Positions 1-64,000 of a stretch of 64,000 nucleotides of DNA are shown here, piece by piece (the first letter of the stretch is position 1; the number at the start of each line of letters is the position of its first letter). The notes below the pieces were generated by a model that saw only the letters and a list, made by a program, of their open reading frames with translations, did not search any database and had not been told where the DNA came from. Both the position numbers and the translations under genes were made by a program. This stretch comes from Poseidonibacter lekithochrous (GTDB lineage Bacteria > Campylobacterota > Campylobacteria > Campylobacterales > Arcobacteraceae): NCBI RefSeq assembly GCF_018861145.1, contig NZ_JAHKQT010000023.1, positions 372,001 to 436,000 on the forward strand. The letters run 5' to 3'.

Positions 1-142
1 AAACTGTTTTTAATCCATAACCAATACCAAAACCAATACCAACAGCAGCTACCATTGAGATACCCAAAGATAAGTTATCTAATGCTTCAAACTTATCTCT
101 ATGCTTAGGTCTAGTTTTCTCTACTTTTTTATTTTCTTCCAT
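1..142 (-). CDS. AtpZ/AtpI-like membrane protein, 3' part cut by window edge
   Basis: Reading down from the ATG at 142 gives a lysine- and charge-rich N-terminus followed by the start of a glycine-rich hydrophobic segment (LGISMVAAVGIGFGIGYGLK), open to the window edge. This is the layout of the small two-helix AtpZ/AtpI-type proteins that assist F0F1-ATP synthase assembly or ion uptake. It lies 11 nt downstream of ppnP and appears to be the third gene of a hemL-ppnP-atpZ unit; a small membrane protein next to hemL is also what I recall from Campylobacter. Only about 47 residues are visible, so the family call rests on the first helix and context. Confidence 0.6.
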   Translation of the reverse strand, partial: MEENKKVEKTRPKHRDKFEALDNLSLGISMVAAVGIGFGIGYGLKTV

Positions 143-153
143 TAAAATTCCTA

Positions 154-468
154 TTATTTAATATATGAACAACAATAATCAGTTATTGTTTTCACCTTAA
201 TATCAAAACTAGAGTTTGCATCAACATTAAAAGAAGTATCAGCGGTATAAGTATTCCAAGTATCAGAACCAGCTAGTTTAACTTCAACTGTTCCATCAAG
301 AATTTCCATTAATTCTGCTTCATTTGTACCAAAGTTATACTCTCCTGGCATCATAATTCCTAATGACATTTTAGAACCATCGTTGTTAATGAAACTTCTA
401 CTTGTAACATTTCCATCAAAATAAATATTTGCTTTTTTTACTAAATCTACGTTTTTTAATACTTCCAT
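154..468 (-). CDS. ppnP: Pyrimidine/purine nucleoside phosphorylase PpnP
   Basis: A 104-residue single-domain cupin of the DUF1255/YaiE family, which phosphorolyses several nucleosides to free base and ribose 1-phosphate in the cytoplasm. The family-typical segments are visible: an N-terminal NVDLVKKANIYFDGNVTSRS strand, SLGIMMPGEYNFGT, then MEILDGTVEVKL and the C-terminal FDIKVKTITDYCCSYI. Length is normal for the family (about 95-105 residues). It starts only 9 nt after hemL ends, with an AGGAG-like site in that gap, so it is probably translated from the same transcript as hemL. Confidence 0.9.
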   Translation of the reverse strand: MEVLKNVDLVKKANIYFDGNVTSRSFINNDGSKMSLGIMMPGEYNFGTNEAELMEILDGTVEVKLAGSDTWNTYTADTSFNVDANSSFDIKVKTITDYCCSYIK

Positions 469-477
469 TTTAATCTC

Positions 478-1758
478 CTAAAGGCTTTTCATAACTTCAG
501 ATGCTGCATCAATACAAGCATCAATATCTTCATTTGTCATAACTGTTGAAATAAACCCAGCTTCATATTGAGAACAAGCAAAATAGAAACCTTTTTTCAA
601 CATTTCATGATGAAACTTTGCAAATCTATCAAAATCACATTTTGCTACTTCTTTTATATTAAAAGGTTCTTTTTCACAAAAAAAGAAACCAAACATAGAA
701 CCTCTTGTATTAACTTGTAGAGGAATATTATTTTCATTCGCAACTTTTTTAAATCCATTTATTAATCTTAATGCTTTAGCATTTAATTCATCATAGATAG
801 AGGGATTCGCTTTTAATTTTCTAAGACTTGTTAATCCAGCACTCATAGCAACTGGATTTCCACTTAAAGTTCCTGCTTGATAAACTGCACCATCAGGTGA
901 AAGATGTCCCATGATTTCTTTTGAACTTGCAAATGCACCAACTGGCATACCTGCACCTATTACTTTACCAAAAGTTATAATATCTGCTTTCGTATCTACA
1001 GTTCCAGATGCACCTGTTAAAGAAGCTCTAAACCCTGTCATAACTTCATCAAAAATTAGTAAAGCACCATGTTTATCACATAACTCTCTACACGTTCTTA
1101 AAAACTCTTGAGTTGCAGGAATAAATCCCATATTACCTGCAATTGGTTCAATAATAATACAAGAAATATCATCTGAATCTTCAAAGCATTTCTTAAGATT
1201 CTCAATATTGTTATATTCACAAAGTAAGGTATGATTTGTTAAAGCAGCTGGAACTCCAGGTGAACTTGGCGTTCCAAAAGTTGCTAATCCTGAACCTGCT
1301 TGAACTAATAAAGAGTCAGAATGTCCATGATAACATCCTTCAAATTTTAAGATATCATCTTTACCCGTAACACCACGTGCAAGTCTAATTGCAGACATAG
1401 TAGCTTCTGTACCAGAACTTACAAATCTAACCTTATCAATATTTTCATACATTTCAACAATTTCTTCAGCTAATTGTGTTTCTAATTCAGTTGGTGCTCC
1501 AAAAGACAGACCGTTTTTTACAGTTTTTATAACTGCTTCTTCTATATCTTTATCACAATGACCAAAAATTAATGGCCCCCATGATTGTATAAAGTCTAAG
1601 TATTTATTACCATCAACATCAAACAAATAAGCACCCTCACCTCTTGCTATAAAAGGTGGAGTTCCTCCAACACTTTTAAACGCACGAACTGGTGAATCAA
1701 CACCACCTGGGATTACTTCACAAGCTTTTGCATATGCTTTTACTGAATTATCAAACAT
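478..1758 (-). CDS. hemL: Glutamate-1-semialdehyde 2,1-aminomutase
   Basis: Converts glutamate-1-semialdehyde to 5-aminolevulinate, the committed C5-pathway step of tetrapyrrole synthesis; cytoplasmic, PLP-dependent class III aminotransferase fold. The 426-residue length is normal. Diagnostic residues are the PLP lysine K265 in [16 protein letters not shown], the cofactor-binding D237 in FDEVMTGFR, and the N-terminal [13 protein letters not shown] signature. It is divergent from the TonB-like gene at 1808, with only 49 bp between start codons, and heads a unit with ppnP and an atpZ-like gene. Confidence 0.97.
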
Positions 1759-1795
1759 TTAATTTCCTATTAATTTTCTATTAGCGATATTCTAC

Positions 1796-1801
1796 TATAA
1801 T
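1796..1801 (+). promoter_or_regulatory. Candidate -10 box of the TonB-like gene
   Basis: A perfect TATAAT lies 6 nt before the ATG at 1808. With the usual 6-8 nt from the -10 box to the start site, transcription would begin at or next to the ATG, and no Shine-Dalgarno sequence separates them, so the mRNA could be leaderless. This is inference from sequence only. Confidence 0.4.
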
Positions 1802-1807
1802 CACGTT

Positions 1808-2566
1808 ATGAAACTTATTATATTAGCCTTTATTATATCAATATCTTTACATTTATTATTATTCAATAATTATAAACTTGCTCAAAAACCAAATGTAAAT
1901 AAAAAAGCTTTAGAAAAAGAGAAAAAAGCTAATGTAACTTTTGTAAAAATCAAGAAAGAAAAGAAGGCAGAAAAAAAAGTAACAGTAAAAAAAACTGAAG
2001 TAGTAAAAAAGAAAACAATAAAGAAAACAATTAAGAAAGTTGCTAAAAAAAGATCTATTACAAAAAAAGTGTCCAAGAAACTTATTAAAGCTCCTAAAGA
2101 AATAAATTATAAGAAAAAAAGAGTTACAAAAGTACCCACACAAAAAAAGATGAAAGCTCTTGAAAATAAAACATTAGAAGACTTTTTATCACAAGAAGAC
2201 CCCGTAGAACAAAAAGTATTAAACGAAATACAAAAATTATATGGAAAAGAGTTTGAATCCTTTACTAAAGTACAAAAAGTTTTTATTGAAAAAAATTTTA
2301 ATAGTTTTCAAATAATAACGCAAAGAGTATTAACAAGATTAGGATATCCTAAACTTGCAATTGAGATGAGATTATCAGGTCGCAATGTTGTAGAGTTTTT
2401 ATTTCATCCAAATGGTGACATTTCAAATTTAAGAATAACAAATTCATCTGGCTACGATGTATTTGATAAATATACTATTAAATTAATTGAAATTGCCTAT
2501 AAAGATTATCCAAGACCTAAAACTAAAACAAAGTTAAAATTCAATGTTCAATATCGATTATATTAA
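1808..2566 (+). CDS. TonB-like energy transducer protein
   Basis: A 252-residue protein with the three-part TonB plan. Residues 1-20 form a hydrophobic signal-anchor (IILAFIISISLHLLLF). Residues 30-120 are an extremely lysine-rich, proline-poor linker with repeated KK and TIKK units. About residues 170-252 form a TonB_C-like domain with YPKLAIEMRLSGRNVVEFLF and a final strand KLKFNVQYRLY. It would span the periplasm and pass the proton-motive force to outer-membrane receptors, although ExbB and ExbD are not nearby. The lysine-rich instead of proline-rich spacer is common in Campylobacterota. It is followed 12 nt later by an unknown membrane protein. The specific receptor partner cannot be told from this window. 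Confidence 0.75.
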   Translation: MKLIILAFIISISLHLLLFNNYKLAQKPNVNKKALEKEKKANVTFVKIKKEKKAEKKVTVKKTEVVKKKTIKKTIKKVAKKRSITKKVSKKLIKAPKEINYKKKRVTKVPTQKKMKALENKTLEDFLSQEDPVEQKVLNEIQKLYGKEFESFTKVQKVFIEKNFNSFQIITQRVLTRLGYPKLAIEMRLSGRNVVEFLFHPNGDISNLRITNSSGYDVFDKYTIKLIEIAYKDYPRPKTKTKLKFNVQYRLY

Positions 2567-2578
2567 AGAAGGAAATAG

Positions 2579-3298
2579 ATGTTAGAAAAGAAAACCCCAT
2601 CATATTTTAAAAGATTACTAAAAGGACAAATCAATCTAAATATAACTTTTTGGGTATGGTTTGTATTTGTTACACTGGCTATTAATATATTCATAGATAA
2701 TAGTTTTATTCAAACTGATTATCATCAAAACAATAATGGAGTTCTTTTTAGTTTTATAATTTATTTATTATCTTTTATATATTCAATTTTAATATTTATT
2801 GCTGTTTATAAAAGTGCTCAAAATTATATAGGAAATAAATTATGGCCTTTTTTAGCAAGAGTAATTATTTCTATAAATCTTTTCTTCTCATTATTTTCTG
2901 CCTATGATTTAATTAAAGTAACTATCTTTGAAGATTATGCAATTAAAAGTGAAATAAATAGTTTTAAAAATAATTTACCTTTAAAAGTAAACGAGTTTAG
3001 TCATTTAATAGATATTAATATTAATAAAAAAAATATCTATTATACTTATAGATTAGATAATATGGATATAAGTAGTGCTCAAAACTATAATTTAAAAAGA
3101 TTTAAATCTCAAGTTCAAGACTCTTTATGTGAAGAAGAGAACACAGTAAGATTACTAAAAAAAGATTATATTTTAAACTATACATACATAGATAAAAATG
3201 CGGAAAAATTAATAGATATTGAAACTAAAAAAACAAATTGTGGCAAAGGTATCTATGATTTAGATATATTAAAAGAACTAATAAGACAAGGTAATTAA
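2579..3298 (+). CDS. Unknown membrane protein with C-terminal soluble domain
   Basis: I do not recognise a named family. The 239-residue product begins with about 20 polar residues and then has three strongly hydrophobic segments (roughly 22-42, 58-78 and 88-110). A polar, lysine- and asparagine-rich domain of about 125 residues follows and contains two cysteines, in DSLCEEEN and KTNCGKG, that could pair if the domain is periplasmic. An AAGGAAATAG ribosome site precedes the ATG. It sits between the TonB-like gene (12 nt) and another unknown gene (3 nt) on one strand, so the three are probably co-transcribed. Confidence 0.6.
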   Translation: MLEKKTPSYFKRLLKGQINLNITFWVWFVFVTLAINIFIDNSFIQTDYHQNNNGVLFSFIIYLLSFIYSILIFIAVYKSAQNYIGNKLWPFLARVIISINLFFSLFSAYDLIKVTIFEDYAIKSEINSFKNNLPLKVNEFSHLIDININKKNIYYTYRLDNMDISSAQNYNLKRFKSQVQDSLCEEENTVRLLKKDYILNYTYIDKNAEKLIDIETKKTNCGKGIYDLDILKELIRQGN

Positions 3299-3301
3299 TA
3301 A

Positions 3302-3745
3302 ATGAATTTAGAACAAATACAAGAGAGTTTAATATCAGACTTTAATTTTGAAAAGGTTATGAATATTTTAGAGAAGTTAAATGAAAAATATGTAAAAGAA
3401 GACTTGATTAACAATATAAAAGGTTTGATTAAAATGGCTTATGTTTCAAGAGAAATGGAAGATGTAAGCTTCACATCAGGGCACTTTATAATAAATAGAT
3501 CTTACTATGAAGGTGAAGAAGTTCAATATGACTTGAGCTTTTTACTTGAAGTAAATTCAAATCTAAGCTATGAATTAGAAAAACCTTTTGAAACAAAAAA
3601 CATAAATGAAAAAGAAGTTCTTTTAAAGAAAAAATTAGAAGAGCTACTTTTAATAAATACAAATGCATATAAAGAAGATAGTGATAATTATACTTATGAA
3701 GCAAATATACAAAGAATCGAAAGAATGATAGAAGTTCTAGATTAG
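3302..3745 (+). CDS. Unknown small cytoplasmic protein
   Basis: A 147-residue acidic, leucine- and glutamate-rich protein with no signal peptide or membrane segment; I do not recognise the family. It looks mostly helical, with a central stretch (SFTSGHFIINRSYYEGEEV) that may be beta structure. It follows the preceding membrane protein by 3 nt and ends just before a 12-bp stem hairpin, so it is the last gene of the TonB-like unit. Codon use matches its neighbours, which supports it as real. No function can be assigned. Confidence 0.6.
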   Translation: MNLEQIQESLISDFNFEKVMNILEKLNEKYVKEDLINNIKGLIKMAYVSREMEDVSFTSGHFIINRSYYEGEEVQYDLSFLLEVNSNLSYELEKPFETKNINEKEVLLKKKLEELLLINTNAYKEDSDNYTYEANIQRIERMIEVLD

Positions 3746-3753
3746 ATATCACG

Positions 3754-3782
3754 TTAAATAAAAGTATAAAACTTTTATTTAA
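3754..3782. terminator. Bidirectional hairpin terminator
   Basis: A perfect 12-bp inverted repeat (TTAAATAAAAGT / ACTTTTATTTAA) with a 5-nt loop lies just after the plus-strand unit ending at 3745 and faces minus-strand rodA. Both arms are A/T-rich, so it could end transcripts from either side. Confidence 0.6.
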
Positions 3783-3895
3783 TCGTAGCAAGAATCAACT
3801 CTGTTAAGTGTAAATCTAACACCTGTTTTAAAAGAAGTTGTACCATCAAAACTCTCTTCACATCCTATAAAACAATTATTTTGTACTTTTATACT
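3783..3895 (-). other. Open stretch after the rodA stop; possible micro-ORF or coding remnant
   Basis: Reading on in the rodA frame past its stop, about 37 codons stay open to a TAA in the terminator arm at 3782-3784. The translation looks protein-like, with three cysteines and the segment FTLNRVDSCYD. There is no in-frame ATG, GTG or TTG, so this may be a decayed C-terminus of another gene. A second frame offers a 23-codon ORF beginning MVQLLLKQ. I cannot name a function. Confidence 0.2.
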
Positions 3896-5002
3896 TTATA
3901 ACTTCCTCTCATAATTATATAAATCCATATATCTAAATGCTAACAAGTTTTCTAAAATTGCAAAAATTACAACAAAATTAATAAAGGAACTTCCACCATA
4001 AGAAAAAAGTGGTAAGGGAAGTCCAACAACGGGTGCAAATCCTATAACCATTAAGATATTTACACTCATATTAAAAAATAGTAGTAGCCCCAACCCTGAG
4101 GCAAATACCCGTATGACGTAATCATCTTTAAAGTAATAATTTAAAGTTAATAAATGTGCAATTAATAATCCATATAAAAATATAAGGCCAATAGCCCCTA
4201 AAAAACCATATCTTTCAACAAAATAAGCAAAAATAAAATCACTTGTTGCAATAGGTAAGAATTTTAAATGTGTTTGCGTGGCATCTTCGCTTAATTTTCC
4301 AGTTAATCCTCCCGAACCAATTGCTATAATCGATTGTTGAACATGATAACTAGGTTTCTCTGAAATAAAATCCTTTATTCTTTTCTTTTGATAATCTTTT
4401 ATCAAATATGTGTAAATAAAAGGTGATGATATTCCCATTACTAAAATAATTGATGTCCAAATTTTCCAATTTACTCCAACAATAAACAAAATTCCATAAC
4501 CTACAAGTAATAATACAAGTGCAGTTCCTAAATCAGGTTCTTTTGCAATTAATATAAATGGCAATAAAATATAAAATGAAAAATATGCAAAATCTGCAAA
4601 ATTATAGCCCTTTTTGGGAGGTGGTTTATTATGAATTAAATACCCAAGCATTAAAATATATATAGGTTTTATAAGCTCAGAAGGCTGTATTGTTGTATTT
4701 AAAATAGGCAATGGAAGCCATCTTTTAGCACCTAGTTTTGTGACACCCCAAAATTCAACTGCAAGTAAAAGTAAAATACCTAACCAATAAAGAGAAGGAA
4801 CTAATCTCAACTTCTTTCTAATAGGTAAAATAAAAACTATAATAAATGTAAAAAATGAAAGTGTAAAGTATATTAATTGTTTATTTGCTAATATTTCATT
4901 AGTTTCACTTATTAGATGATATGATAAATATATCAACGGTAAAACAAATAGTATTAACAAATAGTCAAAATGGGAAATTATTCTCTTATCAAATAAACGC
5001 AT
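3896..5002 (-). CDS. rodA: Peptidoglycan glycosyltransferase RodA (SEDS family)
   Basis: Polymerises lipid II glycan chains in the elongasome with a partner class B PBP; inner membrane, about ten helices. The 368-residue product shows the SEDS/RodA signature blocks: YQKKRIKDFISEKPSYHVQQ, then AIGSGGLTGK followed by FLPIATSDFIFAYFVERYGF, and the C-terminal FAPVVGLPLPLFSYGGSS. The TSDFIF block with LPLPLFSYGG fits RodA better than FtsW. The start codon at 5002 lies 19 bp from the likely start of rluA on the other strand. Placement beside rluA, flpA, trmB and ftsEX matches the Campylobacter order I recall (Cj1276c-Cj1282). Confidence 0.93.
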   Translation of the reverse strand: MRLFDKRIISHFDYLLILFVLPLIYLSYHLISETNEILANKQLIYFTLSFFTFIIVFILPIRKKLRLVPSLYWLGILLLLAVEFWGVTKLGAKRWLPLPILNTTIQPSELIKPIYILMLGYLIHNKPPPKKGYNFADFAYFSFYILLPFILIAKEPDLGTALVLLLVGYGILFIVGVNWKIWTSIILVMGISSPFIYTYLIKDYQKKRIKDFISEKPSYHVQQSIIAIGSGGLTGKLSEDATQTHLKFLPIATSDFIFAYFVERYGFLGAIGLIFLYGLLIAHLLTLNYYFKDDYVIRVFASGLGLLLFFNMSVNILMVIGFAPVVGLPLPLFSYGGSSFINFVVIFAILENLLAFRYMDLYNYERKL

Positions 5003-5021
5003 AGTGAAAGAGTATCTAAAA

Positions 5022-6008
5022 ATGTATAAAAATTTTATTGTTCAAGAAACAAATAGGTTAGATAAGTTCTTAGCATCACAAATTGATGCTTCAAGAAACC
5101 AAATAGAGCAACTTATAAAAAAAGAGTTCGTAAAAGTTGATGGTAAAACTGTAAGTAAAACAGGTTTAAAATTAAAAGAAAATCAAGAAATTGAAGTTTA
5201 TTTTCCAAAAGCACAAATAGAAGATGTAAAAGATGAAGTTTTTGTAAAAGAATCTTTAGAAGGAAAAGATGTAAAAATAATTTATGAAGATGAACATATT
5301 CTAGTTATAAATAAACCTGCAAATCTTACAATTCATGATGCTCCAAGTGTAAAAGATGCAACCTTAGTTGATTGGTTAAAACTAAATAACATATCTTTAT
5401 CAACAATTTCAGGAGAAGAAAGACATGGAATTGTTCATAGATTGGATAAAGGGACAACAGGGGTAATGGTAGTTGCAAAAACAAATGAAGCTCATACTTC
5501 ACTCTCAGAGCAATTACAAGATAAAACTATGGGGAGATATTATCTTGCTATTACGGATTTAGCACTAAAAGAAGATGTGATTATTGATAAACCAATAGGA
5601 AGAAATCCAAATAATAGATTAAAAATGTCTATTGAAGAAAATGGAAGAAATGCAAAATCTGCTTTTAAAAAAATTGATATAAGTACAAACGAAAAATATG
5701 AACTAATTGCAGCTAAATTATTTACAGGAAGAACACATCAGATAAGAGTTCATCTAAGTTCGATAAATAGGCATATTCTAGGAGATAATTTATATGGTTT
5801 TAAGGGCGATTTAAATAAAATAAATAGATTTTATTTACATGCATACAATCTGTATTTAATCCATCCTAATACTGGTGTTTTAATGACTTTTAAAGCAGAT
5901 TTACCAAATGACATGAATGAATTTTTAATTAAACATTTTCAAATGGAGAATATACATGACAAAATTGATGCAAACAACATCATTGACAGCTTTACTTCTT
6001 TTACTTAG
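5022..6008 (+). CDS. RluA-family 23S rRNA pseudouridine synthase
   Basis: Isomerises uridine to pseudouridine in large-subunit rRNA. An N-terminal S4 RNA-binding domain (NRLDKFLASQI through VKVDGKTV) is followed by the catalytic domain with HGIVHRLDKGTTGVMVV; the aspartate in HRLDKG is catalytic (residue 142). The C-terminal GRTHQIRVHL block is also present. I chose the ATG at 5022, preceded by AAAGAG, over the GTG at 5004 that abuts the rodA start codon. The 3' end overlaps flpA by 53 bp, indicating coupling. Which uridines are modified (RluC- or RluD-like) cannot be decided here. Confidence 0.9.
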   Translation: MYKNFIVQETNRLDKFLASQIDASRNQIEQLIKKEFVKVDGKTVSKTGLKLKENQEIEVYFPKAQIEDVKDEVFVKESLEGKDVKIIYEDEHILVINKPANLTIHDAPSVKDATLVDWLKLNNISLSTISGEERHGIVHRLDKGTTGVMVVAKTNEAHTSLSEQLQDKTMGRYYLAITDLALKEDVIIDKPIGRNPNNRLKMSIEENGRNAKSAFKKIDISTNEKYELIAAKLFTGRTHQIRVHLSSINRHILGDNLYGFKGDLNKINRFYLHAYNLYLIHPNTGVLMTFKADLPNDMNEFLIKHFQMENIHDKIDANNIIDSFTSFT

Positions 6009-7239
6009 TGGTTGTAATAATTTAAACAATAATTTAAACGCACCTGTTAAACCAAAAATAGATGAAACAATTGAAGTTATAGATAATAGTTCATTAAAAT
6101 CTATTTCTGATATGACATCTATTGCTTTTGAATGGAAGAAAGTAGATGATGTAAGAGTTACTGGATATAACTTTTATAGAGCAAATATGCATAAAGACGG
6201 TAGAAGACTAAAACTAATAGAATCTGTAAATAATAAATATACTACTCATTTTGTTGATAAAGAACTTGAACCAGATACAAAATATGTATATCAAATCTCT
6301 TCAAAAACAGCTGATGATACTGAGTCAAATACAACTGATGCTTATATAACACAAACTCTTCCAAGAATTGTTCCAGTTAGTTTCGTTCAAGCATTATCAG
6401 ACTTACCAAATAGAATCAAAATTATTTGGAGACCACATCCTGATTTAAGAGTTGCATACTATAAAATCGAAAAATTCAATACTACACTTAACGAGTGGAA
6501 TACTGAAAAGAAAATAAAAGGTAGATTAGAATCTGAATACATTGATGATGGTTTAGATAATAATGAAACTTTTAAATATAGAGTTACAGCTTATACATTT
6601 GAAGATGTATCTACAAAACCAAGTGAAGCAGTTACTGCTAAAACAAAAGCATTACCAAATGGTGTACAAAATTTAAGTGCAACAAATAATGAACCTAAAA
6701 AGATTATATTATCTTGGGAACCATCTGTTACTAATGATATTATAAAATATGAAATTCACAGAAGTGCTATTAAAACTTTTGGCTTTAAAAGAATAAAAGA
6801 AGTTAATAATAGTACATTCGCTTTTGTAGACCAAATAGATGAAGATGGAAAAGAATATTATTATAAAGTTGTAGCTGTTGATAAAGATAACTTAAAAAGT
6901 TCATCAAAAACAGATCCAATAAAAGGAATAAGTTTAAATCAACCAGCAAAACCAACTATTACCTTAGCTCAAATTCAAAATTCACAAGCAATTTTAAATT
7001 GGACTTCTCCTGATAATAGAGCAATATCATATAATATTTATAAAAAAACTATGATTAGTTTCTTTGAATCAAAAACGGAGAAGTTTACAAATATTCGTGA
7101 TTTAAGATTTGTAGATAATAATATTATCTCAGGAGTTGAATATAAGTATTCAATTCAAGCAAATGATACATACGGATTAATGTCTGAAAAAACAGATGAA
7201 GCGTCATTAATTTTACCAAAAATACCTCTTAAAAAGTAG
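5956..7239 (+). CDS. flpA: Fibronectin type III lipoprotein, FlpA-like
   Basis: A 427-residue surface lipoprotein. The signal peptide ends in a lipobox LLLSGC with the lipidated cysteine near residue 20, followed by an asparagine-rich tether. About four fibronectin type III repeats follow, each showing the W/Y...Y pattern (IAFEWKKVDDVRVTGYNFY, IIWRPHPDLRVAYYKIEKF, ILSWEPSVTNDIIKYEIHR, ILNWTSPDNRAISYNIYKK). In Campylobacter jejuni the orthologous position encodes FlpA, a fibronectin-binding adhesin; whether this free-living relative uses it for host binding is unknown. The start lies inside the rluA 3' end behind a GGAG site. Confidence 0.85.
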   Translation: MTKLMQTTSLTALLLLLSGCNNLNNNLNAPVKPKIDETIEVIDNSSLKSISDMTSIAFEWKKVDDVRVTGYNFYRANMHKDGRRLKLIESVNNKYTTHFVDKELEPDTKYVYQISSKTADDTESNTTDAYITQTLPRIVPVSFVQALSDLPNRIKIIWRPHPDLRVAYYKIEKFNTTLNEWNTEKKIKGRLESEYIDDGLDNNETFKYRVTAYTFEDVSTKPSEAVTAKTKALPNGVQNLSATNNEPKKIILSWEPSVTNDIIKYEIHRSAIKTFGFKRIKEVNNSTFAFVDQIDEDGKEYYYKVVAVDKDNLKSSSKTDPIKGISLNQPAKPTITLAQIQNSQAILNWTSPDNRAISYNIYKKTMISFFESKTEKFTNIRDLRFVDNNIISGVEYKYSIQANDTYGLMSEKTDEASLILPKIPLKK

Positions 7240-7247
7240 TTTTAGAA

Positions 7248-8438
7248 ATGCCGCATATAGTATTTAATAAAACAGAACTAATAAATACACCATCAAAAAA
7301 AGATGGTGTAGATTTTAAATTTATTGCAAAATCGTATAATTTTACAGAACATCAAAGAAATACAGAATATAAAATTGCAGTCGAAAATGAAAATAAAGAA
7401 TTTTTATTAACTTTAAAAAATAAAGATAATGACCAAATGGTTAAAATTGATAAAGTTACAAGAATTGCTCCAATTACTTTAGTAAAAGATGCTTTAAATG
7501 CTTATACTAACTCTATTGATGCTAATATTGTATTTTCAAATACTAATACAATTAATCAAAAAGCTGAGCAAAACAAAGAGTTCTTAAAAGATATAAATTA
7601 TTTTGTTGATGAATTTCAAACAGATAAAGAGATTCAAATAGAAGTTGGATTTGGTAGTGGTAGACATTTATTATATCAAGCTAAAAATAATCCAGATGTT
7701 CAATTTATTGGTTTAGAAATTCATACACCATCAATTGAACAAGCATTAAAACAAATGAAACTTCAAGATATTACAAATGTTCTTATAGTAAATTATGATG
7801 CAAGACTATTTATGGAGTTTATAGACTCAAATAAAGTTGGTAAAATTTTCGTACACTTCCCTGTTCCATGGGATAAAAAACCTCATAGAAGAATTTATTC
7901 TAATGAATTTATAAATGAAGCTTTAAGAGTATTAAAAGTTGGTGGAACGCTAGAACTTAGAACTGACAGTAGAAAATACTTTGATTACTGTACAGAACTT
8001 CTTACAAATCTTCCTACAGGAAAGATTACAATTGATATTAATAAAGATTTAGAAATAACAAGTAAGTATGAAGATAGATGGAGAAAACAAGGGAAAAATA
8101 TCTATGATGTAGTTTTATTATCACATAGTATTGATAAACCTTTAAAAATAGAAAAAGACTTTTCATTTGATTTTGAAATAAACTATGAAGAAAAAATAAA
8201 AAGCATAACTACAAAATCTATTGTTGAAAAAGATTTCTTTGTACATATTGAAGATTTATTCACTATCGAAGATGAAGATAATTCTGGATTAATTCAACTA
8301 ACAATGGGTAATTTTGATAGACCTGTTAGTAAGTATTTACTTATTCAAAATGGAAAGATAAAATATTATCAAGGAACACCAATTCCAACAAGTTCAAATA
8401 TAAAAGCTCACAACAAGCTAAAAGAGATTCTTAACTAA
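7248..8438 (+). CDS. trmB: tRNA (guanine-N7)-methyltransferase TrmB, long form
   Basis: Methylates guanosine 46 in the tRNA variable loop using SAM. The SAM motif EVGFGSGRH is at residues 132-140, followed by FIGLEIHTPS. The TrmB-specific catalytic block FVHFPVPWDKKPHRR is near residue 205. At 396 residues it is much longer than the usual 220-240: about 120 extra N-terminal residues and about 120 C-terminal residues surround the core, an extension also seen in Campylobacter. The stop overlaps the ftsE start by 1 nt, tying it to the cell-division unit. Confidence 0.92.
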   Translation: MPHIVFNKTELINTPSKKDGVDFKFIAKSYNFTEHQRNTEYKIAVENENKEFLLTLKNKDNDQMVKIDKVTRIAPITLVKDALNAYTNSIDANIVFSNTNTINQKAEQNKEFLKDINYFVDEFQTDKEIQIEVGFGSGRHLLYQAKNNPDVQFIGLEIHTPSIEQALKQMKLQDITNVLIVNYDARLFMEFIDSNKVGKIFVHFPVPWDKKPHRRIYSNEFINEALRVLKVGGTLELRTDSRKYFDYCTELLTNLPTGKITIDINKDLEITSKYEDRWRKQGKNIYDVVLLSHSIDKPLKIEKDFSFDFEINYEEKIKSITTKSIVEKDFFVHIEDLFTIEDEDNSGLIQLTMGNFDRPVSKYLLIQNGKIKYYQGTPIPTSSNIKAHNKLKEILN

Positions 8439-9100
8439 TGCTGGAAGCCAAGAATATATACTTATCATATGATGATAATAAATATATTATTAAAAAAGGA
8501 AACTTTCGAATTAAACCCAAAGAATTCATCTTTATAGGTGGAAACTCTGGAAGTGGGAAGTCTACTTTATTAAAATCTTTTTACGGAGAGATTCCATTAA
8601 AACATGGCAGTTTAAAAATTGATGGGGTTGAAGTTTTTGGAATTAAAGGGAAAAAACTAAGAGTTCTTAGAAAAGATATTGGAGTTATATTCCAAGATTA
8701 TAAACTTGTAAATGAATATACTATTGAAGAAAATATTATGATTCCTTTAAAAATCAATGGTTACTCAAACGAAATATCAAAAGATCAAGCAAATAAGTTA
8801 CTATCACATGTAAAATTATCTCATCGTGCAGGATATTATCCAAATGAATTAAGTGGTGGAGAACAACAAAGAGTTGCCGTTGCACGAGCACTTGCGCATA
8901 ATCCAAAGATTATAATAGCAGATGAACCTACTGGTAACCTAGATGATTATTCAGCAGAAGTTGTTTGGAACTTATTAAAAGGTGCAAATGAACAGTTAGG
9001 AATTACAATTGTAGTTGTGACACATAGAGTTCCTAAAAATTTAGGAATAAAATTTAGACAGTTATCGTTAGAGGATGGTATGATTTATGAAGTTTCTTAA
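8438..9100 (+). CDS. ftsE: Cell division ATP-binding protein FtsE
   Basis: ATPase of the FtsEX complex, which couples divisome assembly to activation of peptidoglycan hydrolases. The Walker A is [10 protein letters not shown] (residues 34-43), the Q-loop is in VIFQDYKLV, the ABC signature is [10 protein letters not shown], and the Walker B is [12 protein letters not shown]. The 220-residue length is standard. It overlaps trmB by 1 nt and ftsX by 14 nt, so stoichiometric coupled translation with FtsX is likely. Confidence 0.95.
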
Positions 9101-9905
9101 AAATATATTTGCTTTCTTAATTCCTCTTTGTGCAATGCTACTTACATTTACATTATATTTATTAATCGATAATGTAGTAGAAAACTATAAAAAGAAAATC
9201 TCAAGAGATTATTCCATTGTTATAGTTACAAATACACCACTTATAAAAGAGAATATTGATGAACTAGCAGGTATAAACGTTGAGAGAATTCAAACTTTAC
9301 CAAAAGAAAAAATTATAAATGATATTAAATCAAACTTATCAACTAGTTCAGTTGAGTTACTTAAAAAAAAGCTTCCTTATTTTTATCAAATATATTTAGA
9401 AGTTTTTCCAACAACTAGTGAATTAGAAACAATAAAAGAAACTTTACTTCAAAATAAAAATGTTAGAAAAGTGGAAGTATTTTATAAAAACCATAATCAA
9501 ACATATTTGCTTTTAGTGCTATTAAGTAGTATTTCATTTATACTATTTTTTATCATTACAATTTTTGCAATTATTATTATTGCAAAACAAATTAAGCTAT
9601 GGTTTCATGAACATAGTACTAGAATTGCGATATTAAGACTTCATGGTGCATCTGTTTTATATAGTGCATCAACAGTTTTAAACTATGCAATTATTAGTTC
9701 TTTTCTAGCTTTTTTAATTGTAGGTGCACTTTTATATTATATTTCTAATAATATGAGTATATTATTTCCACTAGAACTACATGAAATAATTAACGTAGAA
9801 ATAGACTTAAATTATGAACTAATTAAACTATTTATATTATCTTTTACTATTTCAATTTTTACAATACTTGGTGTATTATTAAAGTACAAAATAAATGATG
9901 AATAA
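9087..9905 (+). CDS. ftsX: Cell division membrane protein FtsX
   Basis: Membrane partner of FtsE. The 272 residues give the FtsX plan: a first helix (about 5-27), a periplasmic loop of about 120 residues (28-148) that binds the hydrolase activator, then three more helices (about 149-170, 200-222 and 245-265). The cytoplasmic stretch before helix 3 contains FHEHSTRIAILRLHGAS, the FtsX/MacB-type coupling region. The next gene is an EnvC-like factor, exactly the periplasmic partner expected. Confidence 0.92.
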   Translation: MKFLKNIFAFLIPLCAMLLTFTLYLLIDNVVENYKKKISRDYSIVIVTNTPLIKENIDELAGINVERIQTLPKEKIINDIKSNLSTSSVELLKKKLPYFYQIYLEVFPTTSELETIKETLLQNKNVRKVEVFYKNHNQTYLLLVLLSSISFILFFIITIFAIIIIAKQIKLWFHEHSTRIAILRLHGASVLYSASTVLNYAIISSFLAFLIVGALLYYISNNMSILFPLELHEIINVEIDLNYELIKLFILSFTISIFTILGVLLKYKINDE

Positions 9906-11232
9906 AATATTATTTATACTATTACTAATTTTTAGTAATACAGCTTTTTCATCAACTAAAGCTATTGATAATAAAATCAAAAGTAATAAAAATAGCTTAA
10001 ATAAGAATGTATCCAAAAAGAAACAAACATCTTTAAAAGTAAAATCTTTAGCAAATAAAATTAATGAACAAAATAAAAATATAATAAAACTAGAAAAAAA
10101 TATTAAAAAAGTAAATTCAGATATTAATGAACATGAAAAGCTTTTAGAAGAATCAAAAGCAAAACTTGAACAGTTAAGAAAAAGATCTACTAATTTAATA
10201 AAAGAAAAGAAAGGTAATGAAGTACAAATAGTTGATACAATTATTGAAGACTTTTCTACTTCGATAGCACTTAAATTAGCTTCAAAAAACACTTTAGGAG
10301 AATTAATAGATAGTGAAATATATACTATTCTTTCAGAAAACTCAAAAGACCAAATACTTAAATTAGATAATAACTATGATTTATTAACAAATAATACAAA
10401 AGAGAATCAAAAAAAAATCAAAACTATTTCTTCATATATTGAAGAAAGAAAAAAAACTAAAAAAACTCTAAGTACACTTAAAAACAAACACTCTAAATCC
10501 TTAAATAGTTTAGAAGATCAACATAAATCATATCAACAAGAGCTAAAAAAAGTTGCACAACAACAAGAATCTCTTAAAAAACTTTTATCTAATTTAAATA
10601 TTTTAAAAGAAGAAGAATTAAGAAAAGAGAGAATTAGAACAGCTAAACTCCAAAGAATATTAGCTTTAAAGAAAAAGAAAGCTGAAGCGAAAAAGAAAAA
10701 AAAGAAGAAAAGTAGTTCGAAAACAGTAAAAGAAGAAGAATCTATACAAACAGCAGAAGTTAGAAATCAAAAATATGCAAAAAATTTAAATTTAGATGTT
10801 AAAAAAATTGGTTCAGCAACTTCTGGAGTAAAAGTAGTTAGATATAGAGGGAAAAAGACAATTGCCCCTCTTAAATCTTTTAATGTAGTAAAGAAATTTG
10901 GTTCTTATTATGACCCAATTTATAAAATTAAACTATTTAATGAATCCATAGTATTAAAAACAAAAAGACCTAAAGCAAAAGTTGTTTCTGTGTTAAATGG
11001 AAAAGTTGTATATGCAAAAAAGAACTCAGGTATGCTTGAAAATGTTGTAATTATTCAACATGAAAATGGACTCCATACAATCTATTCTCATTTAGATGAG
11101 ATAGCTCCAACTTTAAAAGTTGGGAAATGGATAAAAAAAGGTTATGTTGTTGGTAGAGTTAATAATAATCTAACTTTCCAAGCTACTAAAAACTCTTCAC
11201 ATATTAATCCAAAAGATTTATTTAAAATTTGA
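9895..11232 (+). CDS. EnvC-like murein hydrolase activator (degenerate LytM/M23)
   Basis: A 445-residue secreted protein: signal peptide (residues 1-20), about 240 residues of charged coiled coil, a lysine/glutamate-rich linker (KKKKAEAKKKKKKK), and a C-terminal M23/LytM fold (about 335-445). The first zinc-ligand motif of active M23 peptidases, HxG(I/V)D, is replaced by FNESIVL, while HTIYSHLDEI is kept. It therefore probably lacks catalytic activity and works like EnvC, activating amidases under FtsEX control. It overlaps ftsX by 11 nt. Coiled coil plus degenerate LytM next to ftsEX is strong support. Confidence 0.85.
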   Translation: MMNKILFILLLIFSNTAFSSTKAIDNKIKSNKNSLNKNVSKKKQTSLKVKSLANKINEQNKNIIKLEKNIKKVNSDINEHEKLLEESKAKLEQLRKRSTNLIKEKKGNEVQIVDTIIEDFSTSIALKLASKNTLGELIDSEIYTILSENSKDQILKLDNNYDLLTNNTKENQKKIKTISSYIEERKKTKKTLSTLKNKHSKSLNSLEDQHKSYQQELKKVAQQQESLKKLLSNLNILKEEELRKERIRTAKLQRILALKKKKAEAKKKKKKKSSSKTVKEEESIQTAEVRNQKYAKNLNLDVKKIGSATSGVKVVRYRGKKTIAPLKSFNVVKKFGSYYDPIYKIKLFNESIVLKTKRPKAKVVSVLNGKVVYAKKNSGMLENVVIIQHENGLHTIYSHLDEIAPTLKVGKWIKKGYVVGRVNNNLTFQATKNSSHINPKDLFKI

Positions 11233-11969
11233 TGAATAAATACAAATATCTACATATCTATCTTCCAGTATTTTTTATACTATGGCTTGGACTTTTTATA
11301 GATAGTAAACTTATATCAAGTTATTTTGTTAACAATCAATATATTACAAATATTTTAGTTTCTTTTGTTTTTATTTGGACTTACATTAATGTGTCTGTAA
11401 AAATAAAGAAGCTAATGATTTATGGATTAATTTTAGCAGTCTTAGGTGAAGCATTATTTGCACTTATTTTAGGTATGTATTCATATAGATTAAATAATCT
11501 GCCATTATATGTGCCCTTGGGTCATAGTATGATTTATGCAGCAGTTTTTTATATGGCAAAAGAACCTATTTTAAAAAGAAATAAAGAATTAACAATAAAT
11601 ATACTTTTTATTTTAATGCTAATATATTCAACAGCTTGGCTTATTTTTGGAAATGATGTATTTGGATTTATTTGTATGTTACTTATAGTTCTTTTATTTA
11701 GAAAAAAACCGCATATAAAACTATTTTTTCTAATAATGTTTTTTATGATTGTTTATTTAGAACTAATTGGAACACATTATGAAAACTGGTATTGGCCCAA
11801 AATTTGGTTTGATAAAATATCTTTTATACCAAGTGCAAATCCCCCTAGTGGTATTAGTGTTTTCTACTTTGGTTTTGATGTTGGATGCTTATTTTTTTAT
11901 AAACTATTTAATAAAGAAAGATGGAAGAGATTACGTAATTTACAAAAAATAAAAAGAGAAAAAATATGA
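11232..11969 (+). CDS. Polytopic membrane protein of unknown function
   Basis: A 245-residue protein with about seven or eight hydrophobic helices and a basic C-terminal tail (KERWKRLRNLQKIKREKI); family not recognised. A conserved-looking tryptophan-rich loop, THYENWYWPKIWF, precedes the proline- and serine-rich IPSANPPSGISVF. I start at the ATG at 11232, which forms a TGATG overlap with the end of the EnvC-like gene. It also overlaps the next gene by 4 nt. The packing suggests it is transcribed with the ftsEX group, but nothing links it to division directly. Confidence 0.6.
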   Translation: MNKYKYLHIYLPVFFILWLGLFIDSKLISSYFVNNQYITNILVSFVFIWTYINVSVKIKKLMIYGLILAVLGEALFALILGMYSYRLNNLPLYVPLGHSMIYAAVFYMAKEPILKRNKELTINILFILMLIYSTAWLIFGNDVFGFICMLLIVLLFRKKPHIKLFFLIMFFMIVYLELIGTHYENWYWPKIWFDKISFIPSANPPSGISVFYFGFDVGCLFFYKLFNKERWKRLRNLQKIKREKI

Positions 11970-12412
11970 TATTATATATAGATGGAGATGCTTTCCCAAA
12001 TTTATTAAAACCTATTGTTTTAAGAGCAATTGAAAGATTAGAACTTGAAACAATAGTAATTGCAAATAAGAAAATAAATATAGGAAAGTCAAGTCATATT
12101 ACATACATGATAGTAGATGCTGGTGCAGATGAAGCTGATAATAAAATTGTTGAATTATTAGAAGAAAATGATTTAGTAATAACAGCAGATATTCCACTTG
12201 CAGATAGAGTGATATCTAAAAAAGCACATGCTATAGATCATAGAGGTGCTATGTATACAGAAGATAATATAAAACAATATCTTGCATATAGAAACCTAAT
12301 GCAAGAAATAAGAGATAGTGGAGAGATGACAAAAGGTCCAGCTGCCTTTTCTTCAAAAGATTCACAAGAGTTTGCAAATTCATTAAACAAGTTTTTGCAG
12401 AATATAAAATAA
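11966..12412 (+). CDS. YaiI/YqxD family (DUF188) protein
   Basis: A 148-residue cytoplasmic protein with the complete DUF188 pattern: YIDGDAFPN at the N-terminus, VDAGADEADNKIVEL in the middle, then DLVITADIPLADRVI and AIDHRGAMYTEDNI. The acidic residues (D6, D8 and the ADEAD cluster) resemble a PIN-like nuclease site, but the biochemical role of the family is not established to my knowledge. It overlaps the previous gene by 4 nt (ATGA). Family assignment is confident; function is not. Confidence 0.88.
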   Translation: MILYIDGDAFPNLLKPIVLRAIERLELETIVIANKKINIGKSSHITYMIVDAGADEADNKIVELLEENDLVITADIPLADRVISKKAHAIDHRGAMYTEDNIKQYLAYRNLMQEIRDSGEMTKGPAAFSSKDSQEFANSLNKFLQNIK

Positions 12413-12440
12413 TTTAAAATAATACAAAGGATTTATCATC

Positions 12441-13319
12441 ATTTTAATAGACCAAGCAACAAAAAAACAATTTAACTCATTTTGTAAGAAAAACAATCCA
12501 AAAGATTTAGAAACTGCAATTGAATACTTTACAGTATTTGGTGGGCTTAATATCGATATTGACATCACTATTCCATTAAAAGAACTAATAGAAACTGAGA
12601 TTCTAGATAAGTATAGATATTTTAAAAACCAAATAAATACAATTACTGGGGGATATAGTGTAGATCAAGCAGTATTAAGTGGTATTGCTTTAGGAGATAG
12701 AAGAACTAACTCATCTTTTAAAAGAGCATTTGTAAGCTTTGAAGAGGGTATGAAATGTGTTGAAGGACTAGTTGAGAGAGGAATTATTGAGATGGAATCA
12801 TCGCAACACTTCTTACTTAATCAAAGAGGCGATAGTAAAATATCTAAAAAGCTTTTATTTACTACACCTTTTTTAAGATTTTGGTTTGCCTTTGTTTCAC
12901 CTATTTATAAAGGTATTAAAGATGGTAACTATAATGAATTTTATAAAAACTATGAAAATAGAAAAGCTGAGTTTACAGGTTTTGTATTTGAAGAGTTAGC
13001 AATGGAATTTCTAAGAGATGCCTATAAAGATGATGAGATTAAAAATATTGGTAAATATTGGGATGATAAAAACAGTATTGATTTAGTAGCTAAAACAAAA
13101 TCAGGAAAAACAATAGCAGCATCTTGTAAATATGTAGATTCAAAGATTAAAAAAAGTGAATTAAACAACTTAAAAAATACTTGTAAAGAAGTAGGATTTG
13201 AAGCTGATATTTATGTATTATTTACTAAAAAAGGCTTTACAAATGAGCTTAAAACTTTAAAAAATGAATCACTAAGATTGTATACTGCAAAAAGTTTTAA
13301 AATATTACTTGATAAATAA
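12441..13319 (+). CDS. DUF234 protein with apparent AUU start
   Basis: A 292-residue protein of the DUF234 group, which in other bacteria is the C-terminal part of archaeal-type AAA+ ATPases and has a nuclease-like fold. The N-terminal part (QATKKQFNSFCKKNNPKDLE, FTVFGG) is helical. The C-terminal half has NIGKYWDDKNSIDLVAKTKS followed by ASCKYVDSKIKKSE, a D...(S)CK arrangement like restriction-endonuclease-fold domains. No in-frame ATG, GTG or TTG exists before 12750, yet coding is well kept from 12441. AAAGG at 12426-12430 precedes ATC (12438) and ATT (12441). From memory, homologues begin M-LIEQA, so the ATT is favoured. Starting at the ATG at 12750 would discard 103 codons. Confidence 0.7.
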   Translation: MLIDQATKKQFNSFCKKNNPKDLETAIEYFTVFGGLNIDIDITIPLKELIETEILDKYRYFKNQINTITGGYSVDQAVLSGIALGDRRTNSSFKRAFVSFEEGMKCVEGLVERGIIEMESSQHFLLNQRGDSKISKKLLFTTPFLRFWFAFVSPIYKGIKDGNYNEFYKNYENRKAEFTGFVFEELAMEFLRDAYKDDEIKNIGKYWDDKNSIDLVAKTKSGKTIAASCKYVDSKIKKSELNNLKNTCKEVGFEADIYVLFTKKGFTNELKTLKNESLRLYTAKSFKILLDK

Positions 13320-13322
13320 AAT

Positions 13323-14396
13323 ATGAATTTAGTAGGACTTGATTATGTGAATGAAAAAGATAAAGAGTTAACAAAACTCTTTATTGAATCAAAGAGCATA
13401 AAAAAATATATCTTAGGAATAAACAAACTTGGGAAAAGTGTATTAAAACATCTTGAAGTTGATGGTATTATCGATGATTTCACAAGAGTTCAAAAATCAA
13501 GAAAAAAAACAGTATTACAAATAGAAGAAGTTCCTAAAGATTCTATTATTCTTACAGTTGCTACAGGAAGTCCTCTTGAAGTAAATATTAAACTAGATGA
13601 GCTAGGATATACACACTTTAACTATTTAGCCTTTATAAAATACTCAAAACTTGACTTAGTTCACCCTCCTTTTATTATGGATTTTAAAGATGATTTTTTA
13701 CAAAATGAAAGTAACTACCAAAAAACATATAATCTTTTAGCTGATAAAAAATCAAAAGAAGTTTTTAAAAAAGTATTAAACTTTAAAATGACTTTTGATT
13801 TAGAGTTTATGAAAGGCTTTACAAACAACTTTGATGAACAGTACTTTGATAAAGACTTAATCCCAGAAATTAAAGATATAAGCTTTTTAGATGGTGGTGC
13901 TTATGTTGGCGATACTCTTCCAAATATAATAAAAAACTTTCCTGATTATAAAAAAATATATTGTATTGAACCAAATAATTTACATTTAAAGATTGCAAAA
14001 AGAGACTTCTCTACTCAAAGAGACATTGAGTTTATAAACTGTGGTCTAGGAAATAAAAAACAAGAAACTAGTAAAACACAAGAATTACAAGATAATTGTG
14101 CACATGACTACCAAGCAGAGAATATTGATACAATAGATAACTTAATAAAAGAAAAAGTAGATTTTATAAAACTTGATATTGAAGGTGCAGAACAAGACAC
14201 CATTATAGGCTCGAAACAAACTATTTTAAATCATCATCCAATATTAGCTATTTGCATCTATCATAAAGCGCAAGATTGGTATAAAGTGCCAGAATTAGTA
14301 CTAGGTATTAGAAATGATTATAAAGTATATATACGCCATTATATGGAAGGTATATATGAAACTGTTATGTATTTTATTCCAAAGGTAGATTATTAA
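13323..14396 (+). CDS. FkbM-family SAM-dependent methyltransferase
   Basis: A 357-residue protein. The N-terminal 170 residues contain a Rossmann-like region (KKYILGINKLGKSVL, IILTVATGSP). The FkbM methyltransferase domain spans about 180-340: ISFLDGGAYVGDTLPNII is the SAM motif, YCIEPNNLHLKIA is motif II, and DFIKLDIEGAEQDTI is the FkbM hallmark. Such enzymes O-methylate sugars or lipids in surface polysaccharide or natural-product pathways; no sugar cluster is seen here. It starts 3 nt after the DUF234 gene and its stop overlaps the proposed AUU start of the AraC gene. Confidence 0.85.
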   Translation: MNLVGLDYVNEKDKELTKLFIESKSIKKYILGINKLGKSVLKHLEVDGIIDDFTRVQKSRKKTVLQIEEVPKDSIILTVATGSPLEVNIKLDELGYTHFNYLAFIKYSKLDLVHPPFIMDFKDDFLQNESNYQKTYNLLADKKSKEVFKKVLNFKMTFDLEFMKGFTNNFDEQYFDKDLIPEIKDISFLDGGAYVGDTLPNIIKNFPDYKKIYCIEPNNLHLKIAKRDFSTQRDIEFINCGLGNKKQETSKTQELQDNCAHDYQAENIDTIDNLIKEKVDFIKLDIEGAEQDTIIGSKQTILNHHPILAICIYHKAQDWYKVPELVLGIRNDYKVYIRHYMEGIYETVMYFIPKVDY

Positions 14397-15207
14397 AAAC
14401 AAAATATTTAAAACAAATAAACTACCTTATCTTGAATTAAGATATATTGATGAAATAATAAGTTGTGATAAAAAGCATCAACATAAAGAACTTACTATAA
14501 CTGCTATTAAAACTGGAAATATAAATATACTATTTAATAATAAGAGTGATTCGTTAAATCCAAATGAAATATCAGTTGTAAATCCCAAAGAGGTTCATTG
14601 TGCTACATTAACTAAAATAAAGAGCTTTGGCTGTTATGTTCTATATATTGATGAGAGTTGGTGTAGATGTATTCAGCAATCATTATTTAATAATATAAAA
14701 TTTTTAAACATAAATAATAGTCTTATTCAAAACCAAGAACATTACAATAATTTTATTGATTTATGTGAGCAATTATTAACTAATGATATTTTATTAATTG
14801 AAAAAGAAGAAAAATTAATAGATTTTATGAACAATCTTTTTTTACAATTTTGTAATAAAAATGCAAATGAAAATGAAAATACTAAAAATACAATATTAGC
14901 TTTAAAAATAAAAGAGTATTTAAAAGATAATATCAATGAAGATATTTTATTAGAAGATATATCAAATGATATGAATTTATCAATCGTACATATCCTAAGA
15001 ATATTTAAAAAAGAGTTTGGCTTACCAATCCATTCGTATATCCTAAATAAAAAAGTTCATCTAGCAAGAAAATTAATATCACAAAATATTCCTATTTCTC
15101 AAGTAGCTCAAACAGCTGGTTTTTTTGATCAAAGTCATCTAAATAAATCTTTTAAAAGAGTTTTTCAACTAACACCAAAAGAATATCAAAAAAACATATT
15201 TTTATAA
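14392..15207 (+). CDS. AraC-family regulator with apparent AUU start
   Basis: A 271-residue one-component regulator. Residues 1-100 form an AraC-type cupin sensing region (LPYLELRYIDEI, KKHQHKELTITAIK, EISVVNPKEVH). The C-terminal 105 residues carry two helix-turn-helix units, with LEDISNDMNLSIVHILRIFK and ISQVAQTAGFFDQSHLNKSF. The frame is open from 14389, but there is no ATG, GTG or TTG before 14827, which lies in the linker. AAAGG at 14381-14385 stands 6 nt before ATT at 14392, which overlaps the FkbM stop (ATTAA). Initiation at AUU would give a full-length regulator; initiation at 14827 gives only the DNA-binding part. Confidence 0.7.
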   Translation: MKNKIFKTNKLPYLELRYIDEIISCDKKHQHKELTITAIKTGNINILFNNKSDSLNPNEISVVNPKEVHCATLTKIKSFGCYVLYIDESWCRCIQQSLFNNIKFLNINNSLIQNQEHYNNFIDLCEQLLTNDILLIEKEEKLIDFMNNLFLQFCNKNANENENTKNTILALKIKEYLKDNINEDILLEDISNDMNLSIVHILRIFKKEFGLPIHSYILNKKVHLARKLISQNIPISQVAQTAGFFDQSHLNKSFKRVFQLTPKEYQKNIFL

Positions 15208-15277
15208 ATGTTAATTTTGTACAAGAATTAATTTTTTTTATTTCATATAATTCACTAAGTTTAATTTAGGAGTTTTT

Positions 15278-16051
15278 ATGAGAAACGAGATACAAGAAGA
15301 ACACAATAGAAAAGTAATTGAGCAATTTTCAAAACAGGCAATTCCATTTAAAAAGATAAAAGGACACTATAATTCAGTTGATACTATTATATCAATGAGT
15401 GAAGTATCTAAATATGATAAAGTACTAGATTTAGCATGTGGAACAGGAATTGTTACTTGCGAATTTGCTAAATATGCAGAAAATGTAGTTGGCTTAGATT
15501 TAACAGAAGCAATGATAAATCAAGCAATAGAAGTTCAAAATGAAAATAATTTAACAAATATAAAATTTGAATTAGGAAATGTTCACAAGCTACCTTATAA
15601 AGATAATACTTTTGACATTGTTTTTACTAGATATAGTTTTCATCATTTTCTAGATAAAAAGCAAGTATTTGAAGAAATGATAAGAGTTTGTAAATCAAAG
15701 GGTAAAGTTATTGTTGTAGATGTAGCACTTGAAGATAAATATGAAAAAGCATATAATCATATGGAAAAATTACGTGATCCTTCGCATACAAAAGCTTTAA
15801 CATTTAAAGAATTTGAGGATCTTTTTTCTTCTAAGTTTTTATCAAACCATAGTAAAAGTTCATATAAAGTTGATTTAGAATTAGAAGATCAACTAAAAGC
15901 TTCTTTTCCAAATAAAGGTGATGATGATGTACTACGTAAAATATTTAAAAATGATATCAAAGAAAATACCTTAGGAATAAATAGTCATTATAAAGATAAG
16001 AAGATATTTTTTTCATATCCTATTACAATATTTATGGCTAAAAAGAAGTGA
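15278..16051 (+). CDS. Class I SAM-dependent methyltransferase (UbiE/MenG-like fold)
   Basis: A 257-residue cytoplasmic enzyme. The SAM motif I is VLDLACGTGIVTCEFA, the acidic loop is VVGLDLTEAMINQA, and the post-motif block is LPYKDNTFDIVFTRYSFHHF. This is the Methyltransf_11 pattern; the substrate is unknown. It has a good site (TTTAGGAGTTTTT) and follows the AraC regulator by 70 nt on the same strand, so it is a plausible target of that regulator. A hairpin overlapping its stop codon ends the unit. Confidence 0.8.
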   Translation: MRNEIQEEHNRKVIEQFSKQAIPFKKIKGHYNSVDTIISMSEVSKYDKVLDLACGTGIVTCEFAKYAENVVGLDLTEAMINQAIEVQNENNLTNIKFELGNVHKLPYKDNTFDIVFTRYSFHHFLDKKQVFEEMIRVCKSKGKVIVVDVALEDKYEKAYNHMEKLRDPSHTKALTFKEFEDLFSSKFLSNHSKSSYKVDLELEDQLKASFPNKGDDDVLRKIFKNDIKENTLGINSHYKDKKIFFSYPITIFMAKKK

Positions 16052-16067
16052 TATATTCACTTCTTTT
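16041..16067. terminator. Hairpin between methyltransferase and beta-lactamase genes
   Basis: An 11-bp perfect stem (AAAAGAAGTGA / TCACTTCTTTT) with a 5-nt loop overlaps the stop codon of the plus-strand methyltransferase gene and faces the end of the minus-strand beta-lactamase gene. A near-copy of both arms lies on the other side of that gene at 16880. Confidence 0.7.
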
Positions 16068-16080
16068 ATATAAAATCAAT

Positions 16081-16839
16081 TTATAATATATTCTTAATCT
16101 TTAAAGCATCCATTACAATTTCTTTTCTATATTTTAACTGCTCTTTTTGAATATCAGCATTTAAGGCGAAAAACCACACTTTATCTTTAATTTCTACATA
16201 TCCTACATACCAGCCAAGTTTTCCTGTCCATCCACTTTTAGCTCTTATTATATATTCAGTAGTTGAATCAGTAATTAATATCTTTTTTGTAATATCAATA
16301 TTTCTTTGAGAAAAAGGCAGGTCATTTTGATATAACTTTTTTAAAAAATCTATTTGTTCATTAGCTGATATTTTAAGATTACCTTCTAACCAAAATGTAG
16401 AAATATCAGAACCTGTTAATTTATTCCCATAATTCATTTTTTTTAGATATTCTAGATAGCTCTCATTTCCTATTTTCTTAGCAAATATTTGATAACACCA
16501 TACACAAGATATTGATATTGCACTTTGTAAATTTTGGTCCTTATTCCAAGGTTCATAAGCTCTAACCTTGCCATCCCATTTAATTATTTCATATTCATCT
16601 TTAATTACTTCTTTTTCTAGTGAAATAAGAGTGTTAGGTATTTTAAATGTTGATGCAGGTAAAAAACGTTTTTCAGTTCTTGTTTTATTGTAAATGTATC
16701 TTTTATTAGAAGTTAATTCTGAGACAACTAATGTTCCATTAATTTTAGATTCTTTAAAAATCTTTTCTAAATCTATATCATTAGCCAATGAAGATGTAAA
16801 TATTATAAGTAAAAGTATTGTTATTTTTATATAACTCAT
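16081..16839 (-). CDS. Class D (OXA-type) beta-lactamase
   Basis: A periplasmic serine beta-lactamase of 252 residues. The signal peptide ends near residue 19. All class D motifs are present: STFK at 63-66 (acylating serine and carboxylatable lysine), SxV as SCV at 111-113, YGN at 137-139 and KSG at 201-203, plus WLEG at 150-153. KSG replaces the common KTG, which is seen in some OXA enzymes. Chromosomal OXA genes are known in Arcobacter. It is a single gene with no integrase or attC-like site seen nearby, and it is bracketed by two nearly identical hairpins. The substrate range cannot be told from sequence. Confidence 0.93.
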   Translation of the reverse strand: MSYIKITILLLIIFTSSLANDIDLEKIFKESKINGTLVVSELTSNKRYIYNKTRTEKRFLPASTFKIPNTLISLEKEVIKDEYEIIKWDGKVRAYEPWNKDQNLQSAISISCVWCYQIFAKKIGNESYLEYLKKMNYGNKLTGSDISTFWLEGNLKISANEQIDFLKKLYQNDLPFSQRNIDITKKILITDSTTEYIIRAKSGWTGKLGWYVGYVEIKDKVWFFALNADIQKEQLKYRKEIVMDALKIKNIL

Positions 16840-16879
16840 TATAATTTTCCTTATTTATTATAAAAAGTAAATTAAATAA

Positions 16880-16902
16880 AAGAAGTGAAAATTTCACTTC
16901 TT
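16880..16902 (-). terminator. Terminator downstream of ridA
   Basis: An 11-bp near-perfect palindrome (AAGAAGTGAAA / TTTCACTTCTT) is followed on the minus strand by TTTTATTTAATTT, just after the ridA stop at 16914. The arm sequence nearly repeats the hairpin at 16041. Confidence 0.65.
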
Positions 16903-16913
16903 CATAAATAAAA

Positions 16914-17264
16914 CTAGTTTTTAGCAGCAGTAACTATAATTTCAACTAAAGTTTCTACACTTGCCATATTTGCTTCAACGCAAGCACGTACTGGTGGATT
17001 TTCTTTTGAAACCCATTCATCCCAAACGCTATTAAAACCTGCAAAGTCTCTTGCAATATCTTTTACAAATATTTCAACTCTTAATATATCATGTTTTGTA
17101 ACTTCTGCAAGTTCTAATTTTTCTTCAGCAATTGCTAGAACTCTTGCCGCTTGACCTTTAATATCAAGTGTTTTATCATCTGATACTATTCCTGCTAAAT
17201 ATACTGTGTTATTATGTACAACTACTCTACTCATTCTTTCATTTACTTGTTTTCTTATAACCAT
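16914..17264 (-). CDS. RidA/YjgF family protein
   Basis: A 116-residue cytoplasmic trimer-forming protein of the Rid family, whose members deaminate reactive enamine/imine intermediates produced by PLP enzymes. The segments VVVHNNTVYLAGIVSDD, HDILRVEIFVKDI and the C-terminal PPVRACVEANMASVETLVEI are typical; the arginine in VRACVE is the conserved substrate-binding residue. It may be a RidA paralogue rather than the main housekeeping copy. It lies 11 nt after the ABC-F gene on the same strand and ends at a terminator hairpin. Confidence 0.85.
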   Translation of the reverse strand: MVIRKQVNERMSRVVVHNNTVYLAGIVSDDKTLDIKGQAARVLAIAEEKLELAEVTKHDILRVEIFVKDIARDFAGFNSVWDEWVSKENPPVRACVEANMASVETLVEIIVTAAKN

Positions 17265-17275
17265 TTTATTCCCTT

Positions 17276-19108
17276 TTATTGTAGTTTCTCTATTTTAGCA
17301 TTATACTCATCTAAAATCTCATCCATTTTTAATTGTTCAACTTCCAAAGCTGCAAAAATTTTATCAATTTTACTTTGATTAGCTTTTACATTTTTTGAAA
17401 GTTCCATAACTCTTGTATTATCTCCTGAGTTTGAAGCTTGAACTAATTCATGTTGTTCTGTTTCTATTAAGTCTTCTATTTCAATGATTTCATTTTCATA
17501 TTTTTCAACTTTTTTCTTTAATGAAGAAGTTAATTTATTTCGCTCTGTAAGAAGTGCTGTTCTTTTCTTTTTATTCTCTTTTTTATTAACTTTTGGTTTA
17601 GCTTTTACTTTTACTTCACCCTCTTCTTCTTCCCAACCAATTTTTTCTAAGAAATCATCATATCTTCCATCAAAATAATCAGCACCACCTTTTGAGAATA
17701 TAATCAACCTATCACATACACGTCTTAGTAATTCTTCACTATGTGTTACAACAATACAAGAACCATCAAAGTTTTCAATAGCAGTTGTTAAAGAATCAAT
17801 TGATTCCATATCAAGGTGATTTGTAGGCTCATCTAGAAATAAGATATTTACATCTTTTGCAAGTATTTTTCCAAGCATTACTCTAGATTTTTCACCACCT
17901 GAAAGTAGTGATACTTTCTTTTTACTATCATCTCCGCTAAACATCATAGAACCAGCAATAGATCTAACACTTGATTCTGCTAATTTTACATTTCCTGTTT
18001 GAATTTCATCCATAACAGAATTTGCTGGATTTAAGTGGTCAATATTTGTTTGCCCAAAGTGTCCAAAAGTACTAGTTCCATGATAATCAACTTTTCCACT
18101 TAATTGCTTTAACTCACCAGCAATTACATTTAAAAGTGTAGATTTACCTTTACCATTTTTTCCAATAATTCCTAAAGTTTCACCTTTTTTAAGTGTAAAA
18201 GATATATCTTTAAAAAGAATATTATCACTTGTGTATCCAAAACTTACATCTTTTACATCAAGTAAAACTTTTGCAGGAGTCTCTTTGAAGTTAAAATCAA
18301 AATCTAAAGTATTATCATGAACAATTGAGCTTAAATCATCCATTTTATCAAGCTCTTTTTGTTTTGATTGAGCTTGCGCTGCTGTTGAAGCTCTTGCTTT
18401 GTTTTTAGCAATAAACTCTAAAAGCTCTTTTCTTTTTTTATCTTGTGTTGCTTTTTGCTTTTCATGATGCTCATCATTTGATGCAATTTGTGCATAGAAC
18501 TTATGTGTATCTCCAGGAATTACTTCTAGGTTTCTTCTTACTAACCCCATAGTATGAGTAGTAACATGGTCCATAAAATCTCTATCATGGGTAATAATTA
18601 TAACCTCACCTTCAAAGCTTTTTAAAAATGCTTTTAGCCATCTTAATGATAAAATATCAAGGTAGTTTGTAGGCTCATCTAGTAATAATAAATTTGGTTC
18701 AGTAACCAGTAATTTAGCAAGGTTAATTCTAATTTGATAACCCCCAGAAAAAGATAAGGGATCTTTATCTAAATCTTCATCTGTAAAACCTAAACCAAAT
18801 AAAATCTTTTCAACTTTATAAACATTATACATATCTTCTTCACTTAAAGATAAAGCAGCTTCTTCTCGTACAGTTTTTTCAGTGAAAACTAGGTGCTGTT
18901 TTAAGGCACCAATTTTATAGTTTTTTGGAATACTAACAATTCCATCATCACTAAATTCTTCTCCAAGAATTAACTTGAATATTGTAGATTTTCCACTACC
19001 ATTTCGTCCAACAAGACCAACCTTGTTCCCTTTATTTAATCTAAAATTTAAATTAGAAAATAGTTCTTTTTGTGCATAAGATTTTGATATATTTATAAGT
19101 TCGATCAT
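17276..19108 (-). CDS. ABC-F family ATPase (Uup/YheS-like)
   Basis: A 610-residue soluble protein with two nucleotide-binding domains and no membrane part. The Walker A motifs are GLVGRNGSGKST (about residue 32) and GIIGKNGKGKST (about 312). Signatures are LSFSGGYQIRINLAKLL and LLSGGEKSRVMLGKILA, and Walker B is LLLLDEPTNYLD and ILFLDEPTNHLD. The inter-domain linker (about 200-260) is charged, and the last 90 residues form a basic coiled coil. ABC-F proteins act on ribosomes (translation factors such as EttA and Uup) or protect against antibiotics; general architecture favours the housekeeping group. ridA follows in the same direction. Confidence 0.88.
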   Translation of the reverse strand: MIELINISKSYAQKELFSNLNFRLNKGNKVGLVGRNGSGKSTIFKLILGEEFSDDGIVSIPKNYKIGALKQHLVFTEKTVREEAALSLSEEDMYNVYKVEKILFGLGFTDEDLDKDPLSFSGGYQIRINLAKLLVTEPNLLLLDEPTNYLDILSLRWLKAFLKSFEGEVIIITHDRDFMDHVTTHTMGLVRRNLEVIPGDTHKFYAQIASNDEHHEKQKATQDKKRKELLEFIAKNKARASTAAQAQSKQKELDKMDDLSSIVHDNTLDFDFNFKETPAKVLLDVKDVSFGYTSDNILFKDISFTLKKGETLGIIGKNGKGKSTLLNVIAGELKQLSGKVDYHGTSTFGHFGQTNIDHLNPANSVMDEIQTGNVKLAESSVRSIAGSMMFSGDDSKKKVSLLSGGEKSRVMLGKILAKDVNILFLDEPTNHLDMESIDSLTTAIENFDGSCIVVTHSEELLRRVCDRLIIFSKGGADYFDGRYDDFLEKIGWEEEEGEVKVKAKPKVNKKENKKKRTALLTERNKLTSSLKKKVEKYENEIIEIEDLIETEQHELVQASNSGDNTRVMELSKNVKANQSKIDKIFAALEVEQLKMDEILDEYNAKIEKLQ

Positions 19109-19179
19109 ATTACTCTTTTTTATTTATTTATAAATTGGATTATACGCAATAAGGAGTTATAGCTCAATTAAAACAAAAC

Positions 19180-19923
19180 CTATTTTTCATTTATCCAAAT
19201 AATTGCTTCATTAATATCATCAAAATGTTTTATTTCACCATTTATAAACCATGAAGAAATTTTAGTGCCATATTCAATCCAAGCTGATGTGCCATAAACT
19301 GCAATTTTATTAAAATTAGAACCATACTTTAATCCAAGTTTTAAATCATCCCAAGCAGCTTGTAATTCCCAACCTTCAAGTTCAGATATATCAGCTAATA
19401 CATTAAGTTTAGGGTTAATGATTCCTTCAAGTGAAGAATCAACAAGTGGCATAATTCTTTCATAATCTTCATGAGTTAATTTCCCATAAATTTTAAGTGT
19501 TAAAATAAATTCATTATCAACTCTTTCCATTCCAAGTGATAATCCATGTCTTTTGATATTTGTAGTATTTATCCACTCTTTTGCTTCTTCTAGTTTTTTA
19601 TATGGAAAAGTTTTTATTTTCGCACTTATAAAATAATCCATAAAATTTTGTGCAAAACTACCAAGTAAAGAATTTGTTACAAATGCAACATGAGATATTT
19701 TTTTATGATGGTTATTTACAAACTTTAAATGCTCTAATAAAGAAGAGAAGGAATCCCAAGAAGGAAAAGATTCAACATAAATGATCAGACCATTTAATTT
19801 TTTATTTTCAAGAATAAAGGGGTCAATTATTTTACTAGCCTTAATAAAATCAACTTTATTTAATTTACCATTTGGTTTAAGAATAACTAGAGACTTTTCT
19901 TTATTTAAATCAACTTTTAACAT
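19180..19923 (-). CDS. Protein with two STAS/SEC14-like (SpoIIAA-like) domains
   Basis: A 247-residue cytoplasmic protein made of two tandem copies of the SpoIIAA-like fold, each about 115 residues. Paired segments include LVILKPNGKLNKVDF with FILTLKIYGKLTHEDY, and SFPSWDSFSSLLEHLKF with ELEGWELQAAWDDLKLG. Each repeat ends with a similar helix (KKLEEAKEWI and DINEAIIWI). Related single-domain proteins are of unknown function and may bind lipophilic ligands. It sits between dapD and the ABC-F gene, each with its own spacing, so it is probably expressed on its own. Confidence 0.75.
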   Translation of the reverse strand: MLKVDLNKEKSLVILKPNGKLNKVDFIKASKIIDPFILENKKLNGLIIYVESFPSWDSFSSLLEHLKFVNNHHKKISHVAFVTNSLLGSFAQNFMDYFISAKIKTFPYKKLEEAKEWINTTNIKRHGLSLGMERVDNEFILTLKIYGKLTHEDYERIMPLVDSSLEGIINPKLNVLADISELEGWELQAAWDDLKLGLKYGSNFNKIAVYGTSAWIEYGTKISSWFINGEIKHFDDINEAIIWINEK

Positions 19924-19993
19924 AAAAAATTCCTTTTCTATTATTATATAACTTTTTTATATTTTTTTAATAAATAAGGAAATGAGTTAGCAT

Positions 19994-20029
19994 ATTAATA
20001 TCCTAATATAATTATATTAGGATATTAAT
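19994..20029. terminator. 36-bp perfect palindrome downstream of dapD
   Basis: Two 17-nt arms (ATTAATATCCTAATATA and its exact complement) with a 2-nt centre lie 12 nt past the dapD stop on the minus strand, between dapD and the STAS gene. It probably forms a dapD terminator stem, although the minus-strand T run is poor; it could instead be a protein-binding site. Confidence 0.5.
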
Positions 20030-20041
20030 TTTTAGTATTTA

Positions 20042-21229
20042 TTAGTGTAAGTCAGCGTTTAATTTAACTTCTCTAGTTGATCTCATAGCAACAATTTGAC
20101 CATTTACTGAGTTTTGTCTAAAGTGAACTCCATTTACACCTAGGAAATCCATACCTCTCATAAGAGATTTAATTTCTTTTTCTGGATTAGCTTTAGCAAT
20201 TGCATCAACAGCTTTTTCAGATAAAGTGATTTTAGTTCCTGGTAAAATAGTAACACCAGCATCTAAGATACAACCATCACCAATAGCAGTACCAGTACAA
20301 GAATTTGCACCAAGTAAAGTATTTTCACCAATAGAAACAGGAACACCATCAGTACCAGAAAGAACACCTAAAATAGAAGCTCCACCACCAACATCAGAAC
20401 CAGCACCAACTACAGCAGATGAAGAGATTCTTCCTTCAACCATTACAGCACCTTCAGTTCCAGCATTAAAGTTAATGTATGCAGCACCAGGCATTACAGT
20501 AGTACCAGCTGCAAGTTGTGCACCCATTCTAACTTTTGAAGTTTCTAAAATTCTTGTGTTATCTGCTAAGATTACATGTGATAATAATCTTGGGAATTTA
20601 TCTACCATATCAATAGCAGGATATTTACCTGATAATTTTAATGAAATTTCATTAGCTCTTAACCAGTCTAATTCAATTGGTTGATTACCAACCCATGCAC
20701 AATTATGTAATTTTCCGAATACACCATTTAAGTTTAATGATCTTAAAGCTGCTTTTCCAGTTGATAATGCATATAATTTTAAGTATGCAGCTTCAGTAGA
20801 AGCAACATCTGTATCTTCAAAAATAAATACAACTTTATAATCATCAGCTGTTAAACCTGAATCAATTGGTAAAGAAGCAAGTGTTGAAATAACTTGAACA
20901 TTTTTATGGTCTTCACCTTTAGCTTCTGGAATATAAGGAGTAAATGCTTCAACACAAGCTGTTAAAAACTCATCATTAATACTACATACTAATTCTGATT
21001 TACTTGTATCTACATCTTGACCAGATTTTTTTAAAGCATCTAGAAATACAGCCGCACTACCGTTATTTTCATTCCAGTTAATAATTGGAAAAGTTGCTTG
21101 TAAGATTTTTGATGAGTCTAATTGACCTCTATCTACTTTTGCAATACCAAATCCGATTGGGTTTTTGTACCAGCTTTGAGCTTGAATATTTTCTATTAAT
21201 TGTTTAAATTCTTCTTTTGTATTAGCCAT
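20042..21229 (-). CDS. dapD: 2,3,4,5-tetrahydropyridine-2,6-dicarboxylate N-succinyltransferase
   Basis: Succinylates tetrahydrodipicolinate in the lysine/diaminopimelate pathway. At 395 residues it is the long DapD type found in Campylobacterota, with an N-terminal domain of about 190 residues not present in the 274-residue E. coli enzyme. The C-terminal part is a left-handed beta-helix with hexapeptide repeats (VRMGAQLAAGTTVMPGAAYI, VVGAGSDVGGGASILGVLSG, SIGENTLLGANSCTG). Trimeric and cytoplasmic. It is monocistronic, with a palindrome just after its stop. Confidence 0.93.
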   Translation of the reverse strand: MANTKEEFKQLIENIQAQSWYKNPIGFGIAKVDRGQLDSSKILQATFPIINWNENNGSAAVFLDALKKSGQDVDTSKSELVCSINDEFLTACVEAFTPYIPEAKGEDHKNVQVISTLASLPIDSGLTADDYKVVFIFEDTDVASTEAAYLKLYALSTGKAALRSLNLNGVFGKLHNCAWVGNQPIELDWLRANEISLKLSGKYPAIDMVDKFPRLLSHVILADNTRILETSKVRMGAQLAAGTTVMPGAAYINFNAGTEGAVMVEGRISSSAVVGAGSDVGGGASILGVLSGTDGVPVSIGENTLLGANSCTGTAIGDGCILDAGVTILPGTKITLSEKAVDAIAKANPEKEIKSLMRGMDFLGVNGVHFRQNSVNGQIVAMRSTREVKLNADLH

Positions 21230-21301
21230 AATAACTCCATTAATTTTTTGGCATTGTACAATAAAGTAAAATAAACTAAGTTTAACTCTTAGAGCTTGCT
21301 T

Positions 21302-21664
21302 TTAATTATCCTGGTAAACTTTTGTTAATACTTCTTCATGAATAAAGTTTTCTATTTTTAATCTATACCATTCATATGTTTTAGGATTTTGTACTAAAGT
21401 ATTGATTCCTTCATCATCAAGCTTTTCATAAAACTCTCTAACAGATTGAATTTTTCTATAAAGGTCATCGATGTTGTATTGTATATTGTTTTCTAAATAT
21501 CTATTTTTAAATATATCATCATTTGATATAAGCTCTAATACTTTCTGTGTTTTTTCTAACATATATTTTATGTGTTTATTAAATGATTTTAGTACTTTTA
21601 CATCTTTTAATTTAACGATATGCAATTTCAATCTTTCTTCCCCAAAATACTTGATAAGAAGCAT
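21302..21664 (-). CDS. Unknown helical protein paired with XRE regulator
   Basis: A 120-residue, mostly helical cytoplasmic protein rich in Lys, Glu and Tyr (YMLEKTQKVLELISND, LYRKIQSVREFYEKLDD). I do not recognise a family. Its start codon shares a base with the XRE gene stop (TAATG), so the two are translationally coupled. A small regulator followed by a small unknown protein at the edge of an accessory island resembles toxin-antitoxin or phage-regulator pairs, but no toxin motif is visible. Confidence 0.5.
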   Translation of the reverse strand: MLLIKYFGEERLKLHIVKLKDVKVLKSFNKHIKYMLEKTQKVLELISNDDIFKNRYLENNIQYNIDDLYRKIQSVREFYEKLDDEGINTLVQNPKTYEWYRLKIENFIHEEVLTKVYQDN

Positions 21665-22011
21665 TAATCTTCTATTTTATCTAAGATTATATGTTTTTGA
21701 CTAACTTCAATAATTGGTTTTAAAGCATCATAAAAATCATCTTTGTTTTTATTGACAGCTCTTTTTTTTTGTTCATTAAATTCAAAACTATCTAAAAATT
21801 TAAGAAATTGCTCTTCTTTATTGATTTTTATTAAAATCTTAATATAGTTCTCAAATGATATTTTTCCTATTTGCTCAAATTGTTTGTATGTTGAATATTT
21901 AATTCCAATAAATTCAGAAAATTCTTCTTGAGTTAGTTTTAATGCAATACGTTCAGCACGTATCCTTTGACTAGCAGATTTCATAATTCTTTTAATATTA
22001 TCATTGTTCAA
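21664..22011 (-). CDS. XRE-family helix-turn-helix regulator
   Basis: A 115-residue DNA-binding protein. Residues 15-65 form the Cro/C1-type helix-turn-helix: QRIRAERIALKLTQEEFSEF, then IGIKYSTYKQFEQIGKISF. The remainder is lysine-rich and helical. It precedes and overlaps the unknown 120-residue gene, and the upstream region at 22031-22094 has repeated TAATTGATAT half-sites that may be its operator. It is the first gene of the accessory island next to dapD. Confidence 0.8.
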   Translation of the reverse strand: MNNDNIKRIMKSASQRIRAERIALKLTQEEFSEFIGIKYSTYKQFEQIGKISFENYIKILIKINKEEQFLKFLDSFEFNEQKKRAVNKNKDDFYDALKPIIEVSQKHIILDKIED

Positions 22012-22120
22012 AACACATATCCTTAAAAATTAATTGTAATTGACACAATCATATCAATTAAATAATAATATACTTAATTACATATAATTGATATCATATT
22101 CACAATTAACAATCTAATCT
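22012..22120. promoter_or_regulatory. Likely XRE operator/promoter region
   Basis: The sequence TAATTGATAT occurs on the plus strand at 22085-22094 and, inverted, at 22051-22060, with a related TAATTGTAATTGA at 22031. Paired half-sites just upstream of a small regulator suggest autoregulation; inference only. Confidence 0.35.
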
Positions 22121-22230
22121 AGGGACAGTATACCAATTAATTTTTCAATGATTTTTCTTTGGTCTTCCTACTTTTTTATTTGTAAAAATAAGGAAATGGA
22201 AATAAGAAATAAGGTGGCAACTGTCCCCGG
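22121..22230 (-). mobile_element. Mini-element with GGGACAGT inverted ends (RAYT-type remnant)
   Basis: About 110 bp bounded by AGGGACAGTATACC and, inverted, GGTGGCAACTGTCCCC. Read on the minus strand, the inside encodes KKVGRPKKNH followed by a stop; this GRPKK tail resembles the C-terminus of REP-associated IS200-like transposases. GGGACAGT ends are, from memory, common beside such genes. It is a different end type from the AGGGGTCAGG elements further on, so two transposase families have left remnants in this island. Confidence 0.5.
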
Positions 22231-22337
22231 ATTTTTCGGATTTTTTACAACACACTTTGAAAATACGATAATAGCTAGTTGTAAATCGAATTTGAATCTC
22301 ATGAATCCTATATTTAATGTATATGATATAATTAAAT

Positions 22338-22601
22338 ATGATAAATCAATTTAGAACAAAACTTATAAACTTACCAAATAAAAGTTTTTATACTTTATAT
22401 AAAAATAATAAGTATCTAGTAACTAAAGATACGATTGTAAATAATTCAATAATAAAACTATATGCACTTAATCTTTCTAATAATGATATTGTTTCTGGTA
22501 ACTATTTCTTAACGATAAAAGACGGACTTTTAAAACCTTGTGAAATGACTGATAAAAAAGTTATTGATTTTATTATGAATTTAGAAATTATTAGTGGATG
22601 A
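22338..22601 (+). CDS. Small hypothetical protein
   Basis: An 87-residue protein without membrane segment or signal peptide. The sequence is protein-like (KLINLPNKSFYTLYKNNKYL, SGNYFLTIKDGLLKPCEM, KKVIDFIMNLEII), and I have the impression that similar small proteins occur in other Arcobacter, but I cannot name a family. There is no clear Shine-Dalgarno site before the ATG. It lies alone between a transposase remnant and the toxin-antitoxin pair, which is on the opposite strand. Confidence 0.5.
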   Translation: MINQFRTKLINLPNKSFYTLYKNNKYLVTKDTIVNNSIIKLYALNLSNNDIVSGNYFLTIKDGLLKPCEMTDKKVIDFIMNLEIISG

Positions 22602-22653
22602 TTATATTAATTTCTTTATTTTAGGTACTTCTGTATTGTTTTTTTGAAAGTAA

Positions 22654-22701
22654 CTGTTCTTGTTTGAAAAGTGGCAATTCTCATGACCTGAGACCTATTT
22701 C
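22654..22701 (+). mobile_element. Diverged end of the AGGGGTCAGG element family
   Basis: TGTTCTTGTTTGAAAAGTGG followed by CAATTCTCATGACCTGAGACC matches the right end of the elements at 25141 and 26464 with a few substitutions and insertions. No partner left end is nearby, so this is a solo remnant just downstream of the toxin gene. Confidence 0.6.
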
Positions 22702-22736
22702 CAACTATTTTCCTATTCCATTTCTCTGGCTTGTTA

Positions 22737-23066
22737 TCATTTTGTTTTAAGTAATCTTTGAAATAGTACATCTTCTAAATTTCTACTTGAATCTACTACT
22801 AATAAAATATATACTTTTTTATCATCAACTTTATATATTATTCGCCATCTTTTATATATAATTTCTCTATATTTTAAAATACCTATTTGCTGTAATTCTG
22901 GTACAATTCTTTTTCTTTTTGGAAAAGTATATAAACTATTACATTCTTCTTTAATTTCAAAAAATATTTTCTTTGCAATACTTAAACTATCAATTTTAAT
23001 GTATTCAATAATTGATTCTAAATCAAATTGGGCACTATTTGTCCATATCACTTCAAATTGTTTCAT
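22737..23066 (-). CDS. RelE/ParE-family toxin
   Basis: A 109-residue type II toxin of the RelE/ParE fold. Visible family pattern: an N-terminal strand FEVIWTNSAQFDLESIIEYI, the helix pair through KKIFFEIKEECNSLYTFPKR, then RIVPELQQIGILKYREIIYK and the strand RWRIIYKVDDKKVYILLVVD. The REIIYKRWRIIYKV block with clustered Arg/Lys is typical. ParE-like (gyrase) and RelE-like (mRNA interferase) members cannot be separated by eye. The antitoxin gene lies 6 nt upstream in the same direction. Confidence 0.85.
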   Translation of the reverse strand: MKQFEVIWTNSAQFDLESIIEYIKIDSLSIAKKIFFEIKEECNSLYTFPKRKRIVPELQQIGILKYREIIYKRWRIIYKVDDKKVYILLVVDSSRNLEDVLFQRLLKTK

Positions 23067-23072
23067 ATGATT

Positions 23073-23354
23073 TTATCCAAATAGTTTATGTTCTAAATTA
23101 TCAAACATTTTTTCTTGTTTTATGGTATTATTGTTCTCGATATCATTTTCACTTTGAACAATTAATTTTAATAAATTTAAAGAGTTTTGTAAGTTTTCAT
23201 AAGTTTTAATATCTTGAACAACTGCTTTAGCCTCACCATTTTGTGTTATGATTATAGTTCTTTGATTTTCATTTACACTATTTATAATATCAGCTGTTTT
23301 TGTTTTTAAATAACTAATTGGTTTTATATCTTCACTCAAATGCATTTTATCCAC
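23073..23354 (-). CDS. Phd/YefM-family antitoxin
   Basis: A 93-residue antitoxin. The N-terminal half has the Phd/YefM DNA-binding fold (DIKPISYLKTKTADIINSVN, then RTIIITQNGEAKAVVQDIKT YENL), and the C-terminal half is an acidic helical tail that would wrap the toxin. It is translated first, 6 nt before the RelE/ParE toxin, the usual order, and would repress its own promoter in the region 23355-23440. The pair forms one cargo unit between element remnants. Confidence 0.85.
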   Translation of the reverse strand: MDKMHLSEDIKPISYLKTKTADIINSVNENQRTIIITQNGEAKAVVQDIKTYENLQNSLNLLKLIVQSENDIENNNTIKQEKMFDNLEHKLFG

Positions 23355-23439
23355 CTTTAAATTTAAGATAATATATTGTATTAAATTTAGTCTTAATTTG
23401 GTATTGTTTTTAAATATATCCCATGGTGATACACGACTA

Positions 23440-23600
23440 AATCTATTCTTATTTTAGTTAGCATAATAAATACTTTTGGATTTTTAATAATATTAAATCT
23501 TATTTTATTAAAAACAGCTGGTCTTGTTTAAAAGTGGCAATTCATGACCTGACCCCTATTTCTTGTTTAAAAGTGGCAATTCATGACCTGACCCCTATTT
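23440..23600 (+). mobile_element. Right-half copy of the AGGGGTCAGG element with duplicated end
   Basis: From about 23440 the sequence follows the right part of the elements at 25141 and 26464 (CTTTTGGATTTTTAATAATA, then AAAACAGCTGGTCTTGTT) up to the terminal repeat. The transposase start codon and everything left of it are missing. The last 39 bp occur twice in tandem. This copy lies upstream of both the antitoxin gene (minus) and the unknown two-gene cassette (plus), so it may supply regulatory sequence to either. Confidence 0.65.
23523..23600. repeat. Perfect tandem duplication of a 39-bp element end
   Basis: Units 23523-23561 and 23562-23600 are identical and run from CTTGTTTAAAAGTGGCAA to GACCTGACCCCTATTT. 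Each contains one full terminal repeat. Only two units exist, with no spacers, so this is not a CRISPR array. Confidence 0.9.
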
Positions 23601-23646
23601 CAAACAGGTCATATGTAAAATACTATTTAGAACTATTTTAGATAGA

Positions 23647-24656
23647 ATGTTTAAATATTACAAAAGTTATAAAATTTCTAAAAAAATACCTAAAATGCTT
23701 TCTAGAACATTAAAAGATATTCAAAGTATATCACCCAATAAAAAGAAAATTTCTGCCATGTATGTATATGATATGTTTATTGAAAGAATATATTATCTTG
23801 TTGATTTTAATTTTAATAATGAAGATACAAAAATACTTTATAATAAGATTAATAAAATTATTGAAAAAATGATTATGAAAATAGATATATTGAAATTCCA
23901 ATACCTAAAAATATTTTGGAAAAAGAACTTTTTGAACTTTATTGGTTTAATTCAAGTCTTAAACATAAAGTTATAAGGCCATATTTTGTTAAACTATCTA
24001 TGCGCGATTTAATATATGTATATTTAGATTCTTTGAATTCACACACAACAACATCAAATACTTTCGTAAGAAAATATATTATAGATAATAATTTATCTAT
24101 AGTTTTAACAGAAGATTTATTTAATCCAGTATCTGATTATTTTATAAATTTTATTAAATATGAAATTGATAATGATAAGTTGAACAAAGTTTTATATGAA
24201 ATTAAAACAATACAAGAGTATTTATATAAAGTAAAATATATTTACAAAGAGGATGTAAGAACATTGATTTTTGAAAGTTTAAATAATCCACATTTTAAAA
24301 ATTATATTGTAGATTTAATTCAATTTATGGATTCTTTGAGACCAAAACTATCGAAACTATTCCAAATTCAGTTAGTAAAAAGGTTTATTGAGAATCTTAT
24401 ATCAAAAAATGATATTAATATTTCAATTAATCAAACTTATTTTAAAGGTTTTGATAAATTTAAAGATATTGATATATTATATCTAAATGAAGTTTTAACT
24501 TCAAAAGAAGCTATTCAATACTTGAAAGATTGTATGGATGTATATAAAAATTTAATTAATCAACTGATAGAAATTGATTATTTTAAATATAAATATACTA
24601 TTGATAAATATTTCATCAAGTATGAAAAATATAAAATTACTTTAAATATAAAATGA
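23647..24656 (+). CDS. Unknown cassette protein 1, reading frame broken by a -1 shift
   Basis: Two overlapping frames appear to be one gene. The first runs from the ATG at 23647 and encodes a basic helical start (KISKKIPKMLSRTLKDIQSI). Near the A6 run at 23864-23869 sense passes to the next frame, which continues NDYENRYIEIPIPKNILEKE and on to 24656. One additional A would join them into about 336 residues. The downstream frame has no ATG near its beginning. The product is helical, rich in Tyr, Ile, Lys and Asp, with no membrane segment; I recognise no family. The stop overlaps the ATG of the next gene (ATGA), indicating a two-gene cassette. It may be a pseudogene, a slippage-controlled gene or a sequencing indel. 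Confidence 0.45.
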
Positions 24657-25137
24657 AAAAATATATTTTTTTGATATACCTGTTTATAGATTATCTCGTG
24701 AAGATTATAAAAGTGAGATTAACAAGAATATAAGAAGAAATTATAATAATTTTTTTATGAACAAAGATGGAATAAAAAGAAATAAATTAATTACTTTTGA
24801 AAGCTATTACGAGAAATCAATAAAATATTATGATATCTGGGATTATAACGAAACTATAGGTTATATAAAACTATACACATTAGGAACTCAAGTTAGAGGA
24901 GAATACTACCAACATAAATCAACTAGAATTAGAAAAACTAGAACTAAATCATTTATTTTCAAAACACATAAACTTAGTCCTGAAATAAGTATTCATAATA
25001 AAACTAATTCTGAAATATATATCATAATTTTAGATTATTTGGAAAATTGTAAATTTGAATTAAAAAAAAGATTTATTGATATAAATAATTTTAGAAATAT
25101 TGGACAGTATATTGATTGGAATAAATTAATTGAATAA
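24653..25137 (+). CDS. Unknown cassette protein 2, shift near its start
   Basis: From the ATG at 24653 the frame fails after a few codons. Adding one base in the A6 (24656-24661) or T7 (24666-24672) run gives a continuous protein of about 161 residues. It would begin MKK and continue FFDIPVYRLSREDYKSEI. The undisturbed part from 24757 includes DIWDYNETIGYIKLYTLG, STRIRKTRTKSFIFKT and a C-terminal FRNIGQYIDWNKLIE. Basic, soluble and of no family known to me. It ends 3 nt before the left end of an intact mini-element. Start coordinates depend on whether the shift is real. Confidence 0.4.
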
Positions 25138-25140
25138 ATA

Positions 25141-25436
25141 AGGGGTCAGGTCATGAACTGCCACTTTTAATAATCTTAGATATACTCGAAGAAGAAATCT
25201 TTAAATATCTTGCTATTTCACTTTGCTTATATCCACCACTAAAAACATAAAACAGATGTGTTCTACAATATATATTTTTTTTCTACTGCTCTATTATATA
25301 CATGATGAAATCCTGCTAATTTAATTCTCATTCGTCTTGACATTATAAATCCTTTTGGATTTTTAATAATATTATATCTTATTTTATTGAAAACAGCTGA
25401 TCTTGTTTAAAAGTGGCAATTCATGACCTGACCCCT
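25141..25436 (-). mobile_element. Internally deleted RAYT/IS200-like mini-element, copy A
   Basis: A 296-bp unit with 30-bp terminal inverted repeats (AGGGGTCAGGTCATGAACTG... at 25141-25170, and the complement at 25407-25436, one mismatch). On the minus strand, the ATG at 25343 starts MSRRMRIKLAGFHHVYNRAV, the classic N-terminus of REP-associated tyrosine transposases, and stops after 26 codons. A second frame then gives the C-terminal helix-turn-helix GGYKQSEIARYLKISSSSIS ending in the left repeat. The catalytic HUH and tyrosine region is absent, so the copy is non-autonomous and needs a transposase from elsewhere. Confidence 0.8.
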
Positions 25437-25616
25437 ATTCTAACCCCTATTCTCCTATTCTACTATTCTTTTTGATGGATATAAAAGGTTCATTTCTTAC
25501 TACAAATATTTTGTTTTGTTTTTGAAGTTTATAAACTAAAACTTCTATATATTAAATAATAATTTATTATGCTATTATTTTATTATAAATATAAAGTTAG
25601 ATACAAGGTATAAAAT
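25437..25616 (+). promoter_or_regulatory. Upstream region of the Mrr-like gene
   Basis: An AT-rich interval between mini-element A and the nuclease gene. It contains a 14-codon ORF starting with the ATG at 25569 and ending at a TAA (25611-25613), which overlaps the AAGG ribosome site at 25605-25608 and stops 3 nt before the proposed ATT start. Translation of this leader could deliver ribosomes to the weak start; inference. Confidence 0.3.
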
Positions 25617-26435
25617 ATTAAAGAAGAATACTATTTAATAAAGCAATCATTTCCTCATTTAGATGTAAAAATAAATAAGATTTATTGTCCTACAAATATA
25701 CAACATTTAAAAACATTGATATCCTTTATGATAGGTAGCATAGAAGTATATTTATATAATGAAGAGAATGGACAACGAGAAGATTTAACTGAAAGTTTAG
25801 GTAATAAAAAATTTAATGTGTATGAACATAGATTTGAATTAGTTAGACCAGTAAAAGTTGTATATTCTACTCCTCATTTAAAAAATAAATATCTTTCATT
25901 TTATACACTATCTGATATAAATCCAGATTTTTTACCCAAATTTTTTATGTTTAATCATGTTTATATAATAAAAGGTGGAATAGAACATCAATTCGCAGCT
26001 GATAGAATTAGTTGTAATATAGAAGATCATAATAAAAGACAAACTTATGGTAATGATTATGAAAGATTTATTGCTGATAAATATAAATATAATGGCTATG
26101 ACGTAGAAGATAGAGGAATAAAAAACTCTTTTAATGATGGTGGCTTAGATATTATTGCAAGAAAAGATAATAAACTTATTTTAGTTCAATGTAAAAACTG
26201 GACAATGTCAAATAGTTATAAAATAAATCAGAAAGACATTAGAGCATTTGTAGGAGATTGTTTTTTATATCTACAGAATATTAACTTAGAGGAGATAAAA
26301 GTGTCTTATCATTTTATTGTATCTCATGATAATATATTAACAAAATCGGCAGAGATATTCTTAAAACAAAATACTTTTATTAAATTTAAATGTGTTGCAT
26401 TTCAAGGTGATACTTTGATAAAAGATGAGAAGTGA
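25617..26435 (+). CDS. Mrr-like restriction endonuclease with apparent AUU start
   Basis: A 272-residue protein. The C-terminal half (about 150-272) is a Mrr_cat/restriction-endonuclease-like domain: GNDYERFIADKYKYNGYDVE, then NDGGLDIIARKDNKLILVQC KNW, giving the catalytic D...(E/Q)xK pattern (D in GGLDII, Q-C-K in VQCKNW). The N-terminal 110 residues are of unknown fold. Coding sequence is clear from 25617 (KEEYYLIKQSFPHLDVKINK), but the first normal start is TTG at 25716. AAGG at 25605 stands 8 nt before ATT at 25617. Mrr-type enzymes cut modified DNA; no methyltransferase is nearby. It lies between mini-elements A and B as an independent cargo gene. Confidence 0.7.
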   Translation: MKEEYYLIKQSFPHLDVKINKIYCPTNIQHLKTLISFMIGSIEVYLYNEENGQREDLTESLGNKKFNVYEHRFELVRPVKVVYSTPHLKNKYLSFYTLSDINPDFLPKFFMFNHVYIIKGGIEHQFAADRISCNIEDHNKRQTYGNDYERFIADKYKYNGYDVEDRGIKNSFNDGGLDIIARKDNKLILVQCKNWTMSNSYKINQKDIRAFVGDCFLYLQNINLEEIKVSYHFIVSHDNILTKSAEIFLKQNTFIKFKCVAFQGDTLIKDEK

Positions 26436-26463
26436 TAATAAAATGAATTCATATAATAAAATA

Positions 26464-26759
26464 AGGGGGCAGGTCATGAACTGCCACTTTTAATAATCTT
26501 AGATATACTCGAAGAAGAAATCTTTAAATATCTTGCTATTTCACTTTGCTTATATCCATCAATAAAAGCATAAAACAGATATGTTCTGCAATATATATTT
26601 TATTTCTACTGCTCGATTATATACGTGATGAAAACCTGCTAATTCAATTCTCGTTCGTCTTGACATTATAAATCCTTTTGGATTCTTGATAATATTATAT
26701 ATTATTTTATTAAAAACAGCTGGTCTTGTTTAAAAGTGCCAATTCATGACCTGACCCTA
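26464..26759 (-). mobile_element. Internally deleted RAYT/IS200-like mini-element, copy B
   Basis: A second copy, also about 296 bp, with ends at 26464-26493 and 26730-26759 that have a few more mismatches than copy A. The encoded N-terminus is better preserved: MSRRTRIELAGFHHVYNRAV, continuing past the position where copy A stops before a TGA in FY. The helix-turn-helix part GYKQSEIARYLKISSSSISK is identical in sense to copy A. Both copies share the same internal deletion, so they spread after it arose. Copies A and B flank the Mrr-like gene in the same orientation, giving a compound arrangement. Confidence 0.8.
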
Positions 26760-26788
26760 TTTTCAAATATCAACATAATCTTGTTACC

Positions 26789-28636
26789 TTAGTAAATTGT
26801 ATCCATATCAATAGAAGCCATAGTTGAAGTTATAGAATGAAGTGAAGTAAGTAAGGCTTTTACATTTGAAGATCGCAAGATTATTTCATATCTGTATTTA
26901 TTTGCCATTTTAAAAATAGGAGATTGCCCAAAACCAACTACTTCTATGTCTTTGTTTTGTTTTAATTTTTTTACATAAAAATCAAGTTCATCTTTTACTT
27001 TTAAACCATTTGTATGTGCAAATATTACTTTTGCCATTTTTAAATATGGTGGATATAAATCTTCTCTAAATTCTAGTTCTGTTTCTAGAAATTCTTCATA
27101 ATTTGATTCATTTAAATAGTAGTTGAAAAATTCTTCATTTTTTGTCTGAATTATAACTTCCCCCTCACCTTTTCTTCCACTTCGTCCTGAAATTTGAATA
27201 AGCAGTGATAAAGCTCTTTCTCTTGCTTTATACGAGTTCATATTAAGTAAAGAATCAATTCCTAAAACAACTGCTAATTTAACATTGTGATAATCATGAC
27301 CTTTTGAAAGCATTTGTGTTCCAACTAAAATATCAATTTCACCTTTATTAAACTCATTTAATATTGTTTTTAATTGTGTATTTGTTTTTACCTTATCTCT
27401 ATCAAATCTTTTGATTACTTTATCTTTAAAGATTTCATTTAGCTCTTCTTCAATTTGTGCAGTTCCAACTCTTAAGTTATGAATAACTCCAGTTTTACAA
27501 GTTGGACAAAACTCAGGGATTTTTTCTGTATAACCACAATAATGACACTTTAATGCTAAGTCATTTTTATGTAAACTCATAGAAACCGAGCAATAAGGAC
27601 ACTCAACTGACTTTCCACAAGATGTACATATTTGATACTTAAAGTTTGCCCTTGTTGGCAAAAATACAATCACTTGATTCTTTGACTCCAAAGTTTTTGA
27701 AATTTGATTTAAAATAGGAATAGACAAACTTGAATCACTATCATCAAACTTATACTTTTTACTAGTATCATGATAAGTTTGAGTAAGTCTTATAAATGGT
27801 ACTTTATGAAAAGAAGACGTCGAAACTGTCGCACTTCCAAGTACTAGTTGAATATCAAATTTCTTTGCAATATAAATAGCTAAATCTTTAGTATTAAATC
27901 TAGGTTTTGAATCACTTTTATATGATTCATCATGCTCTTCATCTACAACAATTACACCAAGGTTTTTATATGGTAAGAAAAGTGCAGATCTTGCCCCTGC
28001 TATTAGTTTTATACTTCCTTCTTGCAAACCTTGAAGTATTTCTAGTTTTTTCTTTTTTGTGATTTTTGAATGCCAAATAGCAACACTTTTATCAAAAACT
28101 TTTTCTAATCTTTTTTGCATTTGAGGAGTTAGAGAGATTTCAGGCATTAATAAAATTGCTTGTTTATTTTCGTTTAGATGATTTTCTATAATCTTTATAT
28201 AAATCTCTGTTTTTCCTGAACCTGTATTTGCAAAAAGTAGTGCTTGTTTTTTCTTATTTAAAAAGGCATAAGCTTTTGTTTGTTCACTTGAAAGTTCAAT
28301 ATTACAATCAAAAGAATATTTGTCATCTTTATCTTTAAATTCTTTATTAAAAGGGATATAGACACTTAAAGCTTCACCAAGTGAGCAAACATAGTACTGA
28401 GATACAAACTTTGCTGTTTCAAGCATTTGCTTATCATAGTATTCTTCAGTAATCTCTTCTATCCTAACACACTTAAATTCTGGCTTTTCAACTTTTTGTA
28501 TAACAACTGCATCATTTAAAACTTTTCGTCTTTGCAATTTTACTAATACTTTTGAACCTATTTTTATTTCTTCTTCGCTTTGGTATGTAAGATTATTTAA
28601 AGGAGATTTTAATAGTGCTACTTCATAATAAAACAT
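26789..28636 (-). CDS. priA: Primosomal protein N' (replication restart helicase)
   Basis: 3'-to-5' superfamily 2 helicase that reloads the replisome at stalled forks. The 615 residues are shorter than E. coli PriA (732), as usual in Campylobacterota. Walker A is ANTGSGKTE (136-144), motif II is DEEH (232-235), and later motifs include VLGSATVS and QISGRSGRKGEGEV. The zinc-binding insertion has eight cysteines in CTSCG, CPYC, CHYCG and CPTC. It overlaps the pseudopilin gene start by 1 nt and is the last gene of a five-gene minus-strand group next to the accessory island. Confidence 0.95.
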   Translation of the reverse strand: MFYYEVALLKSPLNNLTYQSEEEIKIGSKVLVKLQRRKVLNDAVVIQKVEKPEFKCVRIEEITEEYYDKQMLETAKFVSQYYVCSLGEALSVYIPFNKEFKDKDDKYSFDCNIELSSEQTKAYAFLNKKKQALLFANTGSGKTEIYIKIIENHLNENKQAILLMPEISLTPQMQKRLEKVFDKSVAIWHSKITKKKKLEILQGLQEGSIKLIAGARSALFLPYKNLGVIVVDEEHDESYKSDSKPRFNTKDLAIYIAKKFDIQLVLGSATVSTSSFHKVPFIRLTQTYHDTSKKYKFDDSDSSLSIPILNQISKTLESKNQVIVFLPTRANFKYQICTSCGKSVECPYCSVSMSLHKNDLALKCHYCGYTEKIPEFCPTCKTGVIHNLRVGTAQIEEELNEIFKDKVIKRFDRDKVKTNTQLKTILNEFNKGEIDILVGTQMLSKGHDYHNVKLAVVLGIDSLLNMNSYKARERALSLLIQISGRSGRKGEGEVIIQTKNEEFFNYYLNESNYEEFLETELEFREDLYPPYLKMAKVIFAHTNGLKVKDELDFYVKKLKQNKDIEVVGFGQSPIFKMANKYRYEIILRSSNVKALLTSLHSITSTMASIDMDTIY

Positions 28637-29070
28637 TATTCAATTTCCTTACATATTTCAAAACTGCTTTTACATATAAAATTGTTATCTTCCAAAGAAA
28701 ATAATACTTTTTTACTTGAACTTAATAAATATTCATAAGAAGATTGTGAAGTTTTTATCCATTTACCAATTTCATTTATACTTGAAGTTGTTGAAACTAT
28801 TGAAAATTCTATTACATTGTTAAATAAAGATTCATTATTTTTCTCAACTATTGCTGAATCTAAACTAGTGATATCAGAAGACTGTGCTAATAATATTTGA
28901 TTAGTTTTAAACTTATTAATTCCATTTCTAATAAGTGCAATATTTGACTTAAGTTCTGTGATTTTTGAAGTACTTGTTATCATATCAAATTTTGGAATTG
29001 CAAATGTTAATATTATTGAAATTGTTGCAATTACAATTAACAATTCTAATAGGCTAAAAGATTTGTGCAT
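28636..29070 (-). CDS. Type IV pilin-like (pseudopilin) protein
   Basis: A 144-residue protein with a class III prepilin signal: the short basic leader MHKS followed by FSLLELLIVIATISIILTF, where cleavage and N-methylation would occur before the phenylalanine and glutamate 5 is in place. The C-terminal domain is soluble, with two cysteines in FICKSSFEICKEI that may form a disulfide. No other secretion or pilus genes are in the window. Its stop and start codons overlap neighbours by single bases, so it is co-transcribed with priA and two small genes. Confidence 0.8.
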   Translation of the reverse strand: MHKSFSLLELLIVIATISIILTFAIPKFDMITSTSKITELKSNIALIRNGINKFKTNQILLAQSSDITSLDSAIVEKNNESLFNNVIEFSIVSTTSSINEIGKWIKTSQSSYEYLLSSSKKVLFSLEDNNFICKSSFEICKEIE

Positions 29071-29279
29071 TAAAATCTTGCTAATTTTGTTGTAATCTGG
29101 TCTACATCATCTTTAAATGTTGAATATTCTTGAGTTATCCTAATATAAGCAGCTAATAAATCTTTTGTATCATTACTTTTTTCTAAATCTAAATATTTTG
29201 TAAGTTCTTTTTCCATGTTAGGAGTTACGTTAATAGTATATGCCATATTATTAATATGGAAAGTAATATCTTTATTCAC
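29070..29279 (-). CDS. Small ZapA-like protein
   Basis: A 69-residue protein with a beta-strand start (DITFHINNMAYTINVTPNME) and a helical C-terminus, the shape of ZapA, which bundles FtsZ filaments. The match is by overall pattern, so it is tentative. The neighbouring upstream gene encodes a short coiled coil like ZapB/TIGR02449, and that pairing supports the idea. It overlaps the pseudopilin gene by 1 nt and the coiled-coil gene by 8 nt. Confidence 0.5.
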   Translation of the reverse strand: MNKDITFHINNMAYTINVTPNMEKELTKYLDLEKSNDTKDLLAAYIRITQEYSTFKDDVDQITTKLARF

Positions 29280-29472
29280 CTTTTTGTGCCTTTATTAGAT
29301 TCAGTGTACTATCTATTCTTAGAAACATATCCTGATTATTTCTTGCTAATTCATCATTATCATTTTGTAAAGAATCAAGTTCTTGTTTCAATGACTGATT
29401 TTCTAGCTTTAATCTTTCATAATCATGTAATAGTTTATCAATTTTTGTATTTAATGTTTCTATTATTTCCAT
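29272..29472 (-). CDS. Short coiled-coil protein, ZapB/TIGR02449-like
   Basis: A 66-residue protein that is one uninterrupted coiled coil with leucines and isoleucines at heptad positions (LNTKIDKLLHDYERLKLENQ, then SLKQELDSLQNDNDELARNN). Size and composition fit ZapB or TIGR02449 proteins that accompany ZapA. It is the first gene of the group running to priA. The function in division is inferred from the pairing only. Confidence 0.55.
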   Translation of the reverse strand: MEIIETLNTKIDKLLHDYERLKLENQSLKQELDSLQNDNDELARNNQDMFLRIDSTLNLIKAQKGE

Positions 29473-29527
29473 AAGCGCATTCTACCTAAATTTTCCTAGT
29501 AAAAAAATTTAAATAATAGTTATTTCG

Positions 29528-29935
29528 CTAATTTACTTCATTTATAAAAATATTTGCTACTTGGTACAACATTGCAACTGATTTTCCCCATTGAGAATAA
29601 TCATCTATATCTTTACTATCAAAGCCAAATTTTTCTGTTATTTTGTTAATTAAATCTTTTTCATTAACATGAAAATCATTGTCAATATGAATTAATATCA
29701 TTAGTTCTAAAAGAATTATTCTTTGACTTCTTTGTGATTTATAATTGTTTAAATTCTCTTCTAAACAAAAGGAATCAATATCAAATGAATCAACATTTTC
29801 AATTCCCATTTCAGTACAATAAGATAGAATTACTTCTTCTTCTCTATGACCACAAGTGCTATCAATTCTAGCCAAGTAATGTGCTAATTGTAAAAATGAA
29901 AATTTTTCTCTTGCTTCTAATTGCATTAGTAACAT
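29528..29935 (-). CDS. TerB-like helical protein
   Basis: A 135-residue all-helical protein. The pattern LAHYLARIDSTCGHREEEVI followed by LELMILIHIDNDFHVNEKDL resembles TerB/DjlA-type domains, in which acidic residues in the D-x-x-x-x-E turns may bind metal. No other tellurite-resistance genes are present. It is separated from the ZapB-like gene by 55 nt and from MarC by 80 nt on the same strand. The role is unknown; family likeness is moderate. Confidence 0.6.
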   Translation of the reverse strand: MLLMQLEAREKFSFLQLAHYLARIDSTCGHREEEVILSYCTEMGIENVDSFDIDSFCLEENLNNYKSQRSQRIILLELMILIHIDNDFHVNEKDLINKITEKFGFDSKDIDDYSQWGKSVAMLYQVANIFINEVN

Positions 29936-30015
29936 ATATTAAATCCTAATTTATATTTATATTATTTAGTATATTATATTCATAAAAAGTTAATCAATAA
30001 TAAACTATTATTTTA

Positions 30016-30651
30016 TTATGCCCAACCTGGAAATAATTTAATCAATCCACTTGCCATAAATTCTACAGCAATAGCTGCTAATATTAATCCCATAATTCTT
30101 GAAATTACATTTATTCCAATTAAACCAAGTTTTTCTGATAGATAAGCTGCTGCTCTTAAAAAAATAAATATATTAAGAATAAGAATTGAAACAATTATAC
30201 TCATAATTACTAAATGACCAATTCCACTTGAATTATTTGAAAAGACAATAACTGTAGAAATTGCACCTGGCCCCATAATAAGGGGAATAGCCAAAGGAAT
30301 AATTGCTAAATCTCTATTTGATACTTTTGCTTCGGCTAACTCTTCTGGAGTTTGTTTAGCACCTGGAATTTTTGCATTAATCATATTAATAGCAAGACTT
30401 AAAAGTAAAATCCCACCTGCAACTCTAAATGCAGGAATTCCAATATTAAAAAAACCTAAAATATATGAACCCAACCAAACAGAACATAAAGCTACAAGTA
30501 AACCTGCAATTGAAGCATTTTTTGCTAATTGTTGTTTTTCAAGTTTTGATTTTCCTGCCGTTAAATTTACAAAAATAGGCATAACTGAAAAAGGTCCCAT
30601 AATTGCAAAAACTCCAAAAAATATTTTTATATAATCTTCTATTTCTAGCAT
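30016..30651 (-). CDS. MarC-family integral membrane protein (copy 1)
   Basis: A 211-residue inner-membrane protein with about six helices. Family marks: FFGVFAIMGPFSVMPIFVNL at the start, FRVAGGILLLSLAINMI, then the conserved AIIPLAIPLIMGPGAISTVI and GINVISRIMGLILAAIAVEF. The MarC/UPF0056 family was once thought to be drug-related; its substrate is unknown. It begins immediately after the stop of a second MarC gene with which it aligns along its length, indicating tandem duplication. Confidence 0.88.
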   Translation of the reverse strand: MLEIEDYIKIFFGVFAIMGPFSVMPIFVNLTAGKSKLEKQQLAKNASIAGLLVALCSVWLGSYILGFFNIGIPAFRVAGGILLLSLAINMINAKIPGAKQTPEELAEAKVSNRDLAIIPLAIPLIMGPGAISTVIVFSNNSSGIGHLVIMSIIVSILILNIFIFLRAAAYLSEKLGLIGINVISRIMGLILAAIAVEFMASGLIKLFPGWA

Positions 30652-31308
30652 CTAAAAACTTTTAATACTTAAAATTGGGAAAACTACAAGTAATCCAGAA
30701 ATAATAAACTCAATAGAAATAGAAGCTAAAATAAGTCCCATAACTCTTGAAATAACATTTATACCAGTAATTCCAAGTTTCTTAGTAATATAAGTTGAGC
30801 CTCTTAATGATAAAAAGATTATTATTGAAATTAAAAAGATTATTATACTCATATAAAAAAGATGTATTAAAGTCTTTTCTTGTTGAGAATAAATTATAAT
30901 TGTAGAAATTGCTCCAGGCCCAGCAATCAAAGGAATAGCAAGTGGAACTACTGCAATTTCACTAATATTTGTACTTTTTTCATGAGCTTCTTCAAGTTCT
31001 TCTTTAGTACTTTTTGCATTTGGTGTTTTAGCATTTAACATATTTATTGCCATTAAAAGAAGTAAAATACCTCCCGCAATTTTAAATGAAGATATAGATA
31101 TACCAAAAAATATTAAAATATATTCACCAATCCATACAGAAATAAGTCCTGTAATTCCTGCAGCTATTGAAGCTGTTTTAGCAGTTTGATTTTTTTGTTG
31201 AATAGTTGTATTTGAAGTAAGTGATACAAAAATTGGAATAGCTGCAAAGGGTGAGAAAATTGTCACAATACCTATAGCTATTTGGATATAATCAGCAAAT
31301 GATAACAC
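30652..31308 (-). CDS. MarC-family integral membrane protein (copy 2)
   Basis: A 218-residue paralogue of the neighbouring gene. Corresponding blocks are TIFSPFAAIPIFVSLTS, FKIAGGILLLLMAINMLNAK, VPLAIPLIAGPGAISTIIIY and GINVISRVMGLILASISIEF. The middle cytoplasmic loop (NAKSTKEELEEAHEKS) is also shared. The two genes abut with no spacer, so they are translated together and may form a hetero-oligomer. Substrate unknown. Confidence 0.88.
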   Translation of the reverse strand: MLSFADYIQIAIGIVTIFSPFAAIPIFVSLTSNTTIQQKNQTAKTASIAAGITGLISVWIGEYILIFFGISISSFKIAGGILLLLMAINMLNAKTPNAKSTKEELEEAHEKSTNISEIAVVPLAIPLIAGPGAISTIIIYSQQEKTLIHLFYMSIIIFLISIIIFLSLRGSTYITKKLGITGINVISRVMGLILASISIEFIISGLLVVFPILSIKSF

Positions 31309-31378
31309 GAAAAAACCTTTTATTTATTTTTTCGTATTATATCAGATAATTTTCTATTTATTTCTTTTTTAATTAGTT

Positions 31379-32074
31379 TTATGCACCTAAGTATTTAGCT
31401 CTAATTTCATCAGATTTTACAAGTTCATTTCCTGGTCCTTCAAGTGCAACTACACCATTTTCAAGAACATAAGCATAATCAGATATTTCTAAAGCAGCAA
31501 AGGCATTTTGTTCTACTAATAAAATAGTAATCCCTTCATCTTTTAATCTAACTATTGTTTCAAATAGCTCTCCAATAATTTTAGGAGCTAGGCCTAAAGA
31601 AGGTTCATCAAGCATTAAAAGTTTTGGGCTTGACATCAAAGCTCTTGCAATTGCTAGCATTTGTTGTTCCCCTCCACTCATAGTTCCTGCTAATTGACCT
31701 TTTTTAGAAACAAGTCTTGGAAATAGTCTAAACATCTCTTCTTGAAGTTCTTCGTACTTATCATCATTATTAAATGCACCCATTCTAAGGTTTTCTTCAA
31801 TAGTAAGATTTTGAAAACATCTTCGTCCTTCGGGAACTAAGGCAATGTCATTTTGAATAATAGTATGAGTTTTCATTGAAGAAATATCTTCATTTCTAAA
31901 TGTAATTTCACCATTTTTTTTAACATCATTTACAATAGATTGTAAAGTTGAAGTTTTTCCTGCACCATTTGAACCAATTAAAGAAACTATTTGTCCTTCC
32001 TTTACTTCGAAATTTACGTTTTTAACACCTTTTATAAGTCCGTAAAACACTTCTAAATTTTTAACTTTAAGCAT
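31379..32074 (-). CDS. livF: Branched-chain amino-acid ABC transporter ATPase LivF
   Basis: Second ATPase of the HAAT-type importer for leucine, isoleucine and valine or related amino acids. Walker A is SLIGSNGAGKTST, the signature is MSGGEQQMLAIARALM, and Walker B is LLMLDEPSLGLAP. I start at the ATG at 32074, giving MLKVKNLEVFYG, which has GGAG at a good distance; a TTG at 32089 is possible but less likely. It overlaps livG by 8 nt and is the last gene of livK-H-M-G-F. Confidence 0.92.
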   Translation of the reverse strand: MLKVKNLEVFYGLIKGVKNVNFEVKEGQIVSLIGSNGAGKTSTLQSIVNDVKKNGEITFRNEDISSMKTHTIIQNDIALVPEGRRCFQNLTIEENLRMGAFNNDDKYEELQEEMFRLFPRLVSKKGQLAGTMSGGEQQMLAIARALMSSPKLLMLDEPSLGLAPKIIGELFETIVRLKDEGITILLVEQNAFAALEISDYAYVLENGVVALEGPGNELVKSDEIRAKYLGA

Positions 32075-32834
32075 GTTTGAAATCTCCAAGATAAGCTTTT
32101 ATTACTTCTTCATCTTTAATCGCGTCTTTAATATCACCTTCAAAAATAGTTTTACCATAATCTAAAACCATAACTCTATCACATAGTTTATTTACAAATT
32201 TCATATCATGTTCAATTAATAAAATTGTAATATCAAACTCATCTCTAATCTTAAAGAATAACTCAGCTAACTCATGTGTTTCTTGTGGATTCATACCAGC
32301 TGCTGGTTCATCTAAAAGTAAAAGCTGTGGACTTGCAGCTAATGCTCGTGCAATTTCAACTTTTCTTTGCTGTCCATAAGAAAGTGAAGTGGCCTGCTCA
32401 TCTGCATATTGAGCAATATCTAAAACCTCCATGATCTCCATAGCTCTTTTTCGAACTCTACTTTCTTCTTTGAAAAATCTAGGAAGTCTAAAAATAGCTT
32501 CAAAATAAGTATAAGTTGCTTGATAATCAAAACCAATTAAAACATTGTCCATTACAGTCATTGAATTAAATAGTCTAATATTTTGGAAGGTTCTAGCTAT
32601 TCCTCTATGCACAATTTTAAAAGGTTTAATACCATTTATTTTTTGCCCATGAAACTTTATATCACCTTCCGTTGGTTCATAATTTCCAGTGATGATGTTA
32701 AACATTGTAGTTTTTCCAGCACCATTTGGACCAATTAATCCGTAAATCTCTTTTGCTTGAACGCTAAAAGAAGTATCTTTGATGGCTGTTACACCACCAA
32801 ATTTTTTAGTTACATTACAAACTTCTAAAATCAT
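32067..32834 (-). CDS. livG: Branched-chain amino-acid ABC transporter ATPase LivG
   Basis: First ATPase of the Liv importer, 255 residues. Walker A is GLIGPNGAGKTTMF, the signature is LSYGQQRKVEIARALA, and Walker B is LLLLDEPAAGMNPQE. LSYGQQR and the AAGMNP loop are LivG hallmarks. It overlaps livM by 4 nt and livF by 8 nt, consistent with coupled translation of the complex. Confidence 0.94.
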   Translation of the reverse strand: MILEVCNVTKKFGGVTAIKDTSFSVQAKEIYGLIGPNGAGKTTMFNIITGNYEPTEGDIKFHGQKINGIKPFKIVHRGIARTFQNIRLFNSMTVMDNVLIGFDYQATYTYFEAIFRLPRFFKEESRVRKRAMEIMEVLDIAQYADEQATSLSYGQQRKVEIARALAASPQLLLLDEPAAGMNPQETHELAELFFKIRDEFDITILLIEHDMKFVNKLCDRVMVLDYGKTIFEGDIKDAIKDEEVIKAYLGDFKHA

Positions 32835-33871
32835 TTATCAGCCTTTTTCTTTTTGAAGAAATCTTTTAGTTCTTTTTTACCAACTAAACCTTCTCTTGCA
32901 AAAAGCATTACAAAAATTAAAATAAGTGAGAATACAACCATTCTCATACCAGGTGTTCCATCAGTTTCAATTCCCATAAAGCTCATAGGTTCATCTAGGA
33001 ATCTCATATATTCTAATCCTGCCATTACAAAAATAGTTCCTATAATCGCTCCTGTTGTACTTCCTAAACCACCTAATACAATAATAATTAGTAATTGGAA
33101 TGTTAAGAAGAATGTAAATAAATCTGGACTAATACTTGTTAATAAAGAAGCTAATAATCCTCCTCCAACACCTTCAAAGAAAGCTGAAGTTGTAAACGCA
33201 TAAGTTTTAATTTTAAATGTATTAACACCCATTGCAGTTGCTGCATCTTCATCATCTCTAACTGCTTTCATAGCCCGACCATATTTAGAATAAATGATAT
33301 TTAAGATAGCAAGTACAGTAAAAATAGCAATTCCACCTGTCCAATAAAGATTAGAATATTCTGGAATATCATTTATACCTAAAGAACCATTTGTAATTTG
33401 AGGATTATTAATAGCTAAAATCTTAATAATAAAACCAAAACCTAAAGTTACAATTGCAAGATAATCTCCTCTTACTCTAAATACAGGAAAAGATAAAGAT
33501 AATGCAACAAGTGCTGAAATAATACCTGCAAATAATAGTGCCCAAGCAAACTCTGTTTGCATAGCTAAAATCCAAGCTGATGGATCTTCAATATCATATT
33601 GATAAAGCATTGTATCTGCATCTACAATTAATATAGCCGTAACATAAGCACCAATTGCAACAAATCCATTTGGTTCAAGTGAAAACTGACCAGTAATACC
33701 ATTAATAAGATTATAAGAAACGGCTAGGATTATAAAAATTGCAACGTTGTTTATAATTCTAATTGTATATTCATCAAATGTATTTTGAGCAAACCATGTA
33801 AACCAAATAGCAGTTACAATAATAGCTAGGTTAATTAACCTTTGGTTAGTAAATATTTTATCTTCAATCAT
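32831..33871 (-). CDS. livM: Branched-chain amino-acid ABC transporter permease LivM
   Basis: A 346-residue permease with about nine or ten helices. Family blocks: ISYNLINGITGQFSLEPNGF near residue 55 (family AVSYNLxxGxxGQxSLG), FRVRGDYLAIVTLGFGFI, and GGLGSTTGAIIGTIFV near residue 270. The C-terminal tail is lysine-rich (KKELKDFFKKKKADK). It pairs with LivH. It lies 2 nt after livH. Confidence 0.93.
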   Translation of the reverse strand: MIEDKIFTNQRLINLAIIVTAIWFTWFAQNTFDEYTIRIINNVAIFIILAVSYNLINGITGQFSLEPNGFVAIGAYVTAILIVDADTMLYQYDIEDPSAWILAMQTEFAWALLFAGIISALVALSLSFPVFRVRGDYLAIVTLGFGFIIKILAINNPQITNGSLGINDIPEYSNLYWTGGIAIFTVLAILNIIYSKYGRAMKAVRDDEDAATAMGVNTFKIKTYAFTTSAFFEGVGGGLLASLLTSISPDLFTFFLTFQLLIIIVLGGLGSTTGAIIGTIFVMAGLEYMRFLDEPMSFMGIETDGTPGMRMVVFSLILIFVMLFAREGLVGKKELKDFFKKKKADK

Positions 33872-33873
33872 AA

Positions 33874-34806
33874 TTAGAACCTACTCTTCTCAAGGTCTTC
33901 ACCCATAATTCCAGTTGGTTTAAAAATTAATACAAAAATTAATAAAATAAATGCGAAAGCATCTTTATAACCACCAAGTTCTGGCCAAAACGCAATAAAT
34001 ACAACTTCAGTAAATCCAATAATAAACCCACCAATAACAGCACCAGTTACAGAGCCAATACCACCAACAACAGCAGCAGCAAAAGCTTTAAGTCCTACTA
34101 AAACTCCCATCATTGGTTCAACACTAGGATAATTAATAGCCCAAAATAAGCCACCAACTGCAGCAAGTGCAGATCCTAGAGCAAATACAATAGCAATAAT
34201 TCTATTTCCATCAATACCCATTAAGTTTACAGTTTTAATATCAAAAGAAAGTGCTCGAATAGCCATTCCATATTTTGTTCTATATAATACAAACAAAATT
34301 CCAAGTAATAAAATTAAAGTTACAATTGGAACTGTAATAGATGCAACTGAAAAAACTACACCTGAAACATCAAATATTTTTTCCATATATTCAGGAACAG
34401 GAAAAGATCTTGGAGTTCCACCTGCAAATACTGTAAATGTATTTTCTAAAAAGAAAGAGATACCAATTGCCGTAATAAGTAATGAAATTTTTGGAGCTTC
34501 TCTTAAAGGTTTATAAGCGATTTTATCCATTAGAACACCAAGTAATGCGGCTATTGTAACTGATAACATCATAGTTACAGGGAAGCTTAAATCAAATACT
34601 GCCATAAATGTATAACCTAAAAAGGCACCTACCATCATAATATCACCATGGGCGAAGTTAATAAGCCTAAGCACTCCATATACCATAGTATATCCGATTG
34701 CAATAAGGGCATACATACTACCCAAACTAAAACCGTTTACCATCTGTTGCATAAACGTTAATATATCCATTAAATCTCCTGATTTTTTAAAACTGTCAAT
34801 ATTCAC
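33874..34806 (-). CDS. livH: Branched-chain amino-acid ABC transporter permease LivH
   Basis: A 310-residue permease. Visible family blocks: GFSLGSMYALIAIGYTMVYG, RLINFAHGDIMMVGAFLGY, and AAAVVGGIGSVTGAVIGGFI. The translated N-terminus (NIDSFKKSGDL) precedes an internal ATG at 34770 (MDILTFMQQMVNGFSLG), which has an AGGAGA site immediately upstream; that ATG may be the true start. It is separated from livK by two hairpins that probably lower its expression. Confidence 0.93.
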   Translation of the reverse strand: MNIDSFKKSGDLMDILTFMQQMVNGFSLGSMYALIAIGYTMVYGVLRLINFAHGDIMMVGAFLGYTFMAVFDLSFPVTMMLSVTIAALLGVLMDKIAYKPLREAPKISLLITAIGISFFLENTFTVFAGGTPRSFPVPEYMEKIFDVSGVVFSVASITVPIVTLILLLGILFVLYRTKYGMAIRALSFDIKTVNLMGIDGNRIIAIVFALGSALAAVGGLFWAINYPSVEPMMGVLVGLKAFAAAVVGGIGSVTGAVIGGFIIGFTEVVFIAFWPELGGYKDAFAFILLIFVLIFKPTGIMGEDLEKSRF

Positions 34807-34808
34807 AC

Positions 34809-34837
34809 TAATAAAAGTAGCTTTTTTACTTTTATTA
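34809..34837. terminator. Second hairpin between livK and livH
   Basis: An 11-bp stem (TAATAAAAGTA / TACTTTTATTA) with a 7-nt loop lies downstream of the strong livK terminator and just before livH. It may stabilise the 3' end of short livK transcripts or fold the livH leader. Confidence 0.5.
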
Positions 34838-34845
34838 ATACAAAA

Positions 34846-34877
34846 AAAAAGTCTAGTAAACTTTTACTAGACTTTTT
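34846..34877 (-). terminator. Strong intrinsic terminator after livK
   Basis: A 15-bp perfect stem (AAAAAGTCTAGTAAA and its complement) with a 2-nt loop, followed on the minus strand by a run of Ts. It stands 16 nt after the livK stop and before livH, so most livK transcripts should end here and a fraction should read through to livHMGF. Confidence 0.85.
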
Positions 34878-34892
34878 AAATTTACTTATAAA

Positions 34893-36008
34893 CTACGGGT
34901 TAACTGTCGCTTTAAATCCAGCTTTACCATTTCTAATTTCTTTAATAACTGCAGATCTAGTTGCGTTACCTTCTTGATTAATAGAAATTTTTCCTGAAAC
35001 ACCATCAAAATCAGTTGTTTTTTTAATTTGTTCATTAATACAAATTGAATTTGTAGGGTCTTCACATCTATTCATTGCATCAATTAAGATATTATATGTG
35101 TCTGCACCTAATGCTGTGAATGAATTCATTTCTTTATTTCCAGTTTCTTTTTCATGGAAAGTTACGAAATCAGCAGAAGTTTTTGATGGAGGATTAGTAG
35201 AATCAAAGAAATCTGTAAACATATATCCTTCAACAGAATCTCCACCTAAATCAATAAATGTTTGGTTAGCAACACCATCTCCACTAAACATTGGTTTATT
35301 TAAACCTAATTGTTTAGATTGTCTTGTAATCATTGAAGCTTCTGGATGGTATAAAGGTAAAAACATGAAGTCTGGATTAATTTGTTTAATCTGAGAAACT
35401 ACTGCTTTAAAGTCTTTATCACCTGAAGTTACTTTAATTTTCTTAACAATTTTTCCACCTTTAGCTGTAAAAGCTTTTTGGAATGCTTTAGAAAGTCCTA
35501 AAGAATAAACTTGTGCTTGATCAATAATAACAACTGCTGTTTTATATCCAGATTCAATTGCATAGTTTGCAACAACTTCACCTTGGAAACTATCAGTAAA
35601 ACAAACTCTATTTGCAAATGTCCTTCTAGCTGTTAATTTATCATTTGTAGCAACAGAAGCAATTACTGGAACTTTTTTCTTATCTGCAATCGCGATTGTT
35701 TGAGCTGTATTTGTAGATGTTAATGCACCTAAAATAGCAACAACTTTATCAGAAGAGATTAATCTAGTTGTAGCATTTGCCGTTTCAACTTTATCACCTT
35801 TATTATCTAATAATACAATTTTAATTGTATCACCATTTTTAAGTGTTGGTTGTTGCTTATGAGCTAATTCTAAACCTAAGTGTGTAACTTGACCATAAGC
35901 TGCTAATGGTCCAGACATTGGCATAACTGCACCTACTTTAATCTCTTTTGCCGCTACTACACTGCATGTTAATGCAGAAGCAAGAGCTAAACTTAATATT
36001 TTTTTCAT
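34893..36008 (-). CDS. livK: Branched-chain amino-acid ABC transporter substrate-binding protein
   Basis: A 371-residue periplasmic type 1 binding protein. The signal peptide is MKKILSLALASALTCSVVAA with cleavage near residue 20. The mature part begins KEIKVGAVMPMSGPLAAYGQ, the typical LivJ/LivK opening, and has two lobes, with ALTSTNTAQTIAIADKKKVP in the first and YKTAVVIIDQAQVYSLGLSK starting the second. Two cysteines in NRCEDPTNSICINE form the conserved C-terminal disulfide. The terminator that follows favours higher expression than the permease genes. Exact ligand is unknown. Confidence 0.92.
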   Translation of the reverse strand: MKKILSLALASALTCSVVAAKEIKVGAVMPMSGPLAAYGQVTHLGLELAHKQQPTLKNGDTIKIVLLDNKGDKVETANATTRLISSDKVVAILGALTSTNTAQTIAIADKKKVPVIASVATNDKLTARRTFANRVCFTDSFQGEVVANYAIESGYKTAVVIIDQAQVYSLGLSKAFQKAFTAKGGKIVKKIKVTSGDKDFKAVVSQIKQINPDFMFLPLYHPEASMITRQSKQLGLNKPMFSGDGVANQTFIDLGGDSVEGYMFTDFFDSTNPPSKTSADFVTFHEKETGNKEMNSFTALGADTYNILIDAMNRCEDPTNSICINEQIKKTTDFDGVSGKISINQEGNATRSAVIKEIRNGKAGFKATVNP

Positions 36009-36037
36009 TGATTCTCCTTTTATTCGAAATTACGATA

Positions 36038-36067
36038 ACATAATATTATGTAAAAATTATGTAAAAA
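36038..36067. promoter_or_regulatory. Palindrome and tandem repeat upstream of livK
   Basis: A 14-bp perfect palindrome ACATAATATTATGT (36038-36051) overlaps the first of two adjacent copies of TTATGTAAAAA (36046-36056 and 36057-36067). The position, 30-60 bp before livK, suits a regulator site. The regulator is unknown. Confidence 0.4.
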
Positions 36068-36233
36068 CAGCTTATTTCTATATATAATATACACAAAAGT
36101 TACAAATATAATTCAAAAAGCAATTATTTACATGTATTTTTATCTATTTTATCATAGATTCTTTCTTTAATGCATTTTTTAGTAAACAGAAACTACACAA
36201 TATTTTATTATTATTAGAGATAAAGGATAAGAT

Positions 36234-36824
36234 ATGAACAAATATATAATAATCGTAGTTGTTGGCTTATTAGCCTTTATCTCTACAAATTTTTCTAAAG
36301 AAATTGTAGTACCTAAAGATAAAAATATTGATTATACAAATACTAAAAAAGCATATTTTGCAGGTGGTTGTTTTTGGGGTGTTGAACATTTACTTGAAAA
36401 ACAAAAAGGTGTGAAAGATGTAATCAGCGGATATATGGGTGGAACTGTTAAAAACCCCAGTTATTACGGTGTAGTAAAAGGAGATACAGGACATGTTGAA
36501 ACTGTAGAAGTTATATATAATCCTGAAGAAATATCATATGAGAATTTAACAAAACTATTTTTTGAAATACATGACCCAACTCAAAAAGATGGTCAAGGTC
36601 CAGATATTGGAAGTCAGTATCTATCTGTAGTATTTTATGGAGATGAGAAGGAAAAGAAAATAACTGAAAACTTGATAAAAATTCTTGAAACAAAAGGTTA
36701 TGATGTAGCAACTACACTTAAACCTCACTCACCTTTTTATGCAGCAGAAGGGTATCATCAAAATTATTATCTAAGAACTGGCAAAACTCCATATTGTCAT
36801 GTTTATAAAAAAATCTTTGACTAA
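36234..36824 (+). CDS. msrA: Peptide methionine sulfoxide reductase MsrA, exported form
   Basis: Reduces methionine-S-sulfoxide in proteins. The catalytic GCFWG motif is at 45-49 with C46 nucleophile. Other MsrA blocks are VKDVISGYMGGTVKNPSY, TGHVETVEVIYNPEEISY, and HDPTQKDGQGPDIGSQY. A hydrophobic N-terminus (YIIIVVVGLLAFIST) suggests export or membrane anchoring, so it would repair periplasmic proteins. The final TPYCHVY provides a possible resolving cysteine. It is divergent from livK; a 12-bp hairpin covers its stop codon. Confidence 0.93.
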   Translation: MNKYIIIVVVGLLAFISTNFSKEIVVPKDKNIDYTNTKKAYFAGGCFWGVEHLLEKQKGVKDVISGYMGGTVKNPSYYGVVKGDTGHVETVEVIYNPEEISYENLTKLFFEIHDPTQKDGQGPDIGSQYLSVVFYGDEKEKKITENLIKILETKGYDVATTLKPHSPFYAAEGYHQNYYLRTGKTPYCHVYKKIFD

Positions 36825-36840
36825 TTTTTAGTCAAAGATT
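36812..36840 (+). terminator. Hairpin at the msrA stop
   Basis: A 12-bp perfect stem (AATCTTTGACTA / TAGTCAAAGATT) with a 5-nt loop contains the msrA stop codon. It lacks a long T tail but is followed by an AT-rich gap before the MFS gene. Confidence 0.6.
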
Positions 36841-36867
36841 TAAACAATACTTCTATATACTTCCTAA

Positions 36868-38013
36868 ATGACAAATATAAAAAAACTTACAATTTTTACC
36901 CTTTTGCTTCTAGCAATGACTACTAGTATGTCAAACGTAGCAATAGTAACAGCTTTACCTCATCTAAAAGAACATTTTACAAATATAGCAAATATTGAAT
37001 TCTATTCACGTCTTATGCTTACTCTTCCTTCACTTGTAATTGCACTTTTAGCTCCAATACTTGGTCATATAATATTTAAGTATGGAAAAAAGAAATCTGT
37101 TGTTATTGCACTTGTTATTTTTTCTATTTCAGGAAGTGCTGGTCTGTATTTACAAACACTAGAAATGCTTCTTTTTTCACGTGCTATTTTTGGTATAGCA
37201 GTTGCGACTTTAATGATTGTGTCAACTTCACTTATAGGAGATTATTTTAAAGCTGAGTATAGACATAAATTTATGGGATACCAAAGTGCTTTTATGGCTT
37301 TAGGTGGAGTTGTCTTTGTAATAGGAGGGGGAGTTTTATCAGATATTAACTGGCGTTACTCTTTTGGTATTTATTTAATTGGATTTATTCTTCTACCTTT
37401 TGTGTTAACTCAAATCAAAGAAGTTATAGTAAATGATAATAATAGTGAGGAAATAGAAGTTGATTCTAATATGTACTTTATATATTTTCTCGCATTCTTT
37501 TATATGCTAATCTTTTTTATTTTGCCAACGCAAATACCTTTCTTACTTATAGAGAAATTTCAAGCAAGTGGTAGTTTTGCAGGAACGATTATAGCCCTTG
37601 CTTTTGTATCTAATGCTCTTGGCGCTATTACCTTTGCTAAGATAAAGAATAGATTTTCTTACTCTAATATATATTTAATTGGATTATTTATCATTGCTAT
37701 TGGCTTTACAGGAGTTGGTCTTGTAAACCATTCATATTTATTTTATATAACAAGTCCAATTTTAGGTTTTGGTGGTGGTATTATGATGACTAATATAACT
37801 GCATGGATGTTAAGTAAGACTAGTATTAAAAAAAGAGTCAAAACATCTGGATATTTTACCTCAGCTATTTTCTTCGGTCAATTTAGTTCACCTATAGTAT
37901 TTCATCCACTTGTTTCCTACCTTGGAGTTCAAAGCTTCTTTTTTACTATAGGTATATTTTTATTTGTAATTATTAGCTTTATATTAGTATATATGAAAGT
38001 TATCAAATCATAA
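36868..38013 (+). CDS. MFS transporter
   Basis: A 381-residue inner-membrane protein with about 12 helices in two halves and a polar central loop (residues 187-203, EVIVNDNNSEEIEVDSNM). Motif A-like sequence between helices 2 and 3 reads HIIFKYGKKKSVVIA, and helix 4 has RAIFGIAVATLMIVSTS. The protein resembles drug:H+ antiporters of the 12-helix group, but the substrate cannot be assigned. Convergent with the UspA gene at 38041. Confidence 0.85.
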   Translation: MTNIKKLTIFTLLLLAMTTSMSNVAIVTALPHLKEHFTNIANIEFYSRLMLTLPSLVIALLAPILGHIIFKYGKKKSVVIALVIFSISGSAGLYLQTLEMLLFSRAIFGIAVATLMIVSTSLIGDYFKAEYRHKFMGYQSAFMALGGVVFVIGGGVLSDINWRYSFGIYLIGFILLPFVLTQIKEVIVNDNNSEEIEVDSNMYFIYFLAFFYMLIFFILPTQIPFLLIEKFQASGSFAGTIIALAFVSNALGAITFAKIKNRFSYSNIYLIGLFIIAIGFTGVGLVNHSYLFYITSPILGFGGGIMMTNITAWMLSKTSIKKRVKTSGYFTSAIFFGQFSSPIVFHPLVSYLGVQSFFFTIGIFLFVIISFILVYMKVIKS

Positions 38014-38023
38014 ACTAAATAGT

Positions 38024-38052
38024 AAAGAAGCAGATTTTTATTATGCTTCTTT
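38024..38052. terminator. Hairpin between MFS and UspA genes
   Basis: A 9-bp stem (AAAGAAGCA / TGCTTCTTT) with an 11-nt loop sits between convergent genes and overlaps the UspA stop. T-rich sequence follows on the plus side. Confidence 0.5.
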
Positions 38053-38907
38053 TGGTACGTAAATTAAAACATCATTTGTAACATTTTCCATCATATATAA
38101 TGAAGTTGAACCATAAAGGAATGAACCTGCATTCTTAACACCATTTGAACCAAGAACAACAAGGTCTTTATTTTCATCTTTTGCTTTTTCTAGTAATACT
38201 TGACTTACACCATGATGTACTTCAATAAGTTCACTATCTGTAATTTCATTTTCTTTAGCAAACTCTTCAAATCTCTCTTTTGCTTTTATAACTATATCTT
38301 CTTGAATTTCATCTTTATGCTCAAGTGAGTTATGGAAAGTTAAGACAAAGTCATTTAACTGTTTATATGCATGAATTACTTTTATGCTACTTTTATCAAA
38401 AAACTCTTTTGTGAAGTTAATACTTTTTACTGAAATAGGTGATAAATCTGTAAATGCTAAAATACTATCATAATCTTTTTCATAATTGTTTTTTACTATT
38501 AATACAGGTAATTTTGTATTTTGTATAGTTCTAATTGCTGTTGAACCAAATACTTTTGTTTTAAAGTTATCAACACTATTTACACCTATTATTATAAGTT
38601 CAGGATTAGTGTCTTTTACTGTATCAATAATTAAACTTGATGGTGATTCAATTTTCACTACAATTGCATATTCTATATCATTAATTTGAAGAGTTGTAAT
38701 TATCTCTTCAATATTTGTTTTAGCCTTTGCTATTAATTCTTCATTGTTTGAATTAGAGAAGTATTTATCAAATAAACCTTTATCAATTGCATGAACAATT
38801 GTTAGTTTCGCATTTTTTTGTTTTGTTAATTGAAATGCTCTTTTTAAAACTTCTGTACTAAATTTTGAAAAATCAATACCTACTACAATATTTTTCTTGA
38901 TACTCAT
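38041..38907 (-). CDS. Universal stress protein, two tandem UspA domains
   Basis: A 288-residue cytoplasmic protein with two UspA folds. Domain 1 starts NIVVGIDFSKFSTEVLKRAF and ends with the nucleotide-loop type sequence IIGVNSVDNFKTKVFGSTAI. Domain 2 starts DSILAFTDLSPISVKSINF and ends VVLGSNGVKNAGSFLYGSTS. The G-x2-G-x9-G-S/T ATP-binding pattern is best kept in domain 2. I start at the ATG at 38907, 5-6 nt after a perfect GGAGGAA site, and not at the upstream in-frame ATG at 38955. It lies next to a ClC channel gene. Confidence 0.9.
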   Translation of the reverse strand: MSIKKNIVVGIDFSKFSTEVLKRAFQLTKQKNAKLTIVHAIDKGLFDKYFSNSNNEELIAKAKTNIEEIITTLQINDIEYAIVVKIESPSSLIIDTVKDTNPELIIIGVNSVDNFKTKVFGSTAIRTIQNTKLPVLIVKNNYEKDYDSILAFTDLSPISVKSINFTKEFFDKSSIKVIHAYKQLNDFVLTFHNSLEHKDEIQEDIVIKAKERFEEFAKENEITDSELIEVHHGVSQVLLEKAKDENKDLVVLGSNGVKNAGSFLYGSTSLYMMENVTNDVLIYVPKEA

Positions 38908-38993
38908 AACTTCCTCCGATATTTGTATTATATAATTAAAGTTATTATAACACAATCATCGTTAGTAATTGTTTAGGGAAATATTAAAAATAA

Positions 38994-40400
38994 TTATGTT
39001 TCTTTTTTATCTTTTTCTTTATGAACTCTTATATGTGTTATTTTATTTTTAGCTCTAAGTCTTTGTTTTAACTCTTTAAATTTTTGCTTATCTTGTTCTC
39101 TTACATTAATAGAAGAGTGGTCTATATCCTCACCCATACTAATATCTAACATCTCACTTTTTTTCATACTTAATATTTGAGAAGGGAAAACACTTCTATG
39201 CCCTGTAATTAAAAATGTAATTACAACTGATATTGCTGCATAAGGTGCAATTTCTAAACCAAATAACTCAACAGCCATAATAATAGCTGCTATTGGGGCA
39301 TTTGTAGCACCTGCTAATAAACTAACAAATCCAATTGCTGAAAAGAAAGCAATATGATCTCCCATTAAAGTACCAAATAAATTACCACTAGTTGCACCAA
39401 CAAAAAATAAAGGTGTTAAAACTCCCCCACTTCCACCAGCTGCAAGAGTTACTGAAGTATATATAGTTTTTAATATAAATGCATACCAAGGAATATCCGC
39501 TGATAAGCTTTTATCAGAAAAGAAACTATTATTAACAGTCTCTAATCCTAAACCAAAATAAGCATCACCTACAATAAAAGATAAAGCAACTAAAAAAGTT
39601 CCTCCAAGAAAAGCCTTTAAATAGCCATTCATTTTAATTGATTTAATTGATGATTCTGATTTTTTTAAAAATGTAATAAAAAAATCTGCAATAATTCCAA
39701 AAAATAGTCCAGCTAGTACAACCTGTCCTATTAAAGTAAGTTCAAGTGGAATAGCTTGTGAGAATCTCATATCAAAGTATGTATAGTTTAAACCTAAAAA
39801 TTGAGCAGTTGTGAAAGCAGCAAATCCTGCAATAAAAGAAGGAAGTAAAACATCATACATAATAATACCTACAATTAGAACCTCAACTCCAAATATTGCA
39901 CCTGAAATTGGTGTTCCAAATACAGCAGCGAATCCAGCACTTATTCCACAAATTACAATTTTTTTTCTATGCTCTTTTGAAAACTTAAATAAATCAGCTA
40001 TAAAAGATGCAGCTCCCGCACCTATTTGTGCAGCAGGACCTTCTTTACCAGCTGAACCACCTGCAAAAATAGTAATAACTGTTGCTATTAGTTTTATAGG
40101 AATTACTAAAATATCAATTTTTCCATGTCTTTTGTGAATTGCTTCTATTACCTTTTCTGTTCCATGCCCTTTTGCATTTGGTGCAAAGGTTTTAGTAAGC
40201 CATACTGTAAAAACTAAAGCAAAGGGAAGTAAGTAGTAGTATTTAAATCCAAGTAAATCTCTTGAATCTTCTGCGTACTCTAAAGTATTTACAAAAAAAG
40301 TTACGATACAACCTATTATTATACCTATTACAGTTGATATTATTAGCCATTTGCTTACGGAGAAAAAGATGATTGATTGTTCAAGAAAGTGTTTTTTCAT
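38994..40400 (-). CDS. ClC-family chloride channel/antiporter
   Basis: A 468-residue membrane protein with the ClC inverted-repeat fold. Selectivity segments are seen: GSAGKEGPAAQIGAGAAS (the GKEGP loop with the gating glutamate), ISAGFAAVFGTPISGAIFG, and GSGGVLTPLFFVGATSGNLF. A charged cytoplasmic tail of about 50 residues follows, without CBS domains. It exchanges chloride for protons or conducts chloride; both are possible from sequence. It is upstream of and in the same direction as the UspA gene. Confidence 0.92.
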   Translation of the reverse strand: MKKHFLEQSIIFFSVSKWLIISTVIGIIIGCIVTFFVNTLEYAEDSRDLLGFKYYYLLPFALVFTVWLTKTFAPNAKGHGTEKVIEAIHKRHGKIDILVIPIKLIATVITIFAGGSAGKEGPAAQIGAGAASFIADLFKFSKEHRKKIVICGISAGFAAVFGTPISGAIFGVEVLIVGIIMYDVLLPSFIAGFAAFTTAQFLGLNYTYFDMRFSQAIPLELTLIGQVVLAGLFFGIIADFFITFLKKSESSIKSIKMNGYLKAFLGGTFLVALSFIVGDAYFGLGLETVNNSFFSDKSLSADIPWYAFILKTIYTSVTLAAGGSGGVLTPLFFVGATSGNLFGTLMGDHIAFFSAIGFVSLLAGATNAPIAAIIMAVELFGLEIAPYAAISVVITFLITGHRSVFPSQILSMKKSEMLDISMGEDIDHSSINVREQDKQKFKELKQRLRAKNKITHIRVHKEKDKKET

Positions 40401-40562
40401 AAATATACTTTTAATGTTTTTAGATTATTGAGTATAGTATATAAAAACTTAAGCCGTAAGATAAAGATGTATAATTAATGGCAAAATTCAAAAGTTTAAA
40501 ACAAGTTAAGTTTATATAAGATATAATTATAATATTTAAATATTAAATAATAAGGAAAACTT

Positions 40563-40760
40563 ATGAATATCTTTGAAAAAATGAGAGCTTTTTGTAGACC
40601 ATTAAGAATTATATTAGGTCTTGTATTAATTGCTATTGGTTTATATACTGGTAATCCATGGTTTTATTTAGGAATAATTCCTTTAATAGCTGGTGTTGCA
40701 AACTTTTGTCCTGCCTGCATGATTTCAAAACAATGTGACTTAAATAAAAAAGAAGATTAA
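40563..40760 (+). CDS. DUF2892 small membrane protein
   Basis: A 65-residue protein with two helices. The DUF2892 pattern is visible: MNIFEKMRAFCRPLRIILGL, then GNPWFYLGIIPLIAGVANFC and the CPAC pair near residue 50, with a third cysteine in SKQCDLN. Related domains occur in rhodanese-linked membrane proteins such as YgaP, so a thiol or sulfur role is possible. It has an AAGGAAAAC site and a hairpin terminator directly after the stop. Confidence 0.8.
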   Translation: MNIFEKMRAFCRPLRIILGLVLIAIGLYTGNPWFYLGIIPLIAGVANFCPACMISKQCDLNKKED

Positions 40761-40772
40761 TTCTTCTTTTTT
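40746..40772. terminator. Bidirectional hairpin terminator
   Basis: An 11-bp stem (AAAAAAGAAGA / TCTTCTTTTTT) with a 5-nt loop overlaps the end of the DUF2892 gene and meets the end of the minus-strand micro-ORF at 40771. Confidence 0.75.
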
Positions 40773-40848
40773 AAAATAAATAAGTTTTTGCCATATCTGC
40801 AAGTATATATAATACTAAAAGGGCAAAAATAATTTTACTCATATCCAT
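40771..40848 (-). CDS. Possible 25-residue single-helix membrane peptide
   Basis: An ORF too short for normal prediction. From the ATG at 40848 it encodes MDMSKIIFALLVLYILADMA and then KTYLF before a TAA. It would form one membrane helix. AAAGAG lies 6 nt before the ATG, and the ORF ends exactly at a bidirectional terminator, as a real gene would. No homologue is known to me. Confidence 0.4.
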   Translation of the reverse strand: MDMSKIIFALLVLYILADMAKTYLF

Positions 40849-40937
40849 ATTAACTCTTTTTTTTAATTTATACTATATTATATCTTTTCATTAATCATTT
40901 TTTAATATAATCATTTTTTATTTACAAAAGGAATCAA

Positions 40938-41234
40938 ATGTTAAACACATCATTTTCAAGATTTAGACTTATTTCACTTATTGAAGGTCTTTCATATTTA
41001 ATACTAGTATTTATTGCAATGCCAATGAAATACTTAGCAGACAACCCTTATTTAGTAAAAGTAGTAGGTATGGCACATGGTGTGCTGTTTATACTATTTT
41101 GTATTGCACTATTCAATGTTATGTTTAAGTGCAAATGGAATAAAGGTTTAGGTTTACAGTTATTTGTATATTCTCTTATACCTTTTGGTTTTATTCTAAT
41201 TGAAAAAGCAATAAAAAACCAAAACAAAGATTAA
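40938..41234 (+). CDS. DUF3817 membrane protein
   Basis: A 98-residue protein with three hydrophobic helices. Family pattern: FRLISLIEGLSYLILVFIAM, KYLADNPYLVKVVGMAHGVL with the conserved histidine, and a final helix before a lysine-rich tail. Its function is unknown. It overlaps or nearly abuts the DUF420 gene that follows, a pairing I recall in Arcobacter. Confidence 0.85.
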   Translation: MLNTSFSRFRLISLIEGLSYLILVFIAMPMKYLADNPYLVKVVGMAHGVLFILFCIALFNVMFKCKWNKGLGLQLFVYSLIPFGFILIEKAIKNQNKD

Positions 41235-41238
41235 GTTT

Positions 41239-41712
41239 TTGTTTTCACAAATAGGTTTTTTAGGAACAAGAGCTCCTATGTATATGGATTTAGTTACAAT
41301 TTATTTTGCACTACTTCCATTTCTTCTAGCTTTTAGTATTTATTATGCAATTAAAAAGAATTATAAAAAACATTTTTCTTCTCAAGCAGTTCTTTTATTT
41401 GTAACACTTTTAGTTGTTATTATATTTGAAATTGGAATTAGAGTTTCTGGTGGATTTATAGAGTATTCAAAAGATACAAATATTTCATATAATTTTATGT
41501 TAGTATTTTTAATTATTCATATCATTATTGCAATTGCATCTATTTCAGGATGGTTATATCTTTTTATTACTTCTTTTAAAGCATATAAAAAAGACAAGTT
41601 TAAAACTATACAAAGTACAAAGCATAAAAGAATAGGAAAAGCTATTTTTCTTTCTTTAACAATTAGCTCATATATGGGTGTTTGTATTTATTTATTTTTA
41701 TTTATTTTCTAG
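41239..41712 (+). CDS. DUF420 membrane protein
   Basis: A 157-residue protein with four helices. It opens with QIGFLGTRAPMYMDLVTIYF, and the family histidines appear in LIIHIIIAI and KHKRIGKAIF, consistent with the heme-copper-assembly-like DUF420 family. The first usable start is TTG at 41239; an in-frame ATT at 41230 overlaps the DUF3817 stop, and an ATG at 41278 would lose the conserved opening. The true start is uncertain. A GC-containing hairpin terminates the unit. Confidence 0.78.
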   Translation: MFSQIGFLGTRAPMYMDLVTIYFALLPFLLAFSIYYAIKKNYKKHFSSQAVLLFVTLLVVIIFEIGIRVSGGFIEYSKDTNISYNFMLVFLIIHIIIAIASISGWLYLFITSFKAYKKDKFKTIQSTKHKRIGKAIFLSLTISSYMGVCIYLFLFIF

Positions 41713-41713
41713 T

Positions 41714-41739
41714 CAAGCCAATAAAATTGGCTTGCTTTT
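41714..41739. terminator. Intrinsic terminator after the DUF420 gene
   Basis: A 9-bp stem CAAGCCAAT / ATTGGCTTG with a 3-nt loop, followed by CTTTTT. It stands between convergent genes and could serve both. Confidence 0.85.
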
Positions 41740-43208
41740 TAAAGAGCTTCATCTTCTGGTTTAAATTTCTTTAGTATCTTTTTATATTTTCTATCACTAT
41801 TACATTGAATTAATAGCATATCATTTTCTTCTAAAAGAGTAGATCCTGTTGGTTTTATATAATCTTTGTCTTTTTTTATCAAAAGAATTAAAAAATCTGC
41901 TGGTAAATCAAGTTCAATAATACTCAATCCTATCACTTTAGACTTTGGTTCAATATAAAACTGTTTTAATGTATGATAAAAAAGTGGTGAAGCTACTAGT
42001 TTTTCTGATTTTACATCTTTCTTTTTTGATTCAACTTTTAACCATTTTGCCATTAAAGGAAGTGTTGTACCTTGAATTAAAATTGAAAATAATACAATAA
42101 AAAATACAATATTAAAAATCAAGTTTGATTTCTCAAATCCTTGTAAATAAGGATAGGTTGCTAAAATAATAGGAACAGCTCCTCTTAAACCAACCCAAGA
42201 AATAAAAGCCCTTTCTTTAAAAGTAAAAGAGCTAAACATTGTACTTAAAAACACTCCAGCAGGACGAGCAACGAACATTAACCAAAAAGCAATAGATAAA
42301 CCTGTTAATGCCACATCAGGAAGTGCTGAGGGAAAAACTAAAAGTCCTAAAGCTAAGAAAACTGTAATTTGCATAATCCATGATAATCCATCATGAAAAC
42401 CAATAAGGTTCTTTTTATGAACAAACTCTTTTGTATTTGCAACAATTCCTGCTATATAAACAGCTAAAAAACCATTCCCTTCAAGTAATACAGAAGAAGA
42501 GAATAAAAGTAAAACCCATCCTATTGTAAATACTGGATAAAGACCATAAAAATTTAAATGTATTCTATTTAATATTATTGGTAATAAATATCCAAATAAA
42601 TATCCTAAAACTCCACCTATAAAAAATTGTAAGAAAAACTTGAAAATCCACTCAGCAGGTGTCGAACTCTCGGGTAACATTAACACTTGTAAAATAGCAA
42701 CTGTTAAAAAAATCGCCATAGGATCATTACTTCCTGATTCAAGCTCTAAAAGTGGAGAAAGTCTCTTTTTTAAAGAAATACCTTTTGCTCTTAATATTGC
42801 AAAAACAGCAGCTGCATCGGTTGAAGAAATAATTGCACCTAATAATAAAGATTCTAAAAAAGTAAAATCAAGTAAATAATATACACATAAAGCTACAAAA
42901 AAAGTTGTTAAAATTACTCCAAGTGTTGCCAAAATCAAACCATCTTTTAAAACAGGCTTAATAGCTTTCCAAGTAGTATCTAAACCACCTCCAAATAATA
43001 TAAAAATAAGTGCTAAAGTTCCAATATTTTGGGCTAGTTCAACATCATCAAAATATATTCCTAAAACCCCATCAGAACCAGCTAGCATTCCTAATCCTAG
43101 GAAAATAAATAAAGAAGGTATTCCAAATGTATTTGATAATTTACTAGATACAACACTAAGAAGTAATAAAAAAGATGTAATTAGTAAATAAAATTCTATA
43201 CTTTCCAT
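41739..43208 (-). CDS. K+/H+ antiporter, CPA1/NhaP2 (CvrA) type
   Basis: A 489-residue inner-membrane exchanger. About 12 helices make up residues 1-390, with GIPSLFIFLGLGMLAGSDGV early and the ion-binding block GAIISSTDAAAVFAILRAKG (TDAAAVF). A later LLELESGSNDPMAIFLTVAI includes the conserved ND pair. The C-terminal part (about 405-480) is a TrkA_C-type regulatory domain (IIELDLPADFLILLIKKDKD). I start at the ATG at 43208 behind GGGGGA, not the upstream ATG at 43268. Confidence 0.88.
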   Translation of the reverse strand: MESIEFYLLITSFLLLLSVVSSKLSNTFGIPSLFIFLGLGMLAGSDGVLGIYFDDVELAQNIGTLALIFILFGGGLDTTWKAIKPVLKDGLILATLGVILTTFFVALCVYYLLDFTFLESLLLGAIISSTDAAAVFAILRAKGISLKKRLSPLLELESGSNDPMAIFLTVAILQVLMLPESSTPAEWIFKFFLQFFIGGVLGYLFGYLLPIILNRIHLNFYGLYPVFTIGWVLLLFSSSVLLEGNGFLAVYIAGIVANTKEFVHKKNLIGFHDGLSWIMQITVFLALGLLVFPSALPDVALTGLSIAFWLMFVARPAGVFLSTMFSSFTFKERAFISWVGLRGAVPIILATYPYLQGFEKSNLIFNIVFFIVLFSILIQGTTLPLMAKWLKVESKKKDVKSEKLVASPLFYHTLKQFYIEPKSKVIGLSIIELDLPADFLILLIKKDKDYIKPTGSTLLEENDMLLIQCNSDRKYKKILKKFKPEDEAL

Positions 43209-43363
43209 AGAAGTCCCCCTTTTCATAAGTAATAATTTTTTTGCATTATACTTAAAATTTGTTAACAAAAGAGTAACAAGCCCTAGTAAAAACTATACTA
43301 TATACATTTTATAAAACCTTCAAATTAACTATGTATTAATAAATATACATTAGATAATAAAAA

Positions 43364-44233
43364 TTAGACAACACGTATTGGAACATAAAAGTCTAAAATA
43401 AACGTTTCATTCTCTTCTAAATAATGATTTTGATGGTATATCGCATAGGAAGGAAGAGTTATAGCTTCATATCCACTATTTGGCATCCAGTATTGATAAA
43501 TATAAGTCATTAGTTTACAAATATCTCCATATTTACCTTCATAGAAAAAAACTGCACATAAAGATTCAAGAACTTCAAATTTACTTATAGAATTAGTTGG
43601 TACAAAATCTGGGCTTACTTCTAAAGCTGCAATATAATTACACTCTTCATAGGGAATAATAATTGTACTGTCATGATAAAGCCCAATTTGAGTATTGTCA
43701 TTTAGTCCACTTTGATATGCAAATGCTAAAAGTCTTTGCCAAATTTTTGAAAGAGCGACTCCATCATACCCCTTATATCTAATATATGCACATGTTTTTT
43801 TAGGAATTACTTTTATCTTTGGTTCTAATCCATGAAAGCTTTCTAAAAAGTTCTCTTCTAAATCTAATTTATCTTTAGTAAAATTTTTAAAAGATCCTTT
43901 TCTCCATTGACTTGGTGTATATGTAAATCGTTTTTTAAAGGCTTTAATAAATGAAGTATGAGAGGCATATCCACAAGAGTTAGCAATTTGGGTAACAGTT
44001 GAATAATTATTAGTAATAAGAAGGTTAGCTGCTTTTTGTAATCTTATAGAAGTTATTCTATCAAATAAGTTTTCGCCAGTTTCTTCTTTAAAAATACGGT
44101 GAAAATGAAACTTACTAACACTATTTAACTTTGCTAATTCTTCAAGATTTATATTTGTATCAATATATTTATAAATATAGTTTAGTGATTTGTTTACAAT
44201 ATCTGCTCGTATATGTTTTGTGTCTTTTTTCAT
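43364..44233 (-). CDS. AraC-family regulator with GyrI-like effector domain
   Basis: A 289-residue protein. The N-terminal 105 residues hold the two helix-turn-helix units (INLEELAKLNSVSKFHFHRI; VTQIANSCGYASHTSFIKAF). Residues 130-289 form a GyrI-like/AraC_E_bind domain (IKVIPKKTCAYIRYKGYDGV ... IPYEECNYIAALEVSP). Such regulators (Rob, BmrR-like) bind small lipophilic compounds. It is divergent from a frameshifted small gene and an oxidoreductase gene that may be its targets. Confidence 0.87.
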   Translation of the reverse strand: MKKDTKHIRADIVNKSLNYIYKYIDTNINLEELAKLNSVSKFHFHRIFKEETGENLFDRITSIRLQKAANLLITNNYSTVTQIANSCGYASHTSFIKAFKKRFTYTPSQWRKGSFKNFTKDKLDLEENFLESFHGLEPKIKVIPKKTCAYIRYKGYDGVALSKIWQRLLAFAYQSGLNDNTQIGLYHDSTIIIPYEECNYIAALEVSPDFVPTNSISKFEVLESLCAVFFYEGKYGDICKLMTYIYQYWMPNSGYEAITLPSYAIYHQNHYLEENETFILDFYVPIRVV

Positions 44234-44350
44234 ATCTTACTATAACATAAGATAGGATTAATAGCAATATAAGATAATAATTTTGAAATTTAAGATAGAG
44301 AATTAATTATTCTTATTGACTATACTTATAAAAAAACTTAAGGGGAATAT

Positions 44351-44621
44351 ATGACAAAAAAAATTTCAGTAGATAATACTTTTGTAGGATTTGAATTATT
44401 ACCAGCGAAACCATCGTTTAATAATATAGAAATTTATCATCCTTTTGCTAGTTTAGCAAGCATATATTTTTTAAATAAAGATTTAGATATTACTTATTTA
44501 AAATCTGGTTCAATAACGTAAAAATTTAGCCGATGAATTAAAAGCATTTTTTAAAGAATCAAGACAAAAAATAATTCAAGATTTTTTAATTTATAAAAAA
44601 CATGGAATAATTTACTTATAA
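44351..44621 (+). pseudogene. Small frameshifted gene
   Basis: A strong AAGGGGAATAT site precedes the ATG at 44351. The first 56 codons include FVGFELLPAKPSFNNIEIYH and end at a TAA (44519-44521). A second frame then continues NLADELKAFFKESRQKIIQD and ends at 44621. Together they would give about 90 residues, so one base appears to be inserted near 44510-44522. I do not recognise the family. It lies between the AraC-GyrI gene and the oxidoreductase and points at the latter. Confidence 0.5.
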
Positions 44622-44643
44622 AAAACAAAATAAAAGGAAATAA

Positions 44644-45651
44644 ATGAAAGCAATAGGATTTAAAACATCACAAGAAATTGAGAACAAAGAGAGTTTAATT
44701 GAATTTAATATACAAAAACCAAAAGCAAAAGATTTTGATATAGTTATAAAAGTAAGTGCAGTATCAATGAACCCTGTTGATACAAAAGTTAGAGCAAATG
44801 CGGCAAAAGATATTATTCTTGATGAACCCAAAATACTTGGATATGATGCAGTTGGTATTGTTGATGAGATTGGAGAACATATCACAAATTTTAAAATAGG
44901 TGATAGAGTTTTTTATGCAGGAGATGTTTCAAAAAATGGTTCAAATTCGCAGTTTCAACTAATTGATTCAAGAATAGTAGCCCTAGCTCCTACTTCTTTA
45001 AAAGATGATGAAGCAGCGGCATTGCCTCTTACTTCATTAACTGCGTGGGAAGCAATGTTTGATAGAATGAACATAAATAAAAATGATAAAAAAACAATTC
45101 TAATCATTGGTGGTGCTGGTGGTGTTGGTTCTATTGCTACACAAATTGCAAAAGAGAGCACTAACTTAACTGTAATTGCAACAGCATCAAGAGAAGAAAC
45201 AATTTCTTGGTGTAAAAAAATGGGTGCAGATTATGTAGTAAATCATAAGGATTTAGTAAATTCAGTGAAAAATACAGGTTTTGAAACTGTTGATTATATT
45301 TTTAATGTAGCAAATACTGAAATTCATTGGGATGCCATGGCAGAACTTATTGCTCCACAAGGAAAAATCTGTTCAATTGTAGATGCAGAAATACCTGTTG
45401 ATATAAATAAATTAAAATCAAAATCAGTAACTTTTATCTGGGAATTTATGTTTACAAGACCAATGTTTAATACAAATGATATTGAAAAACAAGGTGAAAT
45501 ATTAAGTGAAATTGCTACATTAGTTGATGGTGGTAAAATAAAAACAACATTATCAAAAACTTTTCAGGGATTTAATGTAGAAAATATAAAAGATGCTCAT
45601 AAACTAAGTGAATCAGGAAAAGCTATAGGTAAAATTGCAATACAATTTTAA
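44644..45651 (+). CDS. Zinc-type alcohol dehydrogenase-like quinone oxidoreductase
   Basis: A 335-residue MDR-superfamily enzyme. The N-terminal GroES-like domain includes SMNPVDTKVRANAAKD and LGYDAVGIVDEIGEHI; the nucleotide-binding loop is IIGGAGGVGSIATQIAKE near residue 155. Catalytic zinc ligands are not obvious, so this is likely an NADPH-dependent quinone or enone reductase. The nearby AraC-GyrI regulator may control it. AAGGAAATAA precedes the ATG. Confidence 0.87.
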   Translation: MKAIGFKTSQEIENKESLIEFNIQKPKAKDFDIVIKVSAVSMNPVDTKVRANAAKDIILDEPKILGYDAVGIVDEIGEHITNFKIGDRVFYAGDVSKNGSNSQFQLIDSRIVALAPTSLKDDEAAALPLTSLTAWEAMFDRMNINKNDKKTILIIGGAGGVGSIATQIAKESTNLTVIATASREETISWCKKMGADYVVNHKDLVNSVKNTGFETVDYIFNVANTEIHWDAMAELIAPQGKICSIVDAEIPVDINKLKSKSVTFIWEFMFTRPMFNTNDIEKQGEILSEIATLVDGGKIKTTLSKTFQGFNVENIKDAHKLSESGKAIGKIAIQF

Positions 45652-45681
45652 AAATAAAGTGGGTTTATACTCACTTTATTT
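45652..45681. terminator. Terminator between oxidoreductase and thiI
   Basis: A 10-bp stem (AAATAAAGTG / CACTTTATTT), extended by a G-T and a G-C pair, with a 6-nt loop and T-rich sequence after it. It lies between convergent genes. Confidence 0.75.
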
Positions 45682-45701
45682 CTTATTTTTAGAGTAAGGG
45701 T

Positions 45702-47162
45702 TTATGGTCTATAAACTCTTATATTAGTAAAGTTTTCTGCATCTCTTAAATACTGAGCGTGTAGTTGACTTAAAATACCTTTATCACAATAAAATAAATA
45801 CTCTTTATCTTTAGGAAGTTTTTTGAATTCACTTTTTAATTTATAAAATGGAATTTTTAAAGTTTCACTAGAAGTTTCAATACAATCATCACTTTGTCTA
45901 ATATCAATAACAGTAAATTCTCCACTTGTAAGATCACTAATTACTTCCATTTGGCCAATATCTGAAACATCATTTACAATTTCTTTTACTTTAATACTAA
46001 CAGCATTTTCAACAGCTGTATCTAATACAGAATAATCAAACTTTCTAGATTCTTCTTCCATTCTTTTGTAAGAACCATGAGTAATCGGATTTTTTGAAAT
46101 TACACCACAATACTCAGGCATAGTTTCTGCAAATCTTCTTGTACCAATATCATTTGCAATACTCATAATCTCTGGCTTATTCATAGTTGAAAGTGGTCTT
46201 AAAATAAGTTTATTTGTAACTTGATCAATTAAAGCTAAGTTTCTTAATGTTTGACTTGATACCTGAGCAACACTTTCACCTGTTAATAAAGCATCTATTC
46301 CTAAATCATCAGCAATTTTTTCAGAAGCTTTTAGCATTAATCTTTTTAGAGTTACACCCATATATGATTCAGCAGTTGATCTGAATATTTCAGTAATCAC
46401 ATCATCAAAAGGTACAGAAATAAATGAAACATCATGAGAGGAACCAAATTTATTCCATAAATATAAAGCAACTTGTTTAACACCAATTTCATGTGCAACA
46501 CCACCAAGGTTAAAGAAAATAAAGTGAGTTTTAATTCCTCTTTTCATTGTAAGGTACGATGCAACTGTAGAATCAAAACCACCTGACATTAAAGATAAAA
46601 TATCACCTTGAGTGCCAAGAGGGAAACCACCAAGTCCTTTATGTTTTAAAGTAATGATATTTAATTGATTATTCATAAGCTCTACATTTATAGTAACTTC
46701 AGGAGTTCTTAAATTTACACCTTTAGTTTTATTATGTGCTAGCATATATCCACCAACAGTTTGCTCTATTTGAGTTGATTTAAAATCATGAGTTCCTGAA
46801 CGTTTAGCTCTAACTACAAATGTCTTACCTTCTATTTCTTGATACATAGCATCATTTACAATAACTTTGATTTGATCTAATGTAGTAACTTGATCAAATT
46901 GAATTGCTTCTAACACAAGTTCAATACCTGGTGTTTCTAAAAGTACTTGTCTAGTTTCTGTAACTAAATCAATTGGACATACTATTTCAATTTTATCAAA
47001 GAATTTTCGTAAGTTTATTTCTTCATCAATTTGTTTAAGAAGTTTTGTAAGATTGTTAAAAAGTTGATTAATCATCTGCTTTTTAGCAGATGAACCTTTA
47101 ATCATAATTTCTGGGAAAAATTTTACTATAAATTTTTGTGTTTTTACTTCTGGTGTTTCCAT
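45702..47162 (-). CDS. thiI: tRNA 4-thiouridine synthase ThiI with rhodanese domain
   Basis: Inserts sulfur at U8 of tRNA and can feed sulfur to thiazole synthesis. The 486 residues comprise a THUMP region (about 60-170), a PP-loop ATPase domain with SGGFDST at 193-199, and a C-terminal rhodanese domain (about 395-486). The rhodanese cysteine C459 in LFYCDKGIL is present, so the enzyme can take sulfur from IscS as in E. coli. MPEYCGVISKNP gives the second conserved cysteine. Single gene, convergent with the oxidoreductase. Confidence 0.95.
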   Translation of the reverse strand: METPEVKTQKFIVKFFPEIMIKGSSAKKQMINQLFNNLTKLLKQIDEEINLRKFFDKIEIVCPIDLVTETRQVLLETPGIELVLEAIQFDQVTTLDQIKVIVNDAMYQEIEGKTFVVRAKRSGTHDFKSTQIEQTVGGYMLAHNKTKGVNLRTPEVTINVELMNNQLNIITLKHKGLGGFPLGTQGDILSLMSGGFDSTVASYLTMKRGIKTHFIFFNLGGVAHEIGVKQVALYLWNKFGSSHDVSFISVPFDDVITEIFRSTAESYMGVTLKRLMLKASEKIADDLGIDALLTGESVAQVSSQTLRNLALIDQVTNKLILRPLSTMNKPEIMSIANDIGTRRFAETMPEYCGVISKNPITHGSYKRMEEESRKFDYSVLDTAVENAVSIKVKEIVNDVSDIGQMEVISDLTSGEFTVIDIRQSDDCIETSSETLKIPFYKLKSEFKKLPKDKEYLFYCDKGILSQLHAQYLRDAENFTNIRVYRP

Positions 47163-47241
47163 AATACATAAGCCTTAGTTTTTAATAGGCGGAATTATAG
47201 CATAACAGATGTAAAGGATAGAATATTAAAAAAAGTGTATT

Positions 47242-47658
47242 TTAAAAAACAAAAGAAATATCAGTTATTGTTAAATTATAAATATTAACTTTAACACCTG
47301 AACTATCAAGAATACTATAAGTAAGAGTCAATTCATTTGGATTTTCAATAGTATCATTTGCTAAAGCAAACTCTTTATATCTATCAAAATCAATAACAGA
47401 ATAAATAAACAACGCTTTATCTTTAAAGTTCTTATTGTTTATATATTTTTCATATACTTCTTTGTATTGAGATTCATCATATTTATCATAAAAATTTTCT
47501 TTATACAAAGCTTCACATAATTCATCTTTTGTAAAATCTTTTGAAGCATATTTATAATAATCATCACTTAAAATTCCTTCTAAACTAGGATGTATTTCAA
47601 AAAAGTTATACTTAATATATCCATCTTCATTTGATATTTCATGAGTTGTTTTAATCAT
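47242..47658 (-). CDS. Unknown acidic protein
   Basis: A 138-residue acidic, tyrosine-rich cytoplasmic protein (ILSDDYYKYASKDFTKDELC, FYDKYDESQYKEVYEKYINN) ending in a predicted beta-rich part (ELTLTYSILDSSGVKVNIYN). I recognise no family. It stands alone between thiI and the gene-free region, with the AAGGC-like sequence upstream giving only a weak ribosome site. Coding bias looks normal. Confidence 0.55.
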   Translation of the reverse strand: MIKTTHEISNEDGYIKYNFFEIHPSLEGILSDDYYKYASKDFTKDELCEALYKENFYDKYDESQYKEVYEKYINNKNFKDKALFIYSVIDFDRYKEFALANDTIENPNELTLTYSILDSSGVKVNIYNLTITDISFVF

Positions 47659-48533
47659 ATTTTCTTAGCCTTAATTTTTTTGTAATTCTAGCATATAGTA
47701 ATTTTATCTATCTTAATAAATCAGAAAAATAAAATTTATTATTTTATATTGTATATCTTTTATATATATTATAATACTAACACTTTGTAATATTTAATTG
47801 AATACAATACCTTCTTTTAATAATCTATATAATGATTTTTATTTCAAAAAATTATTAATTCTATAAGCACTACATATTAATGTATATAGAGTATTTATAT
47901 ACATTATGTATACATATAGATATTCTTATAATTCAACTATTATGTATAACATTAATTTTATAATAAATAGCTATATAAAATTAATTTATATTAAAATTTA
48001 AAAGCTTGTAAAAAACACATAAGCCCTACCCTATTTATTTAATTTAAGAGTTATTATTAAAGTTAAATAATATATTTAGCTAATATAACAATAAATCTAT
48101 ATTTTTTTCAAAAACAAAGAGTATAAATATGTATAATATATAATATACTATTCTTTTAATTTCAAAGAGTTCTAAACTTTATTTAACCTGTTATTCTTAA
48201 ATGTGAGTTCTTCATTATATTTTAAATAATTGTATAGATATTAAAGATCTTTATGATTTTAAAATAGCTTATATATAGTCTATAAGGCTATTATTTAAAC
48301 TATAATAATACTATTACATTTGTTGTGTATTTTTATCTTATACTACTTTATGAGCATTTTAATAGATATAAATATTCACTTATCATATCTATACTATTTT
48401 TCATATTATACTTATACATTTTCATTTTTTTTCTATACTTTTAAATATTAAATTATAAAATACTTTTCTATAATCCTTCTTTTTTCCTCCTTTTTATTTG
48501 TATAATTTTTTATTAAAAAAAAAGGATTAAAAA
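47659..48533. other. 875-bp gene-free, extremely AT-rich stretch
   Basis: Every frame is closed by frequent stops and no protein-like stretch is visible. Runs of alternating TA and ATA dominate. One less AT-rich spot is CACATAAGCCCTACCC near 48018. A hairpin lies at 48263-48292. I see no DnaA boxes of the TTATCCACA type, no repeats of regular spacing and no RNA gene I can identify. Confidence 0.7.
48263..48292. other. Hairpin inside the gene-free stretch
   Basis: AATAGCTTATA pairs with TATAAGGCTATT, leaving one bulged base and a 7-nt loop. It is the most structured site in the AT-rich interval and could belong to a small RNA or decayed terminator. Confidence 0.3.
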
Positions 48534-49100
48534 ATGAAAAATACAGCCCTAATTATTGTTGATTTACAAAATGACTACTTCCCTACTTTTCAAACTGCTA
48601 AATGGAAATTAGATAAAACAGAAGATGCTACTTTTAATGCACTTAAGATTTTAAAGCAATGTAGAGAACAGAATATTAAAGTTATTCATGTTCATCATGA
48701 GTTTGAAGCACCTGATGCTCCATTTTTTCAGCCAAATACTGAAGGTGCAAAAATACATGAATCTTTAAAACCTTTAAACGATGAAATACAAGTTTTAAAA
48801 CACAATGTCAACTCTTTTAAAGATACAAAACTTAAAGAGATTCTAGATGATTCTAATATAAAAAATGTTATTATCGTTGGAGCAATGTCACATATATGTA
48901 TTGATTCTATTACTAGAGCAGCTAGTGATTTTGGATATAACTGTTTTGTAGCTCATGATGCTTGTGCAACTCATGACTTAGAATTTAAAGGTGTAAAAGT
49001 AGATGCTGCTTCAGTTCATGCAGCATATATGTATGCTTTAGAGTTTGCTTTTGCAAAAGTACAAACAACAGATGAAATAATTGACTTAATAAAGGAGTAA
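48534..49100 (+). CDS. Isochorismatase-like cysteine hydrolase
   Basis: A 188-residue cytoplasmic hydrolase. The Asp-Lys-Cys triad is visible: D10 in ALIIVDLQNDYF, K89 in QVLKHNVNSF and C122 in GAMSHICIDSITRAA. The loop VAHDACATHDLEF is typical of nicotinamidase- and ycaC-like members. The substrate is unknown. An AAAAGGATTAAAAA site precedes the start, and the response-regulator gene follows after 1 nt, suggesting linked expression. Confidence 0.88.
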   Translation: MKNTALIIVDLQNDYFPTFQTAKWKLDKTEDATFNALKILKQCREQNIKVIHVHHEFEAPDAPFFQPNTEGAKIHESLKPLNDEIQVLKHNVNSFKDTKLKEILDDSNIKNVIIVGAMSHICIDSITRAASDFGYNCFVAHDACATHDLEFKGVKVDAASVHAAYMYALEFAFAKVQTTDEIIDLIKE

Positions 49101-49101
49101 T

Positions 49102-49773
49102 ATGGAACTTTCAGATTTATCAGTTCTTTATATTACGGATAATCAAAGTAGTAAAGAAGAGGTATCTGAAATACTATATGAGAGCGTTAATAAAGTTTTC
49201 TTTTCCCAAACAATAGAAGAATCTAAAAAACAATATTTTAAACACTCCCCTTGTTTAATAATAGTTGATAGTGCGTTTAAAGATAAACGCACTATTAATT
49301 TTTTATCAGATTTACGAAAAGATGATATAAAAACGGCCTTTATAGTTTTAACAAATAATCAAGAAAATCAATATTTAAGTGAGTTAATGGAGCTTTATAT
49401 TACAAAGTATATTGTAAAACCATTTACAAAAGACACCCTTATAATAGCGCTTAATAAATGTATGGAGATAATTGAGAGAAGAATTTATAGTAATACAAAA
49501 CTTTCAAAAGGTATCTTCTTTAATTTTCAAACACAAAGTATTATAAAAGATGATATTTCTTATATTTTAAATAAAAAAGAGAGTTTACTAATAAATCTAC
49601 TTATTCAAAATCCTGAAAAAATAATCACTTATGAAGAATTGGAATATTATATTTGGGATAAGGACTGTACAAATGCTGCATTAAAATCTTTAATCAGAGA
49701 TTTTAGAAAGAAAACTTTTAAAAATATAATTAAAAACTATTCAGGTCTTGGTTATAAACTTAACTTAGAATAA
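49102..49773 (+). CDS. OmpR-type response regulator
   Basis: A 223-residue two-domain protein. The receiver has D13 in YITDNQ, the phosphorylated D56 in LIIVDSAF, T84 in VLTNN and K106 in IVKPF; only one acidic residue is seen in the metal pocket. Residues 125-223 form a winged helix (INLLIQNPEKIITYEELEYY, ALKSLIRDFRKK, GLGYKLNLE). No kinase gene is adjacent, so it is an orphan here. AAAGGAG precedes its ATG. Confidence 0.85.
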   Translation: MELSDLSVLYITDNQSSKEEVSEILYESVNKVFFSQTIEESKKQYFKHSPCLIIVDSAFKDKRTINFLSDLRKDDIKTAFIVLTNNQENQYLSELMELYITKYIVKPFTKDTLIIALNKCMEIIERRIYSNTKLSKGIFFNFQTQSIIKDDISYILNKKESLLINLLIQNPEKIITYEELEYYIWDKDCTNAALKSLIRDFRKKTFKNIIKNYSGLGYKLNLE

Positions 49774-49856
49774 TTTTTTGATTATCTTTCTCCTTATAAT
49801 TATCAATTTTAATAAATTTCACAATATAATATAAAATTGTATTAAAAAGAGGGAAA

Positions 49857-50342
49857 ATGCCAAGAGCAAGATTAAGAAAAATTTTACCATCACATGAAAA
49901 AATTAAAGAACAAAAGATATTAAAGATTTTTGGTAAACTACTTAATAAAAGAGAAATATGGAGTTCTTCAAGAAGAAAAATTCTAGGTGGTGTTTTTATT
50001 GGTATTTTTGTAGCATTTATACCAATGCCTTTTCAAATGCCTTTAGTAGCATTATTAGCCATTATATTTAACGTTAACTTACCTATTACTATTTTATTAG
50101 TTTGGATCTCCAATCCACTGACAATGCCTTTTATCTACTATTTTGAGTATGAATTAGGAAATTTTGTATTAAACGTGAAAGATCCTATTGAATTTAGTTT
50201 TGAAACTATGAATGAAAATATAAATGAAATAGCTTTATCTTTATATGTAGGTACGGCTATCACATCTACTGTTTTAGCATTTTTATCTGTATTTATTTTA
50301 AATTTATTATGGATTAAAGATGTTAGGAATAAAAGAAGGTAA
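49857..50342 (+). CDS. DUF2062 membrane protein
   Basis: A 161-residue protein with a basic N-terminus and three helices. The DUF2062 core is visible: GGVFIGIFVAFIPMPFQMPL, LPITILLVWISNPLTMPFIY with the conserved NP(L)T, and a final helix near residue 140. The function of the family is unknown. It has a GAGGG site and is convergent with the DUF389 gene. Confidence 0.85.
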   Translation: MPRARLRKILPSHEKIKEQKILKIFGKLLNKREIWSSSRRKILGGVFIGIFVAFIPMPFQMPLVALLAIIFNVNLPITILLVWISNPLTMPFIYYFEYELGNFVLNVKDPIEFSFETMNENINEIALSLYVGTAITSTVLAFLSVFILNLLWIKDVRNKRR

Positions 50343-50354
50343 CTACCCTATTTT

Positions 50355-52265
50355 CTAATTTAATAGAAAAATAGGTGTTACTTTTAAAACAATTTTTTTA
50401 TCTGTTTTTTCTTGTAATTTATTTTTTATACTATTGTATGTTGTAAGACTTAATGGTTTATTTGAAATCACTTCAATATTTACTAATATATTATCTTTTC
50501 TATTTTCTATTGTGTTAATTTTTAAATCTATTTTTTCTTTATTTATTGTTATAGTTTTAATACTATTTAAATCATCCAAATACTTATTTCTATCTACTAC
50601 TTTCATAAATGATAAAAACAATGGAATAGCTACTATAGCCATGATTAGGGAAGTATAGAATACTCCTTTTTTTGCTTTTGTTACAGGGGCAAATCCTAAA
50701 ACTATAAAAGTTAAGGCAGCACTTAGTGTAATACCAACTAAGTTAGTAATAAAAAGTAAAAATGAGCCATAAATTACATCAAAATTTCCAAGACCAATTC
50801 CAATACCTGTAACACTTAAAGGTGGAACTAAGGCAACAGCAATTGCAACACCTGCAAGTGATTTTGCAATTTCTTCTTTAGATGTAGCATAAGCTCCTGC
50901 AATTCCAGAAAAAACAGCAACTAATAAATCTAATAAATTTGGATGTAATCGCCCTTGCATTTCAGCAGTTATTTGTTCTAAAGGAATAAATAGTGTATAA
51001 ACAGAAGAGAATAGTAAAGCCATAAAAATACCAATAGCCAGTGTTTTAATACTTTTAAATAATAAAAATTGATCAGTTCTAATTATACCCATTGATAGTG
51101 AGATAATAGGAGCCATTAAAGGGGCTAATATCATTGCACCAATGATAACCGGTGCAGAATTTGCAAAAAGTCCGGTAGTAGCTAATAATGTACTTAAAAT
51201 CATAAGAATTAAATATGTTGCTGAAAACTTTGAGTTATCTTTTAAAACTGTTAATAAATCTTTAAAATCATCGTCACTAGCCTTTTTAATTAAAGGGATT
51301 TTATTGTTAATTAAAATATTTTTCAACTCACCTTTTGGTAATAAGTTTACTTTAATAACATCTTTTTCTTCTGTATTATTACTATTTGCACTAACAACAT
51401 CTAATAAAACTCTTCCTAAATGTAGACTTACACAATCTTTTAATACTTCAAGTTCAATATTTGAAGCTTGATGTAGTTCACAATTATCTATTTTATAATC
51501 TAAAATATTATCCGAAGAGATTGTTAATTTCTCAGTTTTTATATATCCTAAACTTTTTGGTAAGGAAACTAAAGATATTTTTTGATAAAAAAATATCGCT
51601 ATTAAATACCAAATATAAGAGAATAGTGAATTTGGAGCTAAGATATAAGCATTTAATTTTCCATCATGAATAGATAGTTCATCATTAATTGCTGATTGTT
51701 TATTTATTATAGTTGAATGTTCTAAAATAGTTATTCCAGAAGCCACTGTTTGAATAGAGTGTTCTTTTGATGTTGTTAAAGTATAAGTCCTAAATGTTAA
51801 CTCTTTTAAGTTCTTATAAAATATTTTAAATTTCTGAAATTTGCTATTTTTATTATAATCAACACGATTCATTCCATGCATATCTCCAATAGAAATACGA
51901 TTTAAAGCAATATTATCATTACACTTTAATAGATCTATTTTGCTTAACAATTCAAGATTTAATGAATCATCTATTGCCTCATAGATATCTGAACAAATAC
52001 CATAATTACTTATTGTATTGGGACATTGATCATGAGGTAAAAGACCTATTTGAATACTGCTATTAAGATTGTCTTTTAAAAATTCTTTTACATTTTTATC
52101 ATCTAAAAGTAAAAGATGTAAAGTTTTATCATGGGTTTTATCTATTCGAAGAGTATTTGAAAATATCTTAGTTTCTAAAGTATATTTTTCTTTTATATAA
52201 TCTGTAATTTTTTTAAGGGTTTCTTCGTCATTCTCATTTGTAATTAAATGTACCGCTTTATACAC
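50355..52265 (-). CDS. DUF389 (TIGR00341-type) membrane protein
   Basis: A 636-residue protein with a long cytoplasmic N-terminal part (about 1-335) and a DUF389 membrane core (about 340-570) containing ATYLILMILSTLLATTGLFA, APVIIGAMILAPLMAPIISL, and SLAGVAIAVALVPPLSVTGI. The N-terminal part includes a domain reminiscent of lipid-kinase folds (LHLLLLDDKNVKEF, IGDMHGMNRVDYN), which is a tentative impression. The start is GTG at 52265 with AAGG upstream. It follows the BCCT gene on the same strand; the transported substrate is unknown. Confidence 0.82.
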   Translation of the reverse strand: MYKAVHLITNENDEETLKKITDYIKEKYTLETKIFSNTLRIDKTHDKTLHLLLLDDKNVKEFLKDNLNSSIQIGLLPHDQCPNTISNYGICSDIYEAIDDSLNLELLSKIDLLKCNDNIALNRISIGDMHGMNRVDYNKNSKFQKFKIFYKNLKELTFRTYTLTTSKEHSIQTVASGITILEHSTIINKQSAINDELSIHDGKLNAYILAPNSLFSYIWYLIAIFFYQKISLVSLPKSLGYIKTEKLTISSDNILDYKIDNCELHQASNIELEVLKDCVSLHLGRVLLDVVSANSNNTEEKDVIKVNLLPKGELKNILINNKIPLIKKASDDDFKDLLTVLKDNSKFSATYLILMILSTLLATTGLFANSAPVIIGAMILAPLMAPIISLSMGIIRTDQFLLFKSIKTLAIGIFMALLFSSVYTLFIPLEQITAEMQGRLHPNLLDLLVAVFSGIAGAYATSKEEIAKSLAGVAIAVALVPPLSVTGIGIGLGNFDVIYGSFLLFITNLVGITLSAALTFIVLGFAPVTKAKKGVFYTSLIMAIVAIPLFLSFMKVVDRNKYLDDLNSIKTITINKEKIDLKINTIENRKDNILVNIEVISNKPLSLTTYNSIKNKLQEKTDKKIVLKVTPIFLLN

Positions 52266-52316
52266 TATATCAATCCTTTTTTATTAAGATTGATATTATA
52301 GTATAAAAAGTAGTAA

Positions 52317-54314
52317 TTAATCTATTGGAACTACTGGGTTTAATGTTGATGTATTATGTAAAAAATGTCTATGTTTTTCAAATTGATCTATAATATCAAT
52401 TACAATTGCATTATGATCATAACCATAAATATCATATGCTTTATTTCCATCTTGTAAATAAACTTCTACTCTTGAATACCTTTTTTGCTCTTTAGTAGGA
52501 TTTATTGACTCAGGATATGCATAACTTGGAGTATCATAATTCTTTGTACGAACTTCATAGATAAAATCAAAATCTTCAGAATGCTCTACTCTTAAAATAG
52601 AAATAGCTTTTTCTTTGTCATTTTTTATTTCTGCATTCCATGAATATGAAGAAAGCTCTTCTTTTACAGCTTCCATTGCAAATGTAACATCTTCATTTAT
52701 AAATCTTTCCACTTCATCTTTATTTGGAAATTCAATAATTCTATTTAATCTTACTTTCCAAGAACCACTTATTTTTCCATGACGACCTGCATTCATATGA
52801 TGTTTTAAACTTTCATTTCTAATCGTCTCAAGTTTTAAAGCTCTATATAATCCCCAAGCAGCAATTAACATAACAATAGCAAAAGGTATCGCAATAATAA
52901 TAGAAGCGGATTGTAAGGCACCTAAACCACCTGCAATTAATAAAGCAATAGCTACTATACCTTGAGTTACTGCCCAAAAGATTCTTTGCCAAACAGGATT
53001 TTTATCATTTCCACCTGATGCAATTGTATCAACTACAAGAGCACCTGAATCTGCTGAAGTTATAAAGAAAGTGATTACTAATATAATTGCAATAATTGAA
53101 GTAAATCCAGAGAAAGGAAAATGTTCTAAGAATTTGAAAAGTGCAGTTGAAACATCTGCTGATACAGCAGAAGTTAACATTACAAAACCATCATTCATAA
53201 TAGCATCTAAGGCACTATTTCCAAATACTGTCATCCAAAGAAATGTAAATCCAGCAGGAACAAAAAGTACACCTATTACAAACTCTCTAATAGTTCTTCC
53301 TCTTGAAACTCTAGCTATAAACATACCAACAAAAGGAGCCCAAGCAATCCACCATGCCCAATAAAACAATGTCCATGAACTCATCCAAGAAGTTTTATCA
53401 TAAATATATTGATTAAATGTCATTTCAACAATATTTGATAAATATGCTCCAATATTTTGAACATATGCACCTAAAAGAAAAAAAGTAGGACCTGCAATAA
53501 ATACAAAAAGAAGTAAAAAACTTGCTAAGTAAAGATTTATTTCTGATAATCTTTTTATTCCACCATCTAAACCTAAAACAACTGAAATAGTAGCTAAAGC
53601 AGTAATAACAGATATTAATATTATTTGAGTAATAATATCAACTGGAATATCAAATAAATAGTTTAAACCTGAATTTACTTGTAAAACACCAAAACCAAGT
53701 GAAGTAGCAACACCAAAAACAGTACCTAAAACAGCAATTGTATCAACAGTATGTCCAATTCCACCATAAATCTTTTCACCAATTAAAGGATATAATGCTG
53801 ATCTAATTGATAAAGGTAAACCGTGTCTAAAAGAAAAATATGCTAATACCAATCCAACTAAGGCATAGATTGACCAAGCATGAATTCCCCAATGAAAAAA
53901 TACAATATTCATAGCCAATTTTGCAGACTCAATACTCTCTTTTGAACCAACAGGAGGAGAAACATATTGCATAACAGGTTCAGCAACACCCCAAAACATT
54001 AACCCTATTCCCATTCCTGCTGAAAATAACATTGCAAACCATGATAAATTACTATATGTAGGTTTTGAATGATCAGGACCTAGTTTAAATTTACCAAAAG
54101 GTGAAATTGCTAAAAAAAGTACAAAAAGTACAAAAATTCCTACACTTAGCATATAAAGCCAGCCAAATTTTTCTGCTACAAAACTCTTTACTGTATTAAA
54201 AATATTATTTGCAAGCTCTGGACTAATAGCTGTAAAGACTACTAACAATATTATAAATAACACTGATGGTATAAATACAGGTTTTAATATTGTTGTTTTA
54301 AAATTATTATTCAT
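52317..54314 (-). CDS. BCCT-family betaine/choline transporter
   Basis: A 665-residue secondary transporter with 12 helices. BCCT hallmarks: AMLFSAGMGIGLMFWGVAEP, FHWGIHAWSIYALVGLVLAY, and the WTLFYWAWWIAWAPFVGMFI block with the tryptophan-rich substrate box followed by RVSRGRTIREF. A cytoplasmic C-terminal tail of about 150 residues, similar in position to the osmoregulatory tail of BetT/BetP, follows. Uptake of glycine betaine or choline suits osmotic adaptation in a saline habitat. Na+ or H+ coupling is not decided. Confidence 0.92.
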   Translation of the reverse strand: MNNNFKTTILKPVFIPSVLFIILLVVFTAISPELANNIFNTVKSFVAEKFGWLYMLSVGIFVLFVLFLAISPFGKFKLGPDHSKPTYSNLSWFAMLFSAGMGIGLMFWGVAEPVMQYVSPPVGSKESIESAKLAMNIVFFHWGIHAWSIYALVGLVLAYFSFRHGLPLSIRSALYPLIGEKIYGGIGHTVDTIAVLGTVFGVATSLGFGVLQVNSGLNYLFDIPVDIITQIILISVITALATISVVLGLDGGIKRLSEINLYLASFLLLFVFIAGPTFFLLGAYVQNIGAYLSNIVEMTFNQYIYDKTSWMSSWTLFYWAWWIAWAPFVGMFIARVSRGRTIREFVIGVLFVPAGFTFLWMTVFGNSALDAIMNDGFVMLTSAVSADVSTALFKFLEHFPFSGFTSIIAIILVITFFITSADSGALVVDTIASGGNDKNPVWQRIFWAVTQGIVAIALLIAGGLGALQSASIIIAIPFAIVMLIAAWGLYRALKLETIRNESLKHHMNAGRHGKISGSWKVRLNRIIEFPNKDEVERFINEDVTFAMEAVKEELSSYSWNAEIKNDKEKAISILRVEHSEDFDFIYEVRTKNYDTPSYAYPESINPTKEQKRYSRVEVYLQDGNKAYDIYGYDHNAIVIDIIDQFEKHRHFLHNTSTLNPVVPID

Positions 54315-54432
54315 TATTTTCCTTTTGATTTGTTTTAATATATATCTAGTAGTGATAAGTATTTAAATATAGTTTTACTATTATTCTAAAGTAATAGGAA
54401 GAAGGGATCGATTATAGTCAAAAATGATAGTG

Positions 54433-54455
54433 AAGTAGGTACTAAGTACCTACTT
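54433..54455. terminator. Palindrome between NSS and BCCT genes
   Basis: AAGTAGGTACT and AGTACCTACTT flank a single base, making an 11-bp stem just after the NSS stop. The T run on the minus strand is weak, so it may instead be a binding site. Confidence 0.5.
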
Positions 54456-54460
54456 TTAAT

Positions 54461-55807
54461 TTAGAATTTAAATAATCCTGTTTCATTTAAAATTACAATA
54501 ATCAGTGCTATAGGTATAATATATCTAACCATAAAGAACCAAACCTTTGTAAAAAATGTTCCTATTAAAGGTATTAGTTCTGCGTTTATTTTTTCTTTAT
54601 CCATAAAATGTCCAACAAATACAACAACTAAAATTCCACCTAAAGGAACTAAAATAGTTGAAGAAACAAAATCTAACCAATCAAATAAGTTTTTATCTCC
54701 TACCATTAACATAGGTGAATAATCTGTAATATTTGATAATAAAGCAGCAATTCCTAGTACATAAAAGAAAATACTACATATTAATGCAGCTTTTACTCTT
54801 GAATAATTAAATCTATTTACAAAATATGAAACCATAGGTTCTAGCATTGAAATAGCTGATGTAATACCTGCAAAAGCAATAGCTACAAAAAATAAAACAG
54901 CTAAAAAAGTACCAATACTACCAAATTCATAAAAAACAGAAGGAAGGGAAATGAATACTAACCCAGCACCTTTTGTTGATTCAGCGCCTTTATCAAATAA
55001 TAAAGTGAAGATAATAAGTCCCGCTACAAGTGCAACTAATGTATCAATAACTGCTATTAGTAATGATGATTTTACAATATTCACTTTTTTAGGAAGTGAC
55101 GCTGCGTATGTTATTATAATACCCATACCTAAAGATAAAGTATAAAAAGCTTGTCCAATTGCAACAATAACTGCTTCTGAGCTTAATTTTGTAAAGTCTG
55201 CATTAAACATAAAAGATGCAGCTTTTGAGAAACTATCAACTGAAATAGAATAAACAAAAAGAATAGTTAAAATTAAGGCTAATAATGGCATTAAAATCTT
55301 ATTTATCTTTTCAATTCCATCTTTTACACCTTTTAATATAATAGATGTAACTAATACAAACACAATTGTATGATACATTAATTGTGTTTTTAAATCAGAT
55401 GTTAATAAACCCATAAATATATTTTTTGATTCTTCAACTGAAGAAGGTAAAGATTGAAAGGAGATAGCAATATAATGAAAAATCCATCCAATTACAACAG
55501 AGTAATAAGAAAGAATTATCAAAGGAACAATCGCAATAAATCCTGCATATTTCCAAATATTTTTCTTCTTAGTTGCTAGTTTTTCAAACATACTAACCGC
55601 ATCACTTTGTCCTAATTTACCAATTAATAACTCTGCAATTAAAATAAAAACCCCAATAAATAAGGCAGTTAATAAATAAACTAGAACAAAAGCTCCACCA
55701 CCATATTCACCTGTAACATAAGGGAATTTCCAAATATTTCCCAAACCAACTGCAGAACCTACTGCTGCTAAAATAAATCCAAAGCGACTAAATCGTGCTG
55801 TACTCAT
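54461..55807 (-). CDS. Neurotransmitter:sodium symporter (NSS) family transporter
   Basis: A 448-residue Na+-coupled transporter with about 11 helices (LeuT fold). The first helix carries GFILAAVGSAVGLGNIWKFP YVTGEYGGGAF, the sodium and substrate site. Helix 6 has QAFYTLSLGMGIIITYAASL and helix 8 has FFVAIAFAGITSAISMLEPM. Eleven-helix bacterial members such as Tyt1/MhsT transport amino acids. I start at the ATG at 55807 behind AAGGA; the ATG at 55831 lacks a site. It precedes the BCCT gene on the same strand. Confidence 0.92.
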   Translation of the reverse strand: MSTARFSRFGFILAAVGSAVGLGNIWKFPYVTGEYGGGAFVLVYLLTALFIGVFILIAELLIGKLGQSDAVSMFEKLATKKKNIWKYAGFIAIVPLIILSYYSVVIGWIFHYIAISFQSLPSSVEESKNIFMGLLTSDLKTQLMYHTIVFVLVTSIILKGVKDGIEKINKILMPLLALILTILFVYSISVDSFSKAASFMFNADFTKLSSEAVIVAIGQAFYTLSLGMGIIITYAASLPKKVNIVKSSLLIAVIDTLVALVAGLIIFTLLFDKGAESTKGAGLVFISLPSVFYEFGSIGTFLAVLFFVAIAFAGITSAISMLEPMVSYFVNRFNYSRVKAALICSIFFYVLGIAALLSNITDYSPMLMVGDKNLFDWLDFVSSTILVPLGGILVVVFVGHFMDKEKINAELIPLIGTFFTKVWFFMVRYIIPIALIIVILNETGLFKF

Positions 55808-56036
55808 GTTCAAATCCTTAAAATAAAGCATGAATAGTATCTAAAAAGTTATTAAAATAAAATGTAACTAATATGTAGAAAAATCATAATATTTAGATAA
55901 TTAAATTAAGAATATAAATTATTATATTTAGACTCCATATCTAAATAAATATCTTATTTAAATATTATTTATGGTACAATTTTTAACATTAGTGTAGTTA
56001 AACCAATGTTTTAGAAATTATTAAAGTGGTGACAAT

Positions 56037-57146
56037 ATGAAAATTAAATTTATAAACGATGACATAAATAAGCTAGAAAAAGAATTAAATAATTTATCAC
56101 AAAGTGCAAAGTCTATTTTGATTCTTAGCTGTGATGAAAACAATTATAATACAGATAAGATGAACAATATTTTAAAAGAACATACAATTCCAATCATTGG
56201 AGCTATTTTCCCTCAAATAATTTATAAAAATAAAAACTATAAAAAAGGAACAATATTAGTTCCCTTAGATGATTATTTAGATATTTTATTAATCAAAAAT
56301 TTATCATCTTCCACAAACAAAGTCTTAGATGAAAAAATTGAAAAGCATTATGATGTACTTAGTAATGATACAAAAATGATGTTTGTCTTTGTTGATGCTT
56401 TAAGTAAAAATATTAATAATTTAATATCAACTTTATTTGATAACTTTGGCTTATCAATTAATTATATAGGTGCAGGAGCTGGTTCTTTATCTTTTATAAA
56501 GAAACCTTCTATTATTACAAATACTGGAATACATGAAGATTGTGCTGTTATTGCATCTTCAATATTAAATAGTGAAATAGGAGTAAAACATGGCTGGACT
56601 CCTATTTCTCAGGCACTTAAAGTCACAAAGTCAAAAGATAATAGAATAATTGAATTGGATTATAAACCTGCATATCATGCATATAAAGAGATTGTAGAAA
56701 AATATTCTAAAAAAAGTATTTCTAAAGAGAATTTCTTTGATATTGCAAAAGATTATCCATTAGGGATAAATAAACTTCAAGGAGACATAATAGTACGTGA
56801 TCCTATTATATTAGAAGATACAAGTTTAGTTTGTATTGGAGAAATCAATGAAAACTCCTTTGTCTCTGTTTTAAAAGGAGATGTAGACTCTTTAATCAAT
56901 GCAGCTTTACAAGCTAAAGAAGAAACAATAATAAAAGAAAAAAATTATTTTGTTTTATTTATTGATTGTATTTCAAGAGTATTATTTCTAAAAGAAGAGT
57001 TTCATAAGGAACTTGATATTGTAAATGATGATGAACACGTTATAATTGGTGCATTAACCTTAGGTGAAATAGCTAACAATAAAAAACACTATTTAGAGTT
57101 TTATAATAAAACAGCTGTAATAGCAAAGGTAGAAGACAATGAATAA
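56037..57146 (+). CDS. FIST-domain sensory protein
   Basis: A 369-residue cytoplasmic protein with FIST N and FIST C domains, proposed to sense small ligands such as amino acids. Typical sequence: NTIPIIGAIFPQIIYKNKN-like N-terminal strand, then FDNFGLSINYIGAGAGSLSF, GVKHGWTPISQALKVTKSKD, and ENFFDIAKDYPLGI near the start of FIST C. It overlaps the histidine kinase gene by 8 nt, so the kinase is very likely its output partner. GTGGTGACAAT lies before the ATG. Confidence 0.85.
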   Translation: MKIKFINDDINKLEKELNNLSQSAKSILILSCDENNYNTDKMNNILKEHTIPIIGAIFPQIIYKNKNYKKGTILVPLDDYLDILLIKNLSSSTNKVLDEKIEKHYDVLSNDTKMMFVFVDALSKNINNLISTLFDNFGLSINYIGAGAGSLSFIKKPSIITNTGIHEDCAVIASSILNSEIGVKHGWTPISQALKVTKSKDNRIIELDYKPAYHAYKEIVEKYSKKSISKENFFDIAKDYPLGINKLQGDIIVRDPIILEDTSLVCIGEINENSFVSVLKGDVDSLINAALQAKEETIIKEKNYFVLFIDCISRVLFLKEEFHKELDIVNDDEHVIIGALTLGEIANNKKHYLEFYNKTAVIAKVEDNE

Positions 57147-58335
57147 TCTACAACTAAATAATGCATTATTAGAAATCTTATTAAATATTGGTACTTCATT
57201 TGAATTAGAGACAACAGTTCAAGATGCATTAACAAGTTATTTACGTCAATTAGATTGTTCAGGAGTTATATTATTTGAACAAAATGATAGTAAATATAAT
57301 TTACACACTGCAAAACCTAAAATCTTTAAAAATGACTCAACAATTTTAGAAATAATTATAAATATAGAAAAAAATATAGAAACAATTAAGAAAGAATATT
57401 TTAATAAAGATTTACCCTATTTTATTTCAAAAGACGATGCATATTATTATCTAAATGAATTAAAAGATTTTGGATTAATTATGTTTATAAAGAATCATAC
57501 TACTTTTGAAGTAAATACATGCAAAGCACTAATACCTATAAATAAGAAATTCACGCATTCCTTAATTTCTTGCAGAAATATTGAACAAAAAGATATTAAA
57601 GATAAACTTCTTTATGAGCAATCAAAGATGGCTACAATGGGTGAAATGATAGGTAATATAGCTCATCAGTGGAGACAACCTCTATCTGTAATATCAACAT
57701 GTGCAACAGGTACTATGATGTTAAAAGAGTTAAATGATTTAACAGATGATATATTTTTAAAAAATATGCTTACAATTAATAAAAATGCCCAGTACCTTTC
57801 AAAAACAATAGATGATTTTAAGAATTTCATTAAAGGTGATAGATCTAAAAAAAACTTTAACCTAAAAGATGTCATAAATAGTTTTATTCAACTTGTAGAA
57901 GGCTCTATAAAAAATCACCAAATAAAACTAGTTGTAGAAACAGATCATAATATCAATATGTTTGGTTTTCCGAATGAACTAATACAGTGTTTTATCAATA
58001 TCTTTAACAATAGTAAAGATGCATTAAATGATTTTAATGAAGAAGATAGACTAATTTTCATAAAAGTAAAAGAGAAAAAAGATGATGTTGTTATTACTTT
58101 TAAAGATAGTGCAGGAGGGATACCAAAAGATATTCTTACAAAAATATTCAATCCATATTTTACTACAAAACATCAATCTCAAGGGACAGGACTAGGTCTT
58201 CATATGACATATAATCTTATTGTTGATGGTTCAGATGGAAATATTCAAGCTTCTAATATTCACTTTAAATATAATGAAAAAAACTACAAAGGTACAAAAT
58301 TTACAATTACCTTACCAAATAATAAGAACTATTAG
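57139..58335 (+). CDS. Soluble sensor histidine kinase linked to FIST protein
   Basis: A 398-residue kinase with no membrane segment. Residues 1-145 look GAF-like. The HisKA motif is MATMGEMIGNIAHQWRQPL with H176 as phosphorylation site, a form common in Campylobacterota. The ATPase domain includes FINIFNNSKDALNDF (N box), FKDSAGGIPKDI (G1), and GTGLGLHMTYNLI (G2). It lacks a receiver domain, and no response regulator is adjacent. Together with the overlapping FIST gene it forms a two-protein cytoplasmic ligand sensor. Confidence 0.9.
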   Translation: MNNLQLNNALLEILLNIGTSFELETTVQDALTSYLRQLDCSGVILFEQNDSKYNLHTAKPKIFKNDSTILEIIINIEKNIETIKKEYFNKDLPYFISKDDAYYYLNELKDFGLIMFIKNHTTFEVNTCKALIPINKKFTHSLISCRNIEQKDIKDKLLYEQSKMATMGEMIGNIAHQWRQPLSVISTCATGTMMLKELNDLTDDIFLKNMLTINKNAQYLSKTIDDFKNFIKGDRSKKNFNLKDVINSFIQLVEGSIKNHQIKLVVETDHNINMFGFPNELIQCFINIFNNSKDALNDFNEEDRLIFIKVKEKKDDVVITFKDSAGGIPKDILTKIFNPYFTTKHQSQGTGLGLHMTYNLIVDGSDGNIQASNIHFKYNEKNYKGTKFTITLPNNKNY

Positions 58336-58360
58336 CCTTTAGAAGTATATTAAAGAGTTA

Positions 58361-58386
58361 ATAAGTTGGGATAAACCCCAACTTAT
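58361..58386. terminator. Hairpin between kinase and acnB
   Basis: A 10-bp stem (ATAAGTTGGG / CCCAACTTAT) with a 6-nt loop lies between convergent genes; it contains one of the few GC-rich stems in the window. Confidence 0.75.
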
Positions 58387-58400
58387 CTTTGAAATAGTTC

Positions 58401-60974
58401 CTAAGAGTGAACTAAGTTTGTTAATTGTTCAGAAGTAACTTCGTGGAAGTTTAAGTATTTATAAACACCCTCTTTGTTTTTTTCTGTAATTTTCTTAGGT
58501 ACAATTTCCATGTACTCAGCTTTTGTTGGAAGTCTTCCAAGAAGTGCAGCAACTGCAGCAACTTCAGCAGATCCAAGATAAACTTGAGAACCTTTTCCTA
58601 ATCTATTATCAAAGTTTCTAGTAGATGTAGAGAATACAGCAGCTCCTTCAGAAACTGATGCTTGGTTACCCATACATAATGAACAACCAGGAATTTCTAA
58701 TCTTGCACCCGCAGCTGCAAAGATTGAATAGTAACCCTCTTCAGTTAATTGTTCTTTATCCATTTTTGTTGGTGGTGCAACCCATAATTTAGTTGGAACT
58801 TCACCCTCACCTTTAAGTACTTCACCAAGTGCTCTGAATAATCCAATATTAGTCATACAAGAACCTACGAATACTTCGTCAATGTTCTTAATTCTTTTAT
58901 CATCAGCTAAGATGTTAGTTAATGTATCAACATCATCTGGATCATTTGGACAAGCTAAGATTGGCTCAGTAATTGTATTTAAATCAATTTCAATAGTTGC
59001 TGCATATTCTGCATCAGCATCTGGTTGAAGTAATTCTGGGTTTGCAATCCATTCTCTCATTTTATCAGCTCTTCTTTGAAGAGTTCTAGCATCTTCGTAA
59101 CCTTCTTCGATCATCTTTTCAATTAAAGCGATGTTTGAAGATAAGTACTCAATAATTGGTTCTTTATCTAATTGAACAGAACAAGCTGCTGCTGATCTCT
59201 CTGCTGCTGAATCTGATAATTCGAATGCTTGCTCAACTTTTAAGTCAGGTAAACCAGCAATTTCAATAATTGTTCCAGCGAATACATTCTTTTTACCTTT
59301 TTTCTCAACAGTTAATAAACCATCTTGAATAGCTTGGTAAGGAATTGCGTTTACTAAATCTCTTAAAGTAATTCCTGGTTGCATTTCACCTTTGAATTTA
59401 ACAAGAACAGACTCAGGCATAGTTAAAGGCATAGCACCAGTAACACCAGCGAATGCAATTAGTCCAGAACCAGCTGGGAATGAAATACCAATTGGGAATC
59501 TAGTATGTGAATCTCCACCAGTACCAACAGTATCAGGTAAACATAATCTATTTAACCAAGAGTGAATAACACCATCACCTGGTCTTAATGTAACTCCACC
59601 TCTTGAAGAAATGAACTCAGGTAAAGTATGTCTTAATTTAATATCTGCTGGCTTTGGATAAGCAGCAGTATGACAAAATGATTGCATAACCATATCAGCA
59701 CCAAAAGAAAGTGCAGCTAATTCTTTAATCTCATCTCTAGTCATCGGTCCAGTTGTATCTTGAGATCCAACAGTTGTAGCAATTGGCTCAACGTACATAC
59801 CAGGTTTAACACCTTCGATACCACAAGCTCTTCCTACCATTTTTTGTGCTTGAGTAAATCCTTTACCGTTATCAGCTGGTTGAGAAGGAGCAACGAATGC
59901 AGTTGTAGCATCTAATCCTAAAGTTTCTCTAGCTTTAACTGTAAGACCTTTACCAATAATTAATGGAATTCTTCCACCTGCTCTCATTTCATCTGTTAAT
60001 GTATTAGGAGCTAAATCAAATTCAGAAACAACTGAACCATTTTTAAGAATCACACCCTCGTATGGTTTAACAGTAATAACATCACCAGTTTCTAAAGCAT
60101 CAACAGAAGCTTCAATTGGTAAACATCCTGAATCTTCTGCAGTATTGAAGAAAATTGGAGCAATAATAGAACCAATTACAACACCACCAGTTCTTTTATT
60201 AGGAACACCTGGAATATCTCTACCCATGTGCCATTGAACAGAATTAATCCCAGATTTTCTTGATGAACCAGTACCAACAACATCACCAACGTATGCTAAT
60301 GGGTGACCTTTTGCTTTAAGTTCTTTCATTGTATCTAATGGATTATCCATTCTTGATTGTAACATTGCAGTTGCGTGTAATGGAATATCTGACCTAGTAA
60401 ATGCAACAGTTGCAGGAGATAAATCATCTGTATTTGTTTCACCAGGAATTTTATATACAGTTAAAGTCATTTCTTCTTCTAGTGCAGGTTTGTTAGTAAA
60501 CCATTCTGCATTTGCCCAAGACTCAATAACTTCTTTTGCATAAGAGTTTCCAGCATCCATTAAATCTTTAACATCATTAAATGAATCATATACTAAGATA
60601 GTATTTTTTAATTCATTAGCAGCAGCAGCAGCTACTTCTTCAATTTTAAGTGCATCAATTAATGGAACAACATTAAATCCACCCATCATTGTTCCTAAAA
60701 TTCTCACAGCTTCAGATTTTGAAATTACTGAACATGCAACATTACCTTGAACAATATCATTTAAAAATGCAGCTTTAACATAAGCAGCATCATCAACACC
60801 TGGGTTGATTTTGTTGTTGAATAAATCTAATACGTACTCAGACTCAGCTACTGTATCAGCTTTTAATAATTCAACTAATTGTGCTGTTTCTTCAGCAGTT
60901 AATGCTAATGGAGGTAAACCACCTTCGTTAGCTCTTTCTTCTGTATGTGCTTTATAATTTACTAATAAACTCAT
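58401..60974 (-). CDS. acnB: Aconitate hydratase B
   Basis: Interconverts citrate and isocitrate in the TCA cycle; [4Fe-4S] enzyme. The 857 residues match the AcnB class with the swivel domain ahead of the cluster domains. Cluster-binding and active-site blocks include [34 protein letters not shown] and [14 protein letters not shown], the last with the C-x2-C ligands. The HEAT-like N-terminus begins [27 protein letters not shown] on the minus strand at 61016-61011 and a GGAGA site precede it. Confidence 0.97.
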
Positions 60975-61319
60975 ATATTATCTCCTATTTGATTTAATTT
61001 TATTGATAAGATTATAGCATAAAGCATAAAATTAGTATGTACAATTATTGTAAAGAGATGTACAAGTTTTTATTTTTGTAAATAAAAGTTACAATATCTA
61101 GCTTTATTATTAGTGAAGATAGATAAAAACATCTATTTTAAGTCTTTTAAGGTGTTTAGAAGAGTTAATTATAATAGCTACTTTTATACACACTTTTATT
61201 TTTAATAGTAGTTTATCTGTATATATTCTATATATGTACAACTTTTGTGCTTTTGATAAGGAGATTGCTTTAAGCTTTTATTATTATAATTCTATATTAA
61301 ATAATACACAAGGATAACT
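60975..61319. promoter_or_regulatory. acnB promoter region with repeated TGTACA sites
   Basis: No gene is seen in 345 bp. The acnB -10 box TATAAT lies at 61016-61011 (minus). ATGTACAA occurs three times, at 61037-61044, 61058-61065 and 61234-61241; the first two are 21 bp apart, two helical turns, just upstream of the -10 box. TGTACA is itself a palindrome. An AAGGAG at 61258-61263 has no matching ORF. Confidence 0.45.
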
Positions 61320-61760
61320 TTGCTTAAACAATTAGAAAAAAAACTACATGAAGAGATTCCCTTAACTAAACTAATGAAATTAAAAGTAAATACTTATAAT
61401 GAAAAAGAATTAATTACCTCTGCTCCTTTAAATGTTAATATAAATGATAAAGGTACAGCCTTTGGTGGAAGCCTAAGTACTATAACAATTATTTCTGCTT
61501 GGAGTATCTGTTGGCTAATTTCTAAAGAACTTGAAATTGATAGTAAGAATATAGTTATTATCAAAAATGAAAATTCTTATTTAAAACCTGTTAGAAAAGA
61601 TATTATCTGCTATACACAAAAACCTTCAAAAGAAGAAATTTCAATATTAAAAGAGAAAATAAATAGCAAAGGTAGTGCATCATTAAAAATAAAATCTAAA
61701 ATAATCGAAGATAATAAAGTATGTGTTGAATTTGAAGGAATCTATGTGATTAAACTTTAA
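61320..61760 (+). CDS. Thioesterase-like (YiiD C-terminal domain) protein
   Basis: A 146-residue single hotdog-fold protein. The central pattern DKGTAFGGSLSTITIISAWS, with the long helix after it, matches the putative thioesterase (YiiD_C) family. The substrate is unknown. The start is TTG at 61320, 6 nt after AAGG, which is the only reasonable start. It is convergent with the DsrE-like gene, separated by an 11-bp hairpin. Confidence 0.75.
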   Translation: MLKQLEKKLHEEIPLTKLMKLKVNTYNEKELITSAPLNVNINDKGTAFGGSLSTITIISAWSICWLISKELEIDSKNIVIIKNENSYLKPVRKDIICYTQKPSKEEISILKEKINSKGSASLKIKSKIIEDNKVCVEFEGIYVIKL

Positions 61761-61765
61761 TTTTT

Positions 61766-61797
61766 AATAAGTAGAAATTTATTCTACTTATTACTCT
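61766..61797. terminator. Hairpin between thioesterase and DsrE genes
   Basis: An 11-bp perfect stem (AATAAGTAGAA / TTCTACTTATT) with a 5-nt loop, followed by ACTCTTTTT. It lies between convergent genes. Confidence 0.75.
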
Positions 61798-61803
61798 TTT
61801 TAT

Positions 61804-62238
61804 TTATGGTCTTATATATGAATATCCATCTTCTTGTAATTCAATAATTCTAGCTACCCCTGCTCTTACTGTTCCTACACCTTCTAACAATTCAACTTTT
61901 GATCCACTTACACTTTCAAGTTTTTCTATTGAATTTAAACAAGCAGAAAATGAGATATCTTGCAAAGCAAGACTTTCAACTCTTTTAACTTGTCTACTTT
62001 TATCAGTAAGTAAAGTAATTCCTGGACCAAAGGCAACTATTTCTATTTCAACATTATCTAGACCATAAAGTTTTTGTAAATTAACTGCATTATTTAAAGC
62101 AATTTTCTGTGTTCTCATATCATCAGTGCTTACTTGAATCACAACTTTGTGAACCTTTGGTTCAGCTGTTTCTTGAGCATTTAATGTAGTAAAAAATGCA
62201 ATTAATCCTACAAATAAAAATGTTAATATCTTTTTCAT
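61804..62238 (-). CDS. Exported DsrE-family protein
   Basis: A 144-residue periplasmic protein: signal peptide MKKILTFLFVGLIAFFTTLN and then a DsrE/DsrF-like fold (VHKVVIQVSTDDMRTQKIAL, NVEIEIVAFGPGITLLTD). A single cysteine in ISFSACLNSIEKL occupies the usual position of the sulfur-carrying cysteine. I start at 62238 behind AAGGACAG, not at the upstream ATG at 62259. It is divergent from the rhodanese gene, and both are exported, which suggests a shared periplasmic sulfur function. Confidence 0.85.
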   Translation of the reverse strand: MKKILTFLFVGLIAFFTTLNAQETAEPKVHKVVIQVSTDDMRTQKIALNNAVNLQKLYGLDNVEIEIVAFGPGITLLTDKSRQVKRVESLALQDISFSACLNSIEKLESVSGSKVELLEGVGTVRAGVARIIELQEDGYSYIRP

Positions 62239-62429
62239 AATCTGTCCTTTTTTTAACAATCTTACATAATAAAAAGTTAAAAGTCAAAGTCCCCAATATT
62301 GGTACATTTATTACAATAAGTATAAGTAATTTTTATCTATTTGTATTTCTTATAATTAATTCTAAATATTTATATTATTTTAATAATTATTTCTTATAAT
62401 AGACAATAAATAAAACATAAGGAATACTA

Positions 62430-62945
62430 ATGAAATTAAAAATATTACTAATGACAGGAATACTTACAAGTAGTGCATTGCTAGCTAATGAATTTATTGA
62501 TTACAAAACATTAACAAGTAAAATGGTAGCTGAAAATAAAAAAGCTGGAAATTATGCAACAACGAAAGAAGTTAAAGAAGCTATTGCTTCAAAAGAGTGG
62601 ATAGTGGCAGATGTAAGAACAAAAGAAGAATGGTCAGCAGGTAGAATTAAAGGTGCAGTTAGAATAGGAAGACAAGCTCCTGAAAAAGCAATTGCAAACT
62701 ATGCACTTGATGATGAAGACAACTTTGTAAAACAAAACCTAATTGTTATTTGTAATACAGCTAGAAGAGCATCGATTGAAGCAGAAACATTTAGACAAAT
62801 GGGATTTAAAAAGGTAAAGGTTTATGAGTTTTATAAATGGATAGATTCTTGTAACCCAATAACTACAAACTATTCTTCAAAAAGCGACAAGACTGGAACT
62901 AAAAATAAATTTGGTCAAGTAAAAGCAGCTCATTGTTATAAATAA
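62430..62945 (+). CDS. Periplasmic rhodanese-domain protein
   Basis: A 171-residue exported protein with one rhodanese domain. The signal peptide ends SALLANE. The domain has EWIVADVRTKEEWSAGRIKG and the active-site loop VICNTARRASIEAETFRQMG with a catalytic cysteine in CNTARR. Such proteins move sulfane sulfur. The small acidic protein and the YeeE/YedE transporter genes follow in the same direction after a strong terminator hairpin, so regulation may be separate. Confidence 0.9.
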   Translation: MKLKILLMTGILTSSALLANEFIDYKTLTSKMVAENKKAGNYATTKEVKEAIASKEWIVADVRTKEEWSAGRIKGAVRIGRQAPEKAIANYALDDEDNFVKQNLIVICNTARRASIEAETFRQMGFKKVKVYEFYKWIDSCNPITTNYSSKSDKTGTKNKFGQVKAAHCYK

Positions 62946-62947
62946 TA

Positions 62948-62983
62948 TGTAAATAAAAAGGATTTATTCCCTTTTTATTTACA
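62948..62983 (+). terminator. Terminator after the rhodanese gene
   Basis: A stem of 13-14 bp (GTAAATAAAAAGG / CCTTTTTATTTAC) with an 8-nt loop directly after the stop codon. Confidence 0.75.
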
Positions 62984-63092
62984 AATATTCACAAAACCTT
63001 TCCTTTTCTACTCATTCAATTAACTATAAATACAAAATAATGAAGCAATGAAACTTATTTTGATATACTTTCAAAAAAAATTAGGAAATTTT

Positions 63093-63347
63093 ATGAGTAA
63101 AATAACAGAACTTGAAAAACTATTAAAAGAAGATGTAATACCTGAAATTGATGAAAACATTGATGAGTTAATGGATATCGTTGATGGAAAAAAATCTACA
63201 AAAGAAGATAAAGATGAATTAAAATATATGGAAGATATTAAACTATATTTTGATGAAGTATTAATAGACATTGAAAGTAATAACTTAAAAGATGAAGATG
63301 CAATCGAAATCTTAGAAGTTTTAGAAGAAATGAGAATAGATAAATAA
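63093..63347 (+). CDS. Small highly acidic protein
   Basis: An 84-residue helical protein with strong negative charge (KLLKEDVIPEIDENIDELMD, then IVDGKKSTKEDKDELKYMED). I do not recognise the family. I start at the ATG at 63093, which has AGGA 8 nt upstream, not at an earlier in-frame ATG at 63048. It ends 1 nt before the YeeE/YedE start, so the two are almost certainly co-translated and it may be a partner of that transporter. Confidence 0.65.
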   Translation: MSKITELEKLLKEDVIPEIDENIDELMDIVDGKKSTKEDKDELKYMEDIKLYFDEVLIDIESNNLKDEDAIEILEVLEEMRIDK

Positions 63348-63348
63348 T

Positions 63349-64000
63349 ATGTTTGAATTAGAAATATTTGAAACAGTAAACATCTTAGCATTAGTTCTAG
63401 GAACTGTATTTGGAATGGTAGCTCAAAAACAACAGTTTTGTTTCTCTGGTTCTATAAAAGATTATATTCTTACAAAATCTACGAAAAGAGCAGCTTCTGT
63501 GGTTATGGCAATGATAGTTGCTATTATTGCAACTGCAATTATGTCTTCAGTTTTTGAACTTGATTTGAGTGAAACAAAGTACTATAAAGAAAATATTAAT
63601 TACTTTGTAATTATTGCAGGTGGAATACTTTTTGGTATAGGAATGATGTTAGCAGATGGTTGTGGAAATAGACAACTAATAAAATTTGCTCAAGGTGATT
63701 CAAACTCTTTGATTACAATTATTTTTATTGGTATCTTTGCATATGCTACAACTAAAGGTTTATTGTATGGTGTATTATCACCTATTATAAACAATGAAAC
63801 TTTAATCAATCTATCTGCTTACATACCAAATATTACTATGAATATATATGTAGTATTAGCTGTACTTGTAGCTTTATTACTATTTATAATCAAAAAAGTC
63901 AAAAGACTATTTACCCTTTGGGATGGAGTTGTAATTGGTATTTTAATATCACTTGCTTGGTATATTTCAGGTGTTGTAGGTGCTGAGAGTATGGAGAGGG
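63349..64000 (+). CDS. YeeE/YedE-family membrane transporter, cut by window edge
   Basis: From the ATG at 63349 the frame stays open to the edge (217 codons). It has about six helices so far, with the family blocks LGTVFGMVAQKQQFCFSGSI and GGILFGIGMMLADGCGNRQL, both with cysteines that in thiosulfate transporters of this family (TsuA/YeeE) guide the substrate through the membrane. Thiosulfate or a related sulfur compound is therefore a likely substrate, in keeping with the DsrE and rhodanese neighbours. The 3' end is outside the window. Confidence 0.85.
   Translation, partial: MFELEIFETVNILALVLGTVFGMVAQKQQFCFSGSIKDYILTKSTKRAASVVMAMIVAIIATAIMSSVFELDLSETKYYKENINYFVIIAGGILFGIGMMLADGCGNRQLIKFAQGDSNSLITIIFIGIFAYATTKGLLYGVLSPIINNETLINLSAYIPNITMNIYVVLAVLVALLLFIIKKVKRLFTLWDGVVIGILISLAWYISGVVGAESMER

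Follow-up and report, generated by a model that had tools for sequence, protein, structure and literature searches.

A small set of genes in this Poseidonibacter genome (Arcobacteraceae) appears to start translation at AUU, AUC or AUA (hereafter AUH), where a Shine-Dalgarno (SD) sequence would position the ribosome for weak initiation; such starts seem to be maintained by selection in the DUF234 and CGNR zinc-finger genes and to be of recent origin in an Mrr-like nuclease gene. We assign this reading a probability of roughly 0.68. Three of the genes, encoding the Mrr-like nuclease, a DUF234 protein and an AraC-family regulator, are located in the window, that is, the whole stretch of 64,000 nucleotides that was analysed (G000:C12:372001-436000), within a genome of 2.996 Mb assembled in 44 contigs, which matches to named genomes assign to Poseidonibacter or a close neighbour of it; GC content is 26.7%. 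Initiation at AUU, AUC or AUA explains these three genes far better than any other reading. Comparison of orthologues shows, however, that the conserved AUH starts (DUF234 and CGNR) and the lone AUU states (Mrr-like and AraC) are different in kind: AUH is kept among the orthologues of the former, whereas relatives of the latter have ATG, TTG or GTG. A conserved N-terminus that cannot be reached from a canonical start was found in the Mrr-like gene, in 51 of the 58 genomes with an AUH DUF234 start, and in all 6 of 6 CGNR genes.

AUH codons preceded by SD sequences in a genome sample

Approximately 437 kb of the genome (~15%), comprising 436 ORFs, was scanned for AUH starts. Among ORFs lacking a canonical start for at least 25 codons, 4 of 37 early ATT, ATC or ATA codons have AAGG or GAGG 5-9 nt upstream, compared to only 1.66% of random ATT/ATC/ATA triplets in the genome sample control (Poisson p = 0.004; p = 0.018 against other codons, Fisher's test). 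These 4 codons belong to precisely the 4 genes whose N-termini are supported by homology. The spacing between SD and start is 8 nt in the Mrr-like gene, 6 nt in the AraC gene, and 7 nt in both the DUF234 and the CGNR genes. AUH starts are recurrent in Arcobacteraceae, accounting for roughly 1% of the sampled ORFs, and the AUH-start genes seen encode regulators and nuclease-fold proteins. Gene callers normally do not propose AUU, AUC or AUA starts, so that AUH genes are likely to be truncated or missed in Arcobacteraceae annotations.

Relaxed initiation machinery was considered as a cause of AUH starts and rejected, given that IF3 and the anticodon stem of the initiator tRNA, the two components examined, both look ordinary. 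The infC gene, which starts at AUU, AUC or AUA in many other bacteria, was likewise ruled out as an AUU control because its start in Arcobacteraceae is a conserved TTG (L094-L123, L195).

Conserved AUH starts in DUF234 and CGNR genes

The DUF234 gene (PF03008; 12438-13319, plus strand) begins with ATC at 12438-12440, 7 nt downstream of AAGG at 12427-12430 on the same strand. Previously, the start had been placed one codon later, at 12441, and the gene had been counted among three accessory genes of the window that share AAGG followed by ATT. Relatives that start with ATG have this codon at the position of 12438, and the codon at 12441 varies freely (TTT, TTA or ATA), which places the start at 12438. 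The notion of a single shared accessory-gene pattern is not supported, given that DUF234 is a core gene, near-universal (97 of 104 Arcobacteraceae genomes) and conserved in its AUH start, whereas AraC and Mrr-like genes stand alone among canonically starting relatives. The DUF234 neighbourhood in close relatives is ftsE-ftsX-M23-DUF188.

Across 79 Arcobacteraceae genomes, the DUF234 start codon is ATT in 22, ATC in 21, ATA in 15, ATG in 20, and another codon in 1. Among the 58 genomes with AUH, 57 place the SD at a distance of 6-7 nt, and 51 lack a canonical start before codon 21. On the protein tree, the third base moved between A, C and T at least 22 times, compared to about 4 switches between AUH and AUG, and AUH looks ancestral for the DUF234 start in this family. 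ATC makes up 36% of the AUH starts (21/58) vs. ~8% of the Ile codons in the genome sample. Relatives of DUF234 in neighbouring families likewise show AUH, at positions where the alignment is less sure. Of the 20 sequences with ATG, 13 have an SD spacing of at least 9 nt, compared to 7 nt in most of those with AUH; that AUG is offset by poorer SD spacing was nevertheless rejected as an explanation because the difference comes mostly from one clade and an independent-pairs test lacks power. With AUH kept family-wide, free swaps of the third base and changes to AUG rare, DUF234 presents a clean natural case of what appears to be selected weak initiation, in which the reason for avoiding AUG can be tested directly.

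One more clear AUH case was identified in the ~437 kb sample, namely, a CGNR zinc-finger gene (PF11706) in which AAAAAGGA is followed by ATA. Its orthologues from four genera have ATA or ATT starts in 6 of 6 cases.

A probable AUU start at a putative insertion junction in the AraC gene

The AraC-family gene (14392-15207, plus strand) starts with ATT at 14392-14394, which shares one base with the stop codon of the preceding FkbM gene (TAA, 14394-14396) and is preceded, at 6 nt, by AAGG (14382-14385) formed at the FkbM/AraC junction. In nearly all AraC relatives compared, the aligned codon is ATG; two relatives have GTG, and one has ATG a codon earlier. In close relatives, FkbM ends with IPKK-stop and no AraC gene follows, whereas here it ends with IPKVDY-stop. 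This altered end suggests that the AraC gene was inserted at CCAAAG|G, an event that would have generated the AAGG as well as the overlap of ATT with TAA. Judging from this comparison, the AraC AUU is a lone case that arose at the insertion junction, and coupled reinitiation from FkbM at the ATT is plausible. In a second AraC subfamily, ATA starts were found in 3 of 9 members (G091, G051 and G060), with ATG in others; in G091, an AraC gene located ~1 kb from the DUF234 gene (G091:C2:191420-192241; L213/L257) has an ATA start behind AAAAGGA.

A probable, recently derived AUU start in the Mrr-like nuclease gene

The Mrr-like gene (25617-26435, plus strand) comprises 272 codons in a frame that opens at 25614, after TAA at 25611-25613, with the stop ending at 26435. 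As originally described, AAGG at 25605-25608 is followed, after 8 nt, by ATT at 25617-25619, and the first ATG, GTG or TTG in frame is the TTG at 25716, 33 codons in. The Mrr catalytic domain (PF04471) matches residues 145-214 with 35.4 bits (curated cut-off, 21), and D178 together with Q191-C192-K193, the D...QxK motif, is invariant in the alignment of relatives. Structure models of the Mrr-like and DUF234 proteins are of low confidence (pLDDT of 47 and 51, respectively), and a promoter scan of 25440-26560 around the Mrr-like gene yielded no excess.

Full-length relatives with the same N-terminal part are confined to 5 Arcobacteraceae genomes, including the one analysed here. The ATT aligns with the start codons of three of the other four, none of which has an AUH start: the codon aligned to 25617 is ATG in G065 and G032 and TTG in G029 (L066/L067/L068), and the nearest relative, in G091 (L065; 81% identity), has ATG one codon before the aligned position. 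AAGG also precedes the start at a distance of 6 nt from the ATG of G091 and of 9 nt from the TTG of G029. The N-terminus YYLIKQSFPHLDVKINKIYCPTNIQHLK, which had been called convincing from the single sequence, is conserved across 4 relatives of four genera, and pN/pS for codons 1-32 compared to G091 is 0.047. The coding, conserved codons before 25716 place the true beginning of the reading frame at 25617, with ATT as the sole plausible start.

Compared with its relatives, the Mrr AUU is a derived lone state, which would fit either weak use or a recent loss of expression. Most likely, the AUU serves the gene as a weak start of recent origin: AUG or UUG would have been replaced at the species level, with the full-length nuclease still expressed weakly. 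An alternative that we consider possible but unlikely is that the gene has been silenced or is decaying after loss of its start codon, with ATT a scar rather than a start in use. In favor of decay are the canonical codons of relatives (ATG or TTG) and the ATG to ATA change and 1-nt deletion that separate this genome from G091 near the start, along with a broken second copy of the N-terminal part at L199:2065-2253 (G000:C24; 78% identity, one stop) and the location of the gene between mobile-element repeats. Conversely, the 272 codons are free of stops, the gene keeps an SD at 8 nt from its ATT, Arcobacteraceae evidently tolerate AUH starts, and the changes on the gene's own branch (13 synonymous and 21 nonsynonymous) indicate that it remains constrained by purifying selection.

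The original prediction further noted a leader ORF of 14 codons (25569-25613, plus strand), which is indeed present and stops 3 nt before the ATT, a distance at which termination-reinitiation might bring ribosomes to the Mrr start. Such coupling is very unlikely because the leader is not conserved and is probably a chance ORF, its G091 counterpart having just 3 codons and lying far from the Mrr start; coupling better suits the AraC gene, in which ATT overlaps the FkbM stop. Even less probable is a sequencing or assembly error that turned ATG into ATT: the lone ATT states of the Mrr-like and AraC genes could be read this way, but the conserved AUH cases in dozens of independent genomes cannot be explained by random error, the junction that holds the AraC ATT also shows a changed FkbM end, and more than a single base separates the Mrr-like gene from its G091 counterpart. 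Finally, initiation at TTG 25716, the first canonical codon, with the 33 upstream codons untranslated, is hardly credible in view of the pN/pS of these codons and the canonical starts of relatives ~33 codons upstream.

Proposed weak initiation and comparison to known AUH starts

Under the reading that we favor, a well-spaced AAGG(A) SD would place the 30S subunit at the AUH codon, with which the initiator fMet-tRNA would pair imperfectly, resulting in weak initiation that is discriminated by IF3; protein output would stay low, as the examples of infC, pcnB and the Staphylococcus aureus genes suggest. In DUF234 and CGNR, the AUH start would be retained by selection in different species, probably as a means of limiting the amount of protein. 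It is rather improbable that DUF234, CGNR, some AraC genes and occasional nucleases together form a translational regulon that follows IF3 activity or initiation stringency.

In Escherichia coli, the rare AUU start of infC and pcnB limits expression and is discriminated by IF3. The genes described here may resemble infC and pcnB in having a rare start that limits expression, but the infC of Arcobacteraceae differs from that of E. coli in its start, and autoregulation of the IF3 kind is not implied for DUF234, CGNR or Mrr.

In S. aureus, cvfC1 (AUU), ccpN (AUA) and infC (AUA) combine a strong, well-placed SD with conservation across species, and AUU or AUA starts yield ~10% of AUG expression (PMC13009471). 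The Arcobacteraceae cases are similar in the combination of AUU or AUA with a well-placed SD, in cross-species conservation, and in the regulator-type or zinc-finger nature of the genes (PMC13009471), but they involve other genes in another phylum, their SD is short (AAGGA) rather than extended, and AUC is frequent as well. Furthermore, the S. aureus starts were demonstrated by ribosome profiling and reporters (PMC13009471), whereas those of Arcobacteraceae are known from comparison alone. Weak start codons have been found to go with stronger SDs, and only 1 AUG-to-AUU switch was detected among 61,358 starts (Belinky et al. 2017, PMC5622118); compared to that survey, AUH here appears to be ancestral and maintained in one gene. 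Conserved AUH starts with a strong SD were already known (infC, pcnB, cvfC1/ccpN), and the Arcobacteraceae genes would be new examples; our search turned up no paper that treats such starts in Arcobacter or Campylobacter.

Surroundings of the Mrr-like gene

The Mrr-like gene is flanked by two direct repeats of 299 nt (25136-25434 and 26459-26757) that are 94% identical, the first with near-perfect terminal inverted repeats of 30 nt. A third, partial copy is located upstream, at 23422-23604. On the minus strand, the repeats read like the start of a gene that we take to be a RAYT/Y1-type transposase. The ORF called from ATG 24757 (window positions 24651-25137) can be convincingly extended upstream, with KIYFFDIPVYRLSREDY...; across a run of six A, this extension and ATG 24653 are in different frames, which may reflect a phase-variable gene, a frameshifted gene, or an indel error.
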